Shown here: piece by piece, positions 1-64,000 of the stretch
Layout of the letters: the number at the start of each line of letters is the position of its first letter
How positions within the stretch are numbered: the first letter of the stretch is position 1
The notes under the pieces: model-generated
Told to the model about the DNA's origin: nothing
The model's database searches: none
The model's input: only the letters and a program-made list of their open reading frames with translations
Program-made: the position numbers and the translations under genes
Assembly (NCBI RefSeq): GCF_002975275.1
Contig: NZ_PCOQ01000010.1
Span: 124,001-188,000 of the forward strand
Length of the DNA stretch: 64,000 nucleotides
Reading direction: 5' to 3'
From: Achromobacter sp. MYb9
GTDB taxonomy: Bacteria > Pseudomonadota > Gammaproteobacteria > Burkholderiales > Burkholderiaceae_B

Positions 1-254
1 TGGTGCTGGAAGATCATGGCCACCTGGCGCCGCAGCGCACGGGTGTCACGGTCGGCCATGGCGTTGATACCCGCCACGGTCATCTCGCCCGCGTCCGCCT
101 GGACCAGGCGGTTCATGCAGCGCAACAGCGTCGACTTGCCCGCGCCGGACTGCCCCAGAATCACCAGGAATTCGCCGGCGTCCGCTTGCAGATCCACGCC
201 GCGCAGCACGTCGTTGGCGCCGTAGCGCTTGGTCAGGCCGCGCAGCGTGATCAT
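1..254 (-). CDS. phnC: Phosphonate ABC transporter ATP-binding protein PhnC (N-terminal part only)
   Basis: This is the first 84 codons of an ABC-transporter ATPase; the rest lies beyond the left edge. The frame gives MITLRGLTKRYG and then a Walker A motif GQSGAGKST at about residues 34-42, followed by LLRCMNRLV, which is typical of PhnC-type ATPases. The protein would energise import of phosphonate or phosphite at the inner membrane. Its ATG overlaps the TGA of phnD in an ATGA arrangement (251-254), so translation is probably coupled to the upstream binding-protein gene. A permease gene (phnE) would be expected outside the window. The ATPase identification is firm; the phosphonate assignment rests mainly on the phnD neighbour. 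Confidence 0.85.
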   Translation of the reverse strand, partial: MITLRGLTKRYGANDVLRGVDLQADAGEFLVILGQSGAGKSTLLRCMNRLVQADAGEMTVAGINAMADRDTRALRRQVAMIFQH

Positions 255-1141
255 TTCATGCTCCGCAGGTCCAGCTTGAGCACCTTGGCGGTGTCGCGCA
301 CCACGTTGTAGGCGGCGTCGGTGGTCGGCTGGAATCCGTTGAGCATGCCTTGGTCGCCCCACGGCACGTCCTTGATGTTGGCAAGCGCGCGCGCCACCTT
401 TTCCTTGACGGCGGGGTCCAGGTCCTTGCGCCAGACCATGGGCGATTCCGGGATGTCGCTGGACGTCCACACGACGCTCAACTCATCCTGGCGCAGCTGG
501 CCCTTCGCGATGGCACTGGCGTAGATGCGGTCGGCGACGGCGGCGGCGTCAACTTTTTTATTGGCCACGGCCAACAGGCTGGCATCATGCGAGCCCGAGA
601 ACACCACGCGCGAGAACAGCTTGGCGGGGTCATAACCGGCTTGCTCAAGCCCGGACTTGGGGAGCAGGTGGCCCGATGCCGAGCTGGGGTCGACAAACGC
701 AAAGGTGTGGCCCTTCAGGCCTTCCACGCTATTGATGCCGCTGTCCTTTCGCACCACGATCAGGCTTTTATAGGCGCTTTTGCCGGACTTCTTGGTCACG
801 GCGACCGAGAACGCCTCGACATCGGCGACGGACGCCGCCAGCACGTACGAGAACGGTCCCAGATACGCAACGTCCAGCTTCTTGGCGCGCAGGGCTTCGA
901 TGATGCCGTTGTAGTCGGTTGCCACGAACGGCTTCACTTTCATGCCGGTCTGTTGCTGCAACTGCTCGATCACCTGTTTGCTGGATTCGATCATCGCCTG
1001 CGAATCCTCGGCGGGGATCAGCCCGATAGTGAGAGTGTCTTGCGCCGCGTGGGCGGCCGTGGCAGTCAAGACGCAAAGGGTGATCGCCGCGGCGGCGGCG
1101 GTGAATGAGCGGCGGGCGGTAAAGCGAAGGGGGGCTTTCAT
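251..1141 (-). CDS. phnD: Phosphonate ABC transporter periplasmic substrate-binding protein PhnD
   Basis: This is a periplasmic binding protein of the PhnD family, delivering phosphonate- or phosphite-type ligands to the PhnCE transporter. A Sec signal peptide ends near TAAHAAQ (about residue 32). The mature part starts LTIGLIPAEDSQ and carries the family-typical stretches YLGPFSYV, FAFVDPSSASGHLLP and VFSGSHDASLLAV. At 296 residues it is of normal family length. I chose the ATG at 1141 because AGGA lies about 7 bases upstream; an in-frame ATG at 1150 has no suitable ribosome-binding site. It overlaps phnC by four bases and is divergent from a LysR regulator. The exact ligand cannot be read from sequence. 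Confidence 0.88.
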   Translation of the reverse strand: MKAPLRFTARRSFTAAAAAITLCVLTATAAHAAQDTLTIGLIPAEDSQAMIESSKQVIEQLQQQTGMKVKPFVATDYNGIIEALRAKKLDVAYLGPFSYVLAASVADVEAFSVAVTKKSGKSAYKSLIVVRKDSGINSVEGLKGHTFAFVDPSSASGHLLPKSGLEQAGYDPAKLFSRVVFSGSHDASLLAVANKKVDAAAVADRIYASAIAKGQLRQDELSVVWTSSDIPESPMVWRKDLDPAVKEKVARALANIKDVPWGDQGMLNGFQPTTDAAYNVVRDTAKVLKLDLRSMK

Positions 1142-1236
1142 GGCAAGCATCCTGGCGTGGTGGAAGGGAATGCCAGGAAGCTTAGGGATGTCACATGTCC
1201 TTCATATTATCGATTTAGCATCCGTTTCATCACTCA

Positions 1237-1249
1237 TCCATAGATGGAA
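1237..1249. promoter_or_regulatory. Candidate LysR-type operator (T-N11-A with dyad)
   Basis: The stretch TCCATAGATGGAA contains the inverted repeat TCCAT-AG-ATGGA and fits the T-N11-A form typical of LysR operators. It ends 5 bases before the LysR start codon in the divergent phnD/lysR intergenic region. A role in autoregulation and in control of phnDC is inferred from position only. Confidence 0.35.
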
Positions 1250-1254
1250 TCTAT

Positions 1255-2136
1255 ATGTCGGTTGCCCGCCTGCGCGCTTTTCTGGCCGTCGCGCGTCACG
1301 GAAGTTTCAGCGCGGGGGCCCGCGCGCTGGGCTTGGCGCAACCTACCTTGACCACGCAGATCCAGGCACTGGAAAAGCAGCATGGCGTGGAACTGTTCCA
1401 TCGCCGTGGACGCGGCGCGCAACTGACGCAGGTCGGGCTGGCGCTGCTGCCGGTGGCCCAGCAATTGGGCGCCTTGGAGTTGGACGCCTTCAACCTGCTG
1501 CATGACGCGGGCAAGCTCAATACCGGCAAACTGCGTATTGGCGCGGTGGGCCCGTTTCATGTCATTGAAATGGTGGACGCCTACCACCGTCTTTACCCGG
1601 GCGTGGACATGTCGATACGAGTGGGCAATTCCGCCGAGGTTCTCGCGGACCTCACGAACTACGTGACCGACATTGCGGTGCTGGCTGGCGCGCGCGACGA
1701 ACCTGGCCTGAGTGCCGAGCATTACGCCAGTCATGCCGTCATCTTGTTTGCGCCCGTGTCCCATCCTCTGGCGCGGTTCGACAGCGTGCCGCTGTCAGCC
1801 CTGCAGGATGCGCCCTTGTTGCAACGGGAAGCCGGATCGACCACACGCGCCGCCCTGGAGGCTGTCCTGGAGCAAGCCAATGTGCGGCCACGCCCCGTCA
1901 TGGAAGTCGGCAGCCGCGAAGCGCTGCGCGAGGCCGTGGCGCGGGGGCTGGGCCTGGGCACGGTGTCGGAGGCCGAGTTCATCCCGGATGCGCGGTTTCG
2001 CCTGATACGCATTCACGGCGACCCGGTACGCACGGAAACCTATCTCTATTGCCTGAAAGAACGCCGGGATAGCCGCTTGCTTTCGTCTTTTTTTGACCAG
2101 GCCCTGGCTCTGCGGGACGCACCGCACCCACGATGA
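1255..2136 (+). CDS. LysR-family transcriptional regulator, likely controlling phnDC
   Basis: This is a 293-residue LysR-type regulator. Residues 1-60 form the winged helix-turn-helix (LRAFLAVARHGSFS, ALGLAQPTLTTQIQALEKQHGVELF). The remainder is the periplasmic-binding-like effector domain, with the conserved turn GSREALREAVARGLGLG near 220. It is transcribed away from phnD with about 110 bases between them, the standard layout for a LysR gene and its target. A role as activator of phosphonate uptake in response to a small ligand is inferred from that layout. Its end lies 24 bases from the convergent esterase gene, where only a short AAGGG-CCG-CCCTT hairpin without a T tract is visible. Confidence 0.85.
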   Translation: MSVARLRAFLAVARHGSFSAGARALGLAQPTLTTQIQALEKQHGVELFHRRGRGAQLTQVGLALLPVAQQLGALELDAFNLLHDAGKLNTGKLRIGAVGPFHVIEMVDAYHRLYPGVDMSIRVGNSAEVLADLTNYVTDIAVLAGARDEPGLSAEHYASHAVILFAPVSHPLARFDSVPLSALQDAPLLQREAGSTTRAALEAVLEQANVRPRPVMEVGSREALREAVARGLGLGTVSEAEFIPDARFRLIRIHGDPVRTETYLYCLKERRDSRLLSSFFDQALALRDAPHPR

Positions 2137-2159
2137 AGGGCCGCCCTTTACGTGATGGA

Positions 2160-3086
2160 TCAGCGCGCCGGCAGCAGATATTTCATCGCCTGCATGAAGC
2201 CTCGTGGTGCGACGGTAAGATGATCCTCGTCGTTCAAGACCACTGACTTCAGTTTCAAGCTTGGGTACTTCCTGCTTTGCAGCGCCGCTTCCAACGCCCG
2301 GTTGTCGGCAACCATGTCCACCGTCTGGTTATAGCGTCGATCACCCTTGCGCAAGGCTTCATAGGCGCCGACATAAAGATAGACGTTCGCACTCAGATCC
2401 TGATGTTGCTTGGCATAGCTCGCTTCGAGCTTCAAGGCATGTCGCTTGTCGTACCAGAGAGACGGACTGCCCAGGATATAGCTGCTGAACAGGCCAGGTT
2501 CGGTGAAAAGGATTTGCGCCCCAAGCAATGCGCCGTAGGAGTGCCCCAGAAATATTGTTTTGGCAGGGGCCGTCCGGTAGTGAGCGTTGATGAAGGGCTT
2601 TACCTGATCGCGCAGATACTTTTGATAGGCCTGCGCCTGACCATGGATGGCATTGGGTGGTGCAGTACTTGGGCCGTTCGGTGTCGGCGTGTAATCACGC
2701 TGGCGGCTGATCCCGCCATTCTCGCCTTTTCCATAGGACAGGCCGACCAGAATGAACTCTTCGACCTGGGGACCTTCAACATTCAGGCGGCGCGCCAGCT
2801 GGCGGATGATCGGGAAAGCGTAGTCGGCGTCGGTCGCATACAAAACGGGGTAGCGCCGCTGTGGCTGCGTGCCATAGGAGGGCGGCAATGCGACGAAGAC
2901 CTGGTAGCCGCGTTTGGAAATGGGATCGGGCACGTCCCATACCTCGCTATCGGGTATCTCGTAGGGGTGTCCGTTTCCAGACTGCATCCTTGGCGGCGTT
3001 GGGGCCTGAGCGTACGTCGCAGCGCTAAAAGCGCCGAAGCTGATAATAAGGGCGACCAACAGGGCATTTGGAAAACGTCGATGCAT
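2160..3086 (-). CDS. Secreted alpha/beta-hydrolase, putative esterase (PF00756-like)
   Basis: This is a predicted exported serine esterase of 308 residues. The signal peptide covers MHRRFPNALLVALIISFGAF to about AATYAQA. The mature protein contains YPVLYATDADYAFPIIRQLARRL, then the nucleophile elbow GHSYG (catalytic Ser), and a late DEDH that may carry the catalytic His. The layout resembles siderophore esterases of the IroE/BesA type and carbohydrate-ester esterases, but no siderophore genes are nearby, so the substrate is unknown. The frame stays open upstream to 3935, but that stretch is antisense to the YihY gene and lacks protein character, so the ATG before the signal peptide is preferred. 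Transcription converges with the LysR gene. Confidence 0.8.
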   Translation of the reverse strand: MHRRFPNALLVALIISFGAFSAATYAQAPTPPRMQSGNGHPYEIPDSEVWDVPDPISKRGYQVFVALPPSYGTQPQRRYPVLYATDADYAFPIIRQLARRLNVEGPQVEEFILVGLSYGKGENGGISRQRDYTPTPNGPSTAPPNAIHGQAQAYQKYLRDQVKPFINAHYRTAPAKTIFLGHSYGALLGAQILFTEPGLFSSYILGSPSLWYDKRHALKLEASYAKQHQDLSANVYLYVGAYEALRKGDRRYNQTVDMVADNRALEAALQSRKYPSLKLKSVVLNDEDHLTVAPRGFMQAMKYLLPAR

Positions 3087-3232
3087 GCGGATTCTTTGGA
3101 TATACGCCCCGCCTTCAGCACATGGGAATGACGCAGCCCATGATGAGTGGCGTGTTTGCGCAGCAGTAGGGCCGCATATCCTAGCTGATTCGATCTTCGC
3201 GCGCCCGCCGACCCGCCTGCGAACTTGAATCT

Positions 3233-4087
3233 TTAATTGCGTTCTCGGCGGGATCCATGCGCTTCGGCATAAACGCGGGTAAATTCTGCGCCCAGCAGAA
3301 ACACCTGGGCCGCGTAATAAACCCAGATCAGCACGATCACCAGCGACCCCGCCGCCGCGTACGACGAGGCGACGGACGCCTTGGCCATGTACAGGCCGAT
3401 CAAGAATTTCCCGATTTCGAACATAACGGCGGTGACGAACGCCCCGGTCCAAACGTCTCGCCACGCGACTGAGACTTGGGGCATAAATCGGTAGATCATC
3501 CCAAAAAGCAGGGTGAGTATGCCCAGGGTAATTGCCTCGTTGACCAGTTGCAGAAGTATCCCCCAGCCCGGGATGCCACCGCCCAGCCAACTGCCCAATG
3601 CGGCCAGCACCGTGCTGACGACAAGCGAGACGAGCAATAAAAACGCCAATGTCAAAATCAGGCCAAAGGAAAGCAGGCGCGCGCGGATCAGGGCCCAAAT
3701 GCCAGACTGCTTCTTGGCGTTCACCTTCCAGATGCGGTCCAGCGCGCTTTGTAGTTCCGAAAATACTGTCGTCGCCCCGACCATCAGCACCACGACGCTG
3801 ATGACCGTGGCTGCGATGCCCTGCGCGGGTTCTTGCGCACCCAATACGACACTTTCCACCGCTTTGCCACCCTCTGCGCCGACCAAGGCGCTGACTTGCT
3901 CCAACAACTGCCCCTGCGCGGCTTCGTGGCCCCAAAAGAACCCCGCGATACCGATCACGATAATAAGAAGTGGCGCCAGCGAGAAAACCGTGTAGAACGC
4001 GATGGCGGCGCCCATGCTGGGTGCATAGTCGTCCAGCCAGTTCGTCACCGTTTGCTTAACTAACGCATAGAAGCCTTTGATAGCCAT
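3233..4087 (-). CDS. YihY/BrkB-family inner-membrane protein
   Basis: This is a 284-residue polytopic membrane protein of the YihY (virulence factor BrkB) family. The sequence shows the family pattern DDYAPSMGAAIAFYTVFSLAPLLIIVIGIAG near the N-terminus, then about five further hydrophobic segments, including AATVISVVVLMVGATTVFSELQ and SFGLILTLAFLLLVSLVVS, and ends with the conserved LIWVYYAAQVFLLGAEFTRVYA. I chose the ATG at 4087 (MAIKGFYALV); an upstream in-frame ATG at 4144 would add a polar stretch unlike the family. The family is widespread and its biochemical role is not settled. It stands alone on the minus strand, with 146-178 bases of non-coding sequence on either side. Confidence 0.88.
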   Translation of the reverse strand: MAIKGFYALVKQTVTNWLDDYAPSMGAAIAFYTVFSLAPLLIIVIGIAGFFWGHEAAQGQLLEQVSALVGAEGGKAVESVVLGAQEPAQGIAATVISVVVLMVGATTVFSELQSALDRIWKVNAKKQSGIWALIRARLLSFGLILTLAFLLLVSLVVSTVLAALGSWLGGGIPGWGILLQLVNEAITLGILTLLFGMIYRFMPQVSVAWRDVWTGAFVTAVMFEIGKFLIGLYMAKASVASSYAAAGSLVIVLIWVYYAAQVFLLGAEFTRVYAEAHGSRRERN

Positions 4088-4265
4088 TTCCACACTCTCA
4101 GAGCATGCAGAGATGTAGCAAGTGGCGTGCCACCCCTGTATCAAGCGCCGCCTGGCGGGAATGCCAGCGCATCTGTGGTGTCAGTCTGACACCATTGTTC
4201 CATTCATCGCGTTAAAGAAGAACGCCGCGAGAATCACCCGCAGCGTTCTTCACAACTGGAGCAAT

Positions 4266-4865
4266 TCACGGGGCCAGCTTCGATATCTTTGTGCCCTCCA
4301 GCGACACACCCGCCATGAGGCCTCCGTTGTTCATCACAAAGCCGACGATTGGCTTCTGCGCCGTGTCCGTGTCAATGCGCCCATTCGCGCCGACATTGAC
4401 GACGGCAACGGTGGCGTCCGCGCCGACCGTCCAGCCGCTACTTTTACGGAACTTGCTCAGCGATTCGTCTGTCATGAACAGCAAAACCATTGCTTTCGAC
4501 TGTGCACCGGCCTGGAAGCCGATGGAGCCTGCCGTGGTGCTGTAATAGCCGGCCTCCGTGCCACCCACACGCAGAACGCCGTTGCCGTGCTCGGCGCCGA
4601 CAATGAAGCTGCCGCTGAGCACATCGGGAAAGACGAGCACGCCTCTGGCGCGTGCCACCAGCTCCTTGGACTGGGGAGACGCTTGATAAAGCCTGCTAAG
4701 TGTTGCGTCGGCAGCGCTATTCAGCGATTGGCGCGTTTCGGAAGTGGTCGATGTGGAAGATTTGGAAGCGGTAGTGGTCGTGCAGCCCGAAAATTGCAAG
4801 ACTGCGGCACAGCTCAGCGCGGTTGCGATACTGACACGACGCAAGAAAGGCACAGTACTAAACAT
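4266..4865 (-). CDS. SYLF/YSC84-domain lipoprotein
   Basis: This is a 199-residue predicted lipoprotein. The signal peptide ends in a lipobox-like FSGC with the lipidated Cys at residue 28, followed by a Thr/Ser-rich linker (about 29-45). The rest is a SYLF-type domain, with ARGVLVFPDVLSGSFIVGAE, GYYSTTAGSIGFQAGAQSKA and SSGWTVGADATVAVVN, matching the small bacterial 'BPSL1445-like' lipoproteins. Eukaryotic SYLF domains bind lipids; the bacterial role is not well defined. It lies 106 bases beyond the FGE gene on the same strand, so co-transcription with the sulfatase cassette is possible, but it is not a known partner. Confidence 0.85.
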   Translation of the reverse strand: MFSTVPFLRRVSIATALSCAAVLQFSGCTTTTASKSSTSTTSETRQSLNSAADATLSRLYQASPQSKELVARARGVLVFPDVLSGSFIVGAEHGNGVLRVGGTEAGYYSTTAGSIGFQAGAQSKAMVLLFMTDESLSKFRKSSGWTVGADATVAVVNVGANGRIDTDTAQKPIVGFVMNNGGLMAGVSLEGTKISKLAP

Positions 4866-4971
4866 GGAATTCTCCTATTTGTTGTCTTCTGCAATGACTT
4901 AAACGACCATTGCCCTCCCCATATAAGGCAAACGTTGGTAAACATGGCGCCGACTCGGCCGCGAGATGGAT

Positions 4972-6135
4972 TCATCGGCTAGCGACGCCATTCCTGGTTT
5001 GCCGGGCAAGCTTCCACTGCTCTGGTGCCATCACCGTGCGAAAGCCCAGATGAGACATGGCGTTCATGGGGTCGTTACCCCGGCGGGCACTGGTGCGATA
5101 ACTGATGCAGTAGGTGTCACTGCACAGGAATGACCCCCCACGCGTTACGCGCTTAGGTGCGCCGCCGGGTACCTGGCCGTCGTCGGGATCGAAGCTGTCG
5201 GCTGGCCCCGCCGGATCTGCCGCAGGCCGGCGGTACTGTTCCTGTATCTTGAAGGCGTCGGCGCGATACCAGTCGGATGTCCACTGCCAGACGTTGCCCG
5301 CCATGTCGTACAGCCCGTAGCCGTTGGGCGAGAAGCTGCCCACCGGCATGGTGCCGATCTGCACCATTTCGTCCTTGACGACCGGGAAGGGCTGGTTTTG
5401 CCGGGCATCCCAGATGTTGGCCATCGTCTTGCCCTGCGGCAACAATTCCTCGCCCCAGGCATAGGTGGCTTGCTCGAGGCCGCCGCGCGCCGCCATTTCC
5501 CATTCCGCTTCGGTGGGCAGGCGTTTGCCGGCCCATTTCGCGTAGGCCTTCGCGTCCTCATACGAGACCTGCACGACGGGATGGTCGTCCTTGCCGGTGA
5601 GCGAGCTGTCCGGCCCTTGCGGATGCCGCCAGCTTGCACCCGCCACATAGCGCCACCAGCGTGAGTAATCGCGCAGCGACACCTCGGACTCCGTGCCGAC
5701 GAACACCATCGCGCCCGGCACCAGCAGGCTGTCGTCAGGGCGCGGCGTGCCGGGCGGCAACTGCACCTTCAGATCTTCCCATTTCGGCTTTTGCTCGGCC
5801 GTCGTGACGTAGCCCGTGGCTTCAACGAAGCGGCGGAACTGCGCGTTCGTCACATCGTTCACGTCCATCCAGAAGCCGCTGACGGATACTTTGTGCGCTG
5901 GCATTTCATTGGGTTGCGCAAGCTTGTGGCTGCTGCCCATCAGGAATTCGCGCGCCGGTACCCAGGCCATGCCCGCGGGTCCGTTCTTGCCGTCGCCCAG
6001 CACCACCTTTACCGGCTGCGGCTGCCCGTCGTCGCTCAGAAGCACGTAGGTGGTGCCTGCGGCGACTCCGAGCGCGATCCCGACCAGCACCAATGCGGTG
6101 GCCAGACGTGACTTACGTTGTCCATGTTTTGCCAT
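4972..6135 (-). CDS. Formylglycine-generating enzyme family protein (FGE 1), N-terminally membrane-anchored
   Basis: FGEs oxidise the Cys of a sulfatase CxPxR motif to formylglycine, the catalytic residue. This 387-residue protein has the whole FGE-sulfatase domain: MAWVPAREFLMGSS, HKVSVSGFWMDVNDVTNAQF, RLPTEAEWEMAARGG, GLYDMAGNVWQWTSDW and VTRGGSFLCSDTYC. The copper-binding Cys pair (C-x4-C) is present at residues 338 and 343. Residues 1-34 form a positively charged start plus one hydrophobic helix (LATALVLVGIALGVAAG), so the domain should sit on the periplasmic side, unlike typical soluble FGEs. The gene follows the sulfatase gene by 124 bases on the same strand, which marks that enzyme as the likely substrate. 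The ATG at 6135 has a GGTGA nearby. Confidence 0.88.
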   Translation of the reverse strand: MAKHGQRKSRLATALVLVGIALGVAAGTTYVLLSDDGQPQPVKVVLGDGKNGPAGMAWVPAREFLMGSSHKLAQPNEMPAHKVSVSGFWMDVNDVTNAQFRRFVEATGYVTTAEQKPKWEDLKVQLPPGTPRPDDSLLVPGAMVFVGTESEVSLRDYSRWWRYVAGASWRHPQGPDSSLTGKDDHPVVQVSYEDAKAYAKWAGKRLPTEAEWEMAARGGLEQATYAWGEELLPQGKTMANIWDARQNQPFPVVKDEMVQIGTMPVGSFSPNGYGLYDMAGNVWQWTSDWYRADAFKIQEQYRRPAADPAGPADSFDPDDGQVPGGAPKRVTRGGSFLCSDTYCISYRTSARRGNDPMNAMSHLGFRTVMAPEQWKLARQTRNGVASR

Positions 6136-6259
6136 CGCGGTCACCGATATCAAACAGAAAAAAAAGATCTGACAGACTGGCGTTTGGCAGAGCTGGCTGC
6201 TTGCGTGGAAGGATCGGATGGCCTGCGGCCGACCCGGTCCACGCAATGAAAACGCCGCC

Positions 6260-7921
6260 CTAGTTCCCCGAAGGCATTGGCAGAGCGAAGCCTTCCTTGG
6301 CCAAGCCGTCCCGTATGTGCTGGAAGCGTTCGTACTGCGACAAGGTGATCGGCCCGTCATAGACCTCGCTTTGCGCCTTGCGAGGGGGGTACTTCACATA
6401 CGTCTTCATGAGGTCGGCGGCGGCTGCGTTCATCGACACTATCGTCCAGGTTCGTTCCGTGACGTTGCTCATGAAGATGTCGTAGCGCTCCTGTGGGTCC
6501 GCCCACAAGTCAAAGACCTGCGGAACGGCCGCGACATAGGACTCCGCACCCTTCCAGCCCAGGTTGGTGTCGACGGCCAGTCCGCCCGTCTTCACGCCGT
6601 TGTCGCCCCTCAGATTGAACACGGCCTTGTAATTGCCCACGCGAATGGCCCCCGGCGACAACTCGTTTTCCGTGAAATAGAACCACGACTTGCGTTCAGA
6701 TTTGCCAGTGCCGAACAGCACCGGCGACATGTCGTAGCTATCGAACACAATGGGTTTGTCCGCGCGATCATTAACGGGCAGTTTGATGCCCGCCATTGAT
6801 GCGAAGGTCGCCATCAGGTCAAGCCCACCCAAGATGTTGTGGTCCGTCGAGGCGGGCGCAATCTTGCCCGGCATCCAAGCGATGGCGGGAACGCGATTGC
6901 CGCCTTCTCGAACCGTGCCCTTGGTGCCGCGGAAGGGGGTGTAGCCCGCATCGGGGTAGACGTCCTGCCAAGCGCCATTGTCCGTCGTGTAGAAGACCAG
7001 CGTGTTCTTGTCCAGCCCTAACTCCCGAACCTTATCCATGATCCGCCCAATTCTCGCATCCAGCTCTACGACCGAATCTGCATACTTGCTCTTGGACATC
7101 GACTTACCCTTGTAATCAGGGTCCGGCATATTTGGCTGGTGGACCTTCATGAAGTTAATGTTCATGAAGAACGGCTGCTCGGATTTAGCGTTGCGGTCCA
7201 GGTACTCGAGCGAGGCCTTTTCGACGTAGCGGTCGAAGAAGGGGATACCGACCACGCCTTCCTTGCCGTTCACGACGGGCGTATCGACGTACTGACCATT
7301 GATCTTGAATTCCTCTCGCGCGGTTTCGCCCGCGTTACCCGACAGGGCACCGCGTGTCACCTTCTGGAACATCGCGCGCAGTTCAGGATCCATATCCGGG
7401 AACCAGGTTGGATCCGCATAGGTATAGGCGTTGAGATGGTACAAGCCGGCGTATTTCATCTCGTCGTAGCCTTGGGCATTTGGCAGCGAGTAGTCCGCTT
7501 CGCCCAGGTGCCATTTTCCGCTGAAAAAGGTCTTGTAGCCGCCCGTTTTCAGGACTGACGCCAACGTCCATTCTTCCTTGGGCAAGCCACCGCCTTGTCC
7601 TTGGAACGCCACCGTCGTCATGCCGCTGCGATTGGGGATGCGGCCGGTTTGCATGGCAGCCCGCCCTGGCGTGCAGCTGGGTTGGGCATAGAACGAGAAG
7701 AAGGTCATCCCCTCTTTGGCAAGCCGGTCGATATTGGGAGTGGGCATTCCGCGCCCCACACCGCCGCCGTAGGGGCCGAGGTCTCCGTATCCTGTGTCGT
7801 CCGACACGATCAGAATGATGTTTGGCTTGCGCGGTTCCTGCGCTATCGAGGCAGTAGAGAAAACCGCGGCGGCGACAAAAAGGGCCGCTGCGCCCGACGA
7901 AAATATTCGTTTGGTCGTCAT
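6260..7921 (-). CDS. Exported arylsulfatase-type sulfatase 1 (formylglycine-dependent)
   Basis: This is a 553-residue type I sulfatase that would cleave sulfate esters. A Sec signal peptide ends near STASIAQ (about residue 27). NIILIVSDDTGYGD supplies the metal-binding Asp pair (41-42), and SCTPGRAAMQTGR carries the Cys83 to be converted to formylglycine (C-x-P-x-R). Further family marks are GKWHLGE and VFYTTDNGAW. The start at ATG 7921 is supported by GGAG 8 bases upstream. It is the first gene of a cassette with FGE 1 downstream. Divergently, across 634 bases, lie an outer-membrane protein and a DUF1254 protein. The natural substrate (aryl, lipid or glycan sulfate) cannot be told from sequence. 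Confidence 0.9.
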   Translation of the reverse strand: MTTKRIFSSGAAALFVAAAVFSTASIAQEPRKPNIILIVSDDTGYGDLGPYGGGVGRGMPTPNIDRLAKEGMTFFSFYAQPSCTPGRAAMQTGRIPNRSGMTTVAFQGQGGGLPKEEWTLASVLKTGGYKTFFSGKWHLGEADYSLPNAQGYDEMKYAGLYHLNAYTYADPTWFPDMDPELRAMFQKVTRGALSGNAGETAREEFKINGQYVDTPVVNGKEGVVGIPFFDRYVEKASLEYLDRNAKSEQPFFMNINFMKVHQPNMPDPDYKGKSMSKSKYADSVVELDARIGRIMDKVRELGLDKNTLVFYTTDNGAWQDVYPDAGYTPFRGTKGTVREGGNRVPAIAWMPGKIAPASTDHNILGGLDLMATFASMAGIKLPVNDRADKPIVFDSYDMSPVLFGTGKSERKSWFYFTENELSPGAIRVGNYKAVFNLRGDNGVKTGGLAVDTNLGWKGAESYVAAVPQVFDLWADPQERYDIFMSNVTERTWTIVSMNAAAADLMKTYVKYPPRKAQSEVYDGPITLSQYERFQHIRDGLAKEGFALPMPSGN

Positions 7922-8555
7922 CTTCAACGCTCCGCTGAAAGATAAATAAATCGACCGCACGAAGCTTTAAACCGCGCGGCGCTCAGGCATACGGGTTCAC
8001 TTTGGCATACGTACTGGAGTTCAAGGGCAAGCATTTTCTCGCCCTTGAGCGGATGTATTTTCACCTTCTTTAAAGAGCTGTCAATCGGTATATACCGCTG
8101 AAGACGCGGACACGGTGAGTCGCCTGAGCAGGCCGGACCGGGATAATCGCACTACCCTTCGGACCATCGGTTGAATTCGATGCTGGCGCAGAAAATTGCC
8201 ATACGTTTTTACCCGCGCATGAGCGAAAAAAAACTGAAGTGATACCGTTAAATTCGAAGTAATCTAACCGCGAGAATTAGCCGCACTGTCCCGGCAGGCG
8301 TCGCCCCAGAACCACTATGTTGGCAGGAAAAAGAAGCGGGCAGGACGCTAATCAGTTTTGGTTGCGCTGTGCCCAACCGTTTCCTATATCCCGTAGCCAG
8401 TGGCTGCTTCGAGCCTCGCTGCCGACGAATACGCCGCCGGTCAATGGTCACAATGAGACGGGTATTGGAGCTCTGAACATTTTCACCGCATACCTGATCG
8501 ATTCCCGAAATCCACCGGTTAGATGACTGGCTCGTGCGCGGGCCGAGGCGGGGCG
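7922..8555. other. Divergent intergenic region, no convincing gene
   Basis: These 634 bases separate sulfatase 1 from the outer-membrane protein gene. Short ORFs at 8248-8451, 8317-8526 and 8448-8657 overlap on opposite strands and have no recognisable protein features. The stretch holds a long inverted repeat at 8021-8048 and AT-rich patches around 8070-8095 and 8220-8265 that could contain promoters for the two divergent units. No RNA gene was recognised. Confidence 0.5.
8021..8048. repeat. 8-bp perfect inverted repeat with 12-base spacer
   Basis: TCAAGGGC at 8021-8028 is repeated in inverse orientation as GCCCTTGA at 8041-8048. No T tract follows on either strand, so it looks more like a dyad operator than a terminator. 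It lies 100 bases upstream of the sulfatase 1 start codon. No regulator can be assigned. Confidence 0.45.
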
Positions 8556-9332
8556 ATGATAAAGCACATAATTGGATGTCTGGCAGGCGGCCTCTTCTAC
8601 GCCGGACCCGGTTTCGCCGCCGACCAGGTTGCTACGTCTGGGCCCGACGTACGGCATTCAAGCGAATGGGAGTTTTCAGTCACGCCCTATGTCTGGGCGC
8701 CGGCGCTTTCTGGAAAGGTGTCTCACCGACGTTTGCCGGTCATCGATGTAGACACGAGCTTTGATCAGATCTTGGATAACCTGGATTTCGCGGCGATGCT
8801 GAGCGGCGACGCACGTAAGGGCCGGTACAGCTTTTTCGGCGATCTGATTTATGCAAAGGTCGGCGCCCAGGGCGACACGCCCCGTGAGGTCGTGGCGACC
8901 AGTGCGGACGTCCACAGCAAGACATTCACCGGTCTACTGGGCGCGGGGTATTCGGTCCTTGATCAGTCACCTCACAGCCTTGACGTCGTGGCGGGTTTGC
9001 GCGTTTGGTCCGTAGACACCGACATCACGCTGAAGGGCGCACGCGTGGATGGCAGGAAAAGCAGCGATGGCGCCACATGGGTGGATGCCGTGGCAGGTGT
9101 GCGGGGACGCTACGTTTTCACTACAAAGCTGTATGCGGCGGGATGGGGGCTGGTAGGCGCGGGCGGCGCGAATGCGGACTGGGATGTTGGAATCGGCATT
9201 GGATACAACATCAGCAAGAGCTTCTCGGCGACTGTTGGCTACCGAGCCTTGGGCGTGGATTACAGTGCCGGCGGCTTTAAGTTCGATGCTGTGCTTCACG
9301 GCCCAATGGCTGGCTTGACTATCCGTTTTTAA
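8556..9332 (+). CDS. Predicted outer-membrane beta-barrel protein
   Basis: This is a 258-residue protein with a signal peptide (MIKHIIGCLAGGLFYAGPGFA, cleavage near residue 21). The mature part alternates polar and hydrophobic residues, with repeated short strands: WEFSVTPYVWAPALSG, FFGDLIYAKVGA, LDVVAGLRVWSVDTDI, GVRGRYVFTTKLYAAGWGLVG, FSATVGYRALGVDY. It ends in a terminal aromatic (LTIRF), the signature recognised by the Bam complex. I chose the ATG at 8556 before the signal peptide; an ATG at 8523 would add 11 polar residues. A DUF1254 gene follows 54 bases downstream on the same strand, suggesting co-transcription. The cargo or ligand is unknown. Confidence 0.75.
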   Translation: MIKHIIGCLAGGLFYAGPGFAADQVATSGPDVRHSSEWEFSVTPYVWAPALSGKVSHRRLPVIDVDTSFDQILDNLDFAAMLSGDARKGRYSFFGDLIYAKVGAQGDTPREVVATSADVHSKTFTGLLGAGYSVLDQSPHSLDVVAGLRVWSVDTDITLKGARVDGRKSSDGATWVDAVAGVRGRYVFTTKLYAAGWGLVGAGGANADWDVGIGIGYNISKSFSATVGYRALGVDYSAGGFKFDAVLHGPMAGLTIRF

Positions 9333-9386
9333 AGGTCAGTGCTGAGCCGATCCACCTATTAAATTTAATAAATGGAATAGAGCTTC

Positions 9387-10808
9387 ATGGACACCAAACT
9401 ACCGAAAGCACTTTGTCACGCGATGCTGGTGATTGCGTCCTTCACATCGTCCTATGCCTGCGCGGAAATCAGCCCCTCCGAAACGCGGACAATCGCAGAG
9501 GAAGGGTACATCTACGGTCTTCCTATTGTGATGAACTACGCGATCATGTACGAGTACGCCGTAGACAAGAACTCGAGCCAGTACAAGGCACCGTTCAACC
9601 AGATTCGGAGCTTGCACCATGTCGCCAACTACAAGGACACGGCCATCATCTCGCCAAACAGCGACACGCCGTATTCCATGATGTTCATGGACGTGCGCAG
9701 CGAGCCGATCGTGTTATCGGTACCCGCGGTGACAAAGCCTCGGTACTACACGGTTCAGCTTATTGACGGCAACACCTACAATTTCGGCTACATCGGAAGC
9801 CGTTCCACCGGGGACGACGCTGGCGATTACATGATCGCTGGCCCCAATTGGAAGGGCGCCACTCCACCAGGTGTCAGGAAGGTTTTTCATTCCGCAACGC
9901 AGCTTCCGTTCGCGGTTTTTCGGACCCAACTGTTCAACCCGGCCGACATGCCCAACGTCGTCGCTATTCAATCGGGCTATAAAGCACAGCCACTTTCCAC
10001 CTATCTCAAGCAGCCGGCACCTCCTGCCGCGCCCGCGATCGATTTTCCAAAAATCAACAACGATCTGGCAAAGACCGACTTTTTCACGTACCTGGATTTC
10101 GCCTTGCAATTGAGCCCGGCCGCGCCGGACGAAGTGGAAATCCGTGCGAAGCTTGCTCGCCTGGGCATTGGCGCAGACAAGAAGTTCAGCTTCGAGGAGC
10201 TGTCCGCTGATCAAAAGAGCGCCGTCGTTCAAGGCATGCAGGATGGGCACGCCAAGGTCGAAAATGCGATCAAGAATCTAGGCACGAAAGTCAACGGCTG
10301 GAACATCGTGGGGGCCGGCGGCGACAGTGCCTTCTACCACGGAGACTGGCTCAAGCGGGCCGCAGTGGCGCAGGCGGGCATATATGCCAACGATGCTGAG
10401 GAAGCCACGTACCCGCTGACCACGACCTTGCCCGATGGCGAACTGCTTGACGGTAGTAAACACAACTACACCATCACCTTTCGCGACGGACAGCTGCCGC
10501 CGGTCAATGCTTTCTGGTCGGTGACCATGTACGACGGCAAGACGCAGTTGCTGATCGAGAATTCGATTGGTCGCTACCTCATTAACTCGCCGATGCTCTC
10601 GAACATGACGAGAAACGCGGATGGCTCGCTGACGCTGTACCTTCAGAAAACGTCCCCCGGCGCGGACAAGGAGAATAACTGGCTGCCGGCACCGAACGAT
10701 CTCATGTACTTGGTAATGCGCCTCTACTGGCCGACGACCGAGGCGCCTTCCATCCTGCCTCCCGGGAAAGGCACTTGGAGTCCCCCGCAGATTGTCAAGG
10801 TGATGTAA
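9387..10808 (+). CDS. Exported DUF1254/DUF1214-domain protein
   Basis: This is a 473-residue protein with a signal peptide (cleavage near SYACAE, residue 27). The N-terminal half matches DUF1254: EEGYIYGLPIVMNYAIMYEY, SPNSDTPYSMMFMDVRSEPIVLSVP and RYYTVQLIDGNTYNFGYIGSR. The C-terminal half matches DUF1214: FRDGQLPPVNAFWSVTMYDG, IENSIGRYLINSP, DGSLTLYLQ and NWLPAP. The family has no settled biochemical function. It lies 54 bases after the beta-barrel gene and ends 29 bases from the convergent cysS. A truncated DUF1254 fragment also occurs near the second sulfatase locus (about 16.3-16.5 kb), so this family appears to accompany the sulfatase modules. Confidence 0.88.
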   Translation: MDTKLPKALCHAMLVIASFTSSYACAEISPSETRTIAEEGYIYGLPIVMNYAIMYEYAVDKNSSQYKAPFNQIRSLHHVANYKDTAIISPNSDTPYSMMFMDVRSEPIVLSVPAVTKPRYYTVQLIDGNTYNFGYIGSRSTGDDAGDYMIAGPNWKGATPPGVRKVFHSATQLPFAVFRTQLFNPADMPNVVAIQSGYKAQPLSTYLKQPAPPAAPAIDFPKINNDLAKTDFFTYLDFALQLSPAAPDEVEIRAKLARLGIGADKKFSFEELSADQKSAVVQGMQDGHAKVENAIKNLGTKVNGWNIVGAGGDSAFYHGDWLKRAAVAQAGIYANDAEEATYPLTTTLPDGELLDGSKHNYTITFRDGQLPPVNAFWSVTMYDGKTQLLIENSIGRYLINSPMLSNMTRNADGSLTLYLQKTSPGADKENNWLPAPNDLMYLVMRLYWPTTEAPSILPPGKGTWSPPQIVKVM

Positions 10809-10837
10809 CCCACCAAGAACGATTGCCCCGGGCGGCC

Positions 10838-12235
10838 TCAAAAGGCTGCGGGGGGCATGGCGATTTCTGTCAGGCGTTGCCCGTCGTTGCCATCCTCGAC
10901 TCTCCAGCCTCGGGTGTTTAACATCTTTCGTATCTCATCGGCTTTTGCCCAGTTCTTTGCCTCTCGGGCTTGAGCGCGTTCACCGAGCAGCACCCGGATA
11001 CTTTCCGGAATGTCAGACGCAACTGGGTTCCAATCTCGCAACCCAAGGCCCAGTACAAAATCAAAGCTGTCCACAGTCGCTTTCAAGGTCGCAGGTAGGA
11101 GGTCGCTCTTGACGAGTTCCCATAGCACGGCCAATGCCCTCGGCAGATTCAGGTCATCATTCAATTCGGCGTTGAAGCGCGCGGCGAAATCTGGATCGAT
11201 GCGGCCACCGTCCGGCCAACCGGAATAGAGATGCCGCAGCCGGTTCAAGGCTGTCTGCGCTGCACCTAGAGACGCCCAACTGAAATGCAGCTTGCTCCGG
11301 TAATGAGCTGTCATGCACAGGTAACGGTAGGCAAGCGGATCGATGTTCCGACTGCGCAGCGTCTGCAGGCGAACAAAATCCCCACTCGACTTCGACATCT
11401 TGCTGTCGGCATTGAGTGTTAGAAAATGTCCGTGTATCCAGAAGTTCGCAAGACGAGTGCCGTGGGCCGCTTGTGTTTGCGCAATTTCGTTGCTGTGATG
11501 CACGGCGATATGGTCTTCTCCGCCACAGTGGATGTCGAACCAGATGCCGAGGTGTTTCGCCGACATGGCCGAGCACTCAATATGCCAGCCCGGAAATCCA
11601 CGCCCCCATGGGCTATCCCATTCCATCTGCCGTACTACGCCCTGCGGACTGAACTTCCATAGCGCAAAATCCGTGATGTTCTGTTTAGCGCCAAGTGCTA
11701 CGCGCTTGCCCGCCTGCAGGCCGGCACGGTCGAGCCGGGCCAGAAAGCCGTAGTCGTCCTGTTTGCTTGTGTCGAAATAGAGACCGTCGTTGGTCTTATA
11801 CACGTAGCCGGACCGGTCCAACTCGCCGATAAACGCGATCTGTTCGGCGATGTGATCGGTTGCGCGGCACCATACCGTCGGCTCCAGCAAGTTGAGGGCA
11901 TGCCAATCCGCGACGAAGGCCTCGGTGTAGCGCTGAGCAATGGCATATGCGGACTGCCCGGTCCGTCTGCTACCTTTTTCCATCTTGTCTTCGCCTTCGT
12001 CGGCATCCGAAGTCAGATGACCGACGTCGGTGATATTAACGACGTGACGGACCTCATACCCGTTGCGAATGAGTACCCGGCGCAGAATGTCTTCAAACAC
12101 ATACGTTCTTAGATTGCCAATATGCGCATGGTCGTAGACGGTGGGTCCGCAGCAATACATGCCGACGTGGCCAGCGTGGATTGGCGTGAACGAGCGCACG
12201 GTTCGCGACCAGGTGTCGTACAACGCAAGTGGCAT
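10838..12235 (-). CDS. cysS: Cysteine--tRNA ligase with a cysteine-codon leader
   Basis: This class I aminoacyl-tRNA synthetase charges tRNA-Cys and, at 465 residues, has normal length. Visible motifs are the zinc ligand Cys29 in CCGPTVYDHAHIGN (HIGN at 38-41), WHIECSAMSAKHLG and HCGGEDHIAVHHSNE, which carry further zinc and cysteine-binding residues, and KMSKS near 275. The start at ATG 12235 begins MPLALYDTW; the frame is open upstream but crosses a terminator hairpin, so the longer form is unlikely. About 175 bases upstream lie a promoter, a 25-codon ORF with Cys-Cys and a late Cys codon, and a terminator, pointing to transcription attenuation by charged tRNA-Cys. Whether this is the only cysS or a regulated second copy cannot be told from the window. 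Confidence 0.92.
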   Translation of the reverse strand: MPLALYDTWSRTVRSFTPIHAGHVGMYCCGPTVYDHAHIGNLRTYVFEDILRRVLIRNGYEVRHVVNITDVGHLTSDADEGEDKMEKGSRRTGQSAYAIAQRYTEAFVADWHALNLLEPTVWCRATDHIAEQIAFIGELDRSGYVYKTNDGLYFDTSKQDDYGFLARLDRAGLQAGKRVALGAKQNITDFALWKFSPQGVVRQMEWDSPWGRGFPGWHIECSAMSAKHLGIWFDIHCGGEDHIAVHHSNEIAQTQAAHGTRLANFWIHGHFLTLNADSKMSKSSGDFVRLQTLRSRNIDPLAYRYLCMTAHYRSKLHFSWASLGAAQTALNRLRHLYSGWPDGGRIDPDFAARFNAELNDDLNLPRALAVLWELVKSDLLPATLKATVDSFDFVLGLGLRDWNPVASDIPESIRVLLGERAQAREAKNWAKADEIRKMLNTRGWRVEDGNDGQRLTEIAMPPAAF

Positions 12236-12265
12236 CAACTCTCTCCGTGCCGAAGGGCGCAGGTA

Positions 12266-12300
12266 AAAACAAAAAAGCCGCCGGTTTTGCAACGGGCGGC
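12266..12300 (-). terminator. Intrinsic terminator (attenuator) in the cysS leader
   Basis: Read on the minus strand, GCCGCC (12300-12295) pairs with GGCGGC (12282-12277). A C-C mismatch is followed by an inner GTT/AAC stem closed by a GCAA tetraloop. TTTTTTGTTTTT comes immediately after the stem. It lies between the leader ORF stop (12333) and the cysS start codon (12235), so it must be read through for cysS to be transcribed. Confidence 0.8.
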
Positions 12301-12332
12301 CAGAGGCGATTGATTCGACGTATAGCTAATGG

Positions 12333-12410
12333 CTAGACGCAGTTTCCCCTCGGCACGTTCTGACAACATGCACGGACCAGCGAAAAGAGGGATTTGACGC
12401 GAGTAGTCAT
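12333..12410 (-). CDS. Cysteine-rich leader peptide of cysS (25 codons)
   Basis: This short ORF, ATG to TAG, encodes MTTRVKSLFS, then LVRACCQNV, then PRGNCV. Tandem TGT TGT codons fall at positions 15-16 and a TGC at 24, two codons before the stop. Three Cys codons in 25 is far above chance usage for a rare amino acid. It is followed by a terminator and cysS, so it is read here as a ribosome-stalling sensor of Cys-tRNA supply. The segment just after the Cys-Cys codons (12348-12354) can pair with 12299-12306, which overlaps the terminator's 5' arm. A GGAGG lies only one base before the ATG, too close for a normal Shine-Dalgarno; the promoter position suggests a leaderless message instead. Confidence 0.65.
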   Translation of the reverse strand: MTTRVKSLFSLVRACCQNVPRGNCV

Positions 12411-12417
12411 GCCTCCA

Positions 12418-12447
12418 ATCCTAGCGGCTTTTGGTTGCGCAGGTCAA
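12418..12447 (-). promoter_or_regulatory. Candidate sigma-70 promoter of the cysS leader
   Basis: On the minus strand, TTGACC (12447-12442) and TAGGAT (12423-12418) are separated by 18 bases, close to the sigma-70 consensus. Transcription would begin at about 12411-12410, the first base of the leader-peptide ATG. The call is by eye, but its position directly upstream of the attenuator supports it. Confidence 0.5.
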
Positions 12448-12671
12448 TGCTGGCAAATGACCGGTTTCCGCGATGTCTTTCGAAGGACCGTTCGTGGCCG
12501 ACTGTAGCCGGCTGTCGGGCCATTGAGACGTGCCCGAAGCAGCCGGGCGCTAGATCCAAAAGAGGGCATTCGAGTAAAGTCCTTTTTTTCCCGCCAGCAT
12601 CAGCGAACTGTCATGCCTAAGACATCGCCCCGAACCAGGTTCCTCGTGACGTTTACCAACGCAGTGAGCAC

Positions 12672-12977
12672 ATGACGGGCCGTCCGGATGCCCCGAGCCG
12701 CCGACGGCCGTGCATACAGTCGATGGTGGCCCTCGCCGTCGCGGCCTTGATCGGCTGGGGTTGCTTTGTGGGAGCGGCCGAAGTGGTGGAAAGCCTGCAC
12801 TCCGGGGTGCTCAACAACCGCAAAGGACCTGACATCCTTGCAGCCGAGCAGCCCCTCCTTTACTGGGCCCTGATCGGCTTCTACACGGCGGCAACCCTGA
12901 CCGCCGCCGGCTTGGCGCTTTTGGTGCTGGCCATTGCCATGCGCGGTCTGATTGGTGCAAGAGGCTCTGATCGATGA
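12672..12977 (+). CDS. Small two-helix membrane protein, unknown function
   Basis: This is a 101-residue ORF. After a basic start (RPDAPSRRRPC) it shows a hydrophobic helix (VALAVAALIGWGCFVGAAEVV, about residues 19-39), a polar loop with HSGVLNNRKGPDILAAEQ, and a second helix (LLYWALIGFYTAATLTAAG onward, about 63-90), ending in basic residues. That pattern is hard to obtain by chance and supports a real inner-membrane protein. It stands alone between the divergent cysS leader and the DUF3300/DUF2950 pair. The ribosome-binding site before the ATG is weak, so the start is uncertain. I do not recognise the family. Confidence 0.5.
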   Translation: MTGRPDAPSRRRPCIQSMVALAVAALIGWGCFVGAAEVVESLHSGVLNNRKGPDILAAEQPLLYWALIGFYTAATLTAAGLALLVLAIAMRGLIGARGSDR

Positions 12978-13258
12978 ATGACCGTCATCAATTGGAAACG
13001 CTTCCGCCGAAGTGTGCGATGGTGAGATGGCCAATCACGCGGACGCAATTGGCTAAATTCTCCGGCTTGGCCGACTGACCGCTCCTGCCCGGGAGCCGTC
13101 TACTATCAGCGACGGCTATCCGAACCCGTGGATAACCGCAGTGGGACAAATGGTGGACAGGCTCCGCCTGACCACGCGCTTGTCCACAGGGCATGCCCAC
13201 CGGCTACCCGGGTTTCACCCTCATACCCACCGAGGGCGCGTCCGCAACAATGGGAAAG

Positions 13259-14146
13259 TCACTGCGCGCCTGCGGATTGCGGGCTAGCGTCAATCCAGTT
13301 GTCGAACGACGCATCGGAGCCCTGGAGCTGGGCCGCGCGACTCGCGGTGCCAGTACCCAGGTCCGCCTCGTGCACCGAGCCCTGGGCGCCAATGACGAAG
13401 CTAGCGATCCCGCTCTGGCCGTAGCGGGCGGGCCAGGCTACGATCCAGTAGCTACGAGGGGAGGGCAGCACCTTGTAGCGATAGCCGTAATACGCGTCCG
13501 CCGCCGGCACGTCCGGGCCCATGGCCAGCGCGTCGGGGCCGAAGGCCTGCAACGGGTAGCCGCGCAATTCGGGCCAGTACAGGCCGTCGGTGGTGCCGGG
13601 CTGGCTGACCAGCCGGTCGGCGTAGCGGCCCTGGCCCGCGCCGTTCTGGTAGCGGGTCTGCGCGGCCTGCAGCGCGCGCAGGGTATCAATGGCCTTCAGT
13701 TCGTTGCGGCCAATAGCGCGGCGCCGGATTTCCGCCTTGCCTGCCGCTGGGTCGAAGCGCCACCCTTGCGCCACCCGCACGATCGGCACCGGCATGGTCC
13801 AGCCTGAATCGCCCACGCCAAGCCACGCGGCCCGGTCACCGTCGGCCACGATCTCGTGCTTCTGGGCCCAGGCGGCCAGGAACAGATAGATCTCTTCCTG
13901 CGCGACGCCGCCTGGCACGATCTGCCGGTAATTAGGCCCTAGCACCTTGGCTACGGCTTCGCGGTCGCTCGTGGCCAGGGCTTGGCCGAACGCGTCGGCA
14001 GCTGCCTGCTGCGTGGGGTACACCTGCTGCGCCGCTGCTGGCGCCGCCAGGGCTGCCAGCGCCAGCATTGCGGCGGCGCCGGCCAGCTGGACGCAGCGGC
14101 TGGAGTATTGTGCGAGTGCATTCATCATGGAGACTCTGTTGTTCAT
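13259..14146 (-). CDS. Exported DUF2950 protein
   Basis: This is a 295-residue protein with a signal peptide ending near AAPAAAQQ (about residue 40). Family-typical stretches are YPTQQAAADAFGQALATSDREAVAKVLG, GWRFDPAAGKAEIRRRAIGRNELKAI, YQNGAGQGRYADRLVSQPGTTDGLYWP and YGYRYKVLPS, characteristic of DUF2950. GGAGG 8 bases before the ATG supports the start and lies over the last codons of the DUF3300 gene. The two genes are 5 bases apart, so they form an operon, a pairing common in proteobacteria. The function is undefined; an envelope-associated role is likely from the paired secretion signals. Confidence 0.88.
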   Translation of the reverse strand: MNNRVSMMNALAQYSSRCVQLAGAAAMLALAALAAPAAAQQVYPTQQAAADAFGQALATSDREAVAKVLGPNYRQIVPGGVAQEEIYLFLAAWAQKHEIVADGDRAAWLGVGDSGWTMPVPIVRVAQGWRFDPAAGKAEIRRRAIGRNELKAIDTLRALQAAQTRYQNGAGQGRYADRLVSQPGTTDGLYWPELRGYPLQAFGPDALAMGPDVPAADAYYGYRYKVLPSPRSYWIVAWPARYGQSGIASFVIGAQGSVHEADLGTGTASRAAQLQGSDASFDNWIDASPQSAGAQ

Positions 14147-14151
14147 GGGAC

Positions 14152-15534
14152 CTACCTCCGGCCGCCGAAATGGTCGCCGCTAGTGAGATGTCCACCGTCT
14201 CCTGTTCGCCCGCCGCGCCCCGTGTGACCACCCTCGCCACCGCGCGGCGCGGACGCCGCACGTTCGCCGCGCTGTGCCTGCTCGCGCATGTGGTCGCCGT
14301 TGCCGGCGTCACGCAGCGCGTTGTGGTCGTTGTTGGCGCGCGAGCGGTCGCGCGCCGCCGCTGCATCCGCGTGCTGGCGCTGGGCCGCCGCCTCGCGGTC
14401 CGCCGAGGTGGTACGACGGTCCGTCGAAGGGGGCCTGCGGTCTGTCGCAGGGGTGTGGCGGTCGGTTGATGGTTCAGGACGGCCGCTCGGAGTGCGGTTG
14501 CCGTCGCCGCCCTGTCCAAGGTGGCTGCCGCCGCGCGGCTCCACATGGCCTGTGAGGGGCTGGCCAGTGCGACCCTGAAACGATTGCGCGGCGCGGTCTC
14601 GCGCCGCATCGCGCGAACCGGGCACGAGCGGCGGGCGGCCCTGGCTCCGGTTCTGCAGCCCGGCTTGGCGCTGGCCGTCGAATCTTTGGCGGCTGGCCGA
14701 GTCGGCGTAGGGTGCATTGCCGCGATTAGCGGGGTTGTGGTGCCAGGCCGCGTGGTTGCTGTTGACGCTGGCGGCGCTGATGCGCTGGTTCACGTTGATA
14801 TTGTTGTAACGGTTGACGTTGATGTTCACGTCATGGTGGCCCCAGTTGAAGCCGCCCCATACAGAATCCACCGCCGCCACGCCTAAGCCGAAGCCGATGC
14901 CGGCCACCAACGACGTGGCGAAGACGGAACCCGGCGGCGGCGGATAGTAGGCGGGGGGCTGGGCGGGATAGGGCCACGTGCCGTACACCACGGTCGGGTT
15001 GTAGCTGGGCACGTAGATCACCTGCGGATCGGCCGGCTCGATCACTACCACGGTCTTGCCGCCGCCCGTATCGCTGGACGTGACCTTCTGCTGCGGGGTG
15101 CTCTTCAGGTTGCCGGCCTGGCGCGCCTGCGCCCGCAGCCGCTGCACCGAATCCATGACGGTGTCGGGCTGTGCCAAGAAGGCATCGCCCACGGATTTCA
15201 CCCAGGCAGGCTGGCGGCCCATCAGGTCCATGACCGACGGGAACGCGACCAGGGACTTGACGCTGGGATCCCAGGATTCGGGTTCAACCGCTTTGACGGC
15301 CGCGTCGCCCGATAGGTCGGTATGTGTCGCGGACCACTGGGCCGCCACCGCGATATCGTCAGGGTAGGTGGCCCCCATGAGGACCTGGGACAGGAGGGAA
15401 TCGGGATAGAGCGCCACCGGCGCTAGCAGCTGGTCTAGCTGCCCTTCGTCGAGCTTCGCCTGCGCTATGGCGGGCAGGCAGACGGTCAACGCCAGACATA
15501 GGCAGCCGAAGAACCACACTTGCAGTCGACGCAT
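14152..15534 (-). CDS. Exported DUF3300 protein with low-complexity C-terminus
   Basis: This is a 460-residue protein. A signal peptide covers about residues 1-24 (MRRLQVWFFGCLCLALTVCL to PAIAQA). Residues 25-200 carry the DUF3300 pattern: LDQLLAPVALYPDSLLSQVLMGATYP, AVEPESWDPSVKSLVAFPSVM and ADPQVIYVPSYNPTVVYG. A Pro/Tyr-rich linker and one glycine-rich hydrophobic segment (SLVAGIGFGLGVAAVDSVWGG) follow. The last 200 residues are disordered-looking and rich in Asn, His, Arg, Asp and Gly, with repeated TDR and DRR units. The ATG at 15534 is used because it precedes the signal peptide; the frame is open to 15699 without protein features. It is the first gene of the DUF3300-DUF2950 operon. Confidence 0.88.
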   Translation of the reverse strand: MRRLQVWFFGCLCLALTVCLPAIAQAKLDEGQLDQLLAPVALYPDSLLSQVLMGATYPDDIAVAAQWSATHTDLSGDAAVKAVEPESWDPSVKSLVAFPSVMDLMGRQPAWVKSVGDAFLAQPDTVMDSVQRLRAQARQAGNLKSTPQQKVTSSDTGGGKTVVVIEPADPQVIYVPSYNPTVVYGTWPYPAQPPAYYPPPPGSVFATSLVAGIGFGLGVAAVDSVWGGFNWGHHDVNINVNRYNNINVNQRISAASVNSNHAAWHHNPANRGNAPYADSASRQRFDGQRQAGLQNRSQGRPPLVPGSRDAARDRAAQSFQGRTGQPLTGHVEPRGGSHLGQGGDGNRTPSGRPEPSTDRHTPATDRRPPSTDRRTTSADREAAAQRQHADAAAARDRSRANNDHNALRDAGNGDHMREQAQRGERAASAPRGGEGGHTGRGGRTGDGGHLTSGDHFGGRR

Positions 15535-15654
15535 TTCCCGCTCTCCGTGGTCGTAACGTAACAGCCACAAACGGAGGGGTGAACCACCGGATATTGCGGC
15601 GACATAATATTTATTCGCGAAATCACGCACAGACGTGCCGATTTCGGGACAGGT

Positions 15655-15828
15655 ATGTGCAAGAAACTTCTGAGCGTGATGGACGGTGTGGAGGTCCACA
15701 TGGACTTAAGTGATGCCGTCAGCCAGATTGCCAGGCGCACAACCTTTTCAGAAAATGGCTTTGCCCAACGCATCGACGTGCAGGAAATCGTGGGCGAATT
15801 TACACCGTGCCGCCTAGGAAGGAGTTGA
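15655..15828 (+). CDS. Possible small protein, unknown
   Basis: An ORF of 57 codons runs ATG to TGA and encodes MCKKLLSVMDGVEVHMDL, then SDAVSQIARRTTFSENGF and a tail ending CRLGRS. It fills most of the gap between the DUF3300 gene and the AraC-like fragment. GACAGG lies just before the ATG but is not well spaced. It resembles no family I know and could be chance; it is listed because the composition is balanced and nothing competes in this stretch. Confidence 0.25.
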   Translation: MCKKLLSVMDGVEVHMDLSDAVSQIARRTTFSENGFAQRIDVQEIVGEFTPCRLGRS

Positions 15829-15836
15829 AAGAACTT

Positions 15837-16290
15837 TCATGTGAGACAAGCCAGCGAAAAAATGAGACATTGGGCCTCCAGCGCGGTGACGTCTTCGCTT
15901 GCCGATAGCAGCCCCGACACCGCATGGAAGCCGCAGAGGTAGTCTTTGAGCAGGCTCGTCATCGGCTTGCGAGCATCCAGCACCAGGCCGTGAATATCGT
16001 GGGCGCCCAGTATCTTGCCGATGCTGGCGCGGGGAATCGCCATGACCAGGCGCTCACCGGCATCCACTTGGCATTGGTAAGGGCGAGCAAGGTCAATGAA
16101 GCAGATTTCCCCCGGCCCCGCCACGACATCACGCTTGTCAAAATCACCGTGTATGGAACCTGCGACCACAACATGGACTAGAAAATGATCCAGCCCGCTG
16201 CGAGCAATCGTGGCGAGGTCGCGCTTGTAGTGCGGCCGCCAACTGCCGTTAAGAATCTCTTCGTCCGGCTGATAAAGCCTGATGGTGGTG
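15837..16290 (-). pseudogene. AraC-type regulator remnant (ligand-binding half only)
   Basis: The minus-strand frame reads TTIRLYQPDEEILNGSW, then RPHYKRDLATIARSGLDHF, then LVHVVVAGSIHGDFDKRDVV, GPGEICFIDLARPYQCQ and RLVMAIPRASIGKIL. This is the N-terminal cupin-like domain of AraC/XylS-family regulators (AraC_binding_2 type). It stops at 15837 without any helix-turn-helix, and its own N-terminus is missing where it abuts a DUF1254 fragment at about 16290. An ATG at 16169 would give a 110-residue product, but that cuts the domain in the middle. I read it as a dead internal fragment left by deletion. Confidence 0.7.
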
Positions 16291-16477
16291 TTTCAACCGG
16301 CACGATGGGCATGAAGCTTCCGTCGGCCACGATCCTTGCCGTGTAGAGGTCTGCCTCAGCCCGAACAAAGTTGTCGACGCCGACGATGGTTGGAGTATCC
16401 GGGGAGGTCTGCGCGTTTGCCGTTCCAAGAATTGCGATCGTCAGCGCGGCGATGCCTGAGGTCGATGGATATGACAT
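16290..16477 (-). pseudogene. DUF1254-type protein remnant (signal peptide and N-terminus)
   Basis: The frame encodes a signal peptide (MSYPSTSGIAALTIAILGTA, then NAQT) followed by PTIVGVDNFVRAEADLYTARIVADGSF, which fits the N-terminus of a DUF1254/DUF1214 protein. At about 16290 the family similarity stops and the DNA continues, in another frame, into the AraC-like fragment. The ORF itself stays open to 16178 through unrelated residues. It appears to be the 5' part of a gene whose remainder was deleted. A full-length relative is encoded at 9387-10808. Confidence 0.55.
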
Positions 16478-16642
16478 GATCGTCCTTCAACCATATTGAT
16501 TTGATACCACCACAGGAGGTGTTGCCGAGCTGGAATGTACAAGAACGTCTTGCGGCGGGTTTGCCATTTGATGCCAATAATGCAGGGCAGGAGCACGCCG
16601 ATACGATGACGGTATTGATCGCCACCGCGGCAACTCAGCGGG

Positions 16643-17650
16643 TCATGCGCCATTGCGTAGCGTGGCCCGGAAACGCGAGGGAGCCAGCCCCGTCCAGCGT
16701 TTGAAGGCACGCGTGAAATGTGCCACATCGCTATAGCCAACCATATATGCGATGTCGGTGGCGGAATATTTGTCTGTCCCAATGAGGCGAAGCGCCTCGC
16801 TCCGACGAGTCTCGTCGAGCAGGCCCTGGAAATCGACGCCGGTGCGTATGAGGCGTCTCTGTATGGTACGCGGCGACATTCCTAGTTCTTTCGCGATTAA
16901 AACTAGCTTGGCTGTTTTGTGATCGGATATGTGGGCGATGAGCAGGCCGGCCGTGTCAATTGTTGACTGCAATGCCGCTGTGACCGTCGAAATATCGTCC
17001 TTCATTGCGCACAATGGACGGTCCAGCAGATCGCGGTCAAATTCAACCATGTCGTACTTTGCTCCCGTCACAATGTTGGGACCCAGAAAGGCCTCGAGCG
17101 CGTCGTCTCCCCTTGCGCTCCGTGCGGTCAAATGCACTCGTATGGCTGACGAGTCTTTTGCCATGAGCGGTATTTTTCGGAGTACGGCCAAACTTCCAAG
17201 AACGAACTGCAGGGGGTTCTCATCGAGTTGTCCGGAGAAACTATGAACCAGTTTTATGCTCCGGCTTTCCGTGACGAGACGCATCCTGCCGCCCTGGTGA
17301 AGCATTTTTGCGTGGGTGACGGCCATCGCGCAGGCCTGCGCGATATTTTCCGAGCGTACGACCAGACTTCCCCACGTGCCGAGCGAACGCAGATCCGTCA
17401 AATGTCCTACGTGGGCACCGCCAAACGGGTCTTGCGCGATGGCGGCCATTTCGTTCGCAATGCGAAAGCACGTGGCTCGGGGGAGCCAGATGTCAGGAGT
17501 CTGAAATATGTTGGGAGCAATCCCGAACCGTTGGAAGAATTCAAGGACAGACACGCCTCGACTTGCCAGGTAGGGCGCCATGTATAGAAGACTACGAAGC
17601 TTGATGCGGGGCCGACGGGGTGATATCGAATCAGACACGGGAATGTCCAC
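16643..17650 (-). CDS. AraC-family transcriptional regulator
   Basis: This is a 335-residue regulator. Residues 20-220 match the 'arabinose-binding domain' type found in OruR/ArgR-like AraC proteins (LLYMAPYLASRGVSVLEFFQRFGI, VTHAKMLHQGG). The C-terminal 100 residues are the double helix-turn-helix: AKELGMSPRTIQRRLIRTGVDFQGLLDETRR and YSATDIAYMVGYSDVAHFTRAFKRWTGLAPSRFR. It lies between the DUF1254 fragment and the second FGE-sulfatase pair and is divergent from the latter, so control of that pair is plausible. The ligand is unknown. The intact DNA-binding domain shows that this gene, unlike its neighbour fragment, is probably functional. Confidence 0.88.
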   Translation of the reverse strand: MDIPVSDSISPRRPRIKLRSLLYMAPYLASRGVSVLEFFQRFGIAPNIFQTPDIWLPRATCFRIANEMAAIAQDPFGGAHVGHLTDLRSLGTWGSLVVRSENIAQACAMAVTHAKMLHQGGRMRLVTESRSIKLVHSFSGQLDENPLQFVLGSLAVLRKIPLMAKDSSAIRVHLTARSARGDDALEAFLGPNIVTGAKYDMVEFDRDLLDRPLCAMKDDISTVTAALQSTIDTAGLLIAHISDHKTAKLVLIAKELGMSPRTIQRRLIRTGVDFQGLLDETRRSEALRLIGTDKYSATDIAYMVGYSDVAHFTRAFKRWTGLAPSRFRATLRNGA

Positions 17651-18229
17651 GCGATGAACTCCGGTCCGGCCCAGGTATGTGGGAGGTTCTTGAGGCCATG
17701 GCTAGGTTAGCGAGTAATCAGTTTTTCGAAAACTCCAGGCCGGGAAATGATGCAGTAAATCGGCCGGAAGCGTGCAGCCGCCGAATCTACCTTGTGGCTT
17801 GTGCGAACCAGCTCGGAACTATCGGTATGAGACAACTGGCCGTGGATAATGAGACTTTTCCGGCGGACCATGGACGGCAATTTGTGGATTATTCAAACAC
17901 CTTTGGGCTGATGTCGCCGTTTTCGAAAGCAATCAAGCGCATTGCATTTGGCATCGAATGGCAAGACACCGTTAACTCATTCTCCTAACCTAGCCTCGCC
18001 CTAGCGGCGAAGGGAAGTCACGGAGCAGATTGGGCCTCTCTTATTTTTGGGCTTGGACGCAGAGCGAAGACTGCCCGCATCCAGTCCAATGGTCACGAGT
18101 CCCACGGCTGCCGCGTCGGTGTTGAATGACGATGTCGTCGCGCATCAGTTTAATGATGCCCTAATACATCATCGTCGCTAACACTCGCCTCGCGAATAGG
18201 ATTTATATATAAATTTGCACGCAGAAGTA
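17651..18229. other. Divergent intergenic region, no convincing gene
   Basis: This stretch of about 580 bases lies between the AraC regulator and FGE 2. An ORF at 17620-17988 (122 codons) overlaps the regulator's start, has no recognisable features and is probably chance. An ATGATG/CATCAT inverted repeat sits at 18153-18172. An AT-rich patch near 18200 (TTTATATATAAATTT) could hold the promoter of the FGE 2-sulfatase 2 pair. Confidence 0.45.
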
Positions 18230-19237
18230 ATGTGCGACGGGGAAATGGTGACTATGCAGATCAATGCGGCGTGTACGGATTTATCATCGGAGCGTATGTC
18301 TGCTGAGATGGTGTACGTGCACAGTGGGACATTCTGGATGGGCTCTGACCATCACTATCCAGAAGAAAAACCGGCTCATCGCGTAGGTGTCGAGGGGTTT
18401 TTCATCGATAAAGCCCCAGTCAGCAACGCGCAGTTTGCCGAGTTTGTTGCGGCGACCGGTCATCGCACGTTTGCCGAATTGGCGCCTGACCCACGTGACT
18501 ATCCCGGTGCATTGCCTGAGATGCTATATGCAGGGTCGCTGGTCTTTCGCCAGCCGTCCGGACGGGTCGACCTGAACGATTGGTCGCTGTGGTGGGAGTT
18601 CATGCGGAACGCCAACTGGCGCCAGCCCTATGGGCCGCACAGTAGTATTGCGGGATTGGATGATCATCCAGTCGTCCATGTCAGCCTCCATGACGCGCTG
18701 GCTTACGCCCGGTGGAAGGGGAAGGATCTCCCCACGGAAGCCGAGTGGGAATTTGCCGCTCGAGGGGGGCTCGAACAGGCTGAATATGCTTGGGGATCTG
18801 AATTTACCCCTAGCGGTCGTCATATGGCCAACACTTGGCAAGGATCGTTTCCGACGACCAATCATCATCTCGACGGATATTCCCGCACTTCGCCGGTAAC
18901 TGCCTTCCCGCCTAACGGATATGGCATCTACGACATGATCGGAAACGTCTGGGAGTGGACATCGGACTGGTTTGCTCCCAGGCATGAGGTGGACACCAGG
19001 AAAACTTGCTGCATACCCAGAAACCCTCGTGGGGGCCTTGAGTCTGCCAGCTATGACCCGTGTCTGCCCAATATAAAAATCCCGCGCAAGGTGTTGAAAG
19101 GCGGCTCGCATCTGTGTGCTCCGAACTACTGTCGCCGCTATCGACCAGCGGCCCGACATGCCGAAGCAATCGACACCTCAACAAGTCATGTCGGCTTTAG
19201 ATGTGTTGTTCGAACTGGAAAATTCAATGAAATTTAG
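18230..19237 (+). CDS. Formylglycine-generating enzyme family protein (FGE 2), soluble form
   Basis: This is a second FGE of about 335 residues. It carries MVYVHSGTFWMGSDHHYPEE, AHRVGVEGFFIDKAPVSNAQF, HPVVHVSLHDALAYARW, LPTEAEWEFAARGG, GIYDMIGNVWEWTSDW and KGGSHLCAPNYCRRYR. The copper-binding Cys pair (C-x4-C, about residues 296 and 301) is intact. It has no signal peptide or membrane helix, so it should act in the cytoplasm, unlike FGE 1. Its last 11 bases overlap the start of sulfatase 2, giving translational coupling and identifying the likely substrate. The start is uncertain: candidates are TTG 18215, ATG 18230, ATG 18245 and ATG 18254, the last with GGGGAA about 10 bases upstream. Confidence 0.88.
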   Translation: MCDGEMVTMQINAACTDLSSERMSAEMVYVHSGTFWMGSDHHYPEEKPAHRVGVEGFFIDKAPVSNAQFAEFVAATGHRTFAELAPDPRDYPGALPEMLYAGSLVFRQPSGRVDLNDWSLWWEFMRNANWRQPYGPHSSIAGLDDHPVVHVSLHDALAYARWKGKDLPTEAEWEFAARGGLEQAEYAWGSEFTPSGRHMANTWQGSFPTTNHHLDGYSRTSPVTAFPPNGYGIYDMIGNVWEWTSDWFAPRHEVDTRKTCCIPRNPRGGLESASYDPCLPNIKIPRKVLKGGSHLCAPNYCRRYRPAARHAEAIDTSTSHVGFRCVVRTGKFNEI

Positions 19238-21608
19238 CCTAAAAATCAAAAAAACGCGCTGGTTCAGTGTAGGCACGACACTGCTGATGTTGGGGTCGCC
19301 TGTGGTAGCTCAGGAATCGCTGCCCTTTGCTCCCACGCCCTCGGGAAGTAAAGCGGGGCCGACCATTGCCGAATCGACCTACAGCCCGCTGCCCGCTAAA
19401 TCGCATCTGCCAAAGAACGCGCCCAATATCGTTGTGATTATGCTTGACGATGTCGGCCCGGCGCTTCCGAGCACCTTTGGTGGTGTGATTAATACACCCA
19501 CCTTAAGCCGCGTAGCGGCAGAGGGGATCACCTATAACCGGTTCCATAATGCGGCAATGTGCTCGCCGACACGGGCAGCACTTCTGACGGGGCGCAATCA
19601 TCATCGGGTCGGCTACGGCCAGATCGCAGAGCTGGCGAATGATTGGGATGGTTATTCAGGTCGAATTCCGCGCACTTCCGCGACAGCCGCTAAAGTGCTT
19701 GGCTATTATGGTTACGCAACGAGTGCCTTCGGAAAATGGCACAACACGCCAGCTAATGAAACTACGGCCGTCGGCCCCTACACGAATTGGCCGGCTGGAC
19801 AGGGCGTCGGTTTCGACTACTTTTACGGCTTCCTTGCCGGTGAATCGTCGCAATGGGAGCCGGCGGTCGTTGAAAACACGGTTCGCGTGGATCCTTCTGA
19901 AGGTAAGAAGGAATATCACTTCACCGAAGATATGACGGATAAGACTGTCACATGGATCAAGCAGGTTCATGCCCTGACACCGGATCGGCCATTCTTCGTG
20001 TATTGGGCACCTGGAGCGTCGCACGGCCCGCATCATATTTTCAAGGAATGGGCGGACAAATATAAAGGTAAGTTCGACAAAGGTTGGGATGTGATGCGCG
20101 AAGATGTTTTTGCTCGTCAAAAAGAACTTGGCTGGATTCCGAAAGACACGGAATTGACGCCTCGGCCTAAGACACTTGCCGCATGGACCGATATTCCAGA
20201 GGATGAAAAGCCGTTTCAAAGCCGGCTTATGGAAGTGTTTGCCGGCTATACCGAACACGCTGACGCTCAGGCTGGCCGGTTGATCGATACTTTGGATGAG
20301 CTGGGCATCCGTGAAAACACACTCGTCTTTTACATTTGGGGCGATAACGGCTCAAGTGCGGAAGGCCAGAACGGCACGATCAGCGAACTCTTGGCGCAGA
20401 ATGGCATTCCTTCCGAGGTTAAGGATCACATTCGGACCATGAACGAACTGGGTGGTCTGGATGTGCTCGGATCTCCCAAGGTGGATAACATGTACCATGC
20501 CGGGTGGGCTTGGGCTGGTTCTACGCCATATCAATCCACAAAGCTGATCGCAGCGCATTTTGGCGGAACTCGCACGCCGCTTGCGGTTTCGTGGCCAAGC
20601 AGGATTAAGGCAGATAACACGCCGCGTTCGCAATTCCATCACGTCAACGATATCGTGCCGACGATCTATGACATTTTGGAAATTGCGCCGCCGAAGCTCG
20701 TCGACGGGATCAGCCAAGATCCGATCGACGGCACCAGCATGACCTACTCTTTTGCATCCCCGACGGCGCCGGAACGCAAGGGTGAACAGTATTTCGAGGT
20801 CATGGGCAGTCGCGCCTACTATAAGGACGGTTGGATCGCTTCGGTATTTGGGCCGAGAATCCCATGGCAAACAGGCATCGACCCTGCAATCATGCAATGG
20901 TCACCGAAAAACGATGTCTGGGAGCTCTATGAGCTCAACAAGGATTTCTCGCAGGCGAAGGATGTCGCTCCCCAAAATCCCGATAAGGTGAATGAGCTGA
21001 AGATCGCTTTCGATGCGAGTGCGAAGGATAATAAGGTCAATCCGGTCGGTGGGGGATTATGGTCCATTGTTTTCCATCCTGAAGATGCTCCCTCCAATCC
21101 AGCCAAGATTTTCAATTACACACAGGAGGTTGTGGGTGTTCCCGAATTCACTGCACCGCGCCTTGGGTCACGAAGCAACCTTGTCACCATTGACGCGGAT
21201 TTAAAACCCGACTCGAAGGGCGTGCTCTACGCGCTGGGGGCCGTCTCCGGCGGCCTGGCCGTGTGGGTCGAGAATGGAAAACTCAACTACGAATACAATC
21301 TGTTTGAGATCGAGCGGACCCAGTTGGAAACATCCGCTCCGCTTCCCACAGGGAAGGTCAAGATCGAGGTCGAAACGCGCAAGGTTGCTGGCGCCCGCCC
21401 GGCGCCTTTGGATATTGTCATCCGCGTGGACGGCAAAGAGGTCAGCAACGGGCGTGTCCCACGTTCCACGGCGCTCACCTTTACCGCCAATGACGCCTTT
21501 GACGTTGGTCGAGATAGCTATTCCCCGGTCTCACTTGCATATTTCGATCGTAAGCCTTTTACTTTCAACGGAAATATCCGTCATCTAAAGGTCGAATATT
21601 TGGACTGA
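19227..21608 (+). CDS. Exported arylsulfatase-type sulfatase 2 (long form)
   Basis: This is a 793-residue type I sulfatase. The signal peptide covers about residues 1-29 (ending PVVAQ). The metal-binding Asp pair is in IVVIMLDDVGPA (74-75), and MCSPTRAALLTGRNHHR holds Cys112, the residue to become formylglycine. FGKWHN, FVYWAPGASHGPHH and FYIWGDNGSS follow the family. The C-terminal 180 residues form an extra beta-rich domain (IEVETRKVAGARPAPLDIVI, FDVGRDSYSPVSLAYF) seen in the roughly 780-residue arylsulfatases. The ATG lies inside the FGE 2 gene. The DNA here looks less GC-rich than neighbouring genes, which fits acquisition by transfer. The substrate is unknown. Confidence 0.9.
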   Translation: MKFSLKIKKTRWFSVGTTLLMLGSPVVAQESLPFAPTPSGSKAGPTIAESTYSPLPAKSHLPKNAPNIVVIMLDDVGPALPSTFGGVINTPTLSRVAAEGITYNRFHNAAMCSPTRAALLTGRNHHRVGYGQIAELANDWDGYSGRIPRTSATAAKVLGYYGYATSAFGKWHNTPANETTAVGPYTNWPAGQGVGFDYFYGFLAGESSQWEPAVVENTVRVDPSEGKKEYHFTEDMTDKTVTWIKQVHALTPDRPFFVYWAPGASHGPHHIFKEWADKYKGKFDKGWDVMREDVFARQKELGWIPKDTELTPRPKTLAAWTDIPEDEKPFQSRLMEVFAGYTEHADAQAGRLIDTLDELGIRENTLVFYIWGDNGSSAEGQNGTISELLAQNGIPSEVKDHIRTMNELGGLDVLGSPKVDNMYHAGWAWAGSTPYQSTKLIAAHFGGTRTPLAVSWPSRIKADNTPRSQFHHVNDIVPTIYDILEIAPPKLVDGISQDPIDGTSMTYSFASPTAPERKGEQYFEVMGSRAYYKDGWIASVFGPRIPWQTGIDPAIMQWSPKNDVWELYELNKDFSQAKDVAPQNPDKVNELKIAFDASAKDNKVNPVGGGLWSIVFHPEDAPSNPAKIFNYTQEVVGVPEFTAPRLGSRSNLVTIDADLKPDSKGVLYALGAVSGGLAVWVENGKLNYEYNLFEIERTQLETSAPLPTGKVKIEVETRKVAGARPAPLDIVIRVDGKEVSNGRVPRSTALTFTANDAFDVGRDSYSPVSLAYFDRKPFTFNGNIRHLKVEYLD

Positions 21609-21770
21609 TCGTTGACAACTTCGGCTACGCCGCAGTAGGCGATGCGGCGGTCCCTCTCGACAACTTGATGAAGCATGCAACTGGCTTGAGGCCATCGGCA
21701 TCCACCGGTCGAGGACAAGTTTGGTCGGTACCAAAGATCTTCTCTGATTTGGTGAGGTGACAACTTGCAA

Positions 21771-21815
21771 ATGCCACAACCCATTGCCGTCCTTGGTGGC
21801 GGCTCCTTTGGACAG
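21771..21815 (+). pseudogene. Probable 5' fragment of a gpsA-like gene
   Basis: After GAGGTGA, an ATG opens a frame reading MPQPIAVLGGGSFG. This closely resembles the nucleotide-binding start of glycerol-3-phosphate dehydrogenase (GpsA) as I recall it from gamma-proteobacteria. Adding one base after TTTGG would restore GTAV, the expected next residues; as it stands the frame shifts and soon ends. In front of it, an untitled frame ending DLVR at about 21757 precedes the ATG like the end of an upstream gene. It looks like a scar of transferred DNA at the edge of the sulfatase 2 region. Confidence 0.4.
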
Positions 21816-21842
21816 CGGTTCAGTTGTCGCGCCGATCAGCTT

Positions 21843-22259
21843 TCACTCTAACCACTGCGGATTCCAGACAATTTCCCAGAGGTGTCCGTCGGGGTCCTGA
21901 AAGTATCCCGAATAACCACCCCAGAACGTCTCGTGCGGTGGCTTGACGATCGTTGCCCCTGCCGCACCGGCCTGAGCCATGACAGTGTCAACTTCGACTT
22001 TTGACGAGACATTGTGACCAAGCGTCATCTGGGTCGGATTGAACGGCACTGTCGTCAATCCTGTGTCGTGAGAAATGCTCCTCTGCGGCCAGAGCGCCAA
22101 ACGCAGGCCGGACTGCAAATCTAAAAACACAACGGCGCCGTGCTCGAATTCCGTGCCTACGATGCCATCGGTAGAAAGGCCTAACCCATCCCGGTAGAAG
22201 CTCAACGACACGTCAAGATCTTCAACGCCTAGGGTGATAACGGTAACTCGTGGCTTCAT
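21843..22259 (-). CDS. VOC-family (glyoxalase/bleomycin-resistance fold) protein
   Basis: This is a 138-residue protein of the vicinal oxygen chelate superfamily. The paired beta-alpha-beta-beta-beta modules are visible: VTVITLGVEDLDVSLSFYRDGLGL, then EFEHGAVVFLDLQSGLRLALW. The second module contains AGATIVKPPHETFWGGYSGYFQDPDGHLWEIVWNP, with the C-terminal Glu that usually binds metal. Members range from glyoxalases to dioxygenases and resistance proteins, so no substrate is assigned. It is a single gene converging on the sulfatase 2 end, with a gpsA-like scar in between. Confidence 0.85.
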   Translation of the reverse strand: MKPRVTVITLGVEDLDVSLSFYRDGLGLSTDGIVGTEFEHGAVVFLDLQSGLRLALWPQRSISHDTGLTTVPFNPTQMTLGHNVSSKVEVDTVMAQAGAAGATIVKPPHETFWGGYSGYFQDPDGHLWEIVWNPQWLE

Positions 22260-22470
22260 GTTCGTGCCTCCGTTTGAATTGCGAGTTTATCTCCGCCGTC
22301 TCTCAGTAGCGAGGGAAGTCGTCAACGAGGGATGCCCTTCGACCCATTGCGGCCACTAGCGGCGGAGCACCGGCGGCGCTGAGCCATTGTGGAACCGGTG
22401 TTCATGGTAGCGGCCACCTTTCAGAGATTTCTAGCCGACACCTCTACAGTGGAATGTCGCCGCGACGAGA

Positions 22471-25400
22471 TCACGCCTGTAACACGATCATGACCTCACG
22501 ATCTCTCCCATCGTCCAGCAAGGGAATTTCCCCTGATTTCTGCAGCACTCCATCAAGCGTCACGTAGCCCGCCCCATTTTCGGACTGTCCGCGCAGGGCG
22601 GTCACGGAGTACAGCGTAGCCCCGTGCCGATAGTGCAGCTTGAAGGTGTTCCAGTCCGCAGGCAGACAGGGGTGGAAGCTCAAGGAAGCGCCGCGCCGAC
22701 GCATGCCTAGTACCGATTCCAGGATCAGGCGGTACATCAGGCCTGACGAGCCGGTGTACCAGGTCCAGCCGCCACGGCCTTGCTGCCCAGGCGTAGTGTA
22801 GATATCCGCCGCCATGACATAGGGCTCCACCTTGTAGACGGCGGTTTTTGCGGGGGAGTCGGAATGGCTAATGGGGTTGAGCATCGTGAGCAGGTCGCCG
22901 ATGCGCGCGTTTTCTCCCAGGCCGCAGAACGCCATGGCGGTCCAGATGGCGGCGTGGGTGTACTGGCCGCCGTTTTCGCGCACGCCGGGCACATAGCCTC
23001 GGATGTAGCCGGGATTCAGGGCGGAGGAATCGAAAGGCGGGTCAAGCAGCCGTATCAGTCCGCGTGCGTTGTCGATCAGCCGCTCATCCACGGCCTGCAT
23101 GGCAAGGCGGGCGCGGTCTTCCCGGGCGGCGTCCGACAGCACGGCCCAGCTTTGCGAGATAGCGTCGATCTGGCATTCCGGGTTCTCGGCGGACCCCAAG
23201 GGGCTGCCGTCATCGAAATAGGCCCGCCTGTACCACCCGCCGTCCCAGCCGGACTCCTCGAGCCGCGAGCGCAGCCGCGCGGCTTCCGATTCGCAATGCG
23301 CAGCGAACGGCAGGTCTTCTCGCGCGCGGGCTAGGGCCGCGAACCGCGTCAGTGTGTTGTAGAGGAAGAAGCCCAGCCAGACGCTTTCCCCGCGACCGTC
23401 CTCGCCGACCTTGTCCATGCCGTCGTTCCAGTCGCATGATCCAATCAGCGGCAGGCCATGGGACCCAAAGGCGCTCAAGGCATGCGACAGAGCACGCGTG
23501 CAGTGCGCATACAGGCTGGCCGTCTCCCTGGACGGTGTGGGGTTGTCGTAGTTGGACGATTCCCCTGGGTTGAGCTGGCGGCCCTCAATGAATCCCGCCA
23601 TGTCGTCCAGCACATCCGAGTCCCCAGTCACTTCCACATAGTGGCAGGCGGCGAACGGTAGCCACAGGTAGTCGTCCGAGCAGCGCGTGCGCACCCCGCG
23701 ATTCGAAGGCGGGTGCCACCAATGCAGCACATCGCCCTGCACGAACTGCTGGGCCGCGCAGCGCAACAGGTGCTCACGCGCCAGGGCGGGGCGAGCGATC
23801 ACCAGCGCCATGACGTCCTGCAACTGGTCTCGAAAACCGAAGGCGCCGCCCGACTGGTAGTGGCCGCTGCGCGCCCACAGCCGGCATGCAAGCGTCTGGT
23901 AGAGCAGCCAGCCATTGGCCAGCGTGTTCACGGCAGGGTCGGGCGTGTCGATGCGCACGACTCCCAGCGTATCGCGCCAGTACCGTCTGACGGCCTGGAG
24001 TTCGCTGCCCGCCGCACCCAGTTCGCCGTACCGGCGCACCAGGTGCCTGACGTGCTCGACGCCTTGCGAAGAGGCACCAAGGTGGAACAGGATTCTGACG
24101 TCCTGCCCGTCCTCCAGCGTGGCGGGGACCTGGATGGCGGCGCAAGGATCGAGTCCCGCGCCTGTCCTGCCCGATAGCCGGCTGCGCCGCAGCGCTTGCG
24201 GGTGGCGCAGGGTGCCGTTTCTGCCGATGAACTCCTTGCGGTCGCCGGTCATGGTCCGCGTCGGGGCGCTGGTGTCGAACCATGCGACGTGCCCGGAGAA
24301 ATCGGTATTGAAGCTGTTGCGGGCCAGCAACGCCCCGGTCTCGGGATCGGTTTCCGTGACGACGTGCATGGAGGACTTGGCGCGCAGGTCGCCCAGCACC
24401 CACTCCACGTAGCCGGTCACCGACAGGCGCCGCCGGCGTCCCGACCGGTTGCGCAGCGTGAGCGCATAGAACTTCACGGGCGCATCCTGGGCAACGTGGA
24501 TGGACAGTTCGGATTCGATGCCGTCCTCCACGTGCTCGAACACCGTGTAGCCAAAGCCATGGCGCGTGACGTAGGCGGAATCGCCGCCAGCCGGGTAGGG
24601 GGCCGGAGACCAGTATTGGCCGCTGCTCTCGTCGCGCAGGTAGAAGGCTTCTCCGCAGGCATCGCTGACCGCGTCGTTGTACCAGGGCGTGAGCCGGTAT
24701 TCATGGGCGTTGTCGTTCCAGGTGTAGGCCTGCCCGCTTTCGGACACGACCGTGCCGAAGCCGGCGTTCGCGATGACGTTCACCCAGGGCGCCGGCGTGC
24801 GCCGGTCCCGAGTCGTGGTGATCACGTATTCCTCTCCATCTGGCGTGAATCCGCCCAGTCCGTTGTCGTGCAGGAGGATAGAGGCGCCCGAGCCGGGATC
24901 CGCCTGCGCCCCGGCCGACTGCACGGCGGGGGGCAGCACCGGCGTCGAGACCACCAAGGGTGCAATGCGCGTCTCGGGCAGGCCCAGGCGGTTCACCTGG
25001 TTGGACAAGGTGCCCAGCGTGTCACTGAGCGATATGCGCGACACCGCCTGCAGCAGCGTCCGGTCCTCTTCCGATATCTGGTCGCCGGGGCGAACGAAAA
25101 TGCCGCCGGGGCGGTCGATGATGTGCGCTTCCACGCCCGCGGATATCAGGCCCATCATCCGGTCCTGGAGCGCCTGGCGGTAGCTGCCCATATCCTCGTT
25201 CCAGATCACCAGGTCCACCGCCACGCCCTTTTGCCGCCAGTAGGCATGCGCCTGAACCAGCTGGCGTACGAGCTGAAAGTTGGCGGGATCCTTGATGCGG
25301 AGCAGCACAATGGGCAGGTCGCCCGAGATGGCGTATCCCCACAGGCCCGACTGTCCGCGGCGATTCTTCAGCAGCGTCGCCGCCTCGGCGCGCATGGCGG

Positions 25401-28400
25401 GGTTCTGATAGACGATGGCGTTGGCGAGCCGGGCGTAGAGCTGGGCGTCCGCCTCAGCGACGTTCAACTGGCGCAGGGTCACCTGCGCGTGTGTCCACGC
25501 AAGTTCCAGCGCCCGGTCAGCCAGGTGGCGATCCCGGTATTTGCTGATCAGGTTCATGCAGGCGCTGCGGCTGTCGCCCACGCCTTGCACCAGATCGATG
25601 ACCATGGATTCTTCTGCTTCCAGCGTGATCTCGCAACGGATCGCGGATACCGGGTCCAGTACCGAACCCTGGCTGCCCGTCAATGGCCCATCGCCCTCCA
25701 ACGCCTGAGGGTCGGCCACCGAGCGGCCCCGGCCCAGGAAGATGGACCGGTCCGTTTCGTAGGAGGCGGTGCCGGGATGACCGCCATGGATCGCCAAGAG
25801 CTGGAACATCCACGGCGGGTTGTCCGCCGGGCTTCGGCCCCGGCGGGAACAAAGGATGGCGCGTTCGGACGGGACGATCTCGGTCTGCACAAAAAGATTG
25901 CTGAATGCCGGATGCAGTTCATCCGCCATGGGCGGCGCGATAACGACCTCGGCATAGCAGGTGATTTCTATCGTCCGCCGCTCGCGGCTGCGATTCGTCA
26001 GGTGGCAGCGGCGCAGCTCGATATCGTCTTCCGGCGACACGACGATCTCGGTGTGTGTGTCGATCTGGTGGTCCGTGCGGCGGAATTCGGCGCGGCCTTC
26101 GGAGAAAATGACCTCGTAGTGATCTGGCCGCGTCAAGGTAGGCTGGTGCGAGGTGGACCAGATCGCGCCGCTGTCCTTATCCTTCAGATAGCAGAACGTT
26201 CCCCAGTTGTCGCAGGTGCCGTCCTCGCGCCAACGGGTCACGGCCAGGTCTTTCCAACGGCTCGAGCCCGCGCCGCTGTTGGTGACCATGACGTGGTAGC
26301 GTCCGTTGGACAGAAGCTGCACTTCCGGGATCGCGCTGTCGGCGGTATCCAGCACGCGCACCGGCGTTTCGGGCTGCCCCGTCGCGGTGCTGCGAATGAC
26401 CGACAATTCGGCTGCCTTTGCGAAGGCGGTCGCAGCGCGCGGGACCCGCTCCTGCAGCAGGAGCATGGTGGCCTGGAACGACGGATCCGCTTCAAAGCGT
26501 ACCTGCATCGTTCGTCCCAGCAGTACGTTCGCGATAGACAGGAATCCCATGCCCTGGTGGTGCGCCATATAGGCATAGACGATCGCACCGGTCTTGCCCG
26601 GCGGCAGGCGGCGCGGCGTATAGTCGATGGCCTCGTAGAATCCGTAGCGCCCCAGCAGGTTTTCCTTGGCCAGGCGCTGCAGATTGTGGCAGGCCTCGTC
26701 GGGCAACACCATCAGCGCCAGCATGGACGCATACGGCGCCACCACCACGTCGTCGGCCAGCCCCCGCTTCAAGCCTAGCCCCGGCACGCCGAACGCCCGA
26801 TACTGGTAATTCATGCCGATGTCGAAAAGGTTGTAGGCGCTTTCGGACATGCCCCAGGGGATGCCGAGCTTGTCGCCGTACTCGATCTGGGCGCGCACGG
26901 CCGACACGCAAGTCTGTTCCAGCAGGGTATGTGGGTAGGACGGCATGACGAGGCGTGGCATCAGGTATTCGAACATCGAGCCGCTCCACGACAGCAGCAC
27001 CGTGCCGCTTGCGGCGCCGCTGAGCTGCCTGCCGAGGGCAAACCACGTTTCCTGCGGCAGTTGGCCCTGCGCAACCGCTACGAAGCTGCTAAGACGGGCC
27101 TCGGAGGCCAGCAAATCGTACAGCCCCTCGTCGCGCCGGCGTTCGGTGAGGTTGTAGCCGATGGCCAGCAGCCGGCTGCCCGGGTCGTACAGGAATCGAT
27201 AATCCGCCACGGCCATTTCGGCCAGCGTGTCGGCCAGCACGGCGATCAAGGCAAGCCGATCGCGGGCGCGTTCACCCGCCGCGATCACTGCAAGCTCGGT
27301 TTCCAGCAGCCAGGTCTGCTCGTCGGAAGTGATATCCGGTGATGACAGCCGTTCTCGCAAGGTGGGCAGCACGCGCCTCGCCATGTCCGCGACCTGCTGC
27401 AAAGTCGGCATGGCATGCAGTTCGGGAATGTCCCGCCATCCGGCGGCGTTGGCCAGGCCTGGCCACGGCGCAAGCAGCGCCAGCTCGCTGCGTGCGGCTT
27501 CGCATTGCTGCAGCAGCGCCTGGCAATGCCAGAGCGCCTGCCCAAGTTCGGGCGCCGCATAGTGTCCTATCTGGGCTGAGGCCAGCGCGCATAGCCGATC
27601 CAGGTGCTGCTTCGCCTGGGGCAAGGTCAAGGCGCCGGCCTGGATGACGGAGTCCAGCGCGTCGGCGAAGGGCTCCAGCTCGGCGGAACTCCCTTCGGAG
27701 ACGCTTTCCCGCAGGACCGCCAATGCATCGGCGCATCCCTGAAATGTGCGGGGATGCAGGAGGGGCGCCTGCGCTAGTTCCAGCAGCCCGGGCCGCAGGG
27801 TGAGCAGATGGCCGGCAAGATTGCCGCTGTCCACGGTCGAAATGTAGAGCGGGGCCAGCGGCTTCAGGGTGATGGTGTCGTACCAGTTGTAGAAGTGCCC
27901 CAGATAGCGCTCCAGCGTGGCCATGGTGCCCAGCGACGCGTGCGTCTTTTCCAACAGGCGGCTCGCCTGGAGGTAGCCGAAGTCATAGGCGGCCAGGTTG
28001 GCCAGCAACGCCAGGCCGAGGTTCGTGGGCGAGGTGCGGTGCGCGATGCTCGGGGACGGCCGGTCCTGGATGTTGTCGGGTATCAGCCAGTTGTCTTGCG
28101 CGCCGCCATGGCCGTCGAAAAACGACCAGGTCTTGCGCGCCAGCATCCTCAGGAACTCGGTCTGGTCGGGGGACAAGTCGATCTTGGCAAGTACCGGCGG
28201 GCGGCTTAAGCGCCAGGCGATGACTGGCATCGCCGCCCAAAGCGCCAGAACCGGCAGGGCGGCGCCCCAGGCCGATGGGTTCAGCAGCATCACGCCGACT
28301 CCGATGGCGGCGGCGAGCAGGGGGGAACTCCAGACGGAAAGCAGGATAGGACCGGACCGCGTTCCGCCGTCGCGGTTGGTGACGCTGGACGGCTTCCATT

Positions 28401-31221
28401 CCAGCAGCCTCCGGCGCGAGACCGTCAGGCGGTACAGTGTCCGGATGACCGCGTCCAGGCTGTACAAGGCTTCATGCGCCAGGCTGGCCAAGGCAAACGC
28501 CGCCCGCGTGAACTGGCGCAGTGTCGGCGCAACCCAGCCGACCAGATGCTGCGCGAGCACGACGTCTTCTTCTTTTCTTACTCCGCTCAACGCCGAGGCA
28601 AACAAGGCCGGCAGGAACAGGATCAGCACGCAGGCGACTGTCCACAGGTACGGGGCAGGCAGTCGTGTCCAGCCCAGCGCAAGCAAAAGCACAAGACTGG
28701 CCGGGACCAGGCTGCGGCGCAGGTTGTCCAGGATCTTGGCGCGCGCGAGCGCCGGCAGGGGCGATCCGTGCCGCGCGCCTGGTGCCGTGGGCGACCGGCC
28801 AATCAGCCAGCCCAGTAGTTGCCAGTCTCCGCGTATCCAGCGATGCCTGCGGCTGACGTCCGCGGCGTAGCGGGCTGGCTGGCCTTCGAAGAGCTGGACG
28901 TCGCTCAGCAGGCCGGAGCGGGCATAGCAGCCTTCCAGTAGATCGTGGCTCAGGACCCGGTTCTCGGGGAAGCAGTCCTTCAAGGCCACCTCGAAAGCGT
29001 CTACGTCGTAGATCCCCTTGCCGATGAAGGACCCCTCTTTGAAGATGTCCTGATAAACGTCGGACACCGTGTTGGTGTAGGGATCGATGCCCGGATCGCC
29101 GCCGTTTAGGCGCGCATAGGCGGACGCTGTCAGGTCGGTCAAGCTCACCGCCACCCGGGGCTGCAGAATGCCATAGCCTCGAGTCACCCGGCGCGTGTCC
29201 GGGTCGAACCGCGCCTGATTGAGCGGATGGGCCATGGCGCCGACCAGCTTCCACGCGGTTTCCCGGGGCAGCTCGGTGTCGGTGTCCAGCGTTATGACGT
29301 ATCTGGTGCCGGCGAGCGCAGCCAGGTCGCCCACGACGCAGGAAAACGCGCCTGCGCCCTGGCCGCGGAGCAGGCCGTTCAGGTCGGCCAGCTTTCCTCG
29401 CTTTCTCTCGTAGGCCATCCAGACCCGCTCTTGTTCGTTCCAGCGGCGAGGGCGGTGAAAGAGAAAGAACGGACTGCGCCCTAGGCGCCGGTACTTACGG
29501 TTCAGCGCCTGGATCTGCGCCTGGGCGCGTTCCAGCAGCAAGGCGTCCGAGGGCTGATGCTCCGACGCGGCGTCCACGAAGTCCGTCAGCAGGCAGAAGC
29601 TCAGGTTCTCGCCGGGATTGGCCAGAAAGCGGATCTCCAGGGCCTCGGCCAGCGTCTCCGCGTCATCGAGGCCAATCAGCATCGTGGGGACGGCGACCAG
29701 GCAGCGGCCGCTGTCGGGGATGCGCTTGGCGTAATCCATGCGCGGAAGGCGCTGGGGCCGCACCAGCCACGTCAAGGACCAGTTGACAGTGGCCACGGCG
29801 AGATGGCTGGCGGCGATCAAGGACAGCACGGCGAAGCACGCCATGGCCCAGGGGCCGACTTCTGACCCATGGGCCATCGCCAGCAGCAGGGCGCCGACGC
29901 CTACCGTAAGCAGGATGATGGCGCCCGCATACAGGCGCAGCGCGGCGCGGGGCGAGATGCGGGCCACCCTCTCCCGCACGCTGAACTGAGCCTTGGCCCG
30001 TTTCGCCAGCTCGTCCTGGCCCTCGTCGATCAGGTAGTAGCCCACGTGCGCGCGCCGGAAATCGGCGCCCGGGCTCGGGTCGGCCGCGCCTGCCGTTGCC
30101 AGGTCGACTGCCATGGCGGCGATTTCAGTCTCCGCGTGCTCGGATTTCCGCGCCATCCGCTCGACGCGATGGCGGTAGTGGTCTCGGGTTGGAAAATCCA
30201 TGCCGGCGTAGACGCCGGCGGGATCCTGGCGCAAGGTCCGGTCCACGATGCTGACGGCTTCCACGAAGTCGTTCCAGTTCGTCGTCGACAAGGTGCGCAG
30301 GCTGCCGATGCTGTTGCTGATGGATACCTGGTCGGCCGCCTGTTGCTGGTTTTCGGTGATGACCATCTGTTCAATGGTCAGGTTGGACTGGGCAAGGCGC
30401 TGCTCGAACCACGTCAACGGCAGGGCCAGCGCCGGACCATGCCCCTGGAGTCGCCTGGCCAGTTCGGCCACGAACGAACCGTCTATGGGTGGATTCGAAC
30501 GCGCCATGTTGGCGATGACCAGTATCAGGCTGGTGGGATCCTCCTCGGCCGATTTCCGCATCGTGTCGGCCCAGGTGTCCGCCAGGCCGCGGTTCATGTT
30601 CGCGTAGGCCAGCCGGATGGCGACGCGGCGCAGGTTTTCGATCAGGCCCAGGCGCATCATGATGGGAATCGCCCACAATTCTCCCAGCTGCAGCGGCGTA
30701 ACCAATTGATAGGCGGCCACGAATGCCTGGATGCCCGCGGCATCGATCCGCGCGTCGCTATGGGAGATCATCTCCAGCGCAATGTCGTACACCCGCGGCA
30801 GTCCCTGCGAGGGGCCCGTGTCCAGCTTCGGCAGGCTGCGGCTGTAGCCCTTGGGCAGATGCCGTTTGGCCAGCCGGATCTGCTCTTCGATCAGGTAGAA
30901 ATTGTCCAGCAGCCATTCGTCGGCCGGCGTGATCTGGCGATTCTGCCGCACGGACTCCATCAAAAGCGCGCAGGCCTGAGCCAGCAGCGTCTGGTTTTCG
31001 GTAAGCCGTGGCAGCAAGGTGTCCGGCGGACGCGATCTGCCCACGTGATGCGCGTGCGCCAGCGCCTGGCCGTGCTGCTCCATTTGCAGCGAGCTGAACA
31101 GCTCCGCCCGCAGTGGCGGCTCGCTTTCGGCCGAGCGCAGCGTGGCCGTACCTCGGGCAAACAGGTCTATCCACTCGGGTGCAGCTTCGAGCGAGGGCCA
31201 ATCAATAGGTTTCATAGCCAT
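22471..31221 (-). CDS. ndvB: Cyclic beta-1,2-glucan synthase
   Basis: This is a 2916-residue inner-membrane enzyme that builds and cyclises periplasmic beta-1,2-glucans; the length matches the family. Layout: a soluble N-terminal region (1-420); membrane helices near 425-480 (LYAGAIILLTVGVGALLLAM); a GT84 glycosyltransferase centre with ITLDTDTELPRE near 645 and HRWIRGDWQLLGWL near 790; more helices near 830-870 and 960-1010; then carbohydrate-binding and GH94-like phosphorylase regions. Two similar beta-sandwich segments precede the catalytic GH94 part, with CDWNDGMDKVGEDGRGESVW near 2600. The product is linked to osmoadaptation and host interaction in rhizobia and Brucella. A Pgi homologue is divergently transcribed. 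In-frame ATGs at 31221 and 31215 are both possible starts. Confidence 0.93.
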   Translation of the reverse strand: MAMKPIDWPSLEAAPEWIDLFARGTATLRSAESEPPLRAELFSSLQMEQHGQALAHAHHVGRSRPPDTLLPRLTENQTLLAQACALLMESVRQNRQITPADEWLLDNFYLIEEQIRLAKRHLPKGYSRSLPKLDTGPSQGLPRVYDIALEMISHSDARIDAAGIQAFVAAYQLVTPLQLGELWAIPIMMRLGLIENLRRVAIRLAYANMNRGLADTWADTMRKSAEEDPTSLILVIANMARSNPPIDGSFVAELARRLQGHGPALALPLTWFEQRLAQSNLTIEQMVITENQQQAADQVSISNSIGSLRTLSTTNWNDFVEAVSIVDRTLRQDPAGVYAGMDFPTRDHYRHRVERMARKSEHAETEIAAMAVDLATAGAADPSPGADFRRAHVGYYLIDEGQDELAKRAKAQFSVRERVARISPRAALRLYAGAIILLTVGVGALLLAMAHGSEVGPWAMACFAVLSLIAASHLAVATVNWSLTWLVRPQRLPRMDYAKRIPDSGRCLVAVPTMLIGLDDAETLAEALEIRFLANPGENLSFCLLTDFVDAASEHQPSDALLLERAQAQIQALNRKYRRLGRSPFFLFHRPRRWNEQERVWMAYERKRGKLADLNGLLRGQGAGAFSCVVGDLAALAGTRYVITLDTDTELPRETAWKLVGAMAHPLNQARFDPDTRRVTRGYGILQPRVAVSLTDLTASAYARLNGGDPGIDPYTNTVSDVYQDIFKEGSFIGKGIYDVDAFEVALKDCFPENRVLSHDLLEGCYARSGLLSDVQLFEGQPARYAADVSRRHRWIRGDWQLLGWLIGRSPTAPGARHGSPLPALARAKILDNLRRSLVPASLVLLLALGWTRLPAPYLWTVACVLILFLPALFASALSGVRKEEDVVLAQHLVGWVAPTLRQFTRAAFALASLAHEALYSLDAVIRTLYRLTVSRRRLLEWKPSSVTNRDGGTRSGPILLSVWSSPLLAAAIGVGVMLLNPSAWGAALPVLALWAAMPVIAWRLSRPPVLAKIDLSPDQTEFLRMLARKTWSFFDGHGGAQDNWLIPDNIQDRPSPSIAHRTSPTNLGLALLANLAAYDFGYLQASRLLEKTHASLGTMATLERYLGHFYNWYDTITLKPLAPLYISTVDSGNLAGHLLTLRPGLLELAQAPLLHPRTFQGCADALAVLRESVSEGSSAELEPFADALDSVIQAGALTLPQAKQHLDRLCALASAQIGHYAAPELGQALWHCQALLQQCEAARSELALLAPWPGLANAAGWRDIPELHAMPTLQQVADMARRVLPTLRERLSSPDITSDEQTWLLETELAVIAAGERARDRLALIAVLADTLAEMAVADYRFLYDPGSRLLAIGYNLTERRRDEGLYDLLASEARLSSFVAVAQGQLPQETWFALGRQLSGAASGTVLLSWSGSMFEYLMPRLVMPSYPHTLLEQTCVSAVRAQIEYGDKLGIPWGMSESAYNLFDIGMNYQYRAFGVPGLGLKRGLADDVVVAPYASMLALMVLPDEACHNLQRLAKENLLGRYGFYEAIDYTPRRLPPGKTGAIVYAYMAHHQGMGFLSIANVLLGRTMQVRFEADPSFQATMLLLQERVPRAATAFAKAAELSVIRSTATGQPETPVRVLDTADSAIPEVQLLSNGRYHVMVTNSGAGSSRWKDLAVTRWREDGTCDNWGTFCYLKDKDSGAIWSTSHQPTLTRPDHYEVIFSEGRAEFRRTDHQIDTHTEIVVSPEDDIELRRCHLTNRSRERRTIEITCYAEVVIAPPMADELHPAFSNLFVQTEIVPSERAILCSRRGRSPADNPPWMFQLLAIHGGHPGTASYETDRSIFLGRGRSVADPQALEGDGPLTGSQGSVLDPVSAIRCEITLEAEESMVIDLVQGVGDSRSACMNLISKYRDRHLADRALELAWTHAQVTLRQLNVAEADAQLYARLANAIVYQNPAMRAEAATLLKNRRGQSGLWGYAISGDLPIVLLRIKDPANFQLVRQLVQAHAYWRQKGVAVDLVIWNEDMGSYRQALQDRMMGLISAGVEAHIIDRPGGIFVRPGDQISEEDRTLLQAVSRISLSDTLGTLSNQVNRLGLPETRIAPLVVSTPVLPPAVQSAGAQADPGSGASILLHDNGLGGFTPDGEEYVITTTRDRRTPAPWVNVIANAGFGTVVSESGQAYTWNDNAHEYRLTPWYNDAVSDACGEAFYLRDESSGQYWSPAPYPAGGDSAYVTRHGFGYTVFEHVEDGIESELSIHVAQDAPVKFYALTLRNRSGRRRRLSVTGYVEWVLGDLRAKSSMHVVTETDPETGALLARNSFNTDFSGHVAWFDTSAPTRTMTGDRKEFIGRNGTLRHPQALRRSRLSGRTGAGLDPCAAIQVPATLEDGQDVRILFHLGASSQGVEHVRHLVRRYGELGAAGSELQAVRRYWRDTLGVVRIDTPDPAVNTLANGWLLYQTLACRLWARSGHYQSGGAFGFRDQLQDVMALVIARPALAREHLLRCAAQQFVQGDVLHWWHPPSNRGVRTRCSDDYLWLPFAACHYVEVTGDSDVLDDMAGFIEGRQLNPGESSNYDNPTPSRETASLYAHCTRALSHALSAFGSHGLPLIGSCDWNDGMDKVGEDGRGESVWLGFFLYNTLTRFAALARAREDLPFAAHCESEAARLRSRLEESGWDGGWYRRAYFDDGSPLGSAENPECQIDAISQSWAVLSDAAREDRARLAMQAVDERLIDNARGLIRLLDPPFDSSALNPGYIRGYVPGVRENGGQYTHAAIWTAMAFCGLGENARIGDLLTMLNPISHSDSPAKTAVYKVEPYVMAADIYTTPGQQGRGGWTWYTGSSGLMYRLILESVLGMRRRGASLSFHPCLPADWNTFKLHYRHGATLYSVTALRGQSENGAGYVTLDGVLQKSGEIPLLDDGRDREVMIVLQA

Positions 31222-31347
31222 AGAGTGACCAAGCTCGGCCGCGGGCTCTGTGCGTTAGCGCACGGACGCCCTTTGTTGCCTATGGCATAACAGATGCGAG
31301 TCCCGGATTCTCCGCGGTTCCGCCAAGCGGCTTGGAGGCAGAGGGCA

Positions 31348-33024
31348 ATGGACAGACAAGGAATGGGCGGCCCCGGCGATGTGTCGCGCACCCACGCCTG
31401 GCAGACGCTGCTAGCGCATGCGGGCGAAGTGCGGCCGCAGCACGTGCTGAACCTGTTCCAGCTTGATCCGGAGCGCGGGCCGCGCTTGAGCGTGGAGGCC
31501 GCGGGCTGGTATCTCGACTATTCCAAGAACAGGATCACCACCAGAACTCTCGATCTGTTGCTGCGCCTGGCCCGCGCGACTCGTCTGCCGGCGAGGATAG
31601 ACGCCATGTTCAATGGCGATCCGGTCAATGTCAGTGAAGGCCGCGCTGCGTTGCATGTCGCATTGCGCATGCCCGCCGATGGCAGCGTGCAAGTGGATGG
31701 CAGGGACGTGGTGCCTGAGGTCCAGCGGGTGCTACGCCGCATGGAACGCTTCGCCGGCAGGGTGCGCAGCGGAGCCTGGCGGGGCGGAACCGGCAAAAGG
31801 ATCAAAAATGTCGTCAACCTGGGCATAGGCGGCTCTGCGGTCGGCGTGGGCATGGCCTGTGCGGCGCTGCAGCACTACGGACGACCAGACATGCAGTTCC
31901 GCTTCGTGTCCAACTTGGACGGCGCGGACTTCTTTCATGCTACGCGCGACCTGGACCCGCGCGAAACGCTGTTCATTGTCTGCTCTAAAACCTTCCAGAC
32001 GCTCGAAACCCGCCGCAACGCGGCCGCCGCGCGCGCCTGGTGCCAGGAAGACATCCAGGACGAAAGCGCGGTACAGGCGCATTTCGTGGCCGTGACGGGA
32101 AATCGCGAGGCCGCTATCCAGGCCGGCTTCGCGTCGGAGCATGTCTTCGACGTCTGGGACTGGGTCAATGGCCGCTATTCATTGTGTTCCGCAATGGGAC
32201 TGGCCTTGATGGCTGCCATCGGACCTGCCGCCTTTCGCGAGATGCTGGCCGGCTTCCATGACATGGATGCGCATTTTCTTTCCGCACCGCTGGAATGTAA
32301 TCTTCCCGTCCTGCACGCATTGATGGCGGTGTGGAACAACAATCTCCTGGGTTCGCGATCCGTCGCCGTTCTGCCTTATGAGCATTATTTGAGGTGCTTT
32401 CCCTCGTATGTCCAACAATTGATGATGGAAAGCAATGGCAAGTCCGTCACACAGGGCGGGGCTCCGGTGGCCTGCCACACCAGCCCGATTTACTGGGGCG
32501 CTTGCGGAACGAACGGCCAGCATTCGTTCCATCAGTTGCTGCACCAGGGCTCGCAGATCGTGCCTTGCGACTTTATCGGGTTTCTTTCGCCGCTGCCGCC
32601 ATCGGCGCATGGCCACGAGGAACTGTTGGCAAACATGTTCGCCCAAGCCCAGGCACTGGCCTTCGGCCGTCCACTGGGCGAAAGCGATGGGCCCGCGGAT
32701 GCGCAGGTTCAGGAAGGGCACCGGCGGGTCCAGGGTAACCGTCCCAGCAACACGTTGCTGGCCGCAAGGCTGACGCCTCGCACGCTTGGAGCGCTTGTTG
32801 CGCTCTATGAGCACAGCGCCTACACCCAGGGTGTGATCTGGGACATCGATTCCTTCGACCAATGGGGCGTGGAACTGGGAAAGACGCTCGCCGTGCATAT
32901 TGCGCAAGCGCTTGCGGCCGGGCAGGCAAGTGCGCCCGGTCCCGACAGTTCCACGCGAACAATGATGCAGAAATACCTGGACGACAAGACCGCCGCGGCT
33001 ATGTGCGCCACCGAACGGACGTGA
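31348..33024 (+). CDS. pgi: Glucose-6-phosphate isomerase homologue lacking the catalytic Glu
   Basis: This is a 558-residue protein colinear with bacterial Pgi: WYLDYSKNRIT, NLGIGGSAVGVG, FVSNLDGADFF, SKTFQTLET (phosphate-binding loop), HDMDAHF, MESNGKSV, GNRPSN and FDQWGVELGK with the conserved Lys. At the active-site motif, usually W-G-E-P-G-T-N-G-Q-H, it reads WGACGTNGQH: the catalytic base Glu is Ala385 (codon GCT) and Pro is Cys. The V-G-G-R-Y-S motif reads VNGRYS (Asn274). Isomerase activity is therefore doubtful; binding or another role is possible. The start at ATG 31348 has GGAGG 9 bases upstream; an ATG at 31294 is also in frame. It is divergent from ndvB, 126 bases away. Confidence 0.85.
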   Translation: MDRQGMGGPGDVSRTHAWQTLLAHAGEVRPQHVLNLFQLDPERGPRLSVEAAGWYLDYSKNRITTRTLDLLLRLARATRLPARIDAMFNGDPVNVSEGRAALHVALRMPADGSVQVDGRDVVPEVQRVLRRMERFAGRVRSGAWRGGTGKRIKNVVNLGIGGSAVGVGMACAALQHYGRPDMQFRFVSNLDGADFFHATRDLDPRETLFIVCSKTFQTLETRRNAAAARAWCQEDIQDESAVQAHFVAVTGNREAAIQAGFASEHVFDVWDWVNGRYSLCSAMGLALMAAIGPAAFREMLAGFHDMDAHFLSAPLECNLPVLHALMAVWNNNLLGSRSVAVLPYEHYLRCFPSYVQQLMMESNGKSVTQGGAPVACHTSPIYWGACGTNGQHSFHQLLHQGSQIVPCDFIGFLSPLPPSAHGHEELLANMFAQAQALAFGRPLGESDGPADAQVQEGHRRVQGNRPSNTLLAARLTPRTLGALVALYEHSAYTQGVIWDIDSFDQWGVELGKTLAVHIAQALAAGQASAPGPDSSTRTMMQKYLDDKTAAAMCATERT

Positions 33025-33107
33025 TCCTGGCCTTCCCCTACCGTTGCACGGTCACACTGGCGCTCCCGCGCCAGGTCAACACAGCTCTTCGCGACAGGAT
33101 CATCGAT

Positions 33108-33431
33108 ATGTCATCGCTCATCAAGAAAGGCTATACCCGCTACACGCCTGCCCAGGTCCCGCGCTCCGGCATTTCGGCAATCGACTCGCTGGGCTTCGTT
33201 CCATTCGCGACCTACGGCTCCAGAGCGGTCGGCGCCTTGGTGGGCAGCGCACAGCCACATCCCGGCGCACCCATCGGGGACTCGGGCCAAGTCTCACGTG
33301 AGGTAAGCAAGTGGGAAGGCGAGGGCGGAAGCATCGTTGGCTATGTCGGCGTGCTGCGCCCGTTCGTGTTTGGTGGCGCCGGATCGCAGGTTCTGTGGCC
33401 GGTGCTGGCGTGGCACAGAGAAGAGTCCTGA
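33108..33431 (+). CDS. Hypothetical protein
   Basis: An ORF of 107 residues begins MSSLIKKGYTRYTPAQVPRS and continues with GISAIDSLGFVPFATYGSRA and a glycine-rich tail (EGEGGSIVGYVGVLRPFVFGG). There is no signal peptide, and one weak hydrophobic stretch near the end. It follows pgi by 83 bases on the same strand. I do not recognise a family, and the upstream region has no clear ribosome-binding site, so it may be non-coding. The frame is open further upstream but overlaps pgi there. Confidence 0.35.
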   Translation: MSSLIKKGYTRYTPAQVPRSGISAIDSLGFVPFATYGSRAVGALVGSAQPHPGAPIGDSGQVSREVSKWEGEGGSIVGYVGVLRPFVFGGAGSQVLWPVLAWHREES

Positions 33432-33475
33432 CGCGTTCGGGTCAAGTTTGCGCAATGGGGAAAGACCCATCATCC

Positions 33476-33562
33476 ATGCGACAACTCAAAAAGTATGTAT
33501 GCGCAGTGTTCGTCGCGCTTTCGCTCACTGCGGTGCATGCAGATCAAATAGCACCCGCTTAG
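33476..33562 (+). CDS. Signal-peptide-only mini-ORF (28 residues)
   Basis: ATG to TAG encodes MRQLKKYVCAVFVALSL followed by TAVHADQIAPA. This is a textbook Sec signal peptide (basic start, hydrophobic core, VHA-D cleavage site) with only about eight residues after the cut. GGGAAAG lies about 10 bases upstream. Either it is a tiny secreted peptide or, more likely, the intact 5' end of a gene whose body was lost; no matching frame continues downstream. Confidence 0.4.
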   Translation: MRQLKKYVCAVFVALSLTAVHADQIAPA

Positions 33563-33726
33563 CGGGGCCAATGATCAATAGTGCGGTACTCTGGGCAGGA
33601 CTCCGTTCGCCACCGTACATAACGCGTGGGGATTGCCCCTGCCGAGTGGGCAAAGTGTGCCGGAGGATTTTCGGATAACGGCCCTGGATCGGGCCGTTGC
33701 AACCGGGCTTGTTGGAGGGACTCATC

Positions 33727-34455
33727 ATGCCTGATTCTCACGATCCCACCCAAAATCACCTATTGGCGGCGCTGCCTCCGCAGGAGATGAAGCGAGTGTT
33801 TCCTCTGTTGGAGCGGGTCTCCCTGCCGTTGGGCAAGGCGCTGTACGAACCGGGCGGTCGAATGCGGCATGTCTGCTTTCCGGTCGACTGCATCGTTTCC
33901 CTGCTGTGCGTCATGGAAGATGGCGCCTCGACCGAAATCGCTGTGGTCGGCAACGAAGGCATCGTCGGCATTTCCTTGTTTATGGGCGGCGAAACCACCC
34001 CCAGCCGCGCAATCGTGCAAAGCGCGGGGGTGGGCTACCAGTTGAAGGGGCAGGCGCTGAAAGACGAGTTCGACCGGGGCGGAGCCATGCAGCATCTGCT
34101 GCTTCGGTATACGCAGGCGCTATTGACGCAAATGGCCCAGACCGCGGTGTGCAATCGTCATCATTCGCTGGACCAGCAGCTTTGCCGCTGGCTCCTGCTT
34201 AGCCTGGACCGTCTGCAATCCGACGAACTGGTCATGACGCAGGAACTCATCGCCAACATGCTGGGCGTGCGCCGGGAAGGGGTCACCGAGGCCGCCGGCC
34301 ACCTGCAGGAGGATGGCCTGATCCGGTATCGGCGCGGCCACATCACCGTGTTGGACCGCAAGGGGCTGGAGGCTCGCGTCTGCGAATGCTATATGGTGGT
34401 CCGGCAGGAATATCAACGGCTGCTGAATGTGACTGGTAGCGCGATCCGCGCCTGA
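33727..34455 (+). CDS. Crp/Fnr-family transcriptional regulator (copy 1)
   Basis: This is a 242-residue regulator. Residues 15-140 form a cyclic-nucleotide-binding-like beta-roll (LPLGKALYEPGGRMRHVCFP, ASTEIAVVGNEGIVGISLFMGG). The C-terminal winged helix contains MTQELIANMLGVRREGVTEAAGHLQEDGLIRYRRGHITVLD. It has no N-terminal Cys cluster like FNR, and the beta-roll lacks an obvious RXS cAMP motif, so the signal is unknown. GGAGGG before the ATG at 33727 supports the start; a longer frame from 33697 lacks support. A second, similar gene follows 20 bases later, so the two are a tandem pair in one operon. Confidence 0.85.
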   Translation: MPDSHDPTQNHLLAALPPQEMKRVFPLLERVSLPLGKALYEPGGRMRHVCFPVDCIVSLLCVMEDGASTEIAVVGNEGIVGISLFMGGETTPSRAIVQSAGVGYQLKGQALKDEFDRGGAMQHLLLRYTQALLTQMAQTAVCNRHHSLDQQLCRWLLLSLDRLQSDELVMTQELIANMLGVRREGVTEAAGHLQEDGLIRYRRGHITVLDRKGLEARVCECYMVVRQEYQRLLNVTGSAIRA

Positions 34456-34475
34456 GATGGAACCTGGAGCACAAC

Positions 34476-35192
34476 TTGCCGCACCTCCCGATGGCCGATG
34501 TTCCCAACCGCCTGCTCGACGCCTTGCCCAACCGAGAACGGCCTCGATTGCTGGATCGCTTCGAGTCCGTCGACCTGGTCTTCGGACAATGTCTGCTTCA
34601 GCCGGGCGACCGCATCAACGACGTCTACTTCCCCAGCGGGGGCTATATCTCCCTGATCCTGCCGCAGACGCGCGGCGCTTCGCTGGAAGTGGGGCTGGTC
34701 GGCAATGAAGGGATGTGGAGCGTCGACGTTCCATTGGGCGCCGATACCTCGCAGCTCCGCGCAGTCGTGCAGGGAGCAGGGTCCGCGTTGCGCATGAAAG
34801 CGGATTTGTTCCGACGGGAACTGGACGCCAGCGCCGCGCTGCGCGACCTGATCAGCCGATATACCGTCGTCATCCTGCAGCAACTCGCCCAGGCCGCGGC
34901 CTGCATGCATTCCCATGTGCTCGAGGGCAGGCTTGCGCGCTGGTTGCTGATGACGCAAGACCGCGCGCACTCAGGCAGCTTTCACCTCACTCATGAATAT
35001 CTGGCCTATATGCTAGGTGTGCGAAGGGTCGGCGTGACGGTGGCTGCCTCGGCCCTGCAGCATCGCAAGCTGATCGCGTATCGCCGCGGAAATATCGAGA
35101 TCTTGAACAGGCCAGGCCTGGAGCAGGCGGCGTGCGATTGCTACGCCGCAGACCAGTTCAGCTATGGCCAACTCACGAGGTGGCCCCATTAA
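34476..35192 (+). CDS. Crp/Fnr-family transcriptional regulator (copy 2)
   Basis: This is a 238-residue paralogue of the preceding gene with the same layout. The beta-roll contains GQCLLQPGDRINDVYFPSGG, VGLVGNEGMWSVDVPLGA and RMKADLFRRELD. The winged helix contains LTHEYLAYMLGVRRVGVTVAASALQHRKLIAYRRGNIEIL. Both copies share the VGNEG turn and the YMLGVRR/NMLGVRR recognition helix, so they may bind related sites. The TTG at 34476 has GGAG 7 bases upstream; the ATG at 34491 is the alternative. Proteins of this type often sit beside stress genes, but no partner is evident here. Confidence 0.83.
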   Translation: MPHLPMADVPNRLLDALPNRERPRLLDRFESVDLVFGQCLLQPGDRINDVYFPSGGYISLILPQTRGASLEVGLVGNEGMWSVDVPLGADTSQLRAVVQGAGSALRMKADLFRRELDASAALRDLISRYTVVILQQLAQAAACMHSHVLEGRLARWLLMTQDRAHSGSFHLTHEYLAYMLGVRRVGVTVAASALQHRKLIAYRRGNIEILNRPGLEQAACDCYAADQFSYGQLTRWPH

Positions 35193-35333
35193 GATCCGGA
35201 GGGACAAAATTGGTTCATTGATTTTGTTGGCCGACTGCCATCCAAAACGGAAGCGCGACATCCGTTAGTTGCGCCTTGGGGGAACCCCTCGCCACGCTTG
35301 AACGGGAGAGTTTTGCGCTTCGGGGCCGTCGTC

Positions 35334-35576
35334 TCAGTGGGCCGGCTCGCTTGAGTGCGTCTTGAACCATCCCAGCGCGTCTAGCAGTTGTCGGCTCAGA
35401 TCCGCCGCTTGGTCCCTGTCGAGAACGAAAACGAAGATGTTCGGCGCCGCCGCCGGTGCGTCGACTGTCAAGGGGGTGTGCTGGAGGCGCATGATGATTG
35501 CGTTAAGTGTTCCGTCCAATACTCCGATGTCGAAACCGACGGCGCGGCCTATGTTGGTGTCCGGATTTTTCTTCAT
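35334..35576 (-). CDS. Small BssS-like protein
   Basis: This is an 80-residue protein: MKKNPDTNIGRAVGFDIGVL, then DGTLNAIIMRLQHTP, then APNIFVFVLDRDQAADLSRQL and LDALGWFKTH. The order 'G-D-I-G-V-L-D ... M-R-L ... hydrophobic strand ... R-D-Q-A' recalls BssS-type biofilm regulators of enteric bacteria, but the resemblance is by eye. The start has good N-terminal character (MKKN). It lies alone, convergent with the Crp/Fnr pair. The coding call is fairly firm because the sequence has regular secondary-structure patterning; the function is tentative. Confidence 0.6.
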   Translation of the reverse strand: MKKNPDTNIGRAVGFDIGVLDGTLNAIIMRLQHTPLTVDAPAAAPNIFVFVLDRDQAADLSRQLLDALGWFKTHSSEPAH

Positions 35577-35720
35577 GAGTGTCTCCGGAGTGGTCCCCGC
35601 GAATACTCACGTTAGCACTCCGCACACCGACAAGGAATAGTCATCCTGCGCCGGGCCAGGTAGCCCGAGCAGTGTGGGTTGAGGACCCCGCGCGTCCTGT
35701 GCGAAGCGGGTCTTCGCCCT

Positions 35721-35894
35721 TCAGTTTAAGCGCCCCGGTTCGCCCAGACGGCATTCAATCGCCAGTACTACGGTCCCATCAGGCCTTTCATGCTTACAGG
35801 GATGAAACCTGTAATGCTGCTCGATGAGATGGGTGATCCCGCTAGCGCTTACGGCGACGAGTTTCATAGCCGGGTTTGTGTGGATTGTCGCCAT
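35721..35894 (-). CDS. Small hypothetical protein (57 residues)
   Basis: The minus-strand ORF encodes MATIHTNPAMKLVAVSASGI, then THLIEQHYRFHPCKHERPDG, then TVVLAIECRLGEPGRLN. GGAG lies 8 bases before the ATG, and composition and patterning (alternating strands, charged loop) look genuine. A 27-codon ORF beginning MLNILSMELRHGD in another frame overlaps its start and has its own good AGGAG site, so the two could be coupled. No family is recognised. Confidence 0.45.
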   Translation of the reverse strand: MATIHTNPAMKLVAVSASGITHLIEQHYRFHPCKHERPDGTVVLAIECRLGEPGRLN

Positions 35895-36045
35895 GACGCA
35901 GCTCCATTGAAAGGATGTTGAGCATCTTTTCTCCTCATTGCCTCATTCGCGCGGTATCGAGGACCGCGTGCAATTCCCTTAAAGCCACCACACACTACGC
36001 ACCCTCTGGGTGCGGTCGTCTCTTTGATTTTTTTTGGATTTTTAG

Positions 36046-36100
36046 ACATGTGTGAGACACGTGTGGGACATACATGAGACACGAATGAGACAACGTTGAG
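36046..36100. repeat. Five imperfect 11-bp tandem repeats
   Basis: Five consecutive 11-base units share the pattern ACANNNNTGAG: ACATGTGTGAG, ACACGTGTGGG, ACATACATGAG, ACACGAATGAG and ACAACGTTGAG (36046, 36057, 36068, 36079, 36090). The spacing is one helical turn, as expected for an array of protein-binding sites. No integrase or replication gene is adjacent. Confidence 0.7.
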
Positions 36101-36229
36101 AAGCAAGCACGATGGCACCCTCGAACCCGGCTTATTTTGCCGTCTTTGGATGGGGCTCAATCAGGTTACGCCGTTGAAATGAGATAGAGAGATATTTGGT
36201 TCGTCTAGACCGGCTTAATCGCACTACAC

Positions 36230-36249
36230 CTCGGGTGGCGAGCTTTTTT
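36230..36249 (+). terminator. Weak intrinsic terminator candidate
   Basis: CTCG-GGTGG-CGAG is followed by CTTTTTT. The stem is only four base pairs (a competing CACC-TCG-GGTG hairpin overlaps it), so efficiency is doubtful. It could stop transcription entering the aspartate operon from upstream. Confidence 0.3.
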
Positions 36250-36494
36250 CCTTCCAATCCGACCCCGGAAAACTATGGTGTTTGTCCGATGCGAACGCAG
36301 TATATTCACTTGCACTGCACGGATCACGTGGCTGTTGAGACGCCCGCTCGCGGGTAAATTTCGATGGGGGCAGGCCATCGTCGGATGCCGGCCGGGGCGT
36401 TTACGGTGCGTTAATAGCATTTCGTTTGTTTGGCTGGTTCGAGTCACGCAAAACCCTGTTTCATTGACCGTAGTATCCATACTCGGAGACCACA

Positions 36495-38105
36495 ATGAAA
36501 ACCCGCGATACGTCTCATCTGGCAAGTCTTTCCCCGTTTGAACTGAAAGACGAGCTGATCAAATTGGCAGGAAGCGTCACCAACAGGCTGATGCTGAACG
36601 CCGGCAGGGGAAATCCGAACTTCCTCGCCACAATCCCCCGTCACGGTTTTTGGCAGCTTGGACTTTTTGCGATGGTCGAGTCCGAGCGGTCGTTTTCCTA
36701 TCTTGCCGAAGGCGTGGGCGGGTTCCCGCGGCGGGCGGGCATCGAAGAACGCTTCGACCTGTTTGCGCGCAGCCACGCCGACGTTCCGGGCGTGAAATTC
36801 CTCGCGAGCGCCGTGTCATTCGTGCGGGACCAGCTTGGACTGGATGCAGGCGATTTTCTGTACGAAATGTGCGCCGGCATCCTGGCCTGCAGCTATCCCG
36901 TGCCGGATCGGATGCTGAAGCTGTCGGAAGAAATCGTGAAGCAGTACATCCGGAAAGAAATGATAGGCAGCCATCCGTTCGGCGGCGATTTCGACCTGTA
37001 TGCCGTCGAGGGCGGCACGGCGGCCATGACCTACCTGTTCAACTCGATGAAGATCAACCACCTGTTGAAGGCGGGCGACGTCATTGCGTTGGGCAAGCCG
37101 ATCTTCACGCCTTACATCGAAATCCCGGAGCTGTCGGAGTTCGGCCTGGCTGAGTTGGCCATCGACGCGGACGGCGCAAACGGCTGGCAATACCCGGAAA
37201 AGGAACTGGACAAGCTGCGCGACCCGAAGGTCAAGGCGTTTTTCCTGGTGAACCCCAGCAATCCGCCCTCGGTCAAGGTCAGCGACAAGAGTCTTGAATA
37301 CCTGGCAAGCATCGTCAAGGACCGGCCCGATCTGATCCTGCTGACGGACGACGTGTATGGCACCTTCGCGGACAACTTTGTTTCGCTCTTTGCGATGTGC
37401 CCGCGCAACACGCTGCTTGTCTACTCGTACTCGAAGTACTTTGGCGCGACGGGCTGGCGCCTGGGCGTGATCGCCGCGGACAAATCCAATGTGTTTGACG
37501 AAAAGATTGCGCAGCTACCACAGGAAGAGCGCGATGGCTTGAACAAACGCTACGCATCGATCACCACCGAGCCGGAAAAGCTTCCCTTCATTGACCGCAT
37601 CGTGGCGGACAGCCGCACCGTGGCGCTCAACCACACGGCGGGCCTGTCCACCCCCCAGCAGGTGCAGATGGTGCTGTTCTCGCTTTTTTCCCTCATGGAT
37701 ACCGCCGAAAACTACAAGAACGCCATGAAGCGGCTGATTCGCGGACGCAAGGCGGCGCTGTATCGCGGGATGGGTGCCGCGCCGGGTGAGGTGGATGAGA
37801 ACGTGGTCGATTACTACACGCTGCTGGATGTGGAGCACATGAGCCGGGAGGTCGGCCCCGATTTCGTTAAATGGCTGCTGGCCTCGATCAAGCCGCACGA
37901 AATGCTGTTCAGGCTGGCCGAGGAGGCGGGCGTGGTTCTGCTGCCGGGCATGGGATTCGGGACGCAGCACCCGTCTGGCCGCGTGTCGCTTGCCAATCTG
38001 AATGAGCAGGACTACGTGAAGATCGGCCAGTGCGTGCGCAGGCTGCGCGATGAGTATCTGGAGCGGTACCGGCAACAGAATGGCGGCGCGGCCACGTCAA
38101 GTTGA
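36495..38105 (+). CDS. asdA: Aspartate 4-decarboxylase / aspartate aminotransferase (PLP)
   Basis: This is a 536-residue fold-type I PLP enzyme matching bifunctional L-aspartate beta-decarboxylases, which convert aspartate to alanine and CO2. Marks are NRLMLNAGRGNPNFLATIPRHGFW, GGFPRRAGIEERF, FFLVNPSNPPSVK, LTDDVYGTF and the PLP-lysine motif YSYSKYFGATGWRLG (Lys314). GGTQHPSGRVSLANL-like residues near the end (FGTQHPSGRVSLANLNE) form the carboxylate-binding region. GGAG lies 6 bases before the ATG. It is the first gene of a unit with the AspT exchanger (58 bases later). Together they consume a cytoplasmic proton and create a proton-motive force when aspartate is exchanged for alanine. Confidence 0.93.
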   Translation: MKTRDTSHLASLSPFELKDELIKLAGSVTNRLMLNAGRGNPNFLATIPRHGFWQLGLFAMVESERSFSYLAEGVGGFPRRAGIEERFDLFARSHADVPGVKFLASAVSFVRDQLGLDAGDFLYEMCAGILACSYPVPDRMLKLSEEIVKQYIRKEMIGSHPFGGDFDLYAVEGGTAAMTYLFNSMKINHLLKAGDVIALGKPIFTPYIEIPELSEFGLAELAIDADGANGWQYPEKELDKLRDPKVKAFFLVNPSNPPSVKVSDKSLEYLASIVKDRPDLILLTDDVYGTFADNFVSLFAMCPRNTLLVYSYSKYFGATGWRLGVIAADKSNVFDEKIAQLPQEERDGLNKRYASITTEPEKLPFIDRIVADSRTVALNHTAGLSTPQQVQMVLFSLFSLMDTAENYKNAMKRLIRGRKAALYRGMGAAPGEVDENVVDYYTLLDVEHMSREVGPDFVKWLLASIKPHEMLFRLAEEAGVVLLPGMGFGTQHPSGRVSLANLNEQDYVKIGQCVRRLRDEYLERYRQQNGGAATSS

Positions 38106-38163
38106 AAGTGCCGGACCTGCATGACACGGAGCTTTCTATCAGGGCAGCGTCAAGGAGAGAGTC

Positions 38164-39852
38164 ATGAGCTGGTTTGTTACTACGCTGAAAGCCTATCCCG
38201 AAATCGCCATCTTTCTGGCCTTGGGTATTGGCTATTGGGTCGGGGGCAAGAGCTACAAGGGATTCAGCCTTGGCGCCGTGACGTCGACCCTGCTGGTCGC
38301 GATTGTCATCGGCATTCTCGGGGTCAAGATCTCCCCCAACGTGAAGTCGGTGTTCTTCCTGATGTTCCTGTTTGCCGTCGGCTACGGGGTGGGTCCGCAG
38401 TTCGTGCGCGGCATTGCCAAGGATGGACTGCCGCAGGCGATCTTTGCAGTGATCATGGCGCTCCTGTCGTTGGGGGCCGCGGTCATCGCGGCGATGCTCG
38501 CGGGATACGACCTGGGGTCCGCGGCCGGGCTCTTCGCGGGCTCGCAAACCATCTCGGCTTCGATGGGCCTGGCAACCGATGCGATCAACCGCCTTGGACG
38601 AACGCCAGAGGAAACCCAGGCGCTGCTGGACGCGATGCCGATCGCCTACGCCGTCACGTACATCTTCGGCACGGTGGGCTCGGCGATCATCCTGGCGCAG
38701 ATTGGCCCCAAAATGCTTGGCATCGACCTGGTGGCGGCATGCAAGGCGTATGAGCAGAAACTTGGGGCGGGGCAGGGCGCGGCGGACGCGACCCATTGGT
38801 ACGAGTTCGAGGTCCGCGCGTACGCCATCGCGGACAACAGCCCATTCATCGGCAGGACCGTGGGGGAAATCGAGGCCGGCACGCCTGCCGGCGTCCGCGC
38901 GTTCGTGGAGCGGATACGGCGGGGCGGCAAGCTCATCGAAGCGGACCAGGCGACCGTCATCGAGGCCGGGGACATCGTCGCGGTGGGCGGCAAGCGCGAC
39001 CAGATGATCGCGCGGCTGGGCCCCAGCGGCCGCGAAGTCGAAGACGCCGAACTGCTCGACATCAAGACGGAAGGCGTCGACATCTACGTCTCTAACAAGA
39101 CCGTGGACGGCAAGCCGCTGGAGGAATTGGCGCATTGGCCCGGCGCGCGCGGGGTGTTTCTGAAAAAGATCCGGCGCGGCCCGACCGAGACCGCGATTCC
39201 CGTCCTGCCCAAGACCCAACTGTTCCGGGGCGATGTCATCACCGTTGTCGGCCGGACCCAGGACATCAATGCGGCTGCCAAGAACCTGGGTTACATCGAC
39301 CGCCCCACGACAGTGACGGACGTTGCCTTTGTGTCGCTGGCCATCACCATCGGCGCCCTTCTCGGCGCCATCGTGATCAACGTCAGCGGCATCCCGCTCA
39401 CGATTTCCACGGCGGGCGGCGCGCTGATCGCCGGCATCGTGTTCGGCTGGTTCCGTGCCATCCATCCCACGTTTGGCCGCATTCCCGAACCCACGTTGTG
39501 GTTCATGAATTCGGTGGGGCTGAACGTGTTCATCGCGGTCGTCGGCATTTCGGCGGGGCCGGGCTTTGTGGCCGGATTGCAAAAGCTGGGGATCAGTCTC
39601 TTTCTGTGGGGGATCTTCGCGACTACGATCCCGCTGGTGCTTGGCATGTTCATCGCCAAGTATGTCTTCCGCTTCGATCCCGCCTTGATTCTGGGCATAT
39701 GCGCGGGTTCGCGCACCACCACCGCGGCGCTCGGCATGGTGTGCGAGACTGCCAAGAGCCAGGTGCCGGGGCTGGGATACACGGTGACCTACGCCGTCGG
39801 CAATACCTTGCTGACGATCTGGGGGATGGTGGTGATCATGATTCTTGCGTAA
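38164..39852 (+). CDS. aspT: Aspartate-alanine antiporter AspT
   Basis: This is a 562-residue transporter of the aspartate:alanine exchanger family. Two clusters of hydrophobic helices (residues 10-185 and 380-560) flank a cytoplasmic region with two RCK_C/TrkA-C domains (about 210-375: [43 protein letters not shown]). Family marks are [34 protein letters not shown] and [25 protein letters not shown] precedes the ATG. It lies between asdA and a large decarboxylase, all on the plus strand with gaps of 58 and 62 bases, so one transcript is likely. Confidence 0.93.
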
Positions 39853-39914
39853 ACACACTGCGAGCCCCGGCCGCGTGGCCAGTGGGGCTTGCGACAAACC
39901 ATCCGGGGACTGCC

Positions 39915-42710
39915 ATGGCGACCGAGACATACGAGGGGCAAAACCTTGACCATCTGTTCTCCATCTCGGCCGCAAGGCTGGACCGATGGCGCGAGCTGAA
40001 CGCCAAGGCCCAGACCTGGGCCGCCGAAATGCGCAGCGGCAAGGGCGCGGGCGGGGCCGGCCCGGTGCAGGAGGCTTTGAACGCCCTGCGACCGATGGAG
40101 AGCTACTTTGCGTATCCCGGCGTGCAGTTGCTGCGCACGCTGGACGACCGGATCGCCGACGGCGACGCGATTGGGGCCGCACGACTGGTGCTGCGCATGA
40201 GCAATGCGCTGCTGTCGGGCACTTACCGCTATGACGAAGGTGAGTGGGATGCGGCCGAGGATTCCGCGTCGCAGGGGGCCGACCGCACCCCGCCCGGGTT
40301 GGCGGGAAGCCTGGAAAGGCGGCCGTACTTCGAGGCGCTGTTCGTCAGCCCGGCACCACTGGCCCGCACTGCGGCGATATCCCGCGAAATACGGGAACTG
40401 CGCCGGCACGACGACACGATGGTCTACGAGCCCGTCATGGTGGGCAGCGTCGAGGACGCGCTGCTGGCGACCATCCTCAACGGCAAGCTCGAGGCAGTGG
40501 TCATCTATGACGGCATTCCGATTCCATCCAAGCACGATGCGTCGCTGCTGCGCGATTACCTGTCCGTCTACCAGCATCTGGACGCTACGGTGGACTCGCC
40601 GCGCGAGATAGGCGTGAAGCTGGCGCGCATGATTGCCAACATCCGTCCGGAGCTGGACATCTATCTGCTCACCGACCGGAAGGTGGAGCAACTTGCGGGC
40701 GACCCCAGCGCGTCGGCGATACGCCGTGTCTTCTATGAGGTCGAGGAACCCATGGAGGTGCACCTGAACATCCTGGAAGGCGTGCGGGATCGACAATCCT
40801 CGCCGCATTTCGACAATCTCAAGCAATATGCCGCCAAACCGATCAGCACCTTTCATGCGCTGCCCATCGCCCGCGGCAAGTCGATCATCAAGTCGAACTG
40901 GATCCGCGACTTCGGCGAATTCTATGGGTTGAACCTGTTCCTGGCGGAAACGTCCGCCACGACCGGGGGCCTGGACAGCATGCTGGAGCCGACTGGCAAC
41001 ATCAAGGTGGCCCAGGAGAAGTTCGCGCGCGCGGTCGGCGCGGACCATGTGTTCTTCGTGACGAACGGCACTTCAACGTCGAACAAGATGGTTTACCAGG
41101 CAGTGACCAAACCGGGCGACATCGTGATCGTGGACCGAAACTGCCACAAATCGCACCACTACGGCATGGTGCTGTCCGGCGCGCAACCGCGCTACGTCGA
41201 GGCCTTCCCGATGACGGAATACTCGATGTACGGCGCGGTTCCTCTGCGCACCGTCAAGCAGGCGTTGCTGGACCTGAAGGCGGCGGGGCGCCTGGACAAG
41301 GTGGCCATGGTCACCCTCACCAACTGCACTTTCGATGGCCATATCTACAATACCCGGCGTGTCATGGCTGAATGCCTGGCCATCAAGCCGGACCTGATCT
41401 TCCTGTGGGACGAAGCGTGGTTCGGGTTTGCGCGCTGGTCCCCGTTCCTGCGCATGCGCACCGCGATGGGGGCGGCGGCGGCATTGCAGGCGTGGCGGGA
41501 CGACCCGAAGGCGCAGGAGGCCTGGGATGCGCAGTGCCGGGAACTCGGGGAAGATCTGGACCCCAATGATCCACGCCTGCTGGACCGGAAGCTGACGCCC
41601 AACCCGAAGAAGATGCGGATACGGGTCTACGAAACGGACTCCGTGCACAAGTCGATGTCCAGCCTGCGGCAAGGGTCCATCGTCGCCGTGCGCGACGAAG
41701 ATTACGAGCACCACGTGTCGGCGTTTCGCGAGGCCGTGTTCATCCATGCGTCGACGTCGCCCAATGCGCAGATCATCGCGTCGCTGGACGTTGCGCGCCG
41801 GCAAATGGAGCTGGAGGGATACGAGTTGGTCATGCGCGCCATCGAAGTCGCGCTGGCCATCCGCCGCGAAGTCGCGAATCATCCGCTGATCTCCAAATAC
41901 TTCAGTGTGCTGGGCGCCGACAAGATGATTCCGGAGGAGTTTCGGGCGTCGGGTTTTAAGGACTTCCTTGCCCCCGGCACGAACTGGCTCACGGCCGCCA
42001 AGGCGCTCAAAGACGACGAATTCTGCCTCGACCCCACGCGGCTGACGCTGGTGTGCGGGACGGCCGGCTACGACGGCACTACGTTCAAGAACCTGCTGGC
42101 CTCGCGCTACAACATCCAGCTCAACAAGACGTCGCGCAACAGCGTGCTGCTGCAAAGCAATATCAACAACACGCGTAGCGACGTCGCGTCGCTTATCAAA
42201 GTGCTGCTGGAGATTTCCCAAGGAATAGAAGCGAGGTTGAAGGAGACAGGTGAAGCCGGTAGGACAGCTTTCGCAGAGAAAGTCGCAAGCCTGATGGACG
42301 ATGTGCCGAATTTGCCCAACTTCAGCCGGTTTCACGACGGTTATCGCGACGATCCCGGCAGCATCACGCCCGAAGGCAACGTGCGCGCCGCCTTCTTCGC
42401 GGCCTACAACGAAGACGACTGCGAATACCTCCCCCTCGCCAGTCCGATACTTGACGAACGCTTGGTGGATGGGCCGGACTTGGTATCTGCAAATTTCGTG
42501 ATTCCCTACCCTCCCGGGTTTCCCATCATGGTTCCGGGGCAGATCATCGACGCCCATACCATAGCGTTCATGCGTAAGCTCGACGTGAAGGAGATACATG
42601 GCTACAACGCGTCGCGGGGGATAAAGCTGATCAAAGCCATCCGTGACCGGAACGTCATCGTGGCCCCGCCCGGACTCATCGTCCCAGGCACGGGGGAATT
42701 CCGGGAGTAA
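39915..42710 (+). CDS. Orn/Lys/Arg decarboxylase-family PLP enzyme, large form
   Basis: This is a 931-residue fold-type I PLP protein. The N-terminal 300 residues are a non-catalytic region with a response-regulator-like part (AVVIYDGIPIPSKHDASLLRDY). The central domain carries LNLFLAETSATTGGLDSMLEPTG, FFVTNGTSTSNKMVYQA, DRNCHKSHHYGMVLSGA, FLWDEAWFGFA and the PLP-lysine motif TDSVHKSMSSLRQGS (Lys579). The C-terminal domain has PYPPGFPIMVPGQ. This matches the acid-stress decarboxylase family, but the substrate (ornithine, lysine, arginine or another amino acid) is not evident. Its place directly after asdA-aspT suggests a shared role in amino-acid decarboxylation and pH control. The upstream open frame from 39135 is antisense-like sequence inside aspT. 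Confidence 0.88.
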   Translation: MATETYEGQNLDHLFSISAARLDRWRELNAKAQTWAAEMRSGKGAGGAGPVQEALNALRPMESYFAYPGVQLLRTLDDRIADGDAIGAARLVLRMSNALLSGTYRYDEGEWDAAEDSASQGADRTPPGLAGSLERRPYFEALFVSPAPLARTAAISREIRELRRHDDTMVYEPVMVGSVEDALLATILNGKLEAVVIYDGIPIPSKHDASLLRDYLSVYQHLDATVDSPREIGVKLARMIANIRPELDIYLLTDRKVEQLAGDPSASAIRRVFYEVEEPMEVHLNILEGVRDRQSSPHFDNLKQYAAKPISTFHALPIARGKSIIKSNWIRDFGEFYGLNLFLAETSATTGGLDSMLEPTGNIKVAQEKFARAVGADHVFFVTNGTSTSNKMVYQAVTKPGDIVIVDRNCHKSHHYGMVLSGAQPRYVEAFPMTEYSMYGAVPLRTVKQALLDLKAAGRLDKVAMVTLTNCTFDGHIYNTRRVMAECLAIKPDLIFLWDEAWFGFARWSPFLRMRTAMGAAAALQAWRDDPKAQEAWDAQCRELGEDLDPNDPRLLDRKLTPNPKKMRIRVYETDSVHKSMSSLRQGSIVAVRDEDYEHHVSAFREAVFIHASTSPNAQIIASLDVARRQMELEGYELVMRAIEVALAIRREVANHPLISKYFSVLGADKMIPEEFRASGFKDFLAPGTNWLTAAKALKDDEFCLDPTRLTLVCGTAGYDGTTFKNLLASRYNIQLNKTSRNSVLLQSNINNTRSDVASLIKVLLEISQGIEARLKETGEAGRTAFAEKVASLMDDVPNLPNFSRFHDGYRDDPGSITPEGNVRAAFFAAYNEDDCEYLPLASPILDERLVDGPDLVSANFVIPYPPGFPIMVPGQIIDAHTIAFMRKLDVKEIHGYNASRGIKLIKAIRDRNVIVAPPGLIVPGTGEFRE

Positions 42711-42796
42711 ACGGGCGCCGCAGCGCGATTTTTCCTTGCCGCGGGCCACAGCGCTACGCTGGAAATCCCGGGGCTCAAGCACCCAAGGAGCTTTTC

Positions 42797-43264
42797 ATGA
42801 AAAGGTTCATTAATTCCTCCATGGCCTTCGCGCTCTTAGGCCCTTGCCTGTCCGCCACCGCCCAGAACGTCACGGCACTCAAAGGCCAGTCGCCCGAACT
42901 CACTCAGCAGGACATCGCCGCATGCCAAGCCCAATCCGGCAACACGGCGAGCGCGAGCTCCGATACGCCTCAGGCGGGTGGCCGTGCGCGCGGCGCCGCG
43001 GCCGGTGCCGCGGCAGGCGCCGCCGTCGCGGGTGCGCGTGGCCATCAGCACGAAGAGGCGTATGACCGCATGGGCGACGACACCAAACAGGCGTACCGGC
43101 AGAACCAGGCGAAAGACGCCGCCGCGGCGGGCATGGTGGTGGGCGGGTCGCGGCAGCGGCAGGATCGGCGGCAGGACAGGGCAAACCAGTCGCCGCAGGC
43201 CACGAACGCGTCTTCAGCGTATGCCGATTGCATGCAGCAGCGCGGGTATCAAGTGGTGCCCTGA
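42797..43264 (+). CDS. Exported glycine-zipper-type protein
   Basis: This is a 155-residue protein with a signal peptide (MKRFINSSMAFALLGPCLSA, cut near TAQN). Two glycine/alanine-rich helical stretches, GRARGAAAGAAAGAAVAGARG and AAAAGMVVGGSRQRQDRR, have the small-residue spacing of glycine-zipper membrane segments. A Gln-rich region with YDRMGDDTKQAYRQNQAKD lies between them, and YADCMQQRGYQVVP forms the tail, which pairs with CQAQSG upstream as a possible disulfide. AAGGAG precedes the ATG. It lies 86 bases after the decarboxylase gene and may or may not share its transcript. The precise role is unknown; proteins of this type sit in the cell envelope. Confidence 0.78.
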   Translation: MKRFINSSMAFALLGPCLSATAQNVTALKGQSPELTQQDIAACQAQSGNTASASSDTPQAGGRARGAAAGAAAGAAVAGARGHQHEEAYDRMGDDTKQAYRQNQAKDAAAAGMVVGGSRQRQDRRQDRANQSPQATNASSAYADCMQQRGYQVVP

Positions 43265-43627
43265 ACGGGTGATCAGAAGGACTCGATCGTGCGCTGCTCC
43301 ATGCGCGCCGCGAAGCGCCGCTCTATCGAGCGAACTTTATGATGTCGTAAAGTCGTTCGCGTCCTCCTTCGTTTGGGACCAAATCTGAATTTAGCTGCTG
43401 CCCGCTTCCGAGCCAAAGCAGAAGTACACATTTTTTCCAGATGCACGAGTGCTAAGAGGTCTATTCCATCCGATCAATTGTTACCGCTTTCTCGGCAATT
43501 CGACTCTGTTGGTAGGCCGGGTTAGGCAGAATGTGCTCTACATATTGAATTAAGCCACGAGACGCAACTCGGTCGCGAGGGTTCGCATGACGAGAAAGCC
43601 ACACTGTTGCCTCGCTTCGGAGGTGCT
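43265..43627. other. Intergenic region, nothing recognised
   Basis: These 363 bases contain no convincing ORF, hairpin with a T tract, or RNA gene. The composition is AT-richer than flanking genes between about 43390 and 43560, which may hold the promoter of the lytic transglycosylase-like gene. GGAGG at 43618-43622 is that gene's ribosome-binding site. Confidence 0.45.
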
Positions 43628-45064
43628 ATGCCGTCCCGTCTTCTCGCCTTGGCGCTCTGCGCATTGTTGCCATTCGCAGCCGCAGACATATCCCTAGCCT
43701 CGGATGGGCCGTCCAAGGCAGATCCGCTGGCGCTTGCTTATAACGTCAAACCATGGACCGGTGACCTTGACGGGATGATCCAGCGCAGGCAGATTCGAGT
43801 GCTGGTGCCCTATAACAAAACGCTCTACTTTCTGGACAAAGGCGGCACCCAGCGCGGCATCATTGCGGACATGATGACGGCATTTGAGAACGACCTGAAC
43901 GTCCAGCTGAAGAACAAGAGCGTTCGGGTCCATGTAGTCTTTCTGCCTACATCTCGGGAACGTCTGATCCCCGACTTGCTGGCAGGCAAAGGCGACATCA
44001 TCGCCGCCAACCTGACGGTGACGGAAGAGCGTCAGAAGCAAGTTCATTTCAGCACGCCGCTGGCAACGGGCGTGCCCGAAATTATCGTCGCCGCGCCGGC
44101 TGCGCCGGAATTGAAGTCGCTGGACGATCTTGCCGGGCAAGAGCTGTTCCTCAATCCCGCCAGCAGCTATTACGACAGCGTCAAGAAGCTGAACGCTGAG
44201 CTGCAAGCCAGGGGACTCAAGTCCGCAATCATCCGCGACGCGCCCGGCGTGTTCGAAACCGACGATATTCTGGAAATGATCAGCGCTGACTTGGTGAATT
44301 ACACCGTGTCGGACCGCTATTTGGCGAATTTCTGGAAGCAGATCTTTCCTCAGATACGGGTGTATGAAAACCTGGAGGTGGATTCTGGCAGTGACATCGC
44401 CTTTGCCTTCCGGAAGGACTCTCCCAAGCTTGCCGCCATGCTTAATCCCTTCATGGAAAAGAACCGCATTGGCACCTCATTTGGCAACCAGAAACTGACA
44501 AAGTACTTGAAGTCTGTGAAGTGGGTGATGGGCGCAACCGACCCCAAAGAGATCGATAAATTTCATCGCCTGGCGGAGTTCTTCCGTAAATACAGCGACC
44601 GGTACAGCATTGACTGGTTGTTGATGATGGCGCAGGGCTACCAAGAGTCGCGGCTGGATCAGCAGGCCAAGAGTGCGGTGGGTGCTGTGGGCGTGATGCA
44701 GATCATGCCTGCCACGGGGAAAGATCTGAAGGTGGGTGACATCCGGCGCGAAGAAGAGAACATCCATGGCGGCGTGAAATACATCCGTTTCATGATTGAT
44801 CAGTACTACGCGAAGGAACCGATGACGGACCTGAACAAAGGTTTGTTCGCCTTGGCGGCGTACAACGCCGGACCAGGCCGGATCAGTCAGCTGCGCAAGG
44901 AGGCCGCTGCAAAAGGGCTGGACGCAAACGTCTGGTTCGATAACGTGGAGCGGGTCGCAGCTCAGCGCATAGGACGGGAAACGGTCCAATACGTCAGCAA
45001 TATTTATAAGTACTACATTGCATATTCGTTAGTGCGGGCGCAGGGCGCCAGGGCGGAAAACTGA
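43628..45064 (+). CDS. MltF-like protein: solute-binding domain fused to lytic transglycosylase
   Basis: This is a 478-residue exported protein with a signal peptide ending near PFAAADIS. Residues 45-290 form a bacterial extracellular solute-binding domain (LDGMIQRRQIRVLVPYNKTLYFLDKGG, RERLIPDLLAGKGDIIAANLTVT, DLAGQELFLNPAS). Residues 310-450 form a Slt/MltE-type transglycosylase domain with WLLMMAQGYQESRLDQQAKSAVGAVGVMQIMPATG, where Glu340 is the catalytic acid, followed by ALAAYNAGPGRISQLR. The layout is that of MltF, which cleaves peptidoglycan with 1,6-anhydro product formation and may be tuned by a peptide ligand. The ATG at 43628 with GGAGG is preferred to the TTG at 43607. It stands alone. 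Confidence 0.88.
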   Translation: MPSRLLALALCALLPFAAADISLASDGPSKADPLALAYNVKPWTGDLDGMIQRRQIRVLVPYNKTLYFLDKGGTQRGIIADMMTAFENDLNVQLKNKSVRVHVVFLPTSRERLIPDLLAGKGDIIAANLTVTEERQKQVHFSTPLATGVPEIIVAAPAAPELKSLDDLAGQELFLNPASSYYDSVKKLNAELQARGLKSAIIRDAPGVFETDDILEMISADLVNYTVSDRYLANFWKQIFPQIRVYENLEVDSGSDIAFAFRKDSPKLAAMLNPFMEKNRIGTSFGNQKLTKYLKSVKWVMGATDPKEIDKFHRLAEFFRKYSDRYSIDWLLMMAQGYQESRLDQQAKSAVGAVGVMQIMPATGKDLKVGDIRREEENIHGGVKYIRFMIDQYYAKEPMTDLNKGLFALAAYNAGPGRISQLRKEAAAKGLDANVWFDNVERVAAQRIGRETVQYVSNIYKYYIAYSLVRAQGARAEN

Positions 45065-45084
45065 GCGAGAGAAACACAATGATG

Positions 45085-45420
45085 ATGGCACGCCAGCGTG
45101 TGCATGGTCATGCCTTGATTGGTCATACGCAGGTCTGGTCGTTGATGTATTTATAAAGGTCGCGCTGCTTTTCCAGATGGGCCACGACGTTCTCGCGGCC
45201 AGTGCTGGCTGCCGAACGACACGACGGCGTCCTTGCCCCAGAGGTTGATGGTCTCGCCCAGAGTATGCGCCCACTTTTGCGCGCCACGCACCTTGGCGCC
45301 ACACAGCGTCAGAATATTGTGCAAGGTGTGGTTCGCGTCTTCGGCCAGGTCGATGGCCTTGAACTGCGGGAAGTAGAACAGCATCTCGGCGGGAGCTTCC
45401 GTGCCATCAATGCAAAGCAC
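45085..45420 (-). pseudogene. Alkylsulfatase (MBL-fold, SdsA/BDS1-type) gene remnant
   Basis: A minus-strand fragment reads GTEAPAEMLFYFPQFKAI, DLAEDANHTLHNILTL, GAQKWAHTLGETINLWG and GSQHWPRE, an unmistakable slice of metal-dependent alkyl sulfatases around the SHHWP-like metal/active-site motif. A frameshift after HWPRE moves the reading to NVVAHLEKQRDLYKYINDQT, and a second shift is needed to reach TNQGMTMHTLA. Both gene ends are absent. An ORF from 45489 exists but is chimeric. It is a decayed internal piece, so no activity is expected. Confidence 0.8.
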
Positions 45421-45557
45421 GGCGCGTCCTGCTCTGACAATTCCCAACTCACAGCCGAGTGCCTCGAGACGTCCATGTCTCTTCCACACCGCCCGTACTG
45501 GAACGTCCCAAATCCTCGGGCGATGACTGTTGCGTTGGTCTAATCGCGCTTATCGCG

Positions 45558-45678
45558 AAGTTCGCCATTCTTCCTTCTGCTGGCCGTCCCTCTGCGCAGA
45601 AGAGGCGGAGATGCCCGCGTAATAGCAGGTGTTGCCGGCCAAAGCCAAAAGGCGAACTTCAACAAAAAAGGCGAACTT
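45558..45678. repeat. Three copies of GGCGAACTT (one inverted), possible IS scar
   Basis: AAGTTCGCC occurs at 45558-45566, and its inverse GGCGAACTT at 45651-45659 and again at 45670-45678, the last two in an A-rich context. The outer pair forms a GAAGTTCGCC/GGCGAACTTC inverted repeat around about 85 bases. Multiple short terminal repeats of this kind occur at ends of some IS families. It lies between the alkylsulfatase pseudogene and the Bug gene, where a rearrangement is likely. Confidence 0.4.
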
Positions 45679-45788
45679 TACTCCCGCCCCCAGGGATTTC
45701 CCCAATCACATTCTTCTTGCGGAAAATCAATGCTCTATAGGACACTTTGTGTCATTAGGGCCGACACGGCGCAATCAAGGGGAATGGC

Positions 45789-46751
45789 ATGAAGGTTTGG
45801 GGCAGATTGGCGGCGTTGACGCTGGCGGCAGGAATGGCGAGTAGCGCGTATGCGGCGTTTCCGGAGCGGCCGATCCGGCTGGTGGTGCCGTTCGGGGCGG
45901 GCGGTATCACCGATATCGTGGCGCGGCAGGTGGGCAAGGGCATGGGCGACGCGCTCGGGCAGGGGATCGTGATTGAAAACCGGCCGGGCGCGGGCGGCGT
46001 GATCGCGGCGCAGATGGCGGCTACGGCGCCCGCCGATGGGTATACGATTTTCATGGGCACGGTAGGCACGCAGGTCGTGAACCCGCTGATCTACAGCAAG
46101 TTGAGCTATGACGCGGACAAGTTCGCGCCCGTGGGCATGGTGTCGGGGTCGCCCTATGTGCTGGCGGTGCGGGCCGGTTTGCCGGCTGCGTCGTTCAGCG
46201 AATTCGTGGCGTATGCGAAGGCCAATCCGGCACGCTTGAATTTCGGGTCGGCCGGCAATGCCAGTTCGCCGCACCTGGGGCTGGAACTGCTGAAGCTGAC
46301 GGCGGGCCTGGACATTGTCCATGTGCCGTTCAAAAGCGGCAGCGAAGCGGTCAATGCCGCCATCGGCGAACAGGTGGACGTGGTGATGGACGCAAGCCCG
46401 GTCATCATGCCGCATGTGGCGTCGGGCAAGCTGCGCGCGCTGGTGGTGGCGGCGGATAAGCGCCTGCCCTCGGCGCCCGCGGTGCCCGCCAGCCCCGAAG
46501 TGGGCGATGCGCAGTTGCAGATCAGTTCGTGGAACGCTTTTTTCGCGCCAGCCGGCACGCCGCCCGAGGTATTGGCTGCCTTGAGCGCGGCATTGCAGAA
46601 GACGCTGGCGTCGGCAGCATTGAAAGAGCGGCTGGCGGCTCAGGGCACGCAGCTGTACACCGGGACACCGGACGAGTATCAGCGCTTCATCGCGGCAGAG
46701 AAGGCCAAGTGGGCCCAGATCGTGAAGCGCGCCAACATCAAAATGGACTGA
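45789..46751 (+). CDS. Bug-family tripartite tricarboxylate transporter substrate-binding protein
   Basis: This is a 320-residue periplasmic binding protein of the Bug (TctC) family. The signal peptide ends SSAYAAF (about residue 24). FPERPIRLVVPFGAGGITDIVARQVG, VIENRPGAGGVIAAQ, SKLSYDADKFAPVGMV, VPFKSGSEAVNAAIGEQVDVVMD and the C-terminal EYQRFIAAEKAKWAQIV are family hallmarks. AAGGGG lies 7 bases upstream of the ATG. Such proteins bind carboxylates and are strongly expanded in Alcaligenaceae, often without a dedicated permease, as here. It heads a run with GST, class II aldolase and cupin genes 4-50 bases apart, suggesting uptake and catabolism of one organic acid. Confidence 0.93.
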   Translation: MKVWGRLAALTLAAGMASSAYAAFPERPIRLVVPFGAGGITDIVARQVGKGMGDALGQGIVIENRPGAGGVIAAQMAATAPADGYTIFMGTVGTQVVNPLIYSKLSYDADKFAPVGMVSGSPYVLAVRAGLPAASFSEFVAYAKANPARLNFGSAGNASSPHLGLELLKLTAGLDIVHVPFKSGSEAVNAAIGEQVDVVMDASPVIMPHVASGKLRALVVAADKRLPSAPAVPASPEVGDAQLQISSWNAFFAPAGTPPEVLAALSAALQKTLASAALKERLAAQGTQLYTGTPDEYQRFIAAEKAKWAQIVKRANIKMD

Positions 46752-46755
46752 TCGC

Positions 46756-47397
46756 ATGACGCAGACGACGCATCCGCTGGCGGGCAAGCCGCTGGTCCTG
46801 GCCGACACGCTCCGCTCGGGCAATGCCTGGAAGATCCGATTGGCCTGCGGTTTCATGGGCCTGGCGCTTACGCGGCGCACGTTCGACATCGTTCAGGGCG
46901 ACCTCGAGACCAACGCGTTCGCGCGTATCAATCCGTGGCGACAGGTGCCAGCCTTGTTGACGCCCGAAGGCGAATGGCTGGCCGAATCGCAGGCGATTCT
47001 GTGGTACCTGGCGCAGGGCACGCCGTGGCTGCCGCAGGACCGATTGGCGCAGGCGCAGGTCAGCAGCTGGCTTAGTTTTGAACAGACGCAGCATATGCAT
47101 GCGTTCGCGCAGCCGCGGCTGCTGATTCACCTGCGCCAGACGGCGGCCGTGGATGATCCGGCGATGGTGGCCTGGCGCGCGATCGGCATGAAAGCCGCGG
47201 CGTTGATGGATGCGCATCTGGCTGGCCGCACCTATCTTGTGGGCGGCGCGCCGACGATCGCCGACGTGGCGCTGTATCCCTATACCAGCATGGCGGAGCA
47301 GGGCGGTTACGACCTGTCCGCCTTTACCCATATCACTGCCTGGCTGGCGCGCGTGCGCGCCTTGCCAGGATTTACGCCGTTGCTTGAAACGGCATGA
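46756..47397 (+). CDS. Glutathione S-transferase family protein
   Basis: This is a 213-residue protein with an N-terminal thioredoxin-like domain (LVLADTLRSGNAWKIRLACGFMGL, then NPWRQVPALLTPEGEWLAESQAILWYLA, the glutathione-binding P-x-L...ES signature) and a C-terminal helical domain (GRTYLVGGAPTIADVALYPYTSMAEQGGYDL with the conserved Asp N-cap box). The family conjugates or reduces substrates with glutathione. It starts 4 bases after the Bug gene stop and ends 7 bases before the aldolase gene, so it is co-transcribed. Within a catabolic cluster it may act as an isomerase or thiol lyase, but nothing visible decides this. Confidence 0.9.
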   Translation: MTQTTHPLAGKPLVLADTLRSGNAWKIRLACGFMGLALTRRTFDIVQGDLETNAFARINPWRQVPALLTPEGEWLAESQAILWYLAQGTPWLPQDRLAQAQVSSWLSFEQTQHMHAFAQPRLLIHLRQTAAVDDPAMVAWRAIGMKAAALMDAHLAGRTYLVGGAPTIADVALYPYTSMAEQGGYDLSAFTHITAWLARVRALPGFTPLLETA

Positions 47398-47404
47398 CGG
47401 AGAC

Positions 47405-48190
47405 ATGATGACCGATACGATGCACCTGGGAAAAGAAGAACTGATCGCGCGTGCGAAAGCCGAAATGCAGCGCCAGTTCGACACGCCGCAATGGAGCCTG
47501 CGCGAACGTCTGGCGCTGACCTGCCGCATTCTGTTCGACGGGGGCCATGATTCCGGGTTGGCCGGCCAGATCACGGCGCGCGCGGCTGAGCCGGGCCGGT
47601 ACTACACGCAGCGGCTGGGCTTGGGGTTCGATGAGATCACCGCCAGCAACCTGCTGGTGGTGGATGAGGATTTGCGCGTGCAGGAAGGCGGCGGCATGCC
47701 CAATCCGGCCAACCGTTTTCATTCCTGGATCTACCGCGCGCGGCCGGATGTGAACTGCATCATCCACACGCATCCGTTGCATTCGGCGTCGCTGTCCATG
47801 CTGGAAGTGCCGTTGGAAATCTCGCACATGGACAATTGCCCGCTGTATGGCGACGTGGCGTTTCTGAAGGATTGGCCGGGCGTGCCGGTGGGCAACGAGG
47901 AAGGCGAGATCATTTCGGCGGCGCTGGGCGACAAGCGCGCCATCCTGTTGTCGCATCACGGCATGCTGATCGCCGCGGGTTCCGTAGAGGAAGCCTGCGT
48001 GCTGGCCTTGCAGTTTGAGCGGGCCGCGCGCATGCAGCTGCTGGCGATGGCTGCCGGCCAGATTCAACCCATCCCGCCGGCGCTGGGCCGCGAGGCGCAT
48101 GATTGGATCCTGACGCCCAAGCGTTCCCAGGTGGGCTTTTCGTATTACGCCCGGCGCGCGCTGCGCACGCACGTCGACGTGCTGGGCTGA
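47405..48190 (+). CDS. Class II aldolase/adducin family protein
   Basis: This is a 261-residue zinc-dependent aldolase-type protein. RLALTCRILFDGGHDSGLAGQITAR and FDEITASNLLVVDEDLRVQEGGG are family-typical. CIIHTHPLHSASLSML gives the HxH zinc ligands, and ILLSHHGMLIAAGSVEEA contains the third His. Substrates in the family are sugar phosphates such as fuculose phosphate, or related hydroxy acids; here the organic-acid context is only suggestive. The start at ATG 47405 is chosen because the upstream open frame lies inside the GST gene. It is third in the unit with the Bug protein and GST. Confidence 0.9.
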   Translation: MMTDTMHLGKEELIARAKAEMQRQFDTPQWSLRERLALTCRILFDGGHDSGLAGQITARAAEPGRYYTQRLGLGFDEITASNLLVVDEDLRVQEGGGMPNPANRFHSWIYRARPDVNCIIHTHPLHSASLSMLEVPLEISHMDNCPLYGDVAFLKDWPGVPVGNEEGEIISAALGDKRAILLSHHGMLIAAGSVEEACVLALQFERAARMQLLAMAAGQIQPIPPALGREAHDWILTPKRSQVGFSYYARRALRTHVDVLG

Positions 48191-48276
48191 AGCGGCAGGG
48201 ACGGGCCAGGCGGGGCGGCTCGACGGCGGGGCCGGTTTCGGGCATGCTTACCGGTCGGATTTTTGACCCTTTGCCC

Positions 48277-48831
48277 ATGATCGATCTGCCCCACCGCCTG
48301 CGTACCCTGCGTCGCCAGCAATCCTTGTCCCTGGAACAGCTGGCGCAACGCACGGGCCTGACCAAAAGCTACCTGTCCAAGCTGGAACGGGGCTTGAGCG
48401 AACCGTCTATCTCGACCGTGCTGCGGCTGGCCGAAGCTTACGGTGTCGGGGTGTCCCAATTGGTGGGGACGGATGACACGGCCCAGGATGAGGTGGTCAG
48501 CGTGGTGCGCGTGGCGGACCGCGAGGCCCTGCAGCGTGGCGGGCTGGGCAGCGAATATCATTATGAATCGCTGGCCGGGCGCCGCAAGGTCAAGGCAATG
48601 GAACCCTTCGTGGTGCATCCGCCGCGCGACTTTCCAGATGCCACGGCGGTGTTTCCGCATCCGGGCGAAGAATTCCTGCTGGTGCTGAAGGGCGCGATCG
48701 AAGTCCACGTGGGCGAACGTCAGTTTCGCCTTGAAACCGGGGATTCGGTCTATTTCGACTCCGAACTGCCGCACCGCATGCGCACCGTCAGCCGGGCCAT
48801 GGCCGAGGTGCTGGTGGTGGCTGCGCATTAA
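48277..48831 (+). CDS. XRE-family regulator with cupin sensor domain
   Basis: This is a 184-residue regulator. Residues 5-60 are a helix-turn-helix_3 domain (LRTLRRQQSLSLEQLAQRTGLTKSYLSKLERGLSEPSISTVLRLAEAYGV). The C-terminal cupin_2 fold contains EPFVVHPPRDFPDATAVFPHPGEEFLLVLKGAIEVHVGE and LETGDSVYFDSELPHRMRT, with the conserved Gly-Glu-Glu and Pro-His metal or ligand positions. It follows the aldolase gene by 86 bases on the same strand and probably controls the Bug-GST-aldolase unit by sensing its substrate. An ATG at 48244 in frame would add 11 residues; neither start has a strong ribosome-binding site. Confidence 0.87.
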   Translation: MIDLPHRLRTLRRQQSLSLEQLAQRTGLTKSYLSKLERGLSEPSISTVLRLAEAYGVGVSQLVGTDDTAQDEVVSVVRVADREALQRGGLGSEYHYESLAGRRKVKAMEPFVVHPPRDFPDATAVFPHPGEEFLLVLKGAIEVHVGERQFRLETGDSVYFDSELPHRMRTVSRAMAEVLVVAAH

Positions 48832-48875
48832 GCGCCGCCGGCCGGCGACCCCATAACGATATTGATAGGTGCCCC

Positions 48876-49241
48876 ATGAAACATGACCAGTCGCGGCTTG
48901 TCCGCATCGATGCCGGCCCACTGAAAGATCCGGTGCCCGGCAAACCGCGCCGTCCGATTTCCGGCGACGCGGCGTTCCTGACCGTGACCGCGTTTGAAGG
49001 CAATGCGGGCAAGGCCGAGGCCGGTGTATGGGAAAGCACGGCGGGCGTCTTCCAGTCGAACACGACCGGCTACATCGAATTCGGTTACATCGTCGAAGGC
49101 TCGGCCCGCCTGGTGGACCCGGACGGCACCGTGCACGAACTGACGGTGGGCGAGGCTTTCGTCATGCCGGAGGGCTATACCGGCCGCTGGGAAGTGGATC
49201 AGTTCGTCAAGAAAATCTACTTCATCACGCGCATGGGCTGA
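48876..49241 (+). CDS. Single-domain cupin protein (cupin_3 type)
   Basis: This is a 121-residue cupin. FEGNAGKAEAGVWESTAGVFQ, YIEFGYIVEGSARLVDPDGTVHELTVGEAFVMPEGYTGRWEVDQFVKKIYFI shows the beta-barrel with the usual glycines and late Pro-x-G-Y-x-G-x-W motif of the cupin_3 (DUF861) group. These act as small isomerases, epimerases or sugar-binding proteins. Lacking a DNA-binding domain, it is more likely an enzyme of the preceding catabolic unit than a regulator. It starts 44 bases after the XRE-cupin gene and converges with a secreted hypothetical protein gene. Confidence 0.88.
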   Translation: MKHDQSRLVRIDAGPLKDPVPGKPRRPISGDAAFLTVTAFEGNAGKAEAGVWESTAGVFQSNTTGYIEFGYIVEGSARLVDPDGTVHELTVGEAFVMPEGYTGRWEVDQFVKKIYFITRMG

Positions 49242-49269
49242 TGCCCGGATGCGATAACGGCCTGCGGCC

Positions 49270-49638
49270 CTAGGGCTGCGGCCGCTGCGGATAGGCCGAC
49301 GTGCCGAAGGTGTTGCCCATGCGGTTGCCGATGGTGGCTGGCGTGGGCAGGCCCATCTGGTTGGGCGGGCGCTGGGTGATTGCCTCCGATTCCAGTCCCG
49401 GGGCCGGGCGCTGCGAGGCGTCGGGCGCCATCTTCTGGTTCAGGCAGTCGTAGGACAGCGCCCGATAACCATTCACCTCTGTTTCGATGCACGCGCTGTT
49501 GGGCGCGGCGGGTTTTTGCGCGTGAGGCGCGGGGGCCGCGGGCGCCTGCGCTTCGGCGGCCGACAGCGGCGGCCCGGCCAGCGCGGCGGACAGCAACAGC
49601 AGGACAATGCGGCCAGTGGACCGGGGCACCATGCGCAT
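49270..49638 (-). CDS. Small exported hypothetical protein
   Basis: This is a 122-residue protein with a signal peptide (MRMVPRSTGRIVLLLLSAAL, cut near PLSAAEA). An Ala/Pro-rich linker is followed by ACIETEVNGYRALSYDCLNQKM, whose two Cys may form a disulfide, and a Pro/Gln-rich tail (TPATIGNRMGNTFGTSAYP). I recall similar short 'VNGY...YDCLN' proteins beside large exoprotein loci in this bacterial group, but cannot name a function. It is divergent from the STN-sigma-FecR-adhesin locus, 228 bases away, and may belong to it. GC-rich composition matches that locus. Confidence 0.65.
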   Translation of the reverse strand: MRMVPRSTGRIVLLLLSAALAGPPLSAAEAQAPAAPAPHAQKPAAPNSACIETEVNGYRALSYDCLNQKMAPDASQRPAPGLESEAITQRPPNQMGLPTPATIGNRMGNTFGTSAYPQRPQP

Positions 49639-49866
49639 GCGCGCTCCTTATGCAATGCCGGCGAATCGTGGCCAGCGTGATCGGTAAAGTATAGGGAGCG
49701 CGCGCGCCGCGTAGGTGACCGTTGCGTGTCGGATGCCGGGGCGCGGCGGCGTAGGTGTCACGAATGCGTCATTCAGCCCCTCTAGCATGGCGGCTTTTGT
49801 TAGGGCGGGCGCCCAGGCGCCTGGTGCGGCGGCCATGTCAGGCAATTCCCCCTTGCGGTCACGTTC

Positions 49867-50541
49867 ATGAGCGGCGCGTTCAAGGGCTGCGGCATGGCGC
49901 TGCGCGCCTGTCTGGCCTTGGGCCTGTTCACGCTGGCCGCGGCGCACGCGGAGCCGCCGACGCAGCCCGTCGCGTTTGCGATCAAGGCCCAGCCCTTGGC
50001 GCAGGCGCTGGTCGAGTACAGCCTGGCCAGCGGGCTGACCGTGCTGGTGGACAGCACGTTGACCGCCGGCCGGCAGGCGCCGGCCGTGATTGGCAACTAC
50101 ACGCCAGGCGATGCGCTGCGCAGATTGCTGGCAGGGTCGCCGCTGGCGATCCGCTATGCCAGCGCGCAGTCGTTCACGCTGGTCTCCACCGAGCAAGAGG
50201 CCGCTGCCGCGCCGCGATCAGGCAAGCGATTGCGCGACACACCCTATGCTGCCGTGGTGCAGGGGGCGTTAAAACGCGCCCTGTGCAAGGCGGTGGGCAC
50301 GCAGCCGGGTAGTTATCGAGCCTTGGTGCAATTGTGGTTCGACAAGGGCTGGCGGGTCAGCCGCGTCGGGTGGGTGGCCACGACCGGGGCGCCGGCGCTG
50401 GACGGCCGGCTGGAAGCCGCATTGCGTGGGGTGGTGATCGGCCCCTTGCCGGCGGGCATGCCGCAACCGTTGACCGTCCTGCTGACGCCCCGCAGCACGG
50501 CAGAGTGCGCGGAATTGCCCGGAGCCGGCCGTGCGGGATAA
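49867..50541 (+). CDS. STN-domain periplasmic signalling protein (VreA-like)
   Basis: This is a 224-residue exported protein. The signal peptide ends near AAAHAEPP. Residues 35-105 form an STN (secretin/TonB short N-terminal) domain: FAIKAQPLAQALVEYSLASGL, VLVDSTLTAGRQAPAVIGNY, TPGDALRRLLAGSPLAIRY. The C-terminal part (YRALVQLWFDKGWRVSRVGWV, GAPALDGRLEAALRGVVIGPLP) resembles a TonB C-terminal fold. There is no beta-barrel, unlike usual FecA-type receptors. The layout recalls VreA of Pseudomonas aeruginosa. It overlaps the sigma-factor gene by 11 bases and is expected to pass a signal to the FecR-type protein in the periplasm. Starts at 49867 or 49894 are possible. Confidence 0.78.
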   Translation: MSGAFKGCGMALRACLALGLFTLAAAHAEPPTQPVAFAIKAQPLAQALVEYSLASGLTVLVDSTLTAGRQAPAVIGNYTPGDALRRLLAGSPLAIRYASAQSFTLVSTEQEAAAAPRSGKRLRDTPYAAVVQGALKRALCKAVGTQPGSYRALVQLWFDKGWRVSRVGWVATTGAPALDGRLEAALRGVVIGPLPAGMPQPLTVLLTPRSTAECAELPGAGRAG

Positions 50542-51100
50542 CAAACCGGAAACCTCGCTGCGCTCGCTGTTCCTGGAACGCTATAACGACTTCCGCAATC
50601 AGCTCAAGCGGCGGCTGGGGTCGGAAGACCTGGCGCATGACGCCATGCAGGAAGCCTTTTTGAAGGTCAATGATCTGCCTGCCAGTTCGTCGATTCAGCA
50701 GCCGGCGGCCTATCTGTTCCGCGTGGCGTTGAACATCGCCGAAGACCAACGGCGCAGGGATTCCCGTTTATTGACGGGGGTGGAGATCAGCGAACTGATC
50801 CACATCACCGACGAGGCCGCGGACCCCGCGCGCATCGCGCAGGGCCGCAGCCAGGTCGACGCCTTCCAGCGCGCGCTGCGAAAACTGCCCGAACGCACGC
50901 AGCAGATGCTGCTTGCCGCGCGCGTGCACGAGCTGCCCCACGCAGAGATTGCGCGGCGCTACGGTGTGTCGGAACGCATCGTGTCCAAAGAACTCAAACG
51001 CGCGCTGGAACATTGCGCGCGGGAACTGCGCGTGGCCAGTGCGGGGGCGGGGGAATTGCCCGGCCGCGCCGCGGGCAAAGATGAAGAACCATGGCACTGA
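50531..51100 (+). CDS. ECF RNA polymerase sigma factor (FecI/VreI type)
   Basis: This is a 189-residue group IV sigma factor. Region 2 is SLRSLFLERYNDFRNQLKRRLGSEDLAHDAMQEAFLKV and AAYLFRVALNIAEDQRRRDSR. Region 4 is ALRKLPERTQQMLLAARVHELPHAEIARRYGVSERIVSKELKRALEHCARELR. The start is GTG 50531, with GGAG 6 bases upstream; it overlaps the STN gene (11 bases) and its end overlaps the fecR-type gene (10 bases), so the three are translationally coupled. Such factors direct transcription of a surface or transport gene when released by the anti-sigma factor; the adhesin gene downstream is the obvious target. Confidence 0.9.
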   Translation: MRDNKPETSLRSLFLERYNDFRNQLKRRLGSEDLAHDAMQEAFLKVNDLPASSSIQQPAAYLFRVALNIAEDQRRRDSRLLTGVEISELIHITDEAADPARIAQGRSQVDAFQRALRKLPERTQQMLLAARVHELPHAEIARRYGVSERIVSKELKRALEHCARELRVASAGAGELPGRAAGKDEEPWH

Positions 51101-52059
51101 CGATGAGCCTGCCCGGAAACAACAAGGACCACGAGGTGGCGGCGCGCGAAGCGCGGACCTGGCTGCTGACGCTGACGTCCGGCCGCGCCACCGAGGCCGA
51201 TGCCGAGGCATTCCGGGAATGGCTGCGCGCCGACCCGCGGCGCCAGGCGGCCTTTGCCGCCCAGAAGCAGCTATGGCGTGATGTGGGGCCTGCGGTGCAG
51301 GCCGTCGTGGCGGAGGACGCCCGCAACCGGGCGCGAAAATCCCTCGTGACCGGCCGGCGGGCGTTCCTGGGAGGCGCCTTGGCGGCGTCCGCGGCCTATC
51401 TGGCCTTCAAGCCGCCCTTGGGGTTGTGGCCGGGGCTGGACGTGCTGGGGGCGGACTACCGCACGGCGGCGGGCGAGCAGCGGCGGGTGGCGTTGGGCAA
51501 CGCGGTGGACGTCCAGATGAATACGCAGACACGCATCAATGTCAGTCGCGACGGCGACGGCGCCGTCATTGAGCTGGCCGACGGCGAGGCCGAGATCCGC
51601 AGCGGGCCGGCGGCCGCCGTGGTGGTCGCGGGGAAAGGCCGGATCACGGCGAAGGACGCGCTGTTCAACGTCCGGTACATCGACGGCGAAGCGCGGCTGT
51701 GCTGCCTGTCGGGCGTGGTGCGGCTGGCGCATGAGCAAGGGGTATTCGACATCGTGGCCAACCGCGAACTGCGCTACGACGACCGGCGGGTGATGCCGCC
51801 GGTTCAGGTCGATCCGGCCATCGTGACCGCGTGGCGGCAGGGGTGGCTGGTGTTCGACCAGCAGCCGCTGGCGCAAGTGGTGGACGAATTGAACCGCTAC
51901 CGCCGCGGCCGCCTGGTGCTGATGAACGACCAATTGGGCAAGCGGCTGGTGCAGGCGCGCTTTTCGCTGGCACAGGTGGCCGACGCGGAACGCCTGATTC
52001 GCGACGCCTACGGCGCCCGCGTGACGCGTCTGCCGGCCGGTGTCGTCGTGCTGTCTTAG
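51091..52059 (+). CDS. FecR-family anti-sigma factor (VreR type)
   Basis: This is a 322-residue single-pass inner-membrane regulator. The cytoplasmic N-terminus (AAREARTWLLTLTSGRATEADAEAFREWLRADPRRQAAFA) is the DUF4880 sigma-binding region. A membrane helix follows (RAFLGGALAASAAYLAF, about 90-107). The periplasmic FecR domain includes YRTAAGEQRRVALGNAVDVQMNTQTRI, AVIELADGEAEI and FNVRYIDGEARLCCLSGVV. A C-terminal STN-like part (VFDQQPLAQVVDELNRYRRGRLVLMND) probably contacts the STN protein. It holds the sigma factor inactive until signalled. It ends 111 bases before the adhesin gene. Confidence 0.9.
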   Translation: MALTMSLPGNNKDHEVAAREARTWLLTLTSGRATEADAEAFREWLRADPRRQAAFAAQKQLWRDVGPAVQAVVAEDARNRARKSLVTGRRAFLGGALAASAAYLAFKPPLGLWPGLDVLGADYRTAAGEQRRVALGNAVDVQMNTQTRINVSRDGDGAVIELADGEAEIRSGPAAAVVVAGKGRITAKDALFNVRYIDGEARLCCLSGVVRLAHEQGVFDIVANRELRYDDRRVMPPVQVDPAIVTAWRQGWLVFDQQPLAQVVDELNRYRRGRLVLMNDQLGKRLVQARFSLAQVADAERLIRDAYGARVTRLPAGVVVLS

Positions 52060-52170
52060 GCGGGTTTCCTGCCGGTGGCTTCGTGAATTATTTGTGACAG
52101 GGTTCTGGTCGGCATTTTTCAATCCGTCTGTCTTGTTCTAGGTGACGAACACGCGCGATTGGAACAAGGG

Positions 52171-55100
52171 ATGGCGATCATGCAGGCACGGATGTCGGAA
52201 TTGGGCGATAAGAAGAAAACGGCGCGCGCGCTTGGGCGCGGACGCCCGAACTGGCGTCCGACGCCGCTGTCGCAGGCGGTGACGGCGCTATTGATCGCGG
52301 GCAGCGCCAGCGGCGCGGCGCAGGCGCAAACGCGCGCGTTCAGCCCGGGGTGGTTTTCCGACAAGAACGCCGTGCAGTCCACCGCGCAACGCACGGGCCG
52401 CATGCCCGACGGCAGCGTGGCGGGCATCGGCGCCAGCGCGCGCCAGCAGCAGCAATCCCGCCAGCAATTACAGCGTTCATTGGACAACCTGAACCGCACG
52501 GCTGCCGCCGTCGCGGCCCAGCAGGCCGCCCAGGCCGCGGCGCGGGCGGCGGCGGCTGCCAATGGCGGCGATGTGCCCGATGGCCTGGCTGAAGGCGGCT
52601 TGTGGGCTGCCCAGGGAGGCCTGGCGAAATGGGAGGGCGCGAAAGCCGCCAAGCCCAGCGTGGAAAATGGCCGCCAGGTCGTCACCGTCGAGCAAACGCA
52701 GTCGCGCGCCATCCTGAACTGGGACACGTTTAACGTCGGCCGCAACACGACCGTGCAATTCAAGCAGGGCGCGGATGACGCGGTGCTGAACCGCGTGGTG
52801 GGCGCATCGGCCAAGCCCAGCCAGATCCAGGGCGCCATCAAGGCGGACGGCACGGTGATGGTCGTGAACCAGAACGGCGTGATCTTCACCGGCACCAGCC
52901 AGGTGAATGCGCGCAATCTGGTGGCGGCGGCATCGACGATTTCGGACGCACAGTTTCGCGACAAGGGGCTGTACGCCGACAACGGCGCGCAACCGACATT
53001 CCAGGACGCGCTGGGCGGCGTCGAGGTGCAGGCGGGCGCACAGATCCGGACGGCGGCGCCGACCACCTCCACGACAGGCGGCGGCTATGTTCTGCTGCTG
53101 GGCAAGGAAGCCGTCAACGCAGGCACGATCGATACGCCGGCAGGCCAGGCGTTGCTGGCGGCCGGCGACAGCTTTGTGATCAAGCGCGGCCAGGGCACTT
53201 CGGGCAACCTCGTGTCCACCACGAAGGGCAACGAAGTGACACCGGCAGGCACGCCGGGCCGTGTCGTGAACACCGGATTGATCCAGGCGGCGACGGGCGA
53301 TGTGACGCTGACGGGCGGCGACGTGGTGCAGGGCGGCGTCGTGCTGTCCAGCACGTCGGTGGATACGCGCGGAACGGTGCACCTGACGGCGGCGGGCGAG
53401 GGCGGCAAGGTGACCTTGGCGGACAACAGCACCACGGCGATCCTGCTGGACCGCAGCGGCGCGTTGGCGCTGGATAGTCAGCGCGACGGCCTGCGCGTGC
53501 CGTTGACCCCGCAGACGGATGCGGCCGTGGTGGCCGCCGGCGGCGACCGCCGCGAGCTGTCGCGGGTGGAAATTGGCAGTTCTGGCACGGTGGACTTCGC
53601 ATCGGGATCCATCACGCTGGCCACCGGTGGGCAGATCGCCATTCAAGCCGCGCAGCGCAGCCTGGTGCGCGATGGCGCGATCCTGGATGTGGCGGGCGCC
53701 GTGGGCGTGCCTGTCGCGATGGAGAACAACAATATCAAGATCAACGTCCAGGGCAATGAGCAGCGCGATGCGCCGATCAACCGGGACGGCGGCAAGCTCA
53801 ATAGCAACGACGTGTGGGTCGATTTGCGCGACCTGGTCTTCGTGCCGGCAGGCACGAACGGCTACGCGACCGACCGCTGGTACACGGCCGGGGGCCTGTT
53901 GGAAGTCAGCGGCTACCTGGGCACGCAGGGCCACGCCGTCAATGAATGGATGGCGCAGGGCGGCAACGTGGAATTCACCGGCGGCGACGTCGTGACGCGC
54001 GCCGGTTCGCAGATCAACGTGTCGGGCGGCACGCTGGACGTGCAAGACGGCATGATCCGTCAGACGTGGCTGCGCGGCGTGGACGGCAGACTGTACGACG
54101 TGTCGCGCGCCCCGGGGGACCTGGCCTATACGGGGTTGTACAAAGGGTACGAGGCCCACAGCGAGCGATGGGGCCAGACGCGCTATTTCTATAACCCGCT
54201 GATCGCGCCGCGCGAACGCTTCGAGACGGGCTACACGGTTGGCCGGGACGCGGGCAGGCTGCTCATCGGCACCAAGAGCGCGGTGCTGGAAGGCGAGTTG
54301 GTCGGTCTGACGTATCAGGGCCAGCGCCAGAGCGCCGCGCCGCAGGCCGGCCTGGACGGTTATCAGCAATCGCAGCGGGCGGCGGCGCGAGGCGCGCAAC
54401 TGGTCGTAGGCACGTATTCGCCTTACTACACGCTGCGCACCGGCGCGTTGCAGTACGCGCTGGGTCGGTCGGACGACACGGTTCAGCACGTGCTCTTGTC
54501 CGATCAGGCTGCCGCCATCGCCGCAGGGCTGGACCTGGACACCGCGCTGCCGGAAGACCGCGCCGGCATCCTGCATCTGGACACGGCGAAGCTGAACGGT
54601 TTTGGACTGGGCGCCATCAAGATCGCCGCCCAGGACATCACGGTGCAGTCCGATCTGGCCGTGACGGCGGGTGGCGACATCACGCTGTTCGCGAACCAGG
54701 TGTCGGTGGACGCCACGCTGACCGCTCGCGCAGGCAGCATCCGCTTGGGTAATGTGCTGAACCAGGCGTCGCCCTCGGGGGCGGTGGATTCGGCCGTCGG
54801 CGGCACGGACAAGGCGGCACTCGCCTTGAGCGCGCGCGCCCGGCTGGACGCTTCGGGCCTGTGGACGAACCTGGCCATGTCGCCGGAACGGACGGCCGGC
54901 ATGCCGTACCTGAACGGCGGCACGGTGGCGTTGCGCGGCGACGGCGATATCCGCCTGGATACCGGCAGCGTGATCGACGTGAGTTCGGGCGCGGCGCTGC
55001 GCGCGAAGAACGCATTGACGGGAGGCAAAGGCGGCAACACGACGATTGAAGTCGTCGGCGGCGCTACCGACGCAGGCGGTCAATTGACCCTGAACGCGAC

Positions 55101-58100
55101 GTTGCGCGGGTATGGCGTGGAAGGCGGAGGAACGCTCGCGGTGGCGGCGGGCAAAGTCGTCCTGGGAGGCACGGAGCCCGTGGCGCAAGAGGGGGCATTG
55201 GCGCTTGCGCCGCCCTTTTTCCAGCAAGGGTTTTCGCGCTACGAAGTGACGGGCCGTTCCGGTTTGACCGTAGCCGACGATGCCCGCATCGATGTGCTGA
55301 TGCCGGTGTATCGCCCCGTGTCCGGCGCGGCGGGTCAGCAGACTGGCACGGATCCGTCGGCCGTCCTGGAAGCGTGGTTGCCGCCGACCTACCAGCATGA
55401 CCCCGTGGCGGGGACCGTGTCGCGGCGGCGCGGCGCCAGCCTGTCGCTGCAAAGCGGCCGTAATCTGGCTGCGGTCGGTGTGGACACCGACGCGGCACTG
55501 ATCGTGGGCCGCGGCGCCGAGGTGAAGGTGGACCCCGGCCAGACCATTCAGATGCGTGGCGCGGGACAGATCACGGTGTTGGGCGCGCTGACGGCGGCAG
55601 GCGGAAAAATCGATATCCGCCAGTTGCGCCTGGGTGAACTGGATGTGGCGGAGTCCTTCGAGATTGCCGACGGCCAGATGCACAACCGGTCGATCTGGAT
55701 TGGCGAGCAAGCCGTGCTTGACGTTGCCGGCCGCGCGGAGGCCGGCGTGGACGCGCAGGGCCGGCGCTATGGCGTGGCCGACGCCGGCGGTGTGATCGTG
55801 ATCGGCGGCGAGATCAATCACGACCGCGCAACGGCAACGTCGGCGGATGCGTACGTGATTGTCCGGCCCGGGGCGGTGTTGGACGCGTCCGGCGCGGGCG
55901 CGGTGGTGGACGTGACGGGCGTGGGCGCGGTGCAAGTGAACCGGGACGGCGGGCGCATATCGCTCAGCTCGTATAACGGTCTGTATCTGGATGGCACGTT
56001 CATCGCCCGTGCGGGCGGGGCGAATGCGTCCGGCGGCACCTTGGATATTGCGCTGGAAACGCCGCTATACCGCACATGGGGCGACGGCGTCGCAGGCATG
56101 GAGGTGCAGGTGCCGCGCGAAATGGTGCTGGCGGCCGGCCCCGGCGGCAATGCGCTGGGCGCAGACCTGAAACCGGGAGAGGTCGCCGATGGGCTGCGCT
56201 ATGGCCAGGCCCGGCTGGACGCCACGCGGTTGCTCGCCGGCGGCGGCTTTGACCACTTGGCGCTGCTGTCCAACGGCTTGATGTCTTTCGACGGTGACGT
56301 GGACGTCTCGGTGGCGCAGAGCCTGCGGCTATACGCGGGCGCCTTTTCGCTGGCGCCGGGGGCGGATGCGCAAACCCAGGTGAATCTGGCGGCGTCGTAT
56401 GTGCGCTTGTCCGGGCTGGGCAAGTACGCCGCCACCAATGGCGTGATACGGCCGCAGGTGTTGTTCGGCGACGCGCAGGATGTGGGCACCGGCGCATTCA
56501 CGGTGCGCGCAGGGAACTTGCTTGAAGTCGGCAATAGTTTGTCATTCGGCACGCAGGGCAACATCAACCGTAGCGTGGGCGGCCCGCTGCCGGTGTTGCG
56601 TTCGGGCTTTGACCAGGTAACGCTGGATAGCGGTGGCGACCTGCGCTTTCTGGCCAACAACGACCACGAACCGCGCACCCGCCTTTGGACACGCGGCGAT
56701 CTGGACCTGATCGCCGCCCAGATCTACCCCGAGACAGGCGCCGAGGCAGAGGTGCTGGCCGGCTTCATGCGCCTGCCAACCGGTGTGCAGTTCTTCGATC
56801 CGGACCGCGCATTGCGGATCGGCCGCCACGCCGGCGCGTCGGACGCATTGCCGGTGATGCCCTATTCGGCCTTCGGCACGCTGCGCCTGTCAGCGGTCAC
56901 GGTGGAGCAAGGCGGCGTGGTGCGCGCGCCGTTGGGCGCGATCGTGTTGGGGGATCTTGGCACACTGATGGGCACGCAGCGGCTGACGCTGTTGCCGGGC
57001 AGCGTCACGTCGGTCAGCGGTGCCGGTCTGCTGATGCCGTATGGCGGTACGACCGATGGCGTCTCGTACAAGTTCAAGGGCGCGGACGTGTCGCTCGTGG
57101 GCGTGGGCGGCGCGACAGGCCTGGAGAGCGGTGCCACCCTGCGTACCGGCATCACGATGGCCTTCCGCGATGTGGATGCGCAGCCGGGGTCCGTCCTTGA
57201 CTTGTCCGGCGGCGGCGAATTGACAGGCGCCGGCTTCGTATCCGGCCGTGGCGGCTCCACCGACGCGCGCTATTCTCCGCTGGTCCGCATGAATCCCAAG
57301 GGCGGCTTCTCGTTGCCGGGGCTGGCCAGCAACCCCGTCTACGCGATCGTGCCCGGCATGCAACCCGGCTACGCGCCGGCGGGCGGCGAAGCCGGCGCAT
57401 CAACGCCCGGCGTCGGCCGGCAGATCACGGTGGGCGCGGGCGTGCCTGGCCTGCCGGCCGGCACCTACACGTTGATGCCGTCCACTTATGCCTTGCTGCC
57501 CGGCGCATTTCGCGTCGAGATCAATGGTGCGGCGGCCGCAGGCGCGGCTATCGCGCCAATGCAGATGCGCAACCGGTCGTGGGCGGCCAGCGGCACGCTG
57601 TCGACGGCGGGGACCCGCGTGGCAGACAGTCTGGCCAGCTCGGTGATCCTGACGCCAGCCGATGTGTTGCGTACCCTGTCGCAGTACAACGAAACCAGCT
57701 ACGCCAGTTTCGTGGCGGCGGACGCCGTGACGCGTGGCGTGCCGCGCGCCATGCTGCCGGCCGATGCCCGTACCTTGCGGCTGGCGATCCACTCGGGTTC
57801 CTCGGATGGCCAGGCGCTGAATTTCGAGGGGTTGGCGAATTTCAAGGCGGCGCAGGGCGGCTTCGGCGGCGCGGTGGCATTGAACGGCGGAAGCGGCACG
57901 ATAGAAATCCTGGGGGCGGGCCAGGCGCCCACCGCAGGTTTCGCGGGCACGTCGGTGCAGGCGGACGCGCTGACGGCGCTGGGCGCCAGCCGGCTGGTGA
58001 TCGGCGCGCTGCCGGTGGTGCAGTACGGGCAGGGTGGGCGTTTCTATACGTTCCAGGCCCCCGCCCATGAGGTCGTGCTGCGGGCCGGCGCGCAGTTGAC

Positions 58101-61100
58101 GGGGCCGGAAGTGCTGGTCTCGTCGCGGACGATCGAACTTGAGGCCGGCGCGGGCATTTCGACGTTGGGCCGTGGCGCCCCGTCGGTGGACTCCACCAGC
58201 GGCTACGCCTTCCAACCGGGTACCGCCAGCTTGCTTGCCGTGTCGAATGGCCGGCTTGACGTGCTGGCGCCAGACGCGCTGGCGTCGGGCGCGATCCGCA
58301 TCGGCACGTGCGCGGCGCAGCCTTGCCAAGGCGCGACGCGTTTGTATTCCGAGGGCACGATTGCCGCCGCCACCAATGGCACGTTCGACCTGGGCGAGCA
58401 GGTGCGCTACGGGACCCGCAACCTGTCGCTGGCCGTTGGCGCCGTGAACGCGGGTACGGCTGGCGCCCTGGAACAGGCGGCGGCCAGCGGCATACTGCCC
58501 AACGGGCTGACGCTGAACCAGGACATTCTGGGCCGGTTGCTGCGTGGCGATACCAGCATGGGCGCGCCCGCGCTGGAAGTGCTGACGCTGACCGCGCGCG
58601 ACGCCATGAACTTCTACGGCACCGTTGCGCTGGACACGCGCGATCCGGTCACGGGCAAGTACAGCCTGGCCACGTTGGCCTTGGGCACGCCCGCCATCTA
58701 CGGCTATGGCGAGGCCGGTGACGAGGCCAGCATCCGCACGCAGAATTTGATCTGGAACGGGGCGACACAGGCGCCGGGCGCGGTGGTCGCGGGCGGCGCC
58801 GGCACGGGCAGGGGCGTCTTGCGCATCGATGCCGAACGGATCGAATTCGGCTATGCCCAGGGTGCGCAGCCCAGCGGCGTGGACGACAACGCCAGGCTGG
58901 CGCTGGGCTTTTCCACGGTCAACCTGAACGCCAGTGAGCGCATTACGTCGAATCATCGCGGCAGCCTGGCGGTGTATCAATCGCAAGGGGCATTCGACAG
59001 CGTGACGGGCCGTTATGTCTACCACGGCGGCAACCTGAATCTGAATACGCCTTTGCTGACCGGCGGGGCAGGCGCCATCAACCGCATGACGGCGGGCGGC
59101 GATGTGCGCGTGGCGGCGGTGCCGGGCGCGCAAGCCGTGACCGTGCAGGACCTTGGCGCGGAACTGCTTCTGGCCGGGGCGAACGTGCAGATCGATGGCA
59201 GGATCGTGCTCCCCAGCGGCAAGCTTACGGTGCAAGGCAGCGAAAGCGTGTTGCTGACCGGCGCGTCGCAAGTCGATGTATCGGGCCGCGCCATCGCTTT
59301 CAATGACGTCCAGCGCTACAGCTGGGGCGGCGACGTGATTCTGGAAAGCAGCCACGGCAGCATCCGGCAGGAAGGCGGCGCGCTGATCGACGTATCCGCG
59401 CAGCAGAACGATGCGGGCAGCCTGAGGGCGACCGCGCTGTCGGCCGCCGCTGGCGTGGTGGACCTGCGCGGCCGCATCCTGGGGGCAAGCTCGGGCCACT
59501 ACGACGCCGGCGGCACGGCCGTGCCCTATCGGGCGGGCAGCGTGGATATCCGCGCGCAGCATCTGGGTGCGCCCGGTGCGCTGAATGCGGATTTCGAGGC
59601 GCTCAACCAACGCTTGAACGACGGCGCAGTCACGGGTGCGCGCAGCTTCCAGATCAAGCAAGGCAGCCTGGCGGTCGGCGATGCGCTGCGCGCCAACGAC
59701 ATCAATCTGTCGATAGACGGCGGCAGTCTGACGGTCGCTGGCCGGGTGGACGCCAGTGGCGAACGCGTGGGCCGGATCCGGCTGGCCGCGCGCGACGGCT
59801 TGACGCTGTCCTCGACCGCGGTGCTGGACGCACATGGCACCGTGCTGCGCGTCGATAGCTATGGCAAGATCATCGACTCGCCCAACCGCGCCATGGTGGA
59901 ACTGAATTCTGGCCGTGGGATGCTGACCCTGGCCAACGGGGCGCGCATCGACTTGCGTCATGGCACGTCCGCGGCGCCGGGCGCGGCCGCGGGCCAACAC
60001 GACGGTGCGCCGCGCGGCACGCTGGATCTGTTGGCGCCGCGCATCGATGCGGCCGGCAATGTGGGAATCAACGGCAGCGCCGTGCCGGGTTCGGCCGCGA
60101 CCTACGGCGACATCGCCATCGACGCGCGGGGAACTGTCGTCATCGACGGCGCCAGGTCCATCGCGCTGGTCGCCACGCAGCGCTATGACGACGCGCGCCG
60201 GGGCGATCCGGCGGACCGCGCGAGCGGCCGCGATTACCAGATCATCGATCAGGCGTATCTGGAAACGCTGCACGGCGACAGCACCACCTTCATCCGCAAC
60301 GCGCGCAACAACGGCGCACTGCTGGACGGCAAGCTGGCGGGCCTGAACAACGCTACCTACCGCGACGTATTCCATCTGCGGCCCGGCGTGGAGATTGTCA
60401 GCAACACCGCCGATGGCGACCTGGTCGTGCAGGGCGATCTGGACCTGTCACGCTATCGCTATGCCAGCCTGAATCCGCATTCGGCGATGACCTCGGCTTA
60501 CGGGTCGGGCGAGGCCGGCGCGCTGACATTGCGCGCCAAGGGCAACCTGGACGTCTATGGCAGCATCAATGACGGCTTCGCGCCGCCGCAAGCGACGCCG
60601 GACGACGAGAATGGCTGGATCCTGACGCCCGGCGCGCAACCGTTCGGCGGCGACGTGGTGTTGCCGCGTGGCGGCGTGGTGCTGGCCGATGGCACCGAAT
60701 TCCCGGGCGGCAAGACGCTGAACTACCCCTTGCCCCTGCAGGCCACGACGCTGGCGGCGGGCACCCGTCTGCCGGTGGAGGCCGCGCTGGGCCAGGCGCT
60801 GTCGCTGGCTGCCGGCACGGTGCTGTCCGGCGATCTGCGCGATGCCGCTGGCCAACTGCTGTACCCCGCCGGCAGCATCCTCAAACAGGCTGTGGACTTG
60901 CCCGCCGGCACGCGCCTGGGCGCGGGCACCGTGCTGACCGCCGGCACGTCCATGCAAGCATTCACGTGGCCGGCAAACGTCGCGCTGCCGAATCTGCACA
61001 CCACGCAAGGTTACGAGCCCAACGTGCTGTTGATGGCGGGCACCATCACGTTGAAGCAAGGCGCGTTCATCCCGTCGCAGACCAAGCTGGTGTTCCCGGA

Positions 61101-64000
61101 AGGCACTGACTATGTCGAGCTGCGGCCGGGCACGGCGGTGGACCAGCGGCGCAACTGGGCGCTGGCCCAGATGCTGCCCGCAGGCAGCCAGTCGTGGTCC
61201 GTGCAATTGGTGGCGGGCGCCGATCTGGACGCAGCGGATCCGCGCCGGGTGCTGCCCGGGCCAAACGCTGGCAAGCTGACGCTGGCCGATACCCACTACA
61301 ACGCCAGCCTGATCAAGGGCGCGAGCCTGGTGTGGGGGCCGGATGCGGGCCCGTCGGGCTTTGAACCGGGAACGCCTGTGCCGGACGACCTGCTGTGGCT
61401 ATGCGACGCCGTCGAGGGCTTGTGCATGCCGCCGCCCCGCTGGGTCTGGGGGCCGGATAACTGGTGGGGCTATCCCGCCGGGACGCCGGTGTCGGACGCC
61501 GAACTCTCGATCTGCACGGACTACGCGGACCAGTGCATCGAGAACAAACCGACGACGTCAGTGGTGGCCCACACGCAGAACTTCAGCGTATTGCGCACGG
61601 GCGCGGGCGATCTGAATCTGGCGGCGGGCGGCGACATCAGTCTGATGTCGGCGTATGGCGTGTACACGGCCGGCACGCAGGCGGCCGACGTGGCCCCGGC
61701 CTACCAATTGCCGCGGGGTCGCTTCGGCGGCACGGTGCTGGGCGACGATCATTCCACCACATACGAGCCCTTTGTGACGGCCGGAGCCGGTTATCAGGCC
61801 TGGTACCCGGAAGCGGGCGGCAACCTCGGCCTGTACTCGGGCGGCTCGCTTCGCGGCGACGTCTGGGGCAAGACCACGGGGGGCAGCTTTGAAGCGCGTG
61901 TGATCGACCCGAGCGTGGGGATCGGAAACTGGCTGTGGCGCCAAGGCACGGGCAGTGCCAACGGCGGCGATACGCCGACCGCATGGTGGATCAACTTCGG
62001 CAGCTACACGCAAGCGTCCGCGGACTTCAAGGACAAGACACCTTTGCTGGTGGGCTTTACGGGCTTTGGCGCGCTTGGCGGCGGCAATGTCAGCATGCGC
62101 GTGGACGGCGATGCGGGGAATATCGAATCGCGCGGTTCGATCAGCAACCCCCGTGGCCAGGGCCTGATCGTGGCGATAGGCAGTACCGGGCGTATCGCGG
62201 CCGACGGCAGCATGATGCTGACCGGCGGCGGCGATATCGACATCCGCGTCGGCGGCGGCGTGAACCCGACGAAGAGCGCGCGTGGGCGGGTATCGTCGAC
62301 GGTCGGCCCAACGCCGTATTACGGCGAACCCGCGCTGGACCTGCAGGGCGCCTTGATCAATCTGCGCGGCCATGTGCAACTGTCGGGCGGCGCGGTCGGG
62401 GGATTGGACCTGCGGTACGGTAATGAATTCAGCCAGCAGGACGTGAAGGAAACCCGGGGCTATGACCCCTACGCGTCCACGCTGGCCAGCGCGACGGGCG
62501 GCTTGGTGCTGATTCCCGGCGATGCCGTTATCCGGGTGGATACGCGCGGCGATTTGGTCGTGGGCGGCGCCAGCGATCCGGGGCGTGTCGCCCTGCCGAA
62601 CAGCACGCCGTTCCGGCTGGCCGACGGTACGTTGCAGAATGGCGGCGGCTACAGCTGGTTTTCGATGTGGACCGAGAACACGGCTATCGAACTGTCCAGC
62701 GCAGGCGGCAATCTCACGCCCAGCCGCCAGACCTCGCATAGTGCGCAGGGCATGGCGGTGCAGACGGGACGCAACACGTCGCCGTCGGACGCCCGTTACC
62801 TGTATCCCTCCATCCTGCGCGCCACTGCTTACGACGGCAGCATCTACGGGGGCGTATCCGCGGGCTATCTGAACAATGAGAGCACCGGCCTGCCTTATTC
62901 GCTGACGCTTGCGCCGGGCGTGCGCGGTCAGTTGGAAATGCTGGCGGGCGATTCGATCTACGCGGGCGGCTACGCCATCAATCGTTCGGGCGCGAACCCG
63001 GCCAGCGTGGCCACTGTGCGGGCGCCGGCATTCGCCGGGTACGCCTCGCAAGCCAGTTCGGTGGCCGTCCTGAGCAATCAGGGGACCGACGGCATTGGCG
63101 GCGACCGGAATATGCACTTCCCGCTGTTCTATTTCAACGCGCTGACGGCGAGCGACTCGGGTTCCAACCAGGTAACGCGCTTCTACGCCCGCGACGGCGA
63201 CATCGTCGGCCTGCGCACCGGTGAGGCGTTGGCCTTGCTGAAGGGCAACAGCATGGGCCAGACCTGGTACGAGGCATCCGGGCCGGTCTGGATGATGGCG
63301 GGGCGCGACATCGTGGCCTCGGGTACCGACACGGGGACGCTGACGGACGTGCCCACTTCGAACGGCATCAACTTCGGCGGCGGGTCGGGCAGTACCGCGA
63401 CGTCCACCGGTAATCTGTTCCTGCACCGTGACGCATTGGATGTGTCGCGCGTGTCGGCGGGCCGCGACATCCTGTACAGCTCTTTCCAGATCGCCGGCCC
63501 CGGCACCCTGGAGGTGACCGCTGGCCGTCATGTGCTGATGGCCGATCGCGCGTCCATCACGAGCCTGGGCGCCGTGATGCCGGGCGACCGTCGTCCGGGC
63601 GCCTCGATCGCCGTGACGGCGGGCGGGGGCGCCAACGGCCCTGACTACGCAGGCTTCCTGGCGCGCTATCTGGACCCGGCCAAGGTGGCGGACCCAAGCC
63701 GTCCGTTGGCGGACCAAGGCCTGGCGTTCAAAACCTACGAGGCCGAACTGCTGTTGTGGCTGACGCAGCATTACGGCTTTTCGGGCAGCACGGATGACGC
63801 GCGCGCCTACTTCGCCGCGTTGCCGCCCGCCCAGCAGCGCGTGTTCGCCAGGCAGGTGTATTTCGCCGAACTGCGGTCGGGTGGCCGGGAATACAACGAC
63901 AAGTCCAGCCCGCGTAACGGCAGCTACCTGCGGGGCCGCCAGGCCATCGCGGCGCTGTTCCCCGAGACGGCGCCGGGCACCTATCAAGGCGACATCACGC
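52171..64000 (+). CDS. Filamentous-haemagglutinin-type giant exoprotein (TpsA), 3' end outside window
   Basis: A single frame of more than 3,940 codons runs without a stop to the window edge. An extended signal region (about 1-60) has a basic start and hydrophobic core (AVTALLIAGSASGAAQAQ). After a Gln/Ala-rich coiled segment comes the two-partner secretion domain: VTVEQTQSRAILNWDTFNVGR, PSQIQGAIKADGTVMVVNQN, GVIFTGTSQVNARNLVAAA. The rest is beta-helix-like, Gly/Ala/Thr/Val-rich repeats, with AGTxL units near residues 2862-2940. It is presumably exported by a TpsB partner and acts as an adhesin or toxin carrier. ATGs at 52171, 52180 and 52192 are possible starts. The upstream sigma/anti-sigma genes point to regulated expression. 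Confidence 0.9.
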   Translation, partial: MAIMQARMSELGDKKKTARALGRGRPNWRPTPLSQAVTALLIAGSASGAAQAQTRAFSPGWFSDKNAVQSTAQRTGRMPDGSVAGIGASARQQQQSRQQLQRSLDNLNRTAAAVAAQQAAQAAARAAAAANGGDVPDGLAEGGLWAAQGGLAKWEGAKAAKPSVENGRQVVTVEQTQSRAILNWDTFNVGRNTTVQFKQGADDAVLNRVVGASAKPSQIQGAIKADGTVMVVNQNGVIFTGTSQVNARNLVAAASTISDAQFRDKGLYADNGAQPTFQDALGGVEVQAGAQIRTAAPTTSTTGGGYVLLLGKEAVNAGTIDTPAGQALLAAGDSFVIKRGQGTSGNLVSTTKGNEVTPAGTPGRVVNTGLIQAATGDVTLTGGDVVQGGVVLSSTSVDTRGTVHLTAAGEGGKVTLADNSTTAILLDRSGALALDSQRDGLRVPLTPQTDAAVVAAGGDRRELSRVEIGSSGTVDFASGSITLATGGQIAIQAAQRSLVRDGAILDVAGAVGVPVAMENNNIKINVQGNEQRDAPINRDGGKLNSNDVWVDLRDLVFVPAGTNGYATDRWYTAGGLLEVSGYLGTQGHAVNEWMAQGGNVEFTGGDVVTRAGSQINVSGGTLDVQDGMIRQTWLRGVDGRLYDVSRAPGDLAYTGLYKGYEAHSERWGQTRYFYNPLIAPRERFETGYTVGRDAGRLLIGTKSAVLEGELVGLTYQGQRQSAAPQAGLDGYQQSQRAAARGAQLVVGTYSPYYTLRTGALQYALGRSDDTVQHVLLSDQAAAIAAGLDLDTALPEDRAGILHLDTAKLNGFGLGAIKIAAQDITVQSDLAVTAGGDITLFANQVSVDATLTARAGSIRLGNVLNQASPSGAVDSAVGGTDKAALALSARARLDASGLWTNLAMSPERTAGMPYLNGGTVALRGDGDIRLDTGSVIDVSSGAALRAKNALTGGKGGNTTIEVVGGATDAGGQLTLNATLRGYGVEGGGTLAVAAGKVVLGGTEPVAQEGALALAPPFFQQGFSRYEVTGRSGLTVADDARIDVLMPVYRPVSGAAGQQTGTDPSAVLEAWLPPTYQHDPVAGTVSRRRGASLSLQSGRNLAAVGVDTDAALIVGRGAEVKVDPGQTIQMRGAGQITVLGALTAAGGKIDIRQLRLGELDVAESFEIADGQMHNRSIWIGEQAVLDVAGRAEAGVDAQGRRYGVADAGGVIVIGGEINHDRATATSADAYVIVRPGAVLDASGAGAVVDVTGVGAVQVNRDGGRISLSSYNGLYLDGTFIARAGGANASGGTLDIALETPLYRTWGDGVAGMEVQVPREMVLAAGPGGNALGADLKPGEVADGLRYGQARLDATRLLAGGGFDHLALLSNGLMSFDGDVDVSVAQSLRLYAGAFSLAPGADAQTQVNLAASYVRLSGLGKYAATNGVIRPQVLFGDAQDVGTGAFTVRAGNLLEVGNSLSFGTQGNINRSVGGPLPVLRSGFDQVTLDSGGDLRFLANNDHEPRTRLWTRGDLDLIAAQIYPETGAEAEVLAGFMRLPTGVQFFDPDRALRIGRHAGASDALPVMPYSAFGTLRLSAVTVEQGGVVRAPLGAIVLGDLGTLMGTQRLTLLPGSVTSVSGAGLLMPYGGTTDGVSYKFKGADVSLVGVGGATGLESGATLRTGITMAFRDVDAQPGSVLDLSGGGELTGAGFVSGRGGSTDARYSPLVRMNPKGGFSLPGLASNPVYAIVPGMQPGYAPAGGEAGASTPGVGRQITVGAGVPGLPAGTYTLMPSTYALLPGAFRVEINGAAAAGAAIAPMQMRNRSWAASGTLSTAGTRVADSLASSVILTPADVLRTLSQYNETSYASFVAADAVTRGVPRAMLPADARTLRLAIHSGSSDGQALNFEGLANFKAAQGGFGGAVALNGGSGTIEILGAGQAPTAGFAGTSVQADALTALGASRLVIGALPVVQYGQGGRFYTFQAPAHEVVLRAGAQLTGPEVLVSSRTIELEAGAGISTLGRGAPSVDSTSGYAFQPGTASLLAVSNGRLDVLAPDALASGAIRIGTCAAQPCQGATRLYSEGTIAAATNGTFDLGEQVRYGTRNLSLAVGAVNAGTAGALEQAAASGILPNGLTLNQDILGRLLRGDTSMGAPALEVLTLTARDAMNFYGTVALDTRDPVTGKYSLATLALGTPAIYGYGEAGDEASIRTQNLIWNGATQAPGAVVAGGAGTGRGVLRIDAERIEFGYAQGAQPSGVDDNARLALGFSTVNLNASERITSNHRGSLAVYQSQGAFDSVTGRYVYHGGNLNLNTPLLTGGAGAINRMTAGGDVRVAAVPGAQAVTVQDLGAELLLAGANVQIDGRIVLPSGKLTVQGSESVLLTGASQVDVSGRAIAFNDVQRYSWGGDVILESSHGSIRQEGGALIDVSAQQNDAGSLRATALSAAAGVVDLRGRILGASSGHYDAGGTAVPYRAGSVDIRAQHLGAPGALNADFEALNQRLNDGAVTGARSFQIKQGSLAVGDALRANDINLSIDGGSLTVAGRVDASGERVGRIRLAARDGLTLSSTAVLDAHGTVLRVDSYGKIIDSPNRAMVELNSGRGMLTLANGARIDLRHGTSAAPGAAAGQHDGAPRGTLDLLAPRIDAAGNVGINGSAVPGSAATYGDIAIDARGTVVIDGARSIALVATQRYDDARRGDPADRASGRDYQIIDQAYLETLHGDSTTFIRNARNNGALLDGKLAGLNNATYRDVFHLRPGVEIVSNTADGDLVVQGDLDLSRYRYASLNPHSAMTSAYGSGEAGALTLRAKGNLDVYGSINDGFAPPQATPDDENGWILTPGAQPFGGDVVLPRGGVVLADGTEFPGGKTLNYPLPLQATTLAAGTRLPVEAALGQALSLAAGTVLSGDLRDAAGQLLYPAGSILKQAVDLPAGTRLGAGTVLTAGTSMQAFTWPANVALPNLHTTQGYEPNVLLMAGTITLKQGAFIPSQTKLVFPEGTDYVELRPGTAVDQRRNWALAQMLPAGSQSWSVQLVAGADLDAADPRRVLPGPNAGKLTLADTHYNASLIKGASLVWGPDAGPSGFEPGTPVPDDLLWLCDAVEGLCMPPPRWVWGPDNWWGYPAGTPVSDAELSICTDYADQCIENKPTTSVVAHTQNFSVLRTGAGDLNLAAGGDISLMSAYGVYTAGTQAADVAPAYQLPRGRFGGTVLGDDHSTTYEPFVTAGAGYQAWYPEAGGNLGLYSGGSLRGDVWGKTTGGSFEARVIDPSVGIGNWLWRQGTGSANGGDTPTAWWINFGSYTQASADFKDKTPLLVGFTGFGALGGGNVSMRVDGDAGNIESRGSISNPRGQGLIVAIGSTGRIAADGSMMLTGGGDIDIRVGGGVNPTKSARGRVSSTVGPTPYYGEPALDLQGALINLRGHVQLSGGAVGGLDLRYGNEFSQQDVKETRGYDPYASTLASATGGLVLIPGDAVIRVDTRGDLVVGGASDPGRVALPNSTPFRLADGTLQNGGGYSWFSMWTENTAIELSSAGGNLTPSRQTSHSAQGMAVQTGRNTSPSDARYLYPSILRATAYDGSIYGGVSAGYLNNESTGLPYSLTLAPGVRGQLEMLAGDSIYAGGYAINRSGANPASVATVRAPAFAGYASQASSVAVLSNQGTDGIGGDRNMHFPLFYFNALTASDSGSNQVTRFYARDGDIVGLRTGEALALLKGNSMGQTWYEASGPVWMMAGRDIVASGTDTGTLTDVPTSNGINFGGGSGSTATSTGNLFLHRDALDVSRVSAGRDILYSSFQIAGPGTLEVTAGRHVLMADRASITSLGAVMPGDRRPGASIAVTAGGGANGPDYAGFLARYLDPAKVADPSRPLADQGLAFKTYEAELLLWLTQHYGFSGSTDDARAYFAALPPAQQRVFARQVYFAELRSGGREYNDKSSPRNGSYLRGRQAIAALFPETAPGTYQGDIT

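Follow-up and report, generated by a model that had tools for sequence, protein, structure and literature searches.

A predicted cysteine-codon transcription attenuator upstream of an accessory cysteinyl-tRNA synthetase gene in Achromobacter

Results and Discussion

A Short ORF with Cysteine Codons Precedes a Second cysS Gene

The locus raises the question of whether a short open reading frame (uORF) with tandem Cys codons and a hairpin, located upstream of a cysteinyl-tRNA synthetase (CysRS) gene, constitute a regulatory leader that senses tRNA-Cys. The window, i.e., the whole 64,000-nucleotide stretch of Achromobacter sp. MYb9 DNA that was analyzed, includes on its minus strand the promoter, the 25-codon ORF with Cys residues at positions 15, 16, and 24, the terminator, and the cysS gene, all of them at the coordinates given in the initial annotation (Table 1). 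The product of the gene matches TIGR00435 (396.4 bits; cut-off, 340) as well as PF01406. The Achromobacter genome carries another cysS, 39% identical to the one in the window, which is a second, accessory copy and is referred to as cysS2.

Table 1. Features of the cysS2 leader in the window and of a related leader upstream of cysE
Feature	Position	Strand	Remarks
-35 box TTGACC	12442..12447	-	Invariant in 11 Achromobacter and 8 Burkholderia/Trinickia/Paraburkholderia aligned copies
Promoter spacer	18 nt between TTGACC and TAGGAT	-	Window sequence
-10 box TAGGAT	12418..12423	-	7 nt separate its end from the uORF AUG
Leader-peptide ORF MTTRVKSLFSLVRACCQNVPRGNCV, probably leaderless	12333..12410	-	25 residues; Cys at 15, 16, and 24
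Sensor Cys codons 15-16 (TGT TGT)	12363..12368	-	First TGY-TGY in frame in 46/48 promoter-defined uORFs
Third Cys codon (24)	12339..12341	-	Unconserved; gone in L004, L007, L011, and L018
Segment 1, GCATGTT	12365..12371	-	Covers the sensor codons; can pair with 12359-12353
Segment 2, AACGTGCCGAGG	12348..12359	-	Pairs with segment 1 or, through GCCGAGG, with segment 3
GCCGAGG; AACG; CGTT	12354-12348; 12359-12356; 12294-12291	-	Positions in the window sequence
Segment 3, CCTCTGGC	12299..12306	-	Antiterminator partner; its GGC is the terminator base
Intrinsic terminator hairpin GGCCGCC...GGCGGCT	12276..12301	-	-15.9 kcal/mol
U tract, TTTTTTGTTTTT	12265..12276	-	Directly after the terminator stem
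Shine-Dalgarno GGAGAG of cysS2	12241..12246	-	Shine-Dalgarno-like duplex at 30/48 cysS starts
Accessory cysteinyl-tRNA synthetase gene cysS2	10838..12235	-	465 codons; ATG at 12235
cysE-type leader (L146)	G594:C228:4261-4366	-	CC..CC peptide; -10-like box 7 nt before AUG; terminator

The leader is very likely a ribosome-mediated transcription attenuator through which cysS2 responds to charged tRNA-Cys. This reading is based on the in-frame Cys codons, the spacing between promoter and AUG, a covarying terminator, moderate covariation of the antiterminator, and the linkage of the leader to one clade of cysS genes. The promoter spacing and the absence of a Shine-Dalgarno sequence suggest that RNA polymerase would start at or beside the AUG of the 25-residue ORF and that a ribosome would load at the 5′ end of the RNA and trail the polymerase. 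When Cys-tRNA is plentiful, the ribosome would reach the stop codon and cover segment 2, allowing the terminator to form and transcription to end about 30-40 nt before cysS2. When Cys-tRNA is short, due to cysteine starvation or a failing main CysRS, the ribosome is predicted to stall at Cys15-Cys16 and cover segment 1. The freed segment 2 (GCCGAGG) could then engage CCTC-GGC at the terminator base, which would let transcription proceed into cysS2. In cells that do not translate the ORF, a hairpin between segments 1 and 2 would presumably keep the terminator on.

The Leader ORF Is Conserved and Probably Leaderless

The upstream regions of related cysS genes were scanned for a promoter followed by an AUG 5-9 nt downstream, a search in which cysteine was not required. 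Five loci duplicating a contig (L008, L010, L098, L101, and L102) were removed before the counts and before the tree described below were made. The scan defined 48 AUGs, and the first TGY-TGY was in frame with 46 of them, while about one third is expected by chance. In the remaining two, TGY-TGY was out of frame (L066) or missing (L091). The gap between the -10 box and the AUG measured 7 nt for 42 of the 48 AUGs; the remaining six had gaps of 5 or 6 nt. With -5 kcal/mol as the weakest duplex counted, Shine-Dalgarno-like pairing was found at 30 of the 48 cysS starts but at none of the 48 uORFs. The bases between the -10 box and the uORF AUG showed no conservation in the aligned copies, and the GGAGG found in the window one base 5′ of this AUG is absent from the ten other aligned Achromobacter copies. 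A -10 box that ends 7 nt before the AUG places the predicted transcription start at or next to this codon. Together with the lack of a Shine-Dalgarno sequence, this spacing indicates that the leader ORF is probably leaderless, a property that amends the original description of the locus. Burkholderia cenocepacia is documented to have leaderless transcripts whose promoter motif lies immediately 5′ of them; the portion of that report available to us does not mention cysS (PMC4603805).

One rival reading is a chance ORF in a GC-rich intergenic region, located before a cysS copy that is constitutively expressed, and a short Cys-Cys ORF was indeed present in 1 of 20 upstream regions of housekeeping cysS genes. 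The geometry of the leader, i.e., promoter, AUG, and tandem Cys codons, was found in none of these 20 regions. Furthermore, a search of 1,771,408 strand-bases, comprising the window and 80 loci, identified 41 matches to the promoter-plus-leaderless-uORF arrangement with a score of at least 9. Cys-Cys was present in 29 of them, and all 29 are located upstream of cysS genes of the cysS2 type. The leader was also sought in plasmid copies that had been held out. Seven of these are betaproteobacterial and 76-82% identical, of which six were examined (H3 was left out). All six had the leader, and the leader model matched them at 94-106 bits (E <= 2.9e-16). It was not found in three remoter plasmid copies, from Vibrio, Sphingomonas, and Salmonella, which are 39-53% identical. 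Chance is contradicted by this conservation, together with the 46 of 48 in-frame tandems, and we consider its probability negligible. The comparison argues that the leader ORF is real.

The initial annotation had counted the third Cys codon among the features of the leader, a role that the relatives do not bear out. Besides its loss in L018, a 1-nt deletion after Cys-Cys in L004, L007, and L011 alters the end of the peptide and drops Cys24 while Cys15-16 stay in frame and the RNA segments remain in place. Judging from these variants, Cys24 is not needed for the leader.

Covariation of the Terminator and of the Alternative Pairings

An intrinsic terminator was present between uORF and gene in 39 of the 43 listed leaders and was not found in L039, L040, L054, and L087. 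To examine the pairings, 24 of these 43 leaders, chosen for variety, were aligned. Near-duplicates, AAGGCTGC-type terminators, terminator-less leaders, and some divergent leaders were left out. In the terminator, pairing was kept in 94.6% of 240 cells, and 5 of 10 pairs showed two-sided changes. Out of 500 shuffles, none reached its number of cells paired or its covariation score, 21 reached the count of pairs changed, and 33 the count of pair types, in comparisons where the controls (shuffles and slid versions) only partly remove the relatedness of the leaders. By these measures, the terminator clearly covaries.

The antiterminator, in which GCCGAGG pairs with CCTC-GGC, was paired in 87.4% of 167 cells, and 3 of its 7 pairs showed two-sided changes. 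Of the 500 shuffles, 4 were as high on cells paired and covariation score, 60 on pairs changed, and 244 on pair types, so that two of five measures were unremarkable. Compared with slid versions of the same pairing, it was higher on cells paired and score and tied with one of them on pairs changed. The alignment thus points to moderate covariation of the antiterminator. The pairing that the initial annotation had put forward held in this part, between GCCGAGG and segment 3. For its proposed extension, AACG with CGTT, 65 of 96 cells were paired, and the pairing is mostly absent beyond the closest relatives. Within the same region, AACGTGC fits better as a partner for the Cys-codon segment GCATGTT than AACG does for CGTT. 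This 1:2 hairpin had 73.2% of 168 cells paired in an alignment whose Chromobacterium rows are one base out of register for it, and one slid version covaries more. Four Achromobacter leaders gave z values near -3 for it, while the average over 41 leaders was -0.5. These values lend the hairpin modest support.

Folding was another check suggested at the outset, and no switch is seen at equilibrium. When a ribosome footprint covered the first Cys codon, the probability of the terminator was at least 0.5 in 38 of 39 leaders. With the footprint at the second Cys codon this was the case in 37 of 39, and with the footprint at the uORF stop the terminator likewise dominated in nearly all 39. The well-known E. 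coli leaders trpL, hisL, pheM, thrL, and leuL, which share with the cysS2 leader an ORF, regulatory codons, and a terminator, do not switch in this calculation either, since their stalled forms gave terminator probabilities of 0.94-1.00. As five E. coli attenuators behave alike, the equilibrium result is uninformative rather than contrary. When the folding was restricted to the time before the 3′ arm of the terminator exists, most leaders had some 3-4 nt of the 5′ arm held by the antiterminator. This cotranscriptional pairing did not exceed that obtained with a shuffled segment 2 (mean 4.0 vs. 5.8 nt, 37 leaders), and the shuffle fraction was at or below 0.1 in just 2 of the 37. The antiterminator of the window takes 4.1 of 11 nt of the terminator arm, a smaller overlap than those of the five E. 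coli controls, which range from 5.0 of 8 to 9.0 of 12. Considering that the equilibrium and shuffle tests gave no support, conservation and covariation were used as the evidence. The equilibrium result and the small overlap make the switch the least secure part of the model, and the exact antitermination step is proposed with moderate confidence.

The small overlap is also in line with a reading in which the Cys uORF acts by translational coupling or through Rho and the hairpin either terminates constitutively or is a separate RNA end. Such a mode has been proposed for mycobacterial cys leaders, and the accessible part of a study on actinobacteria describes cys leader peptides without terminators (PMC1262725). 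Moreover, Undibacterium-type relatives have poly-Cys uORFs in which a terminator was not found. However, a covarying terminator followed by a U tract lies between uORF and gene in Achromobacter and most of the relatives examined, and the overlap between GCC and GGC is conserved. We therefore regard coupling or Rho as improbable for the cysS2 leader and favor transcription attenuation.

Another reading takes the leader as a small RNA gene, with a terminated RNA that acts in trans and an ORF that is incidental. RNAs released by attenuators can act in this way, as described for rnTrpL of Sinorhizobium in the part of the source at hand (PMC7298713), and the Burkholderia small RNA BcKCsr2 gave a full-length but weak Rfam match (12.9 bits; gathering threshold, 40; E 2.1). 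At the gathering threshold, the window had no Rfam match, including none to a T-box upstream of cysS2, and 13 loci, Burkholderia copies among them, had one, to an rRNA. The identity with BcKCsr2 was dropped after this check. In addition, Cys codons are in frame in 46 of 48 cases and the leader is linked to cysS2, which makes a trans-acting RNA with an incidental ORF very improbable. Attenuation in cis thus remains the preferred explanation. The comparative test named in the initial annotation, conservation of the Cys codons, the terminator, and the GCC:GGC pairing, supported its proposal of a Cys-tRNA-sensing attenuator on cysS.

The Leader Belongs to a Clade of cysS Genes

Of 43 Achromobacter genomes, 11 hold the cysS2 gene. 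Among 268 genomes of the family there were again 11 carriers, each an Achromobacter, and a sample of 399 genomes from the order gave 17. When 112 relatives were placed on a quickly built tree, the copies from Achromobacter were nested among those of Burkholderia and Paraburkholderia, a placement that points to acquisition of cysS2 in Achromobacter by horizontal transfer. In Burkholderia and Paraburkholderia, seven copies are located on large plasmids. The leader was also represented by a covariance model, which had matches with E <= 2.9e-15 in exactly the 11 cysS2-holding genomes of the 43 from Achromobacter. The next Achromobacter match had a value of 0.008, and 26 of the 43 genomes had some match at E <= 1. 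Over the order sample, six of the 399 genomes had matches at E <= 0.01. Three of these precede cysS2 and one precedes cysE; at the other two (L147 and L148), neither cysS nor a Cys-Cys uORF was seen. The model is narrow, as it recovers 3 of the 17 cysS2 genomes of this sample at that threshold.

One clade of the tree (SH-aLRT 97) includes 83 rows, 62 of which have the leader, either as a leaderless Cys-Cys uORF (46 rows) or as another poly-Cys uORF (16 rows). The other 21 have no Cys-Cys or poly-Cys uORF by our criteria. By the same criteria, the leader is present in none of the 29 rows outside the clade, and at least five changes are needed on the tree. These labels were assigned by one of us and depend on the promoter: L059 and L136, outside the clade, were labeled as having none although a Cys-Cys uORF starts with ATG in each, and in L063 such ORFs start with GTG or TTG. 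The three were not counted because the promoter is missing. The in-frame Cys-Cys, the terminator, and the GCC:GGC pairing are kept in Achromobacter, Burkholderia, Trinickia, Paraburkholderia, Variovorax, Chromobacterium, and others, and two Janthinobacterium loci (L066 and L091) keep promoter and terminator with no in-frame Cys-Cys.

The idea that the leader goes with second-copy status was considered and dropped. Among 39 genomes picked for holding the cysS2 type, a leaderless Cys-Cys uORF was found in 25 of the 27 with two cysS copies vs. 1 of the 12 with one copy. Nevertheless, 8 of these 12 have a Cys-Cys or poly-Cys uORF, indicating that the leader is a trait of the clade rather than of the spare copy.

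In Achromobacter, cysS2 may be a spare synthetase that is induced under cysteine or CysRS stress. It would stay off during ordinary growth and be switched on once the main CysRS or the cysteine supply fails, and the leader suggests how a second copy of a gene with an essential function could be carried at low cost. We lean, by a small measure, toward a wider scenario in which the leaderless, terminator-type attenuator originated in a betaproteobacterial branch of a distinct CysRS clade and later moved together with the gene, both horizontally and on megaplasmids, the pair forming a self-contained module for a stress-inducible spare synthetase, a single cysE case hinting at a wider tRNA-Cys-sensing regulon.

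Comparison with Known Attenuators

Part of the novelty expected of this locus does not stand. A tandem-Cys uORF with a terminator before cysS has been published as the motif uORFC-8-2, with 145 examples, in the Rhodobacterales only according to the part of the article accessible to us (RNA Biol. 2021, PMC8632094). As described there, uORFC-8-2 has a tandem-Cys uORF, two stems, a terminal U run, cysS downstream, and the same proposed logic. The tandem Cys is usually at positions 14-15 in uORFC-8-2 and mostly at 15-16 in the cysS2 leaders. On the other hand, uORFC-8-2 is from Alphaproteobacteria, and the accessible text does not include the word "leaderless" or mention an accessory cysS (PMC8632094). 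The comparison was made by description: the cysS2 leader has the tandem Cys and the terminator of uORFC-8-2, and membership is not claimed. No earlier description of a betaproteobacterial cysS attenuator was found in the open-licence literature searched.

Leaderless ORFs with contiguous Cys codons reportedly sense cysteine in mycobacteria (Canestrari et al. 2020, as related in available parts of PMC9031893 and PMC13236596). These small ORFs resemble the cysS2 leader in being leaderless and cysteine-sensing but, according to the same sources, they act by translation attenuation of cysteine biosynthesis genes. Conserved terminator hairpins are not a feature of Mycobacterium cys leaders as described in the part seen of PMC1262725, unlike the cysS2 leader. 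The Sinorhizobium meliloti trpL is, like the predicted cysS2 leader, a transcription attenuator whose RNA begins at the leader AUG, and differs in its Trp codons and its gene, trpE(G), as far as the available text goes (PMC7298713).

The kind of element is therefore already known, both as a cysS attenuator and for its leaderless leader ORF. A leaderless leader ORF and an intrinsic-terminator switch, usually met apart, are here combined on a spare synthetase. This betaproteobacterial case, with its uncommon combination of features, brings a new, well-supported Cys-tRNA sensor into the catalogue of attenuators. An auxiliary tryptophanyl-tRNA synthetase gene of Streptomyces coelicolor is reportedly regulated by ribosome-mediated transcription attenuation, a finding attributed to Vecchione and Sello in 2010. 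It would be a spare synthetase under attenuation like cysS2, but it responds to Trp, its enzyme is antibiotic-resistant, and its host is an actinobacterium.

Variant Leaders and Neighboring Genes

The match of the leader model before cysE was found in G594, where a leader, MNMPSRFFVPCCAQCCRPGPGELVA, precedes a gene whose product matches TIGR01172 (230.2 bits; cut-off, 210.65). A similar cysE is present in 36 of 399 genomes. Thirty loci were examined, and 7 of them, G594 included, had a Cys-rich ORF by a loose rule. The other six, among the 29 non-G594 loci, were unconvincing by eye, and cysE was discarded as a general target.

Four of the 21 clade rows that lack the leader (L082, L084, L089, and L092) nevertheless have a short uORF that looks leaderless, contains one Cys codon (e.g., MIKQPSPFGACSRRP), and is followed by a terminator, an arrangement that we interpret from its layout as a reduced form of the cysS2 leader. 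In the Undibacterium-type copies (L034, L039, L040, L087, L094, and L095) the uORF ends in two to six Cys codons. An intrinsic terminator was not found in the three tested (L039, L040, and L087), hinting at a different mode of control. The cysS matches in G664 (L066, Janthinobacterium sp. LM6), G658, and G389 have one in-frame stop codon each. In L066, the gene, with this stop codon, and the leader, with no in-frame Cys-Cys, look as if both were decaying.

Among plasmid records, 592 had a cysS match at E <= 1e-60, of which 488 were from Klebsiella, and plasmid-borne cysteinyl-tRNA synthetases seem common. A Sphingomonas parapaucimobilis plasmid (L136) has a uORF with Cys-Cys (MNALVMWRPCCGDPARPRSG...) 214-238 nt upstream of cysS; this locus is alphaproteobacterial but outside the Rhodobacterales, the order of the published uORFC-8-2 motif. 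In the Vibrio coralliilyticus plasmid pOCN014 (L135), a 53% identical cysS, upstream of which a Cys uORF was not found, is located beside genes for a phosphopantetheinyl transferase, an EpsC serine acetyltransferase, an aminotransferase, and a CoA ligase, as if it were within a natural-product cluster.

Elsewhere in the window that carries cysS2 there are two sulfatases and a sulfatase-modifying factor of the formylglycine-generating type (6260-7960, 18215-19237, and 19116-21608). A 2916-residue ORF on the minus strand (22471-31221) has GH94 and glucoamylase-like domains.
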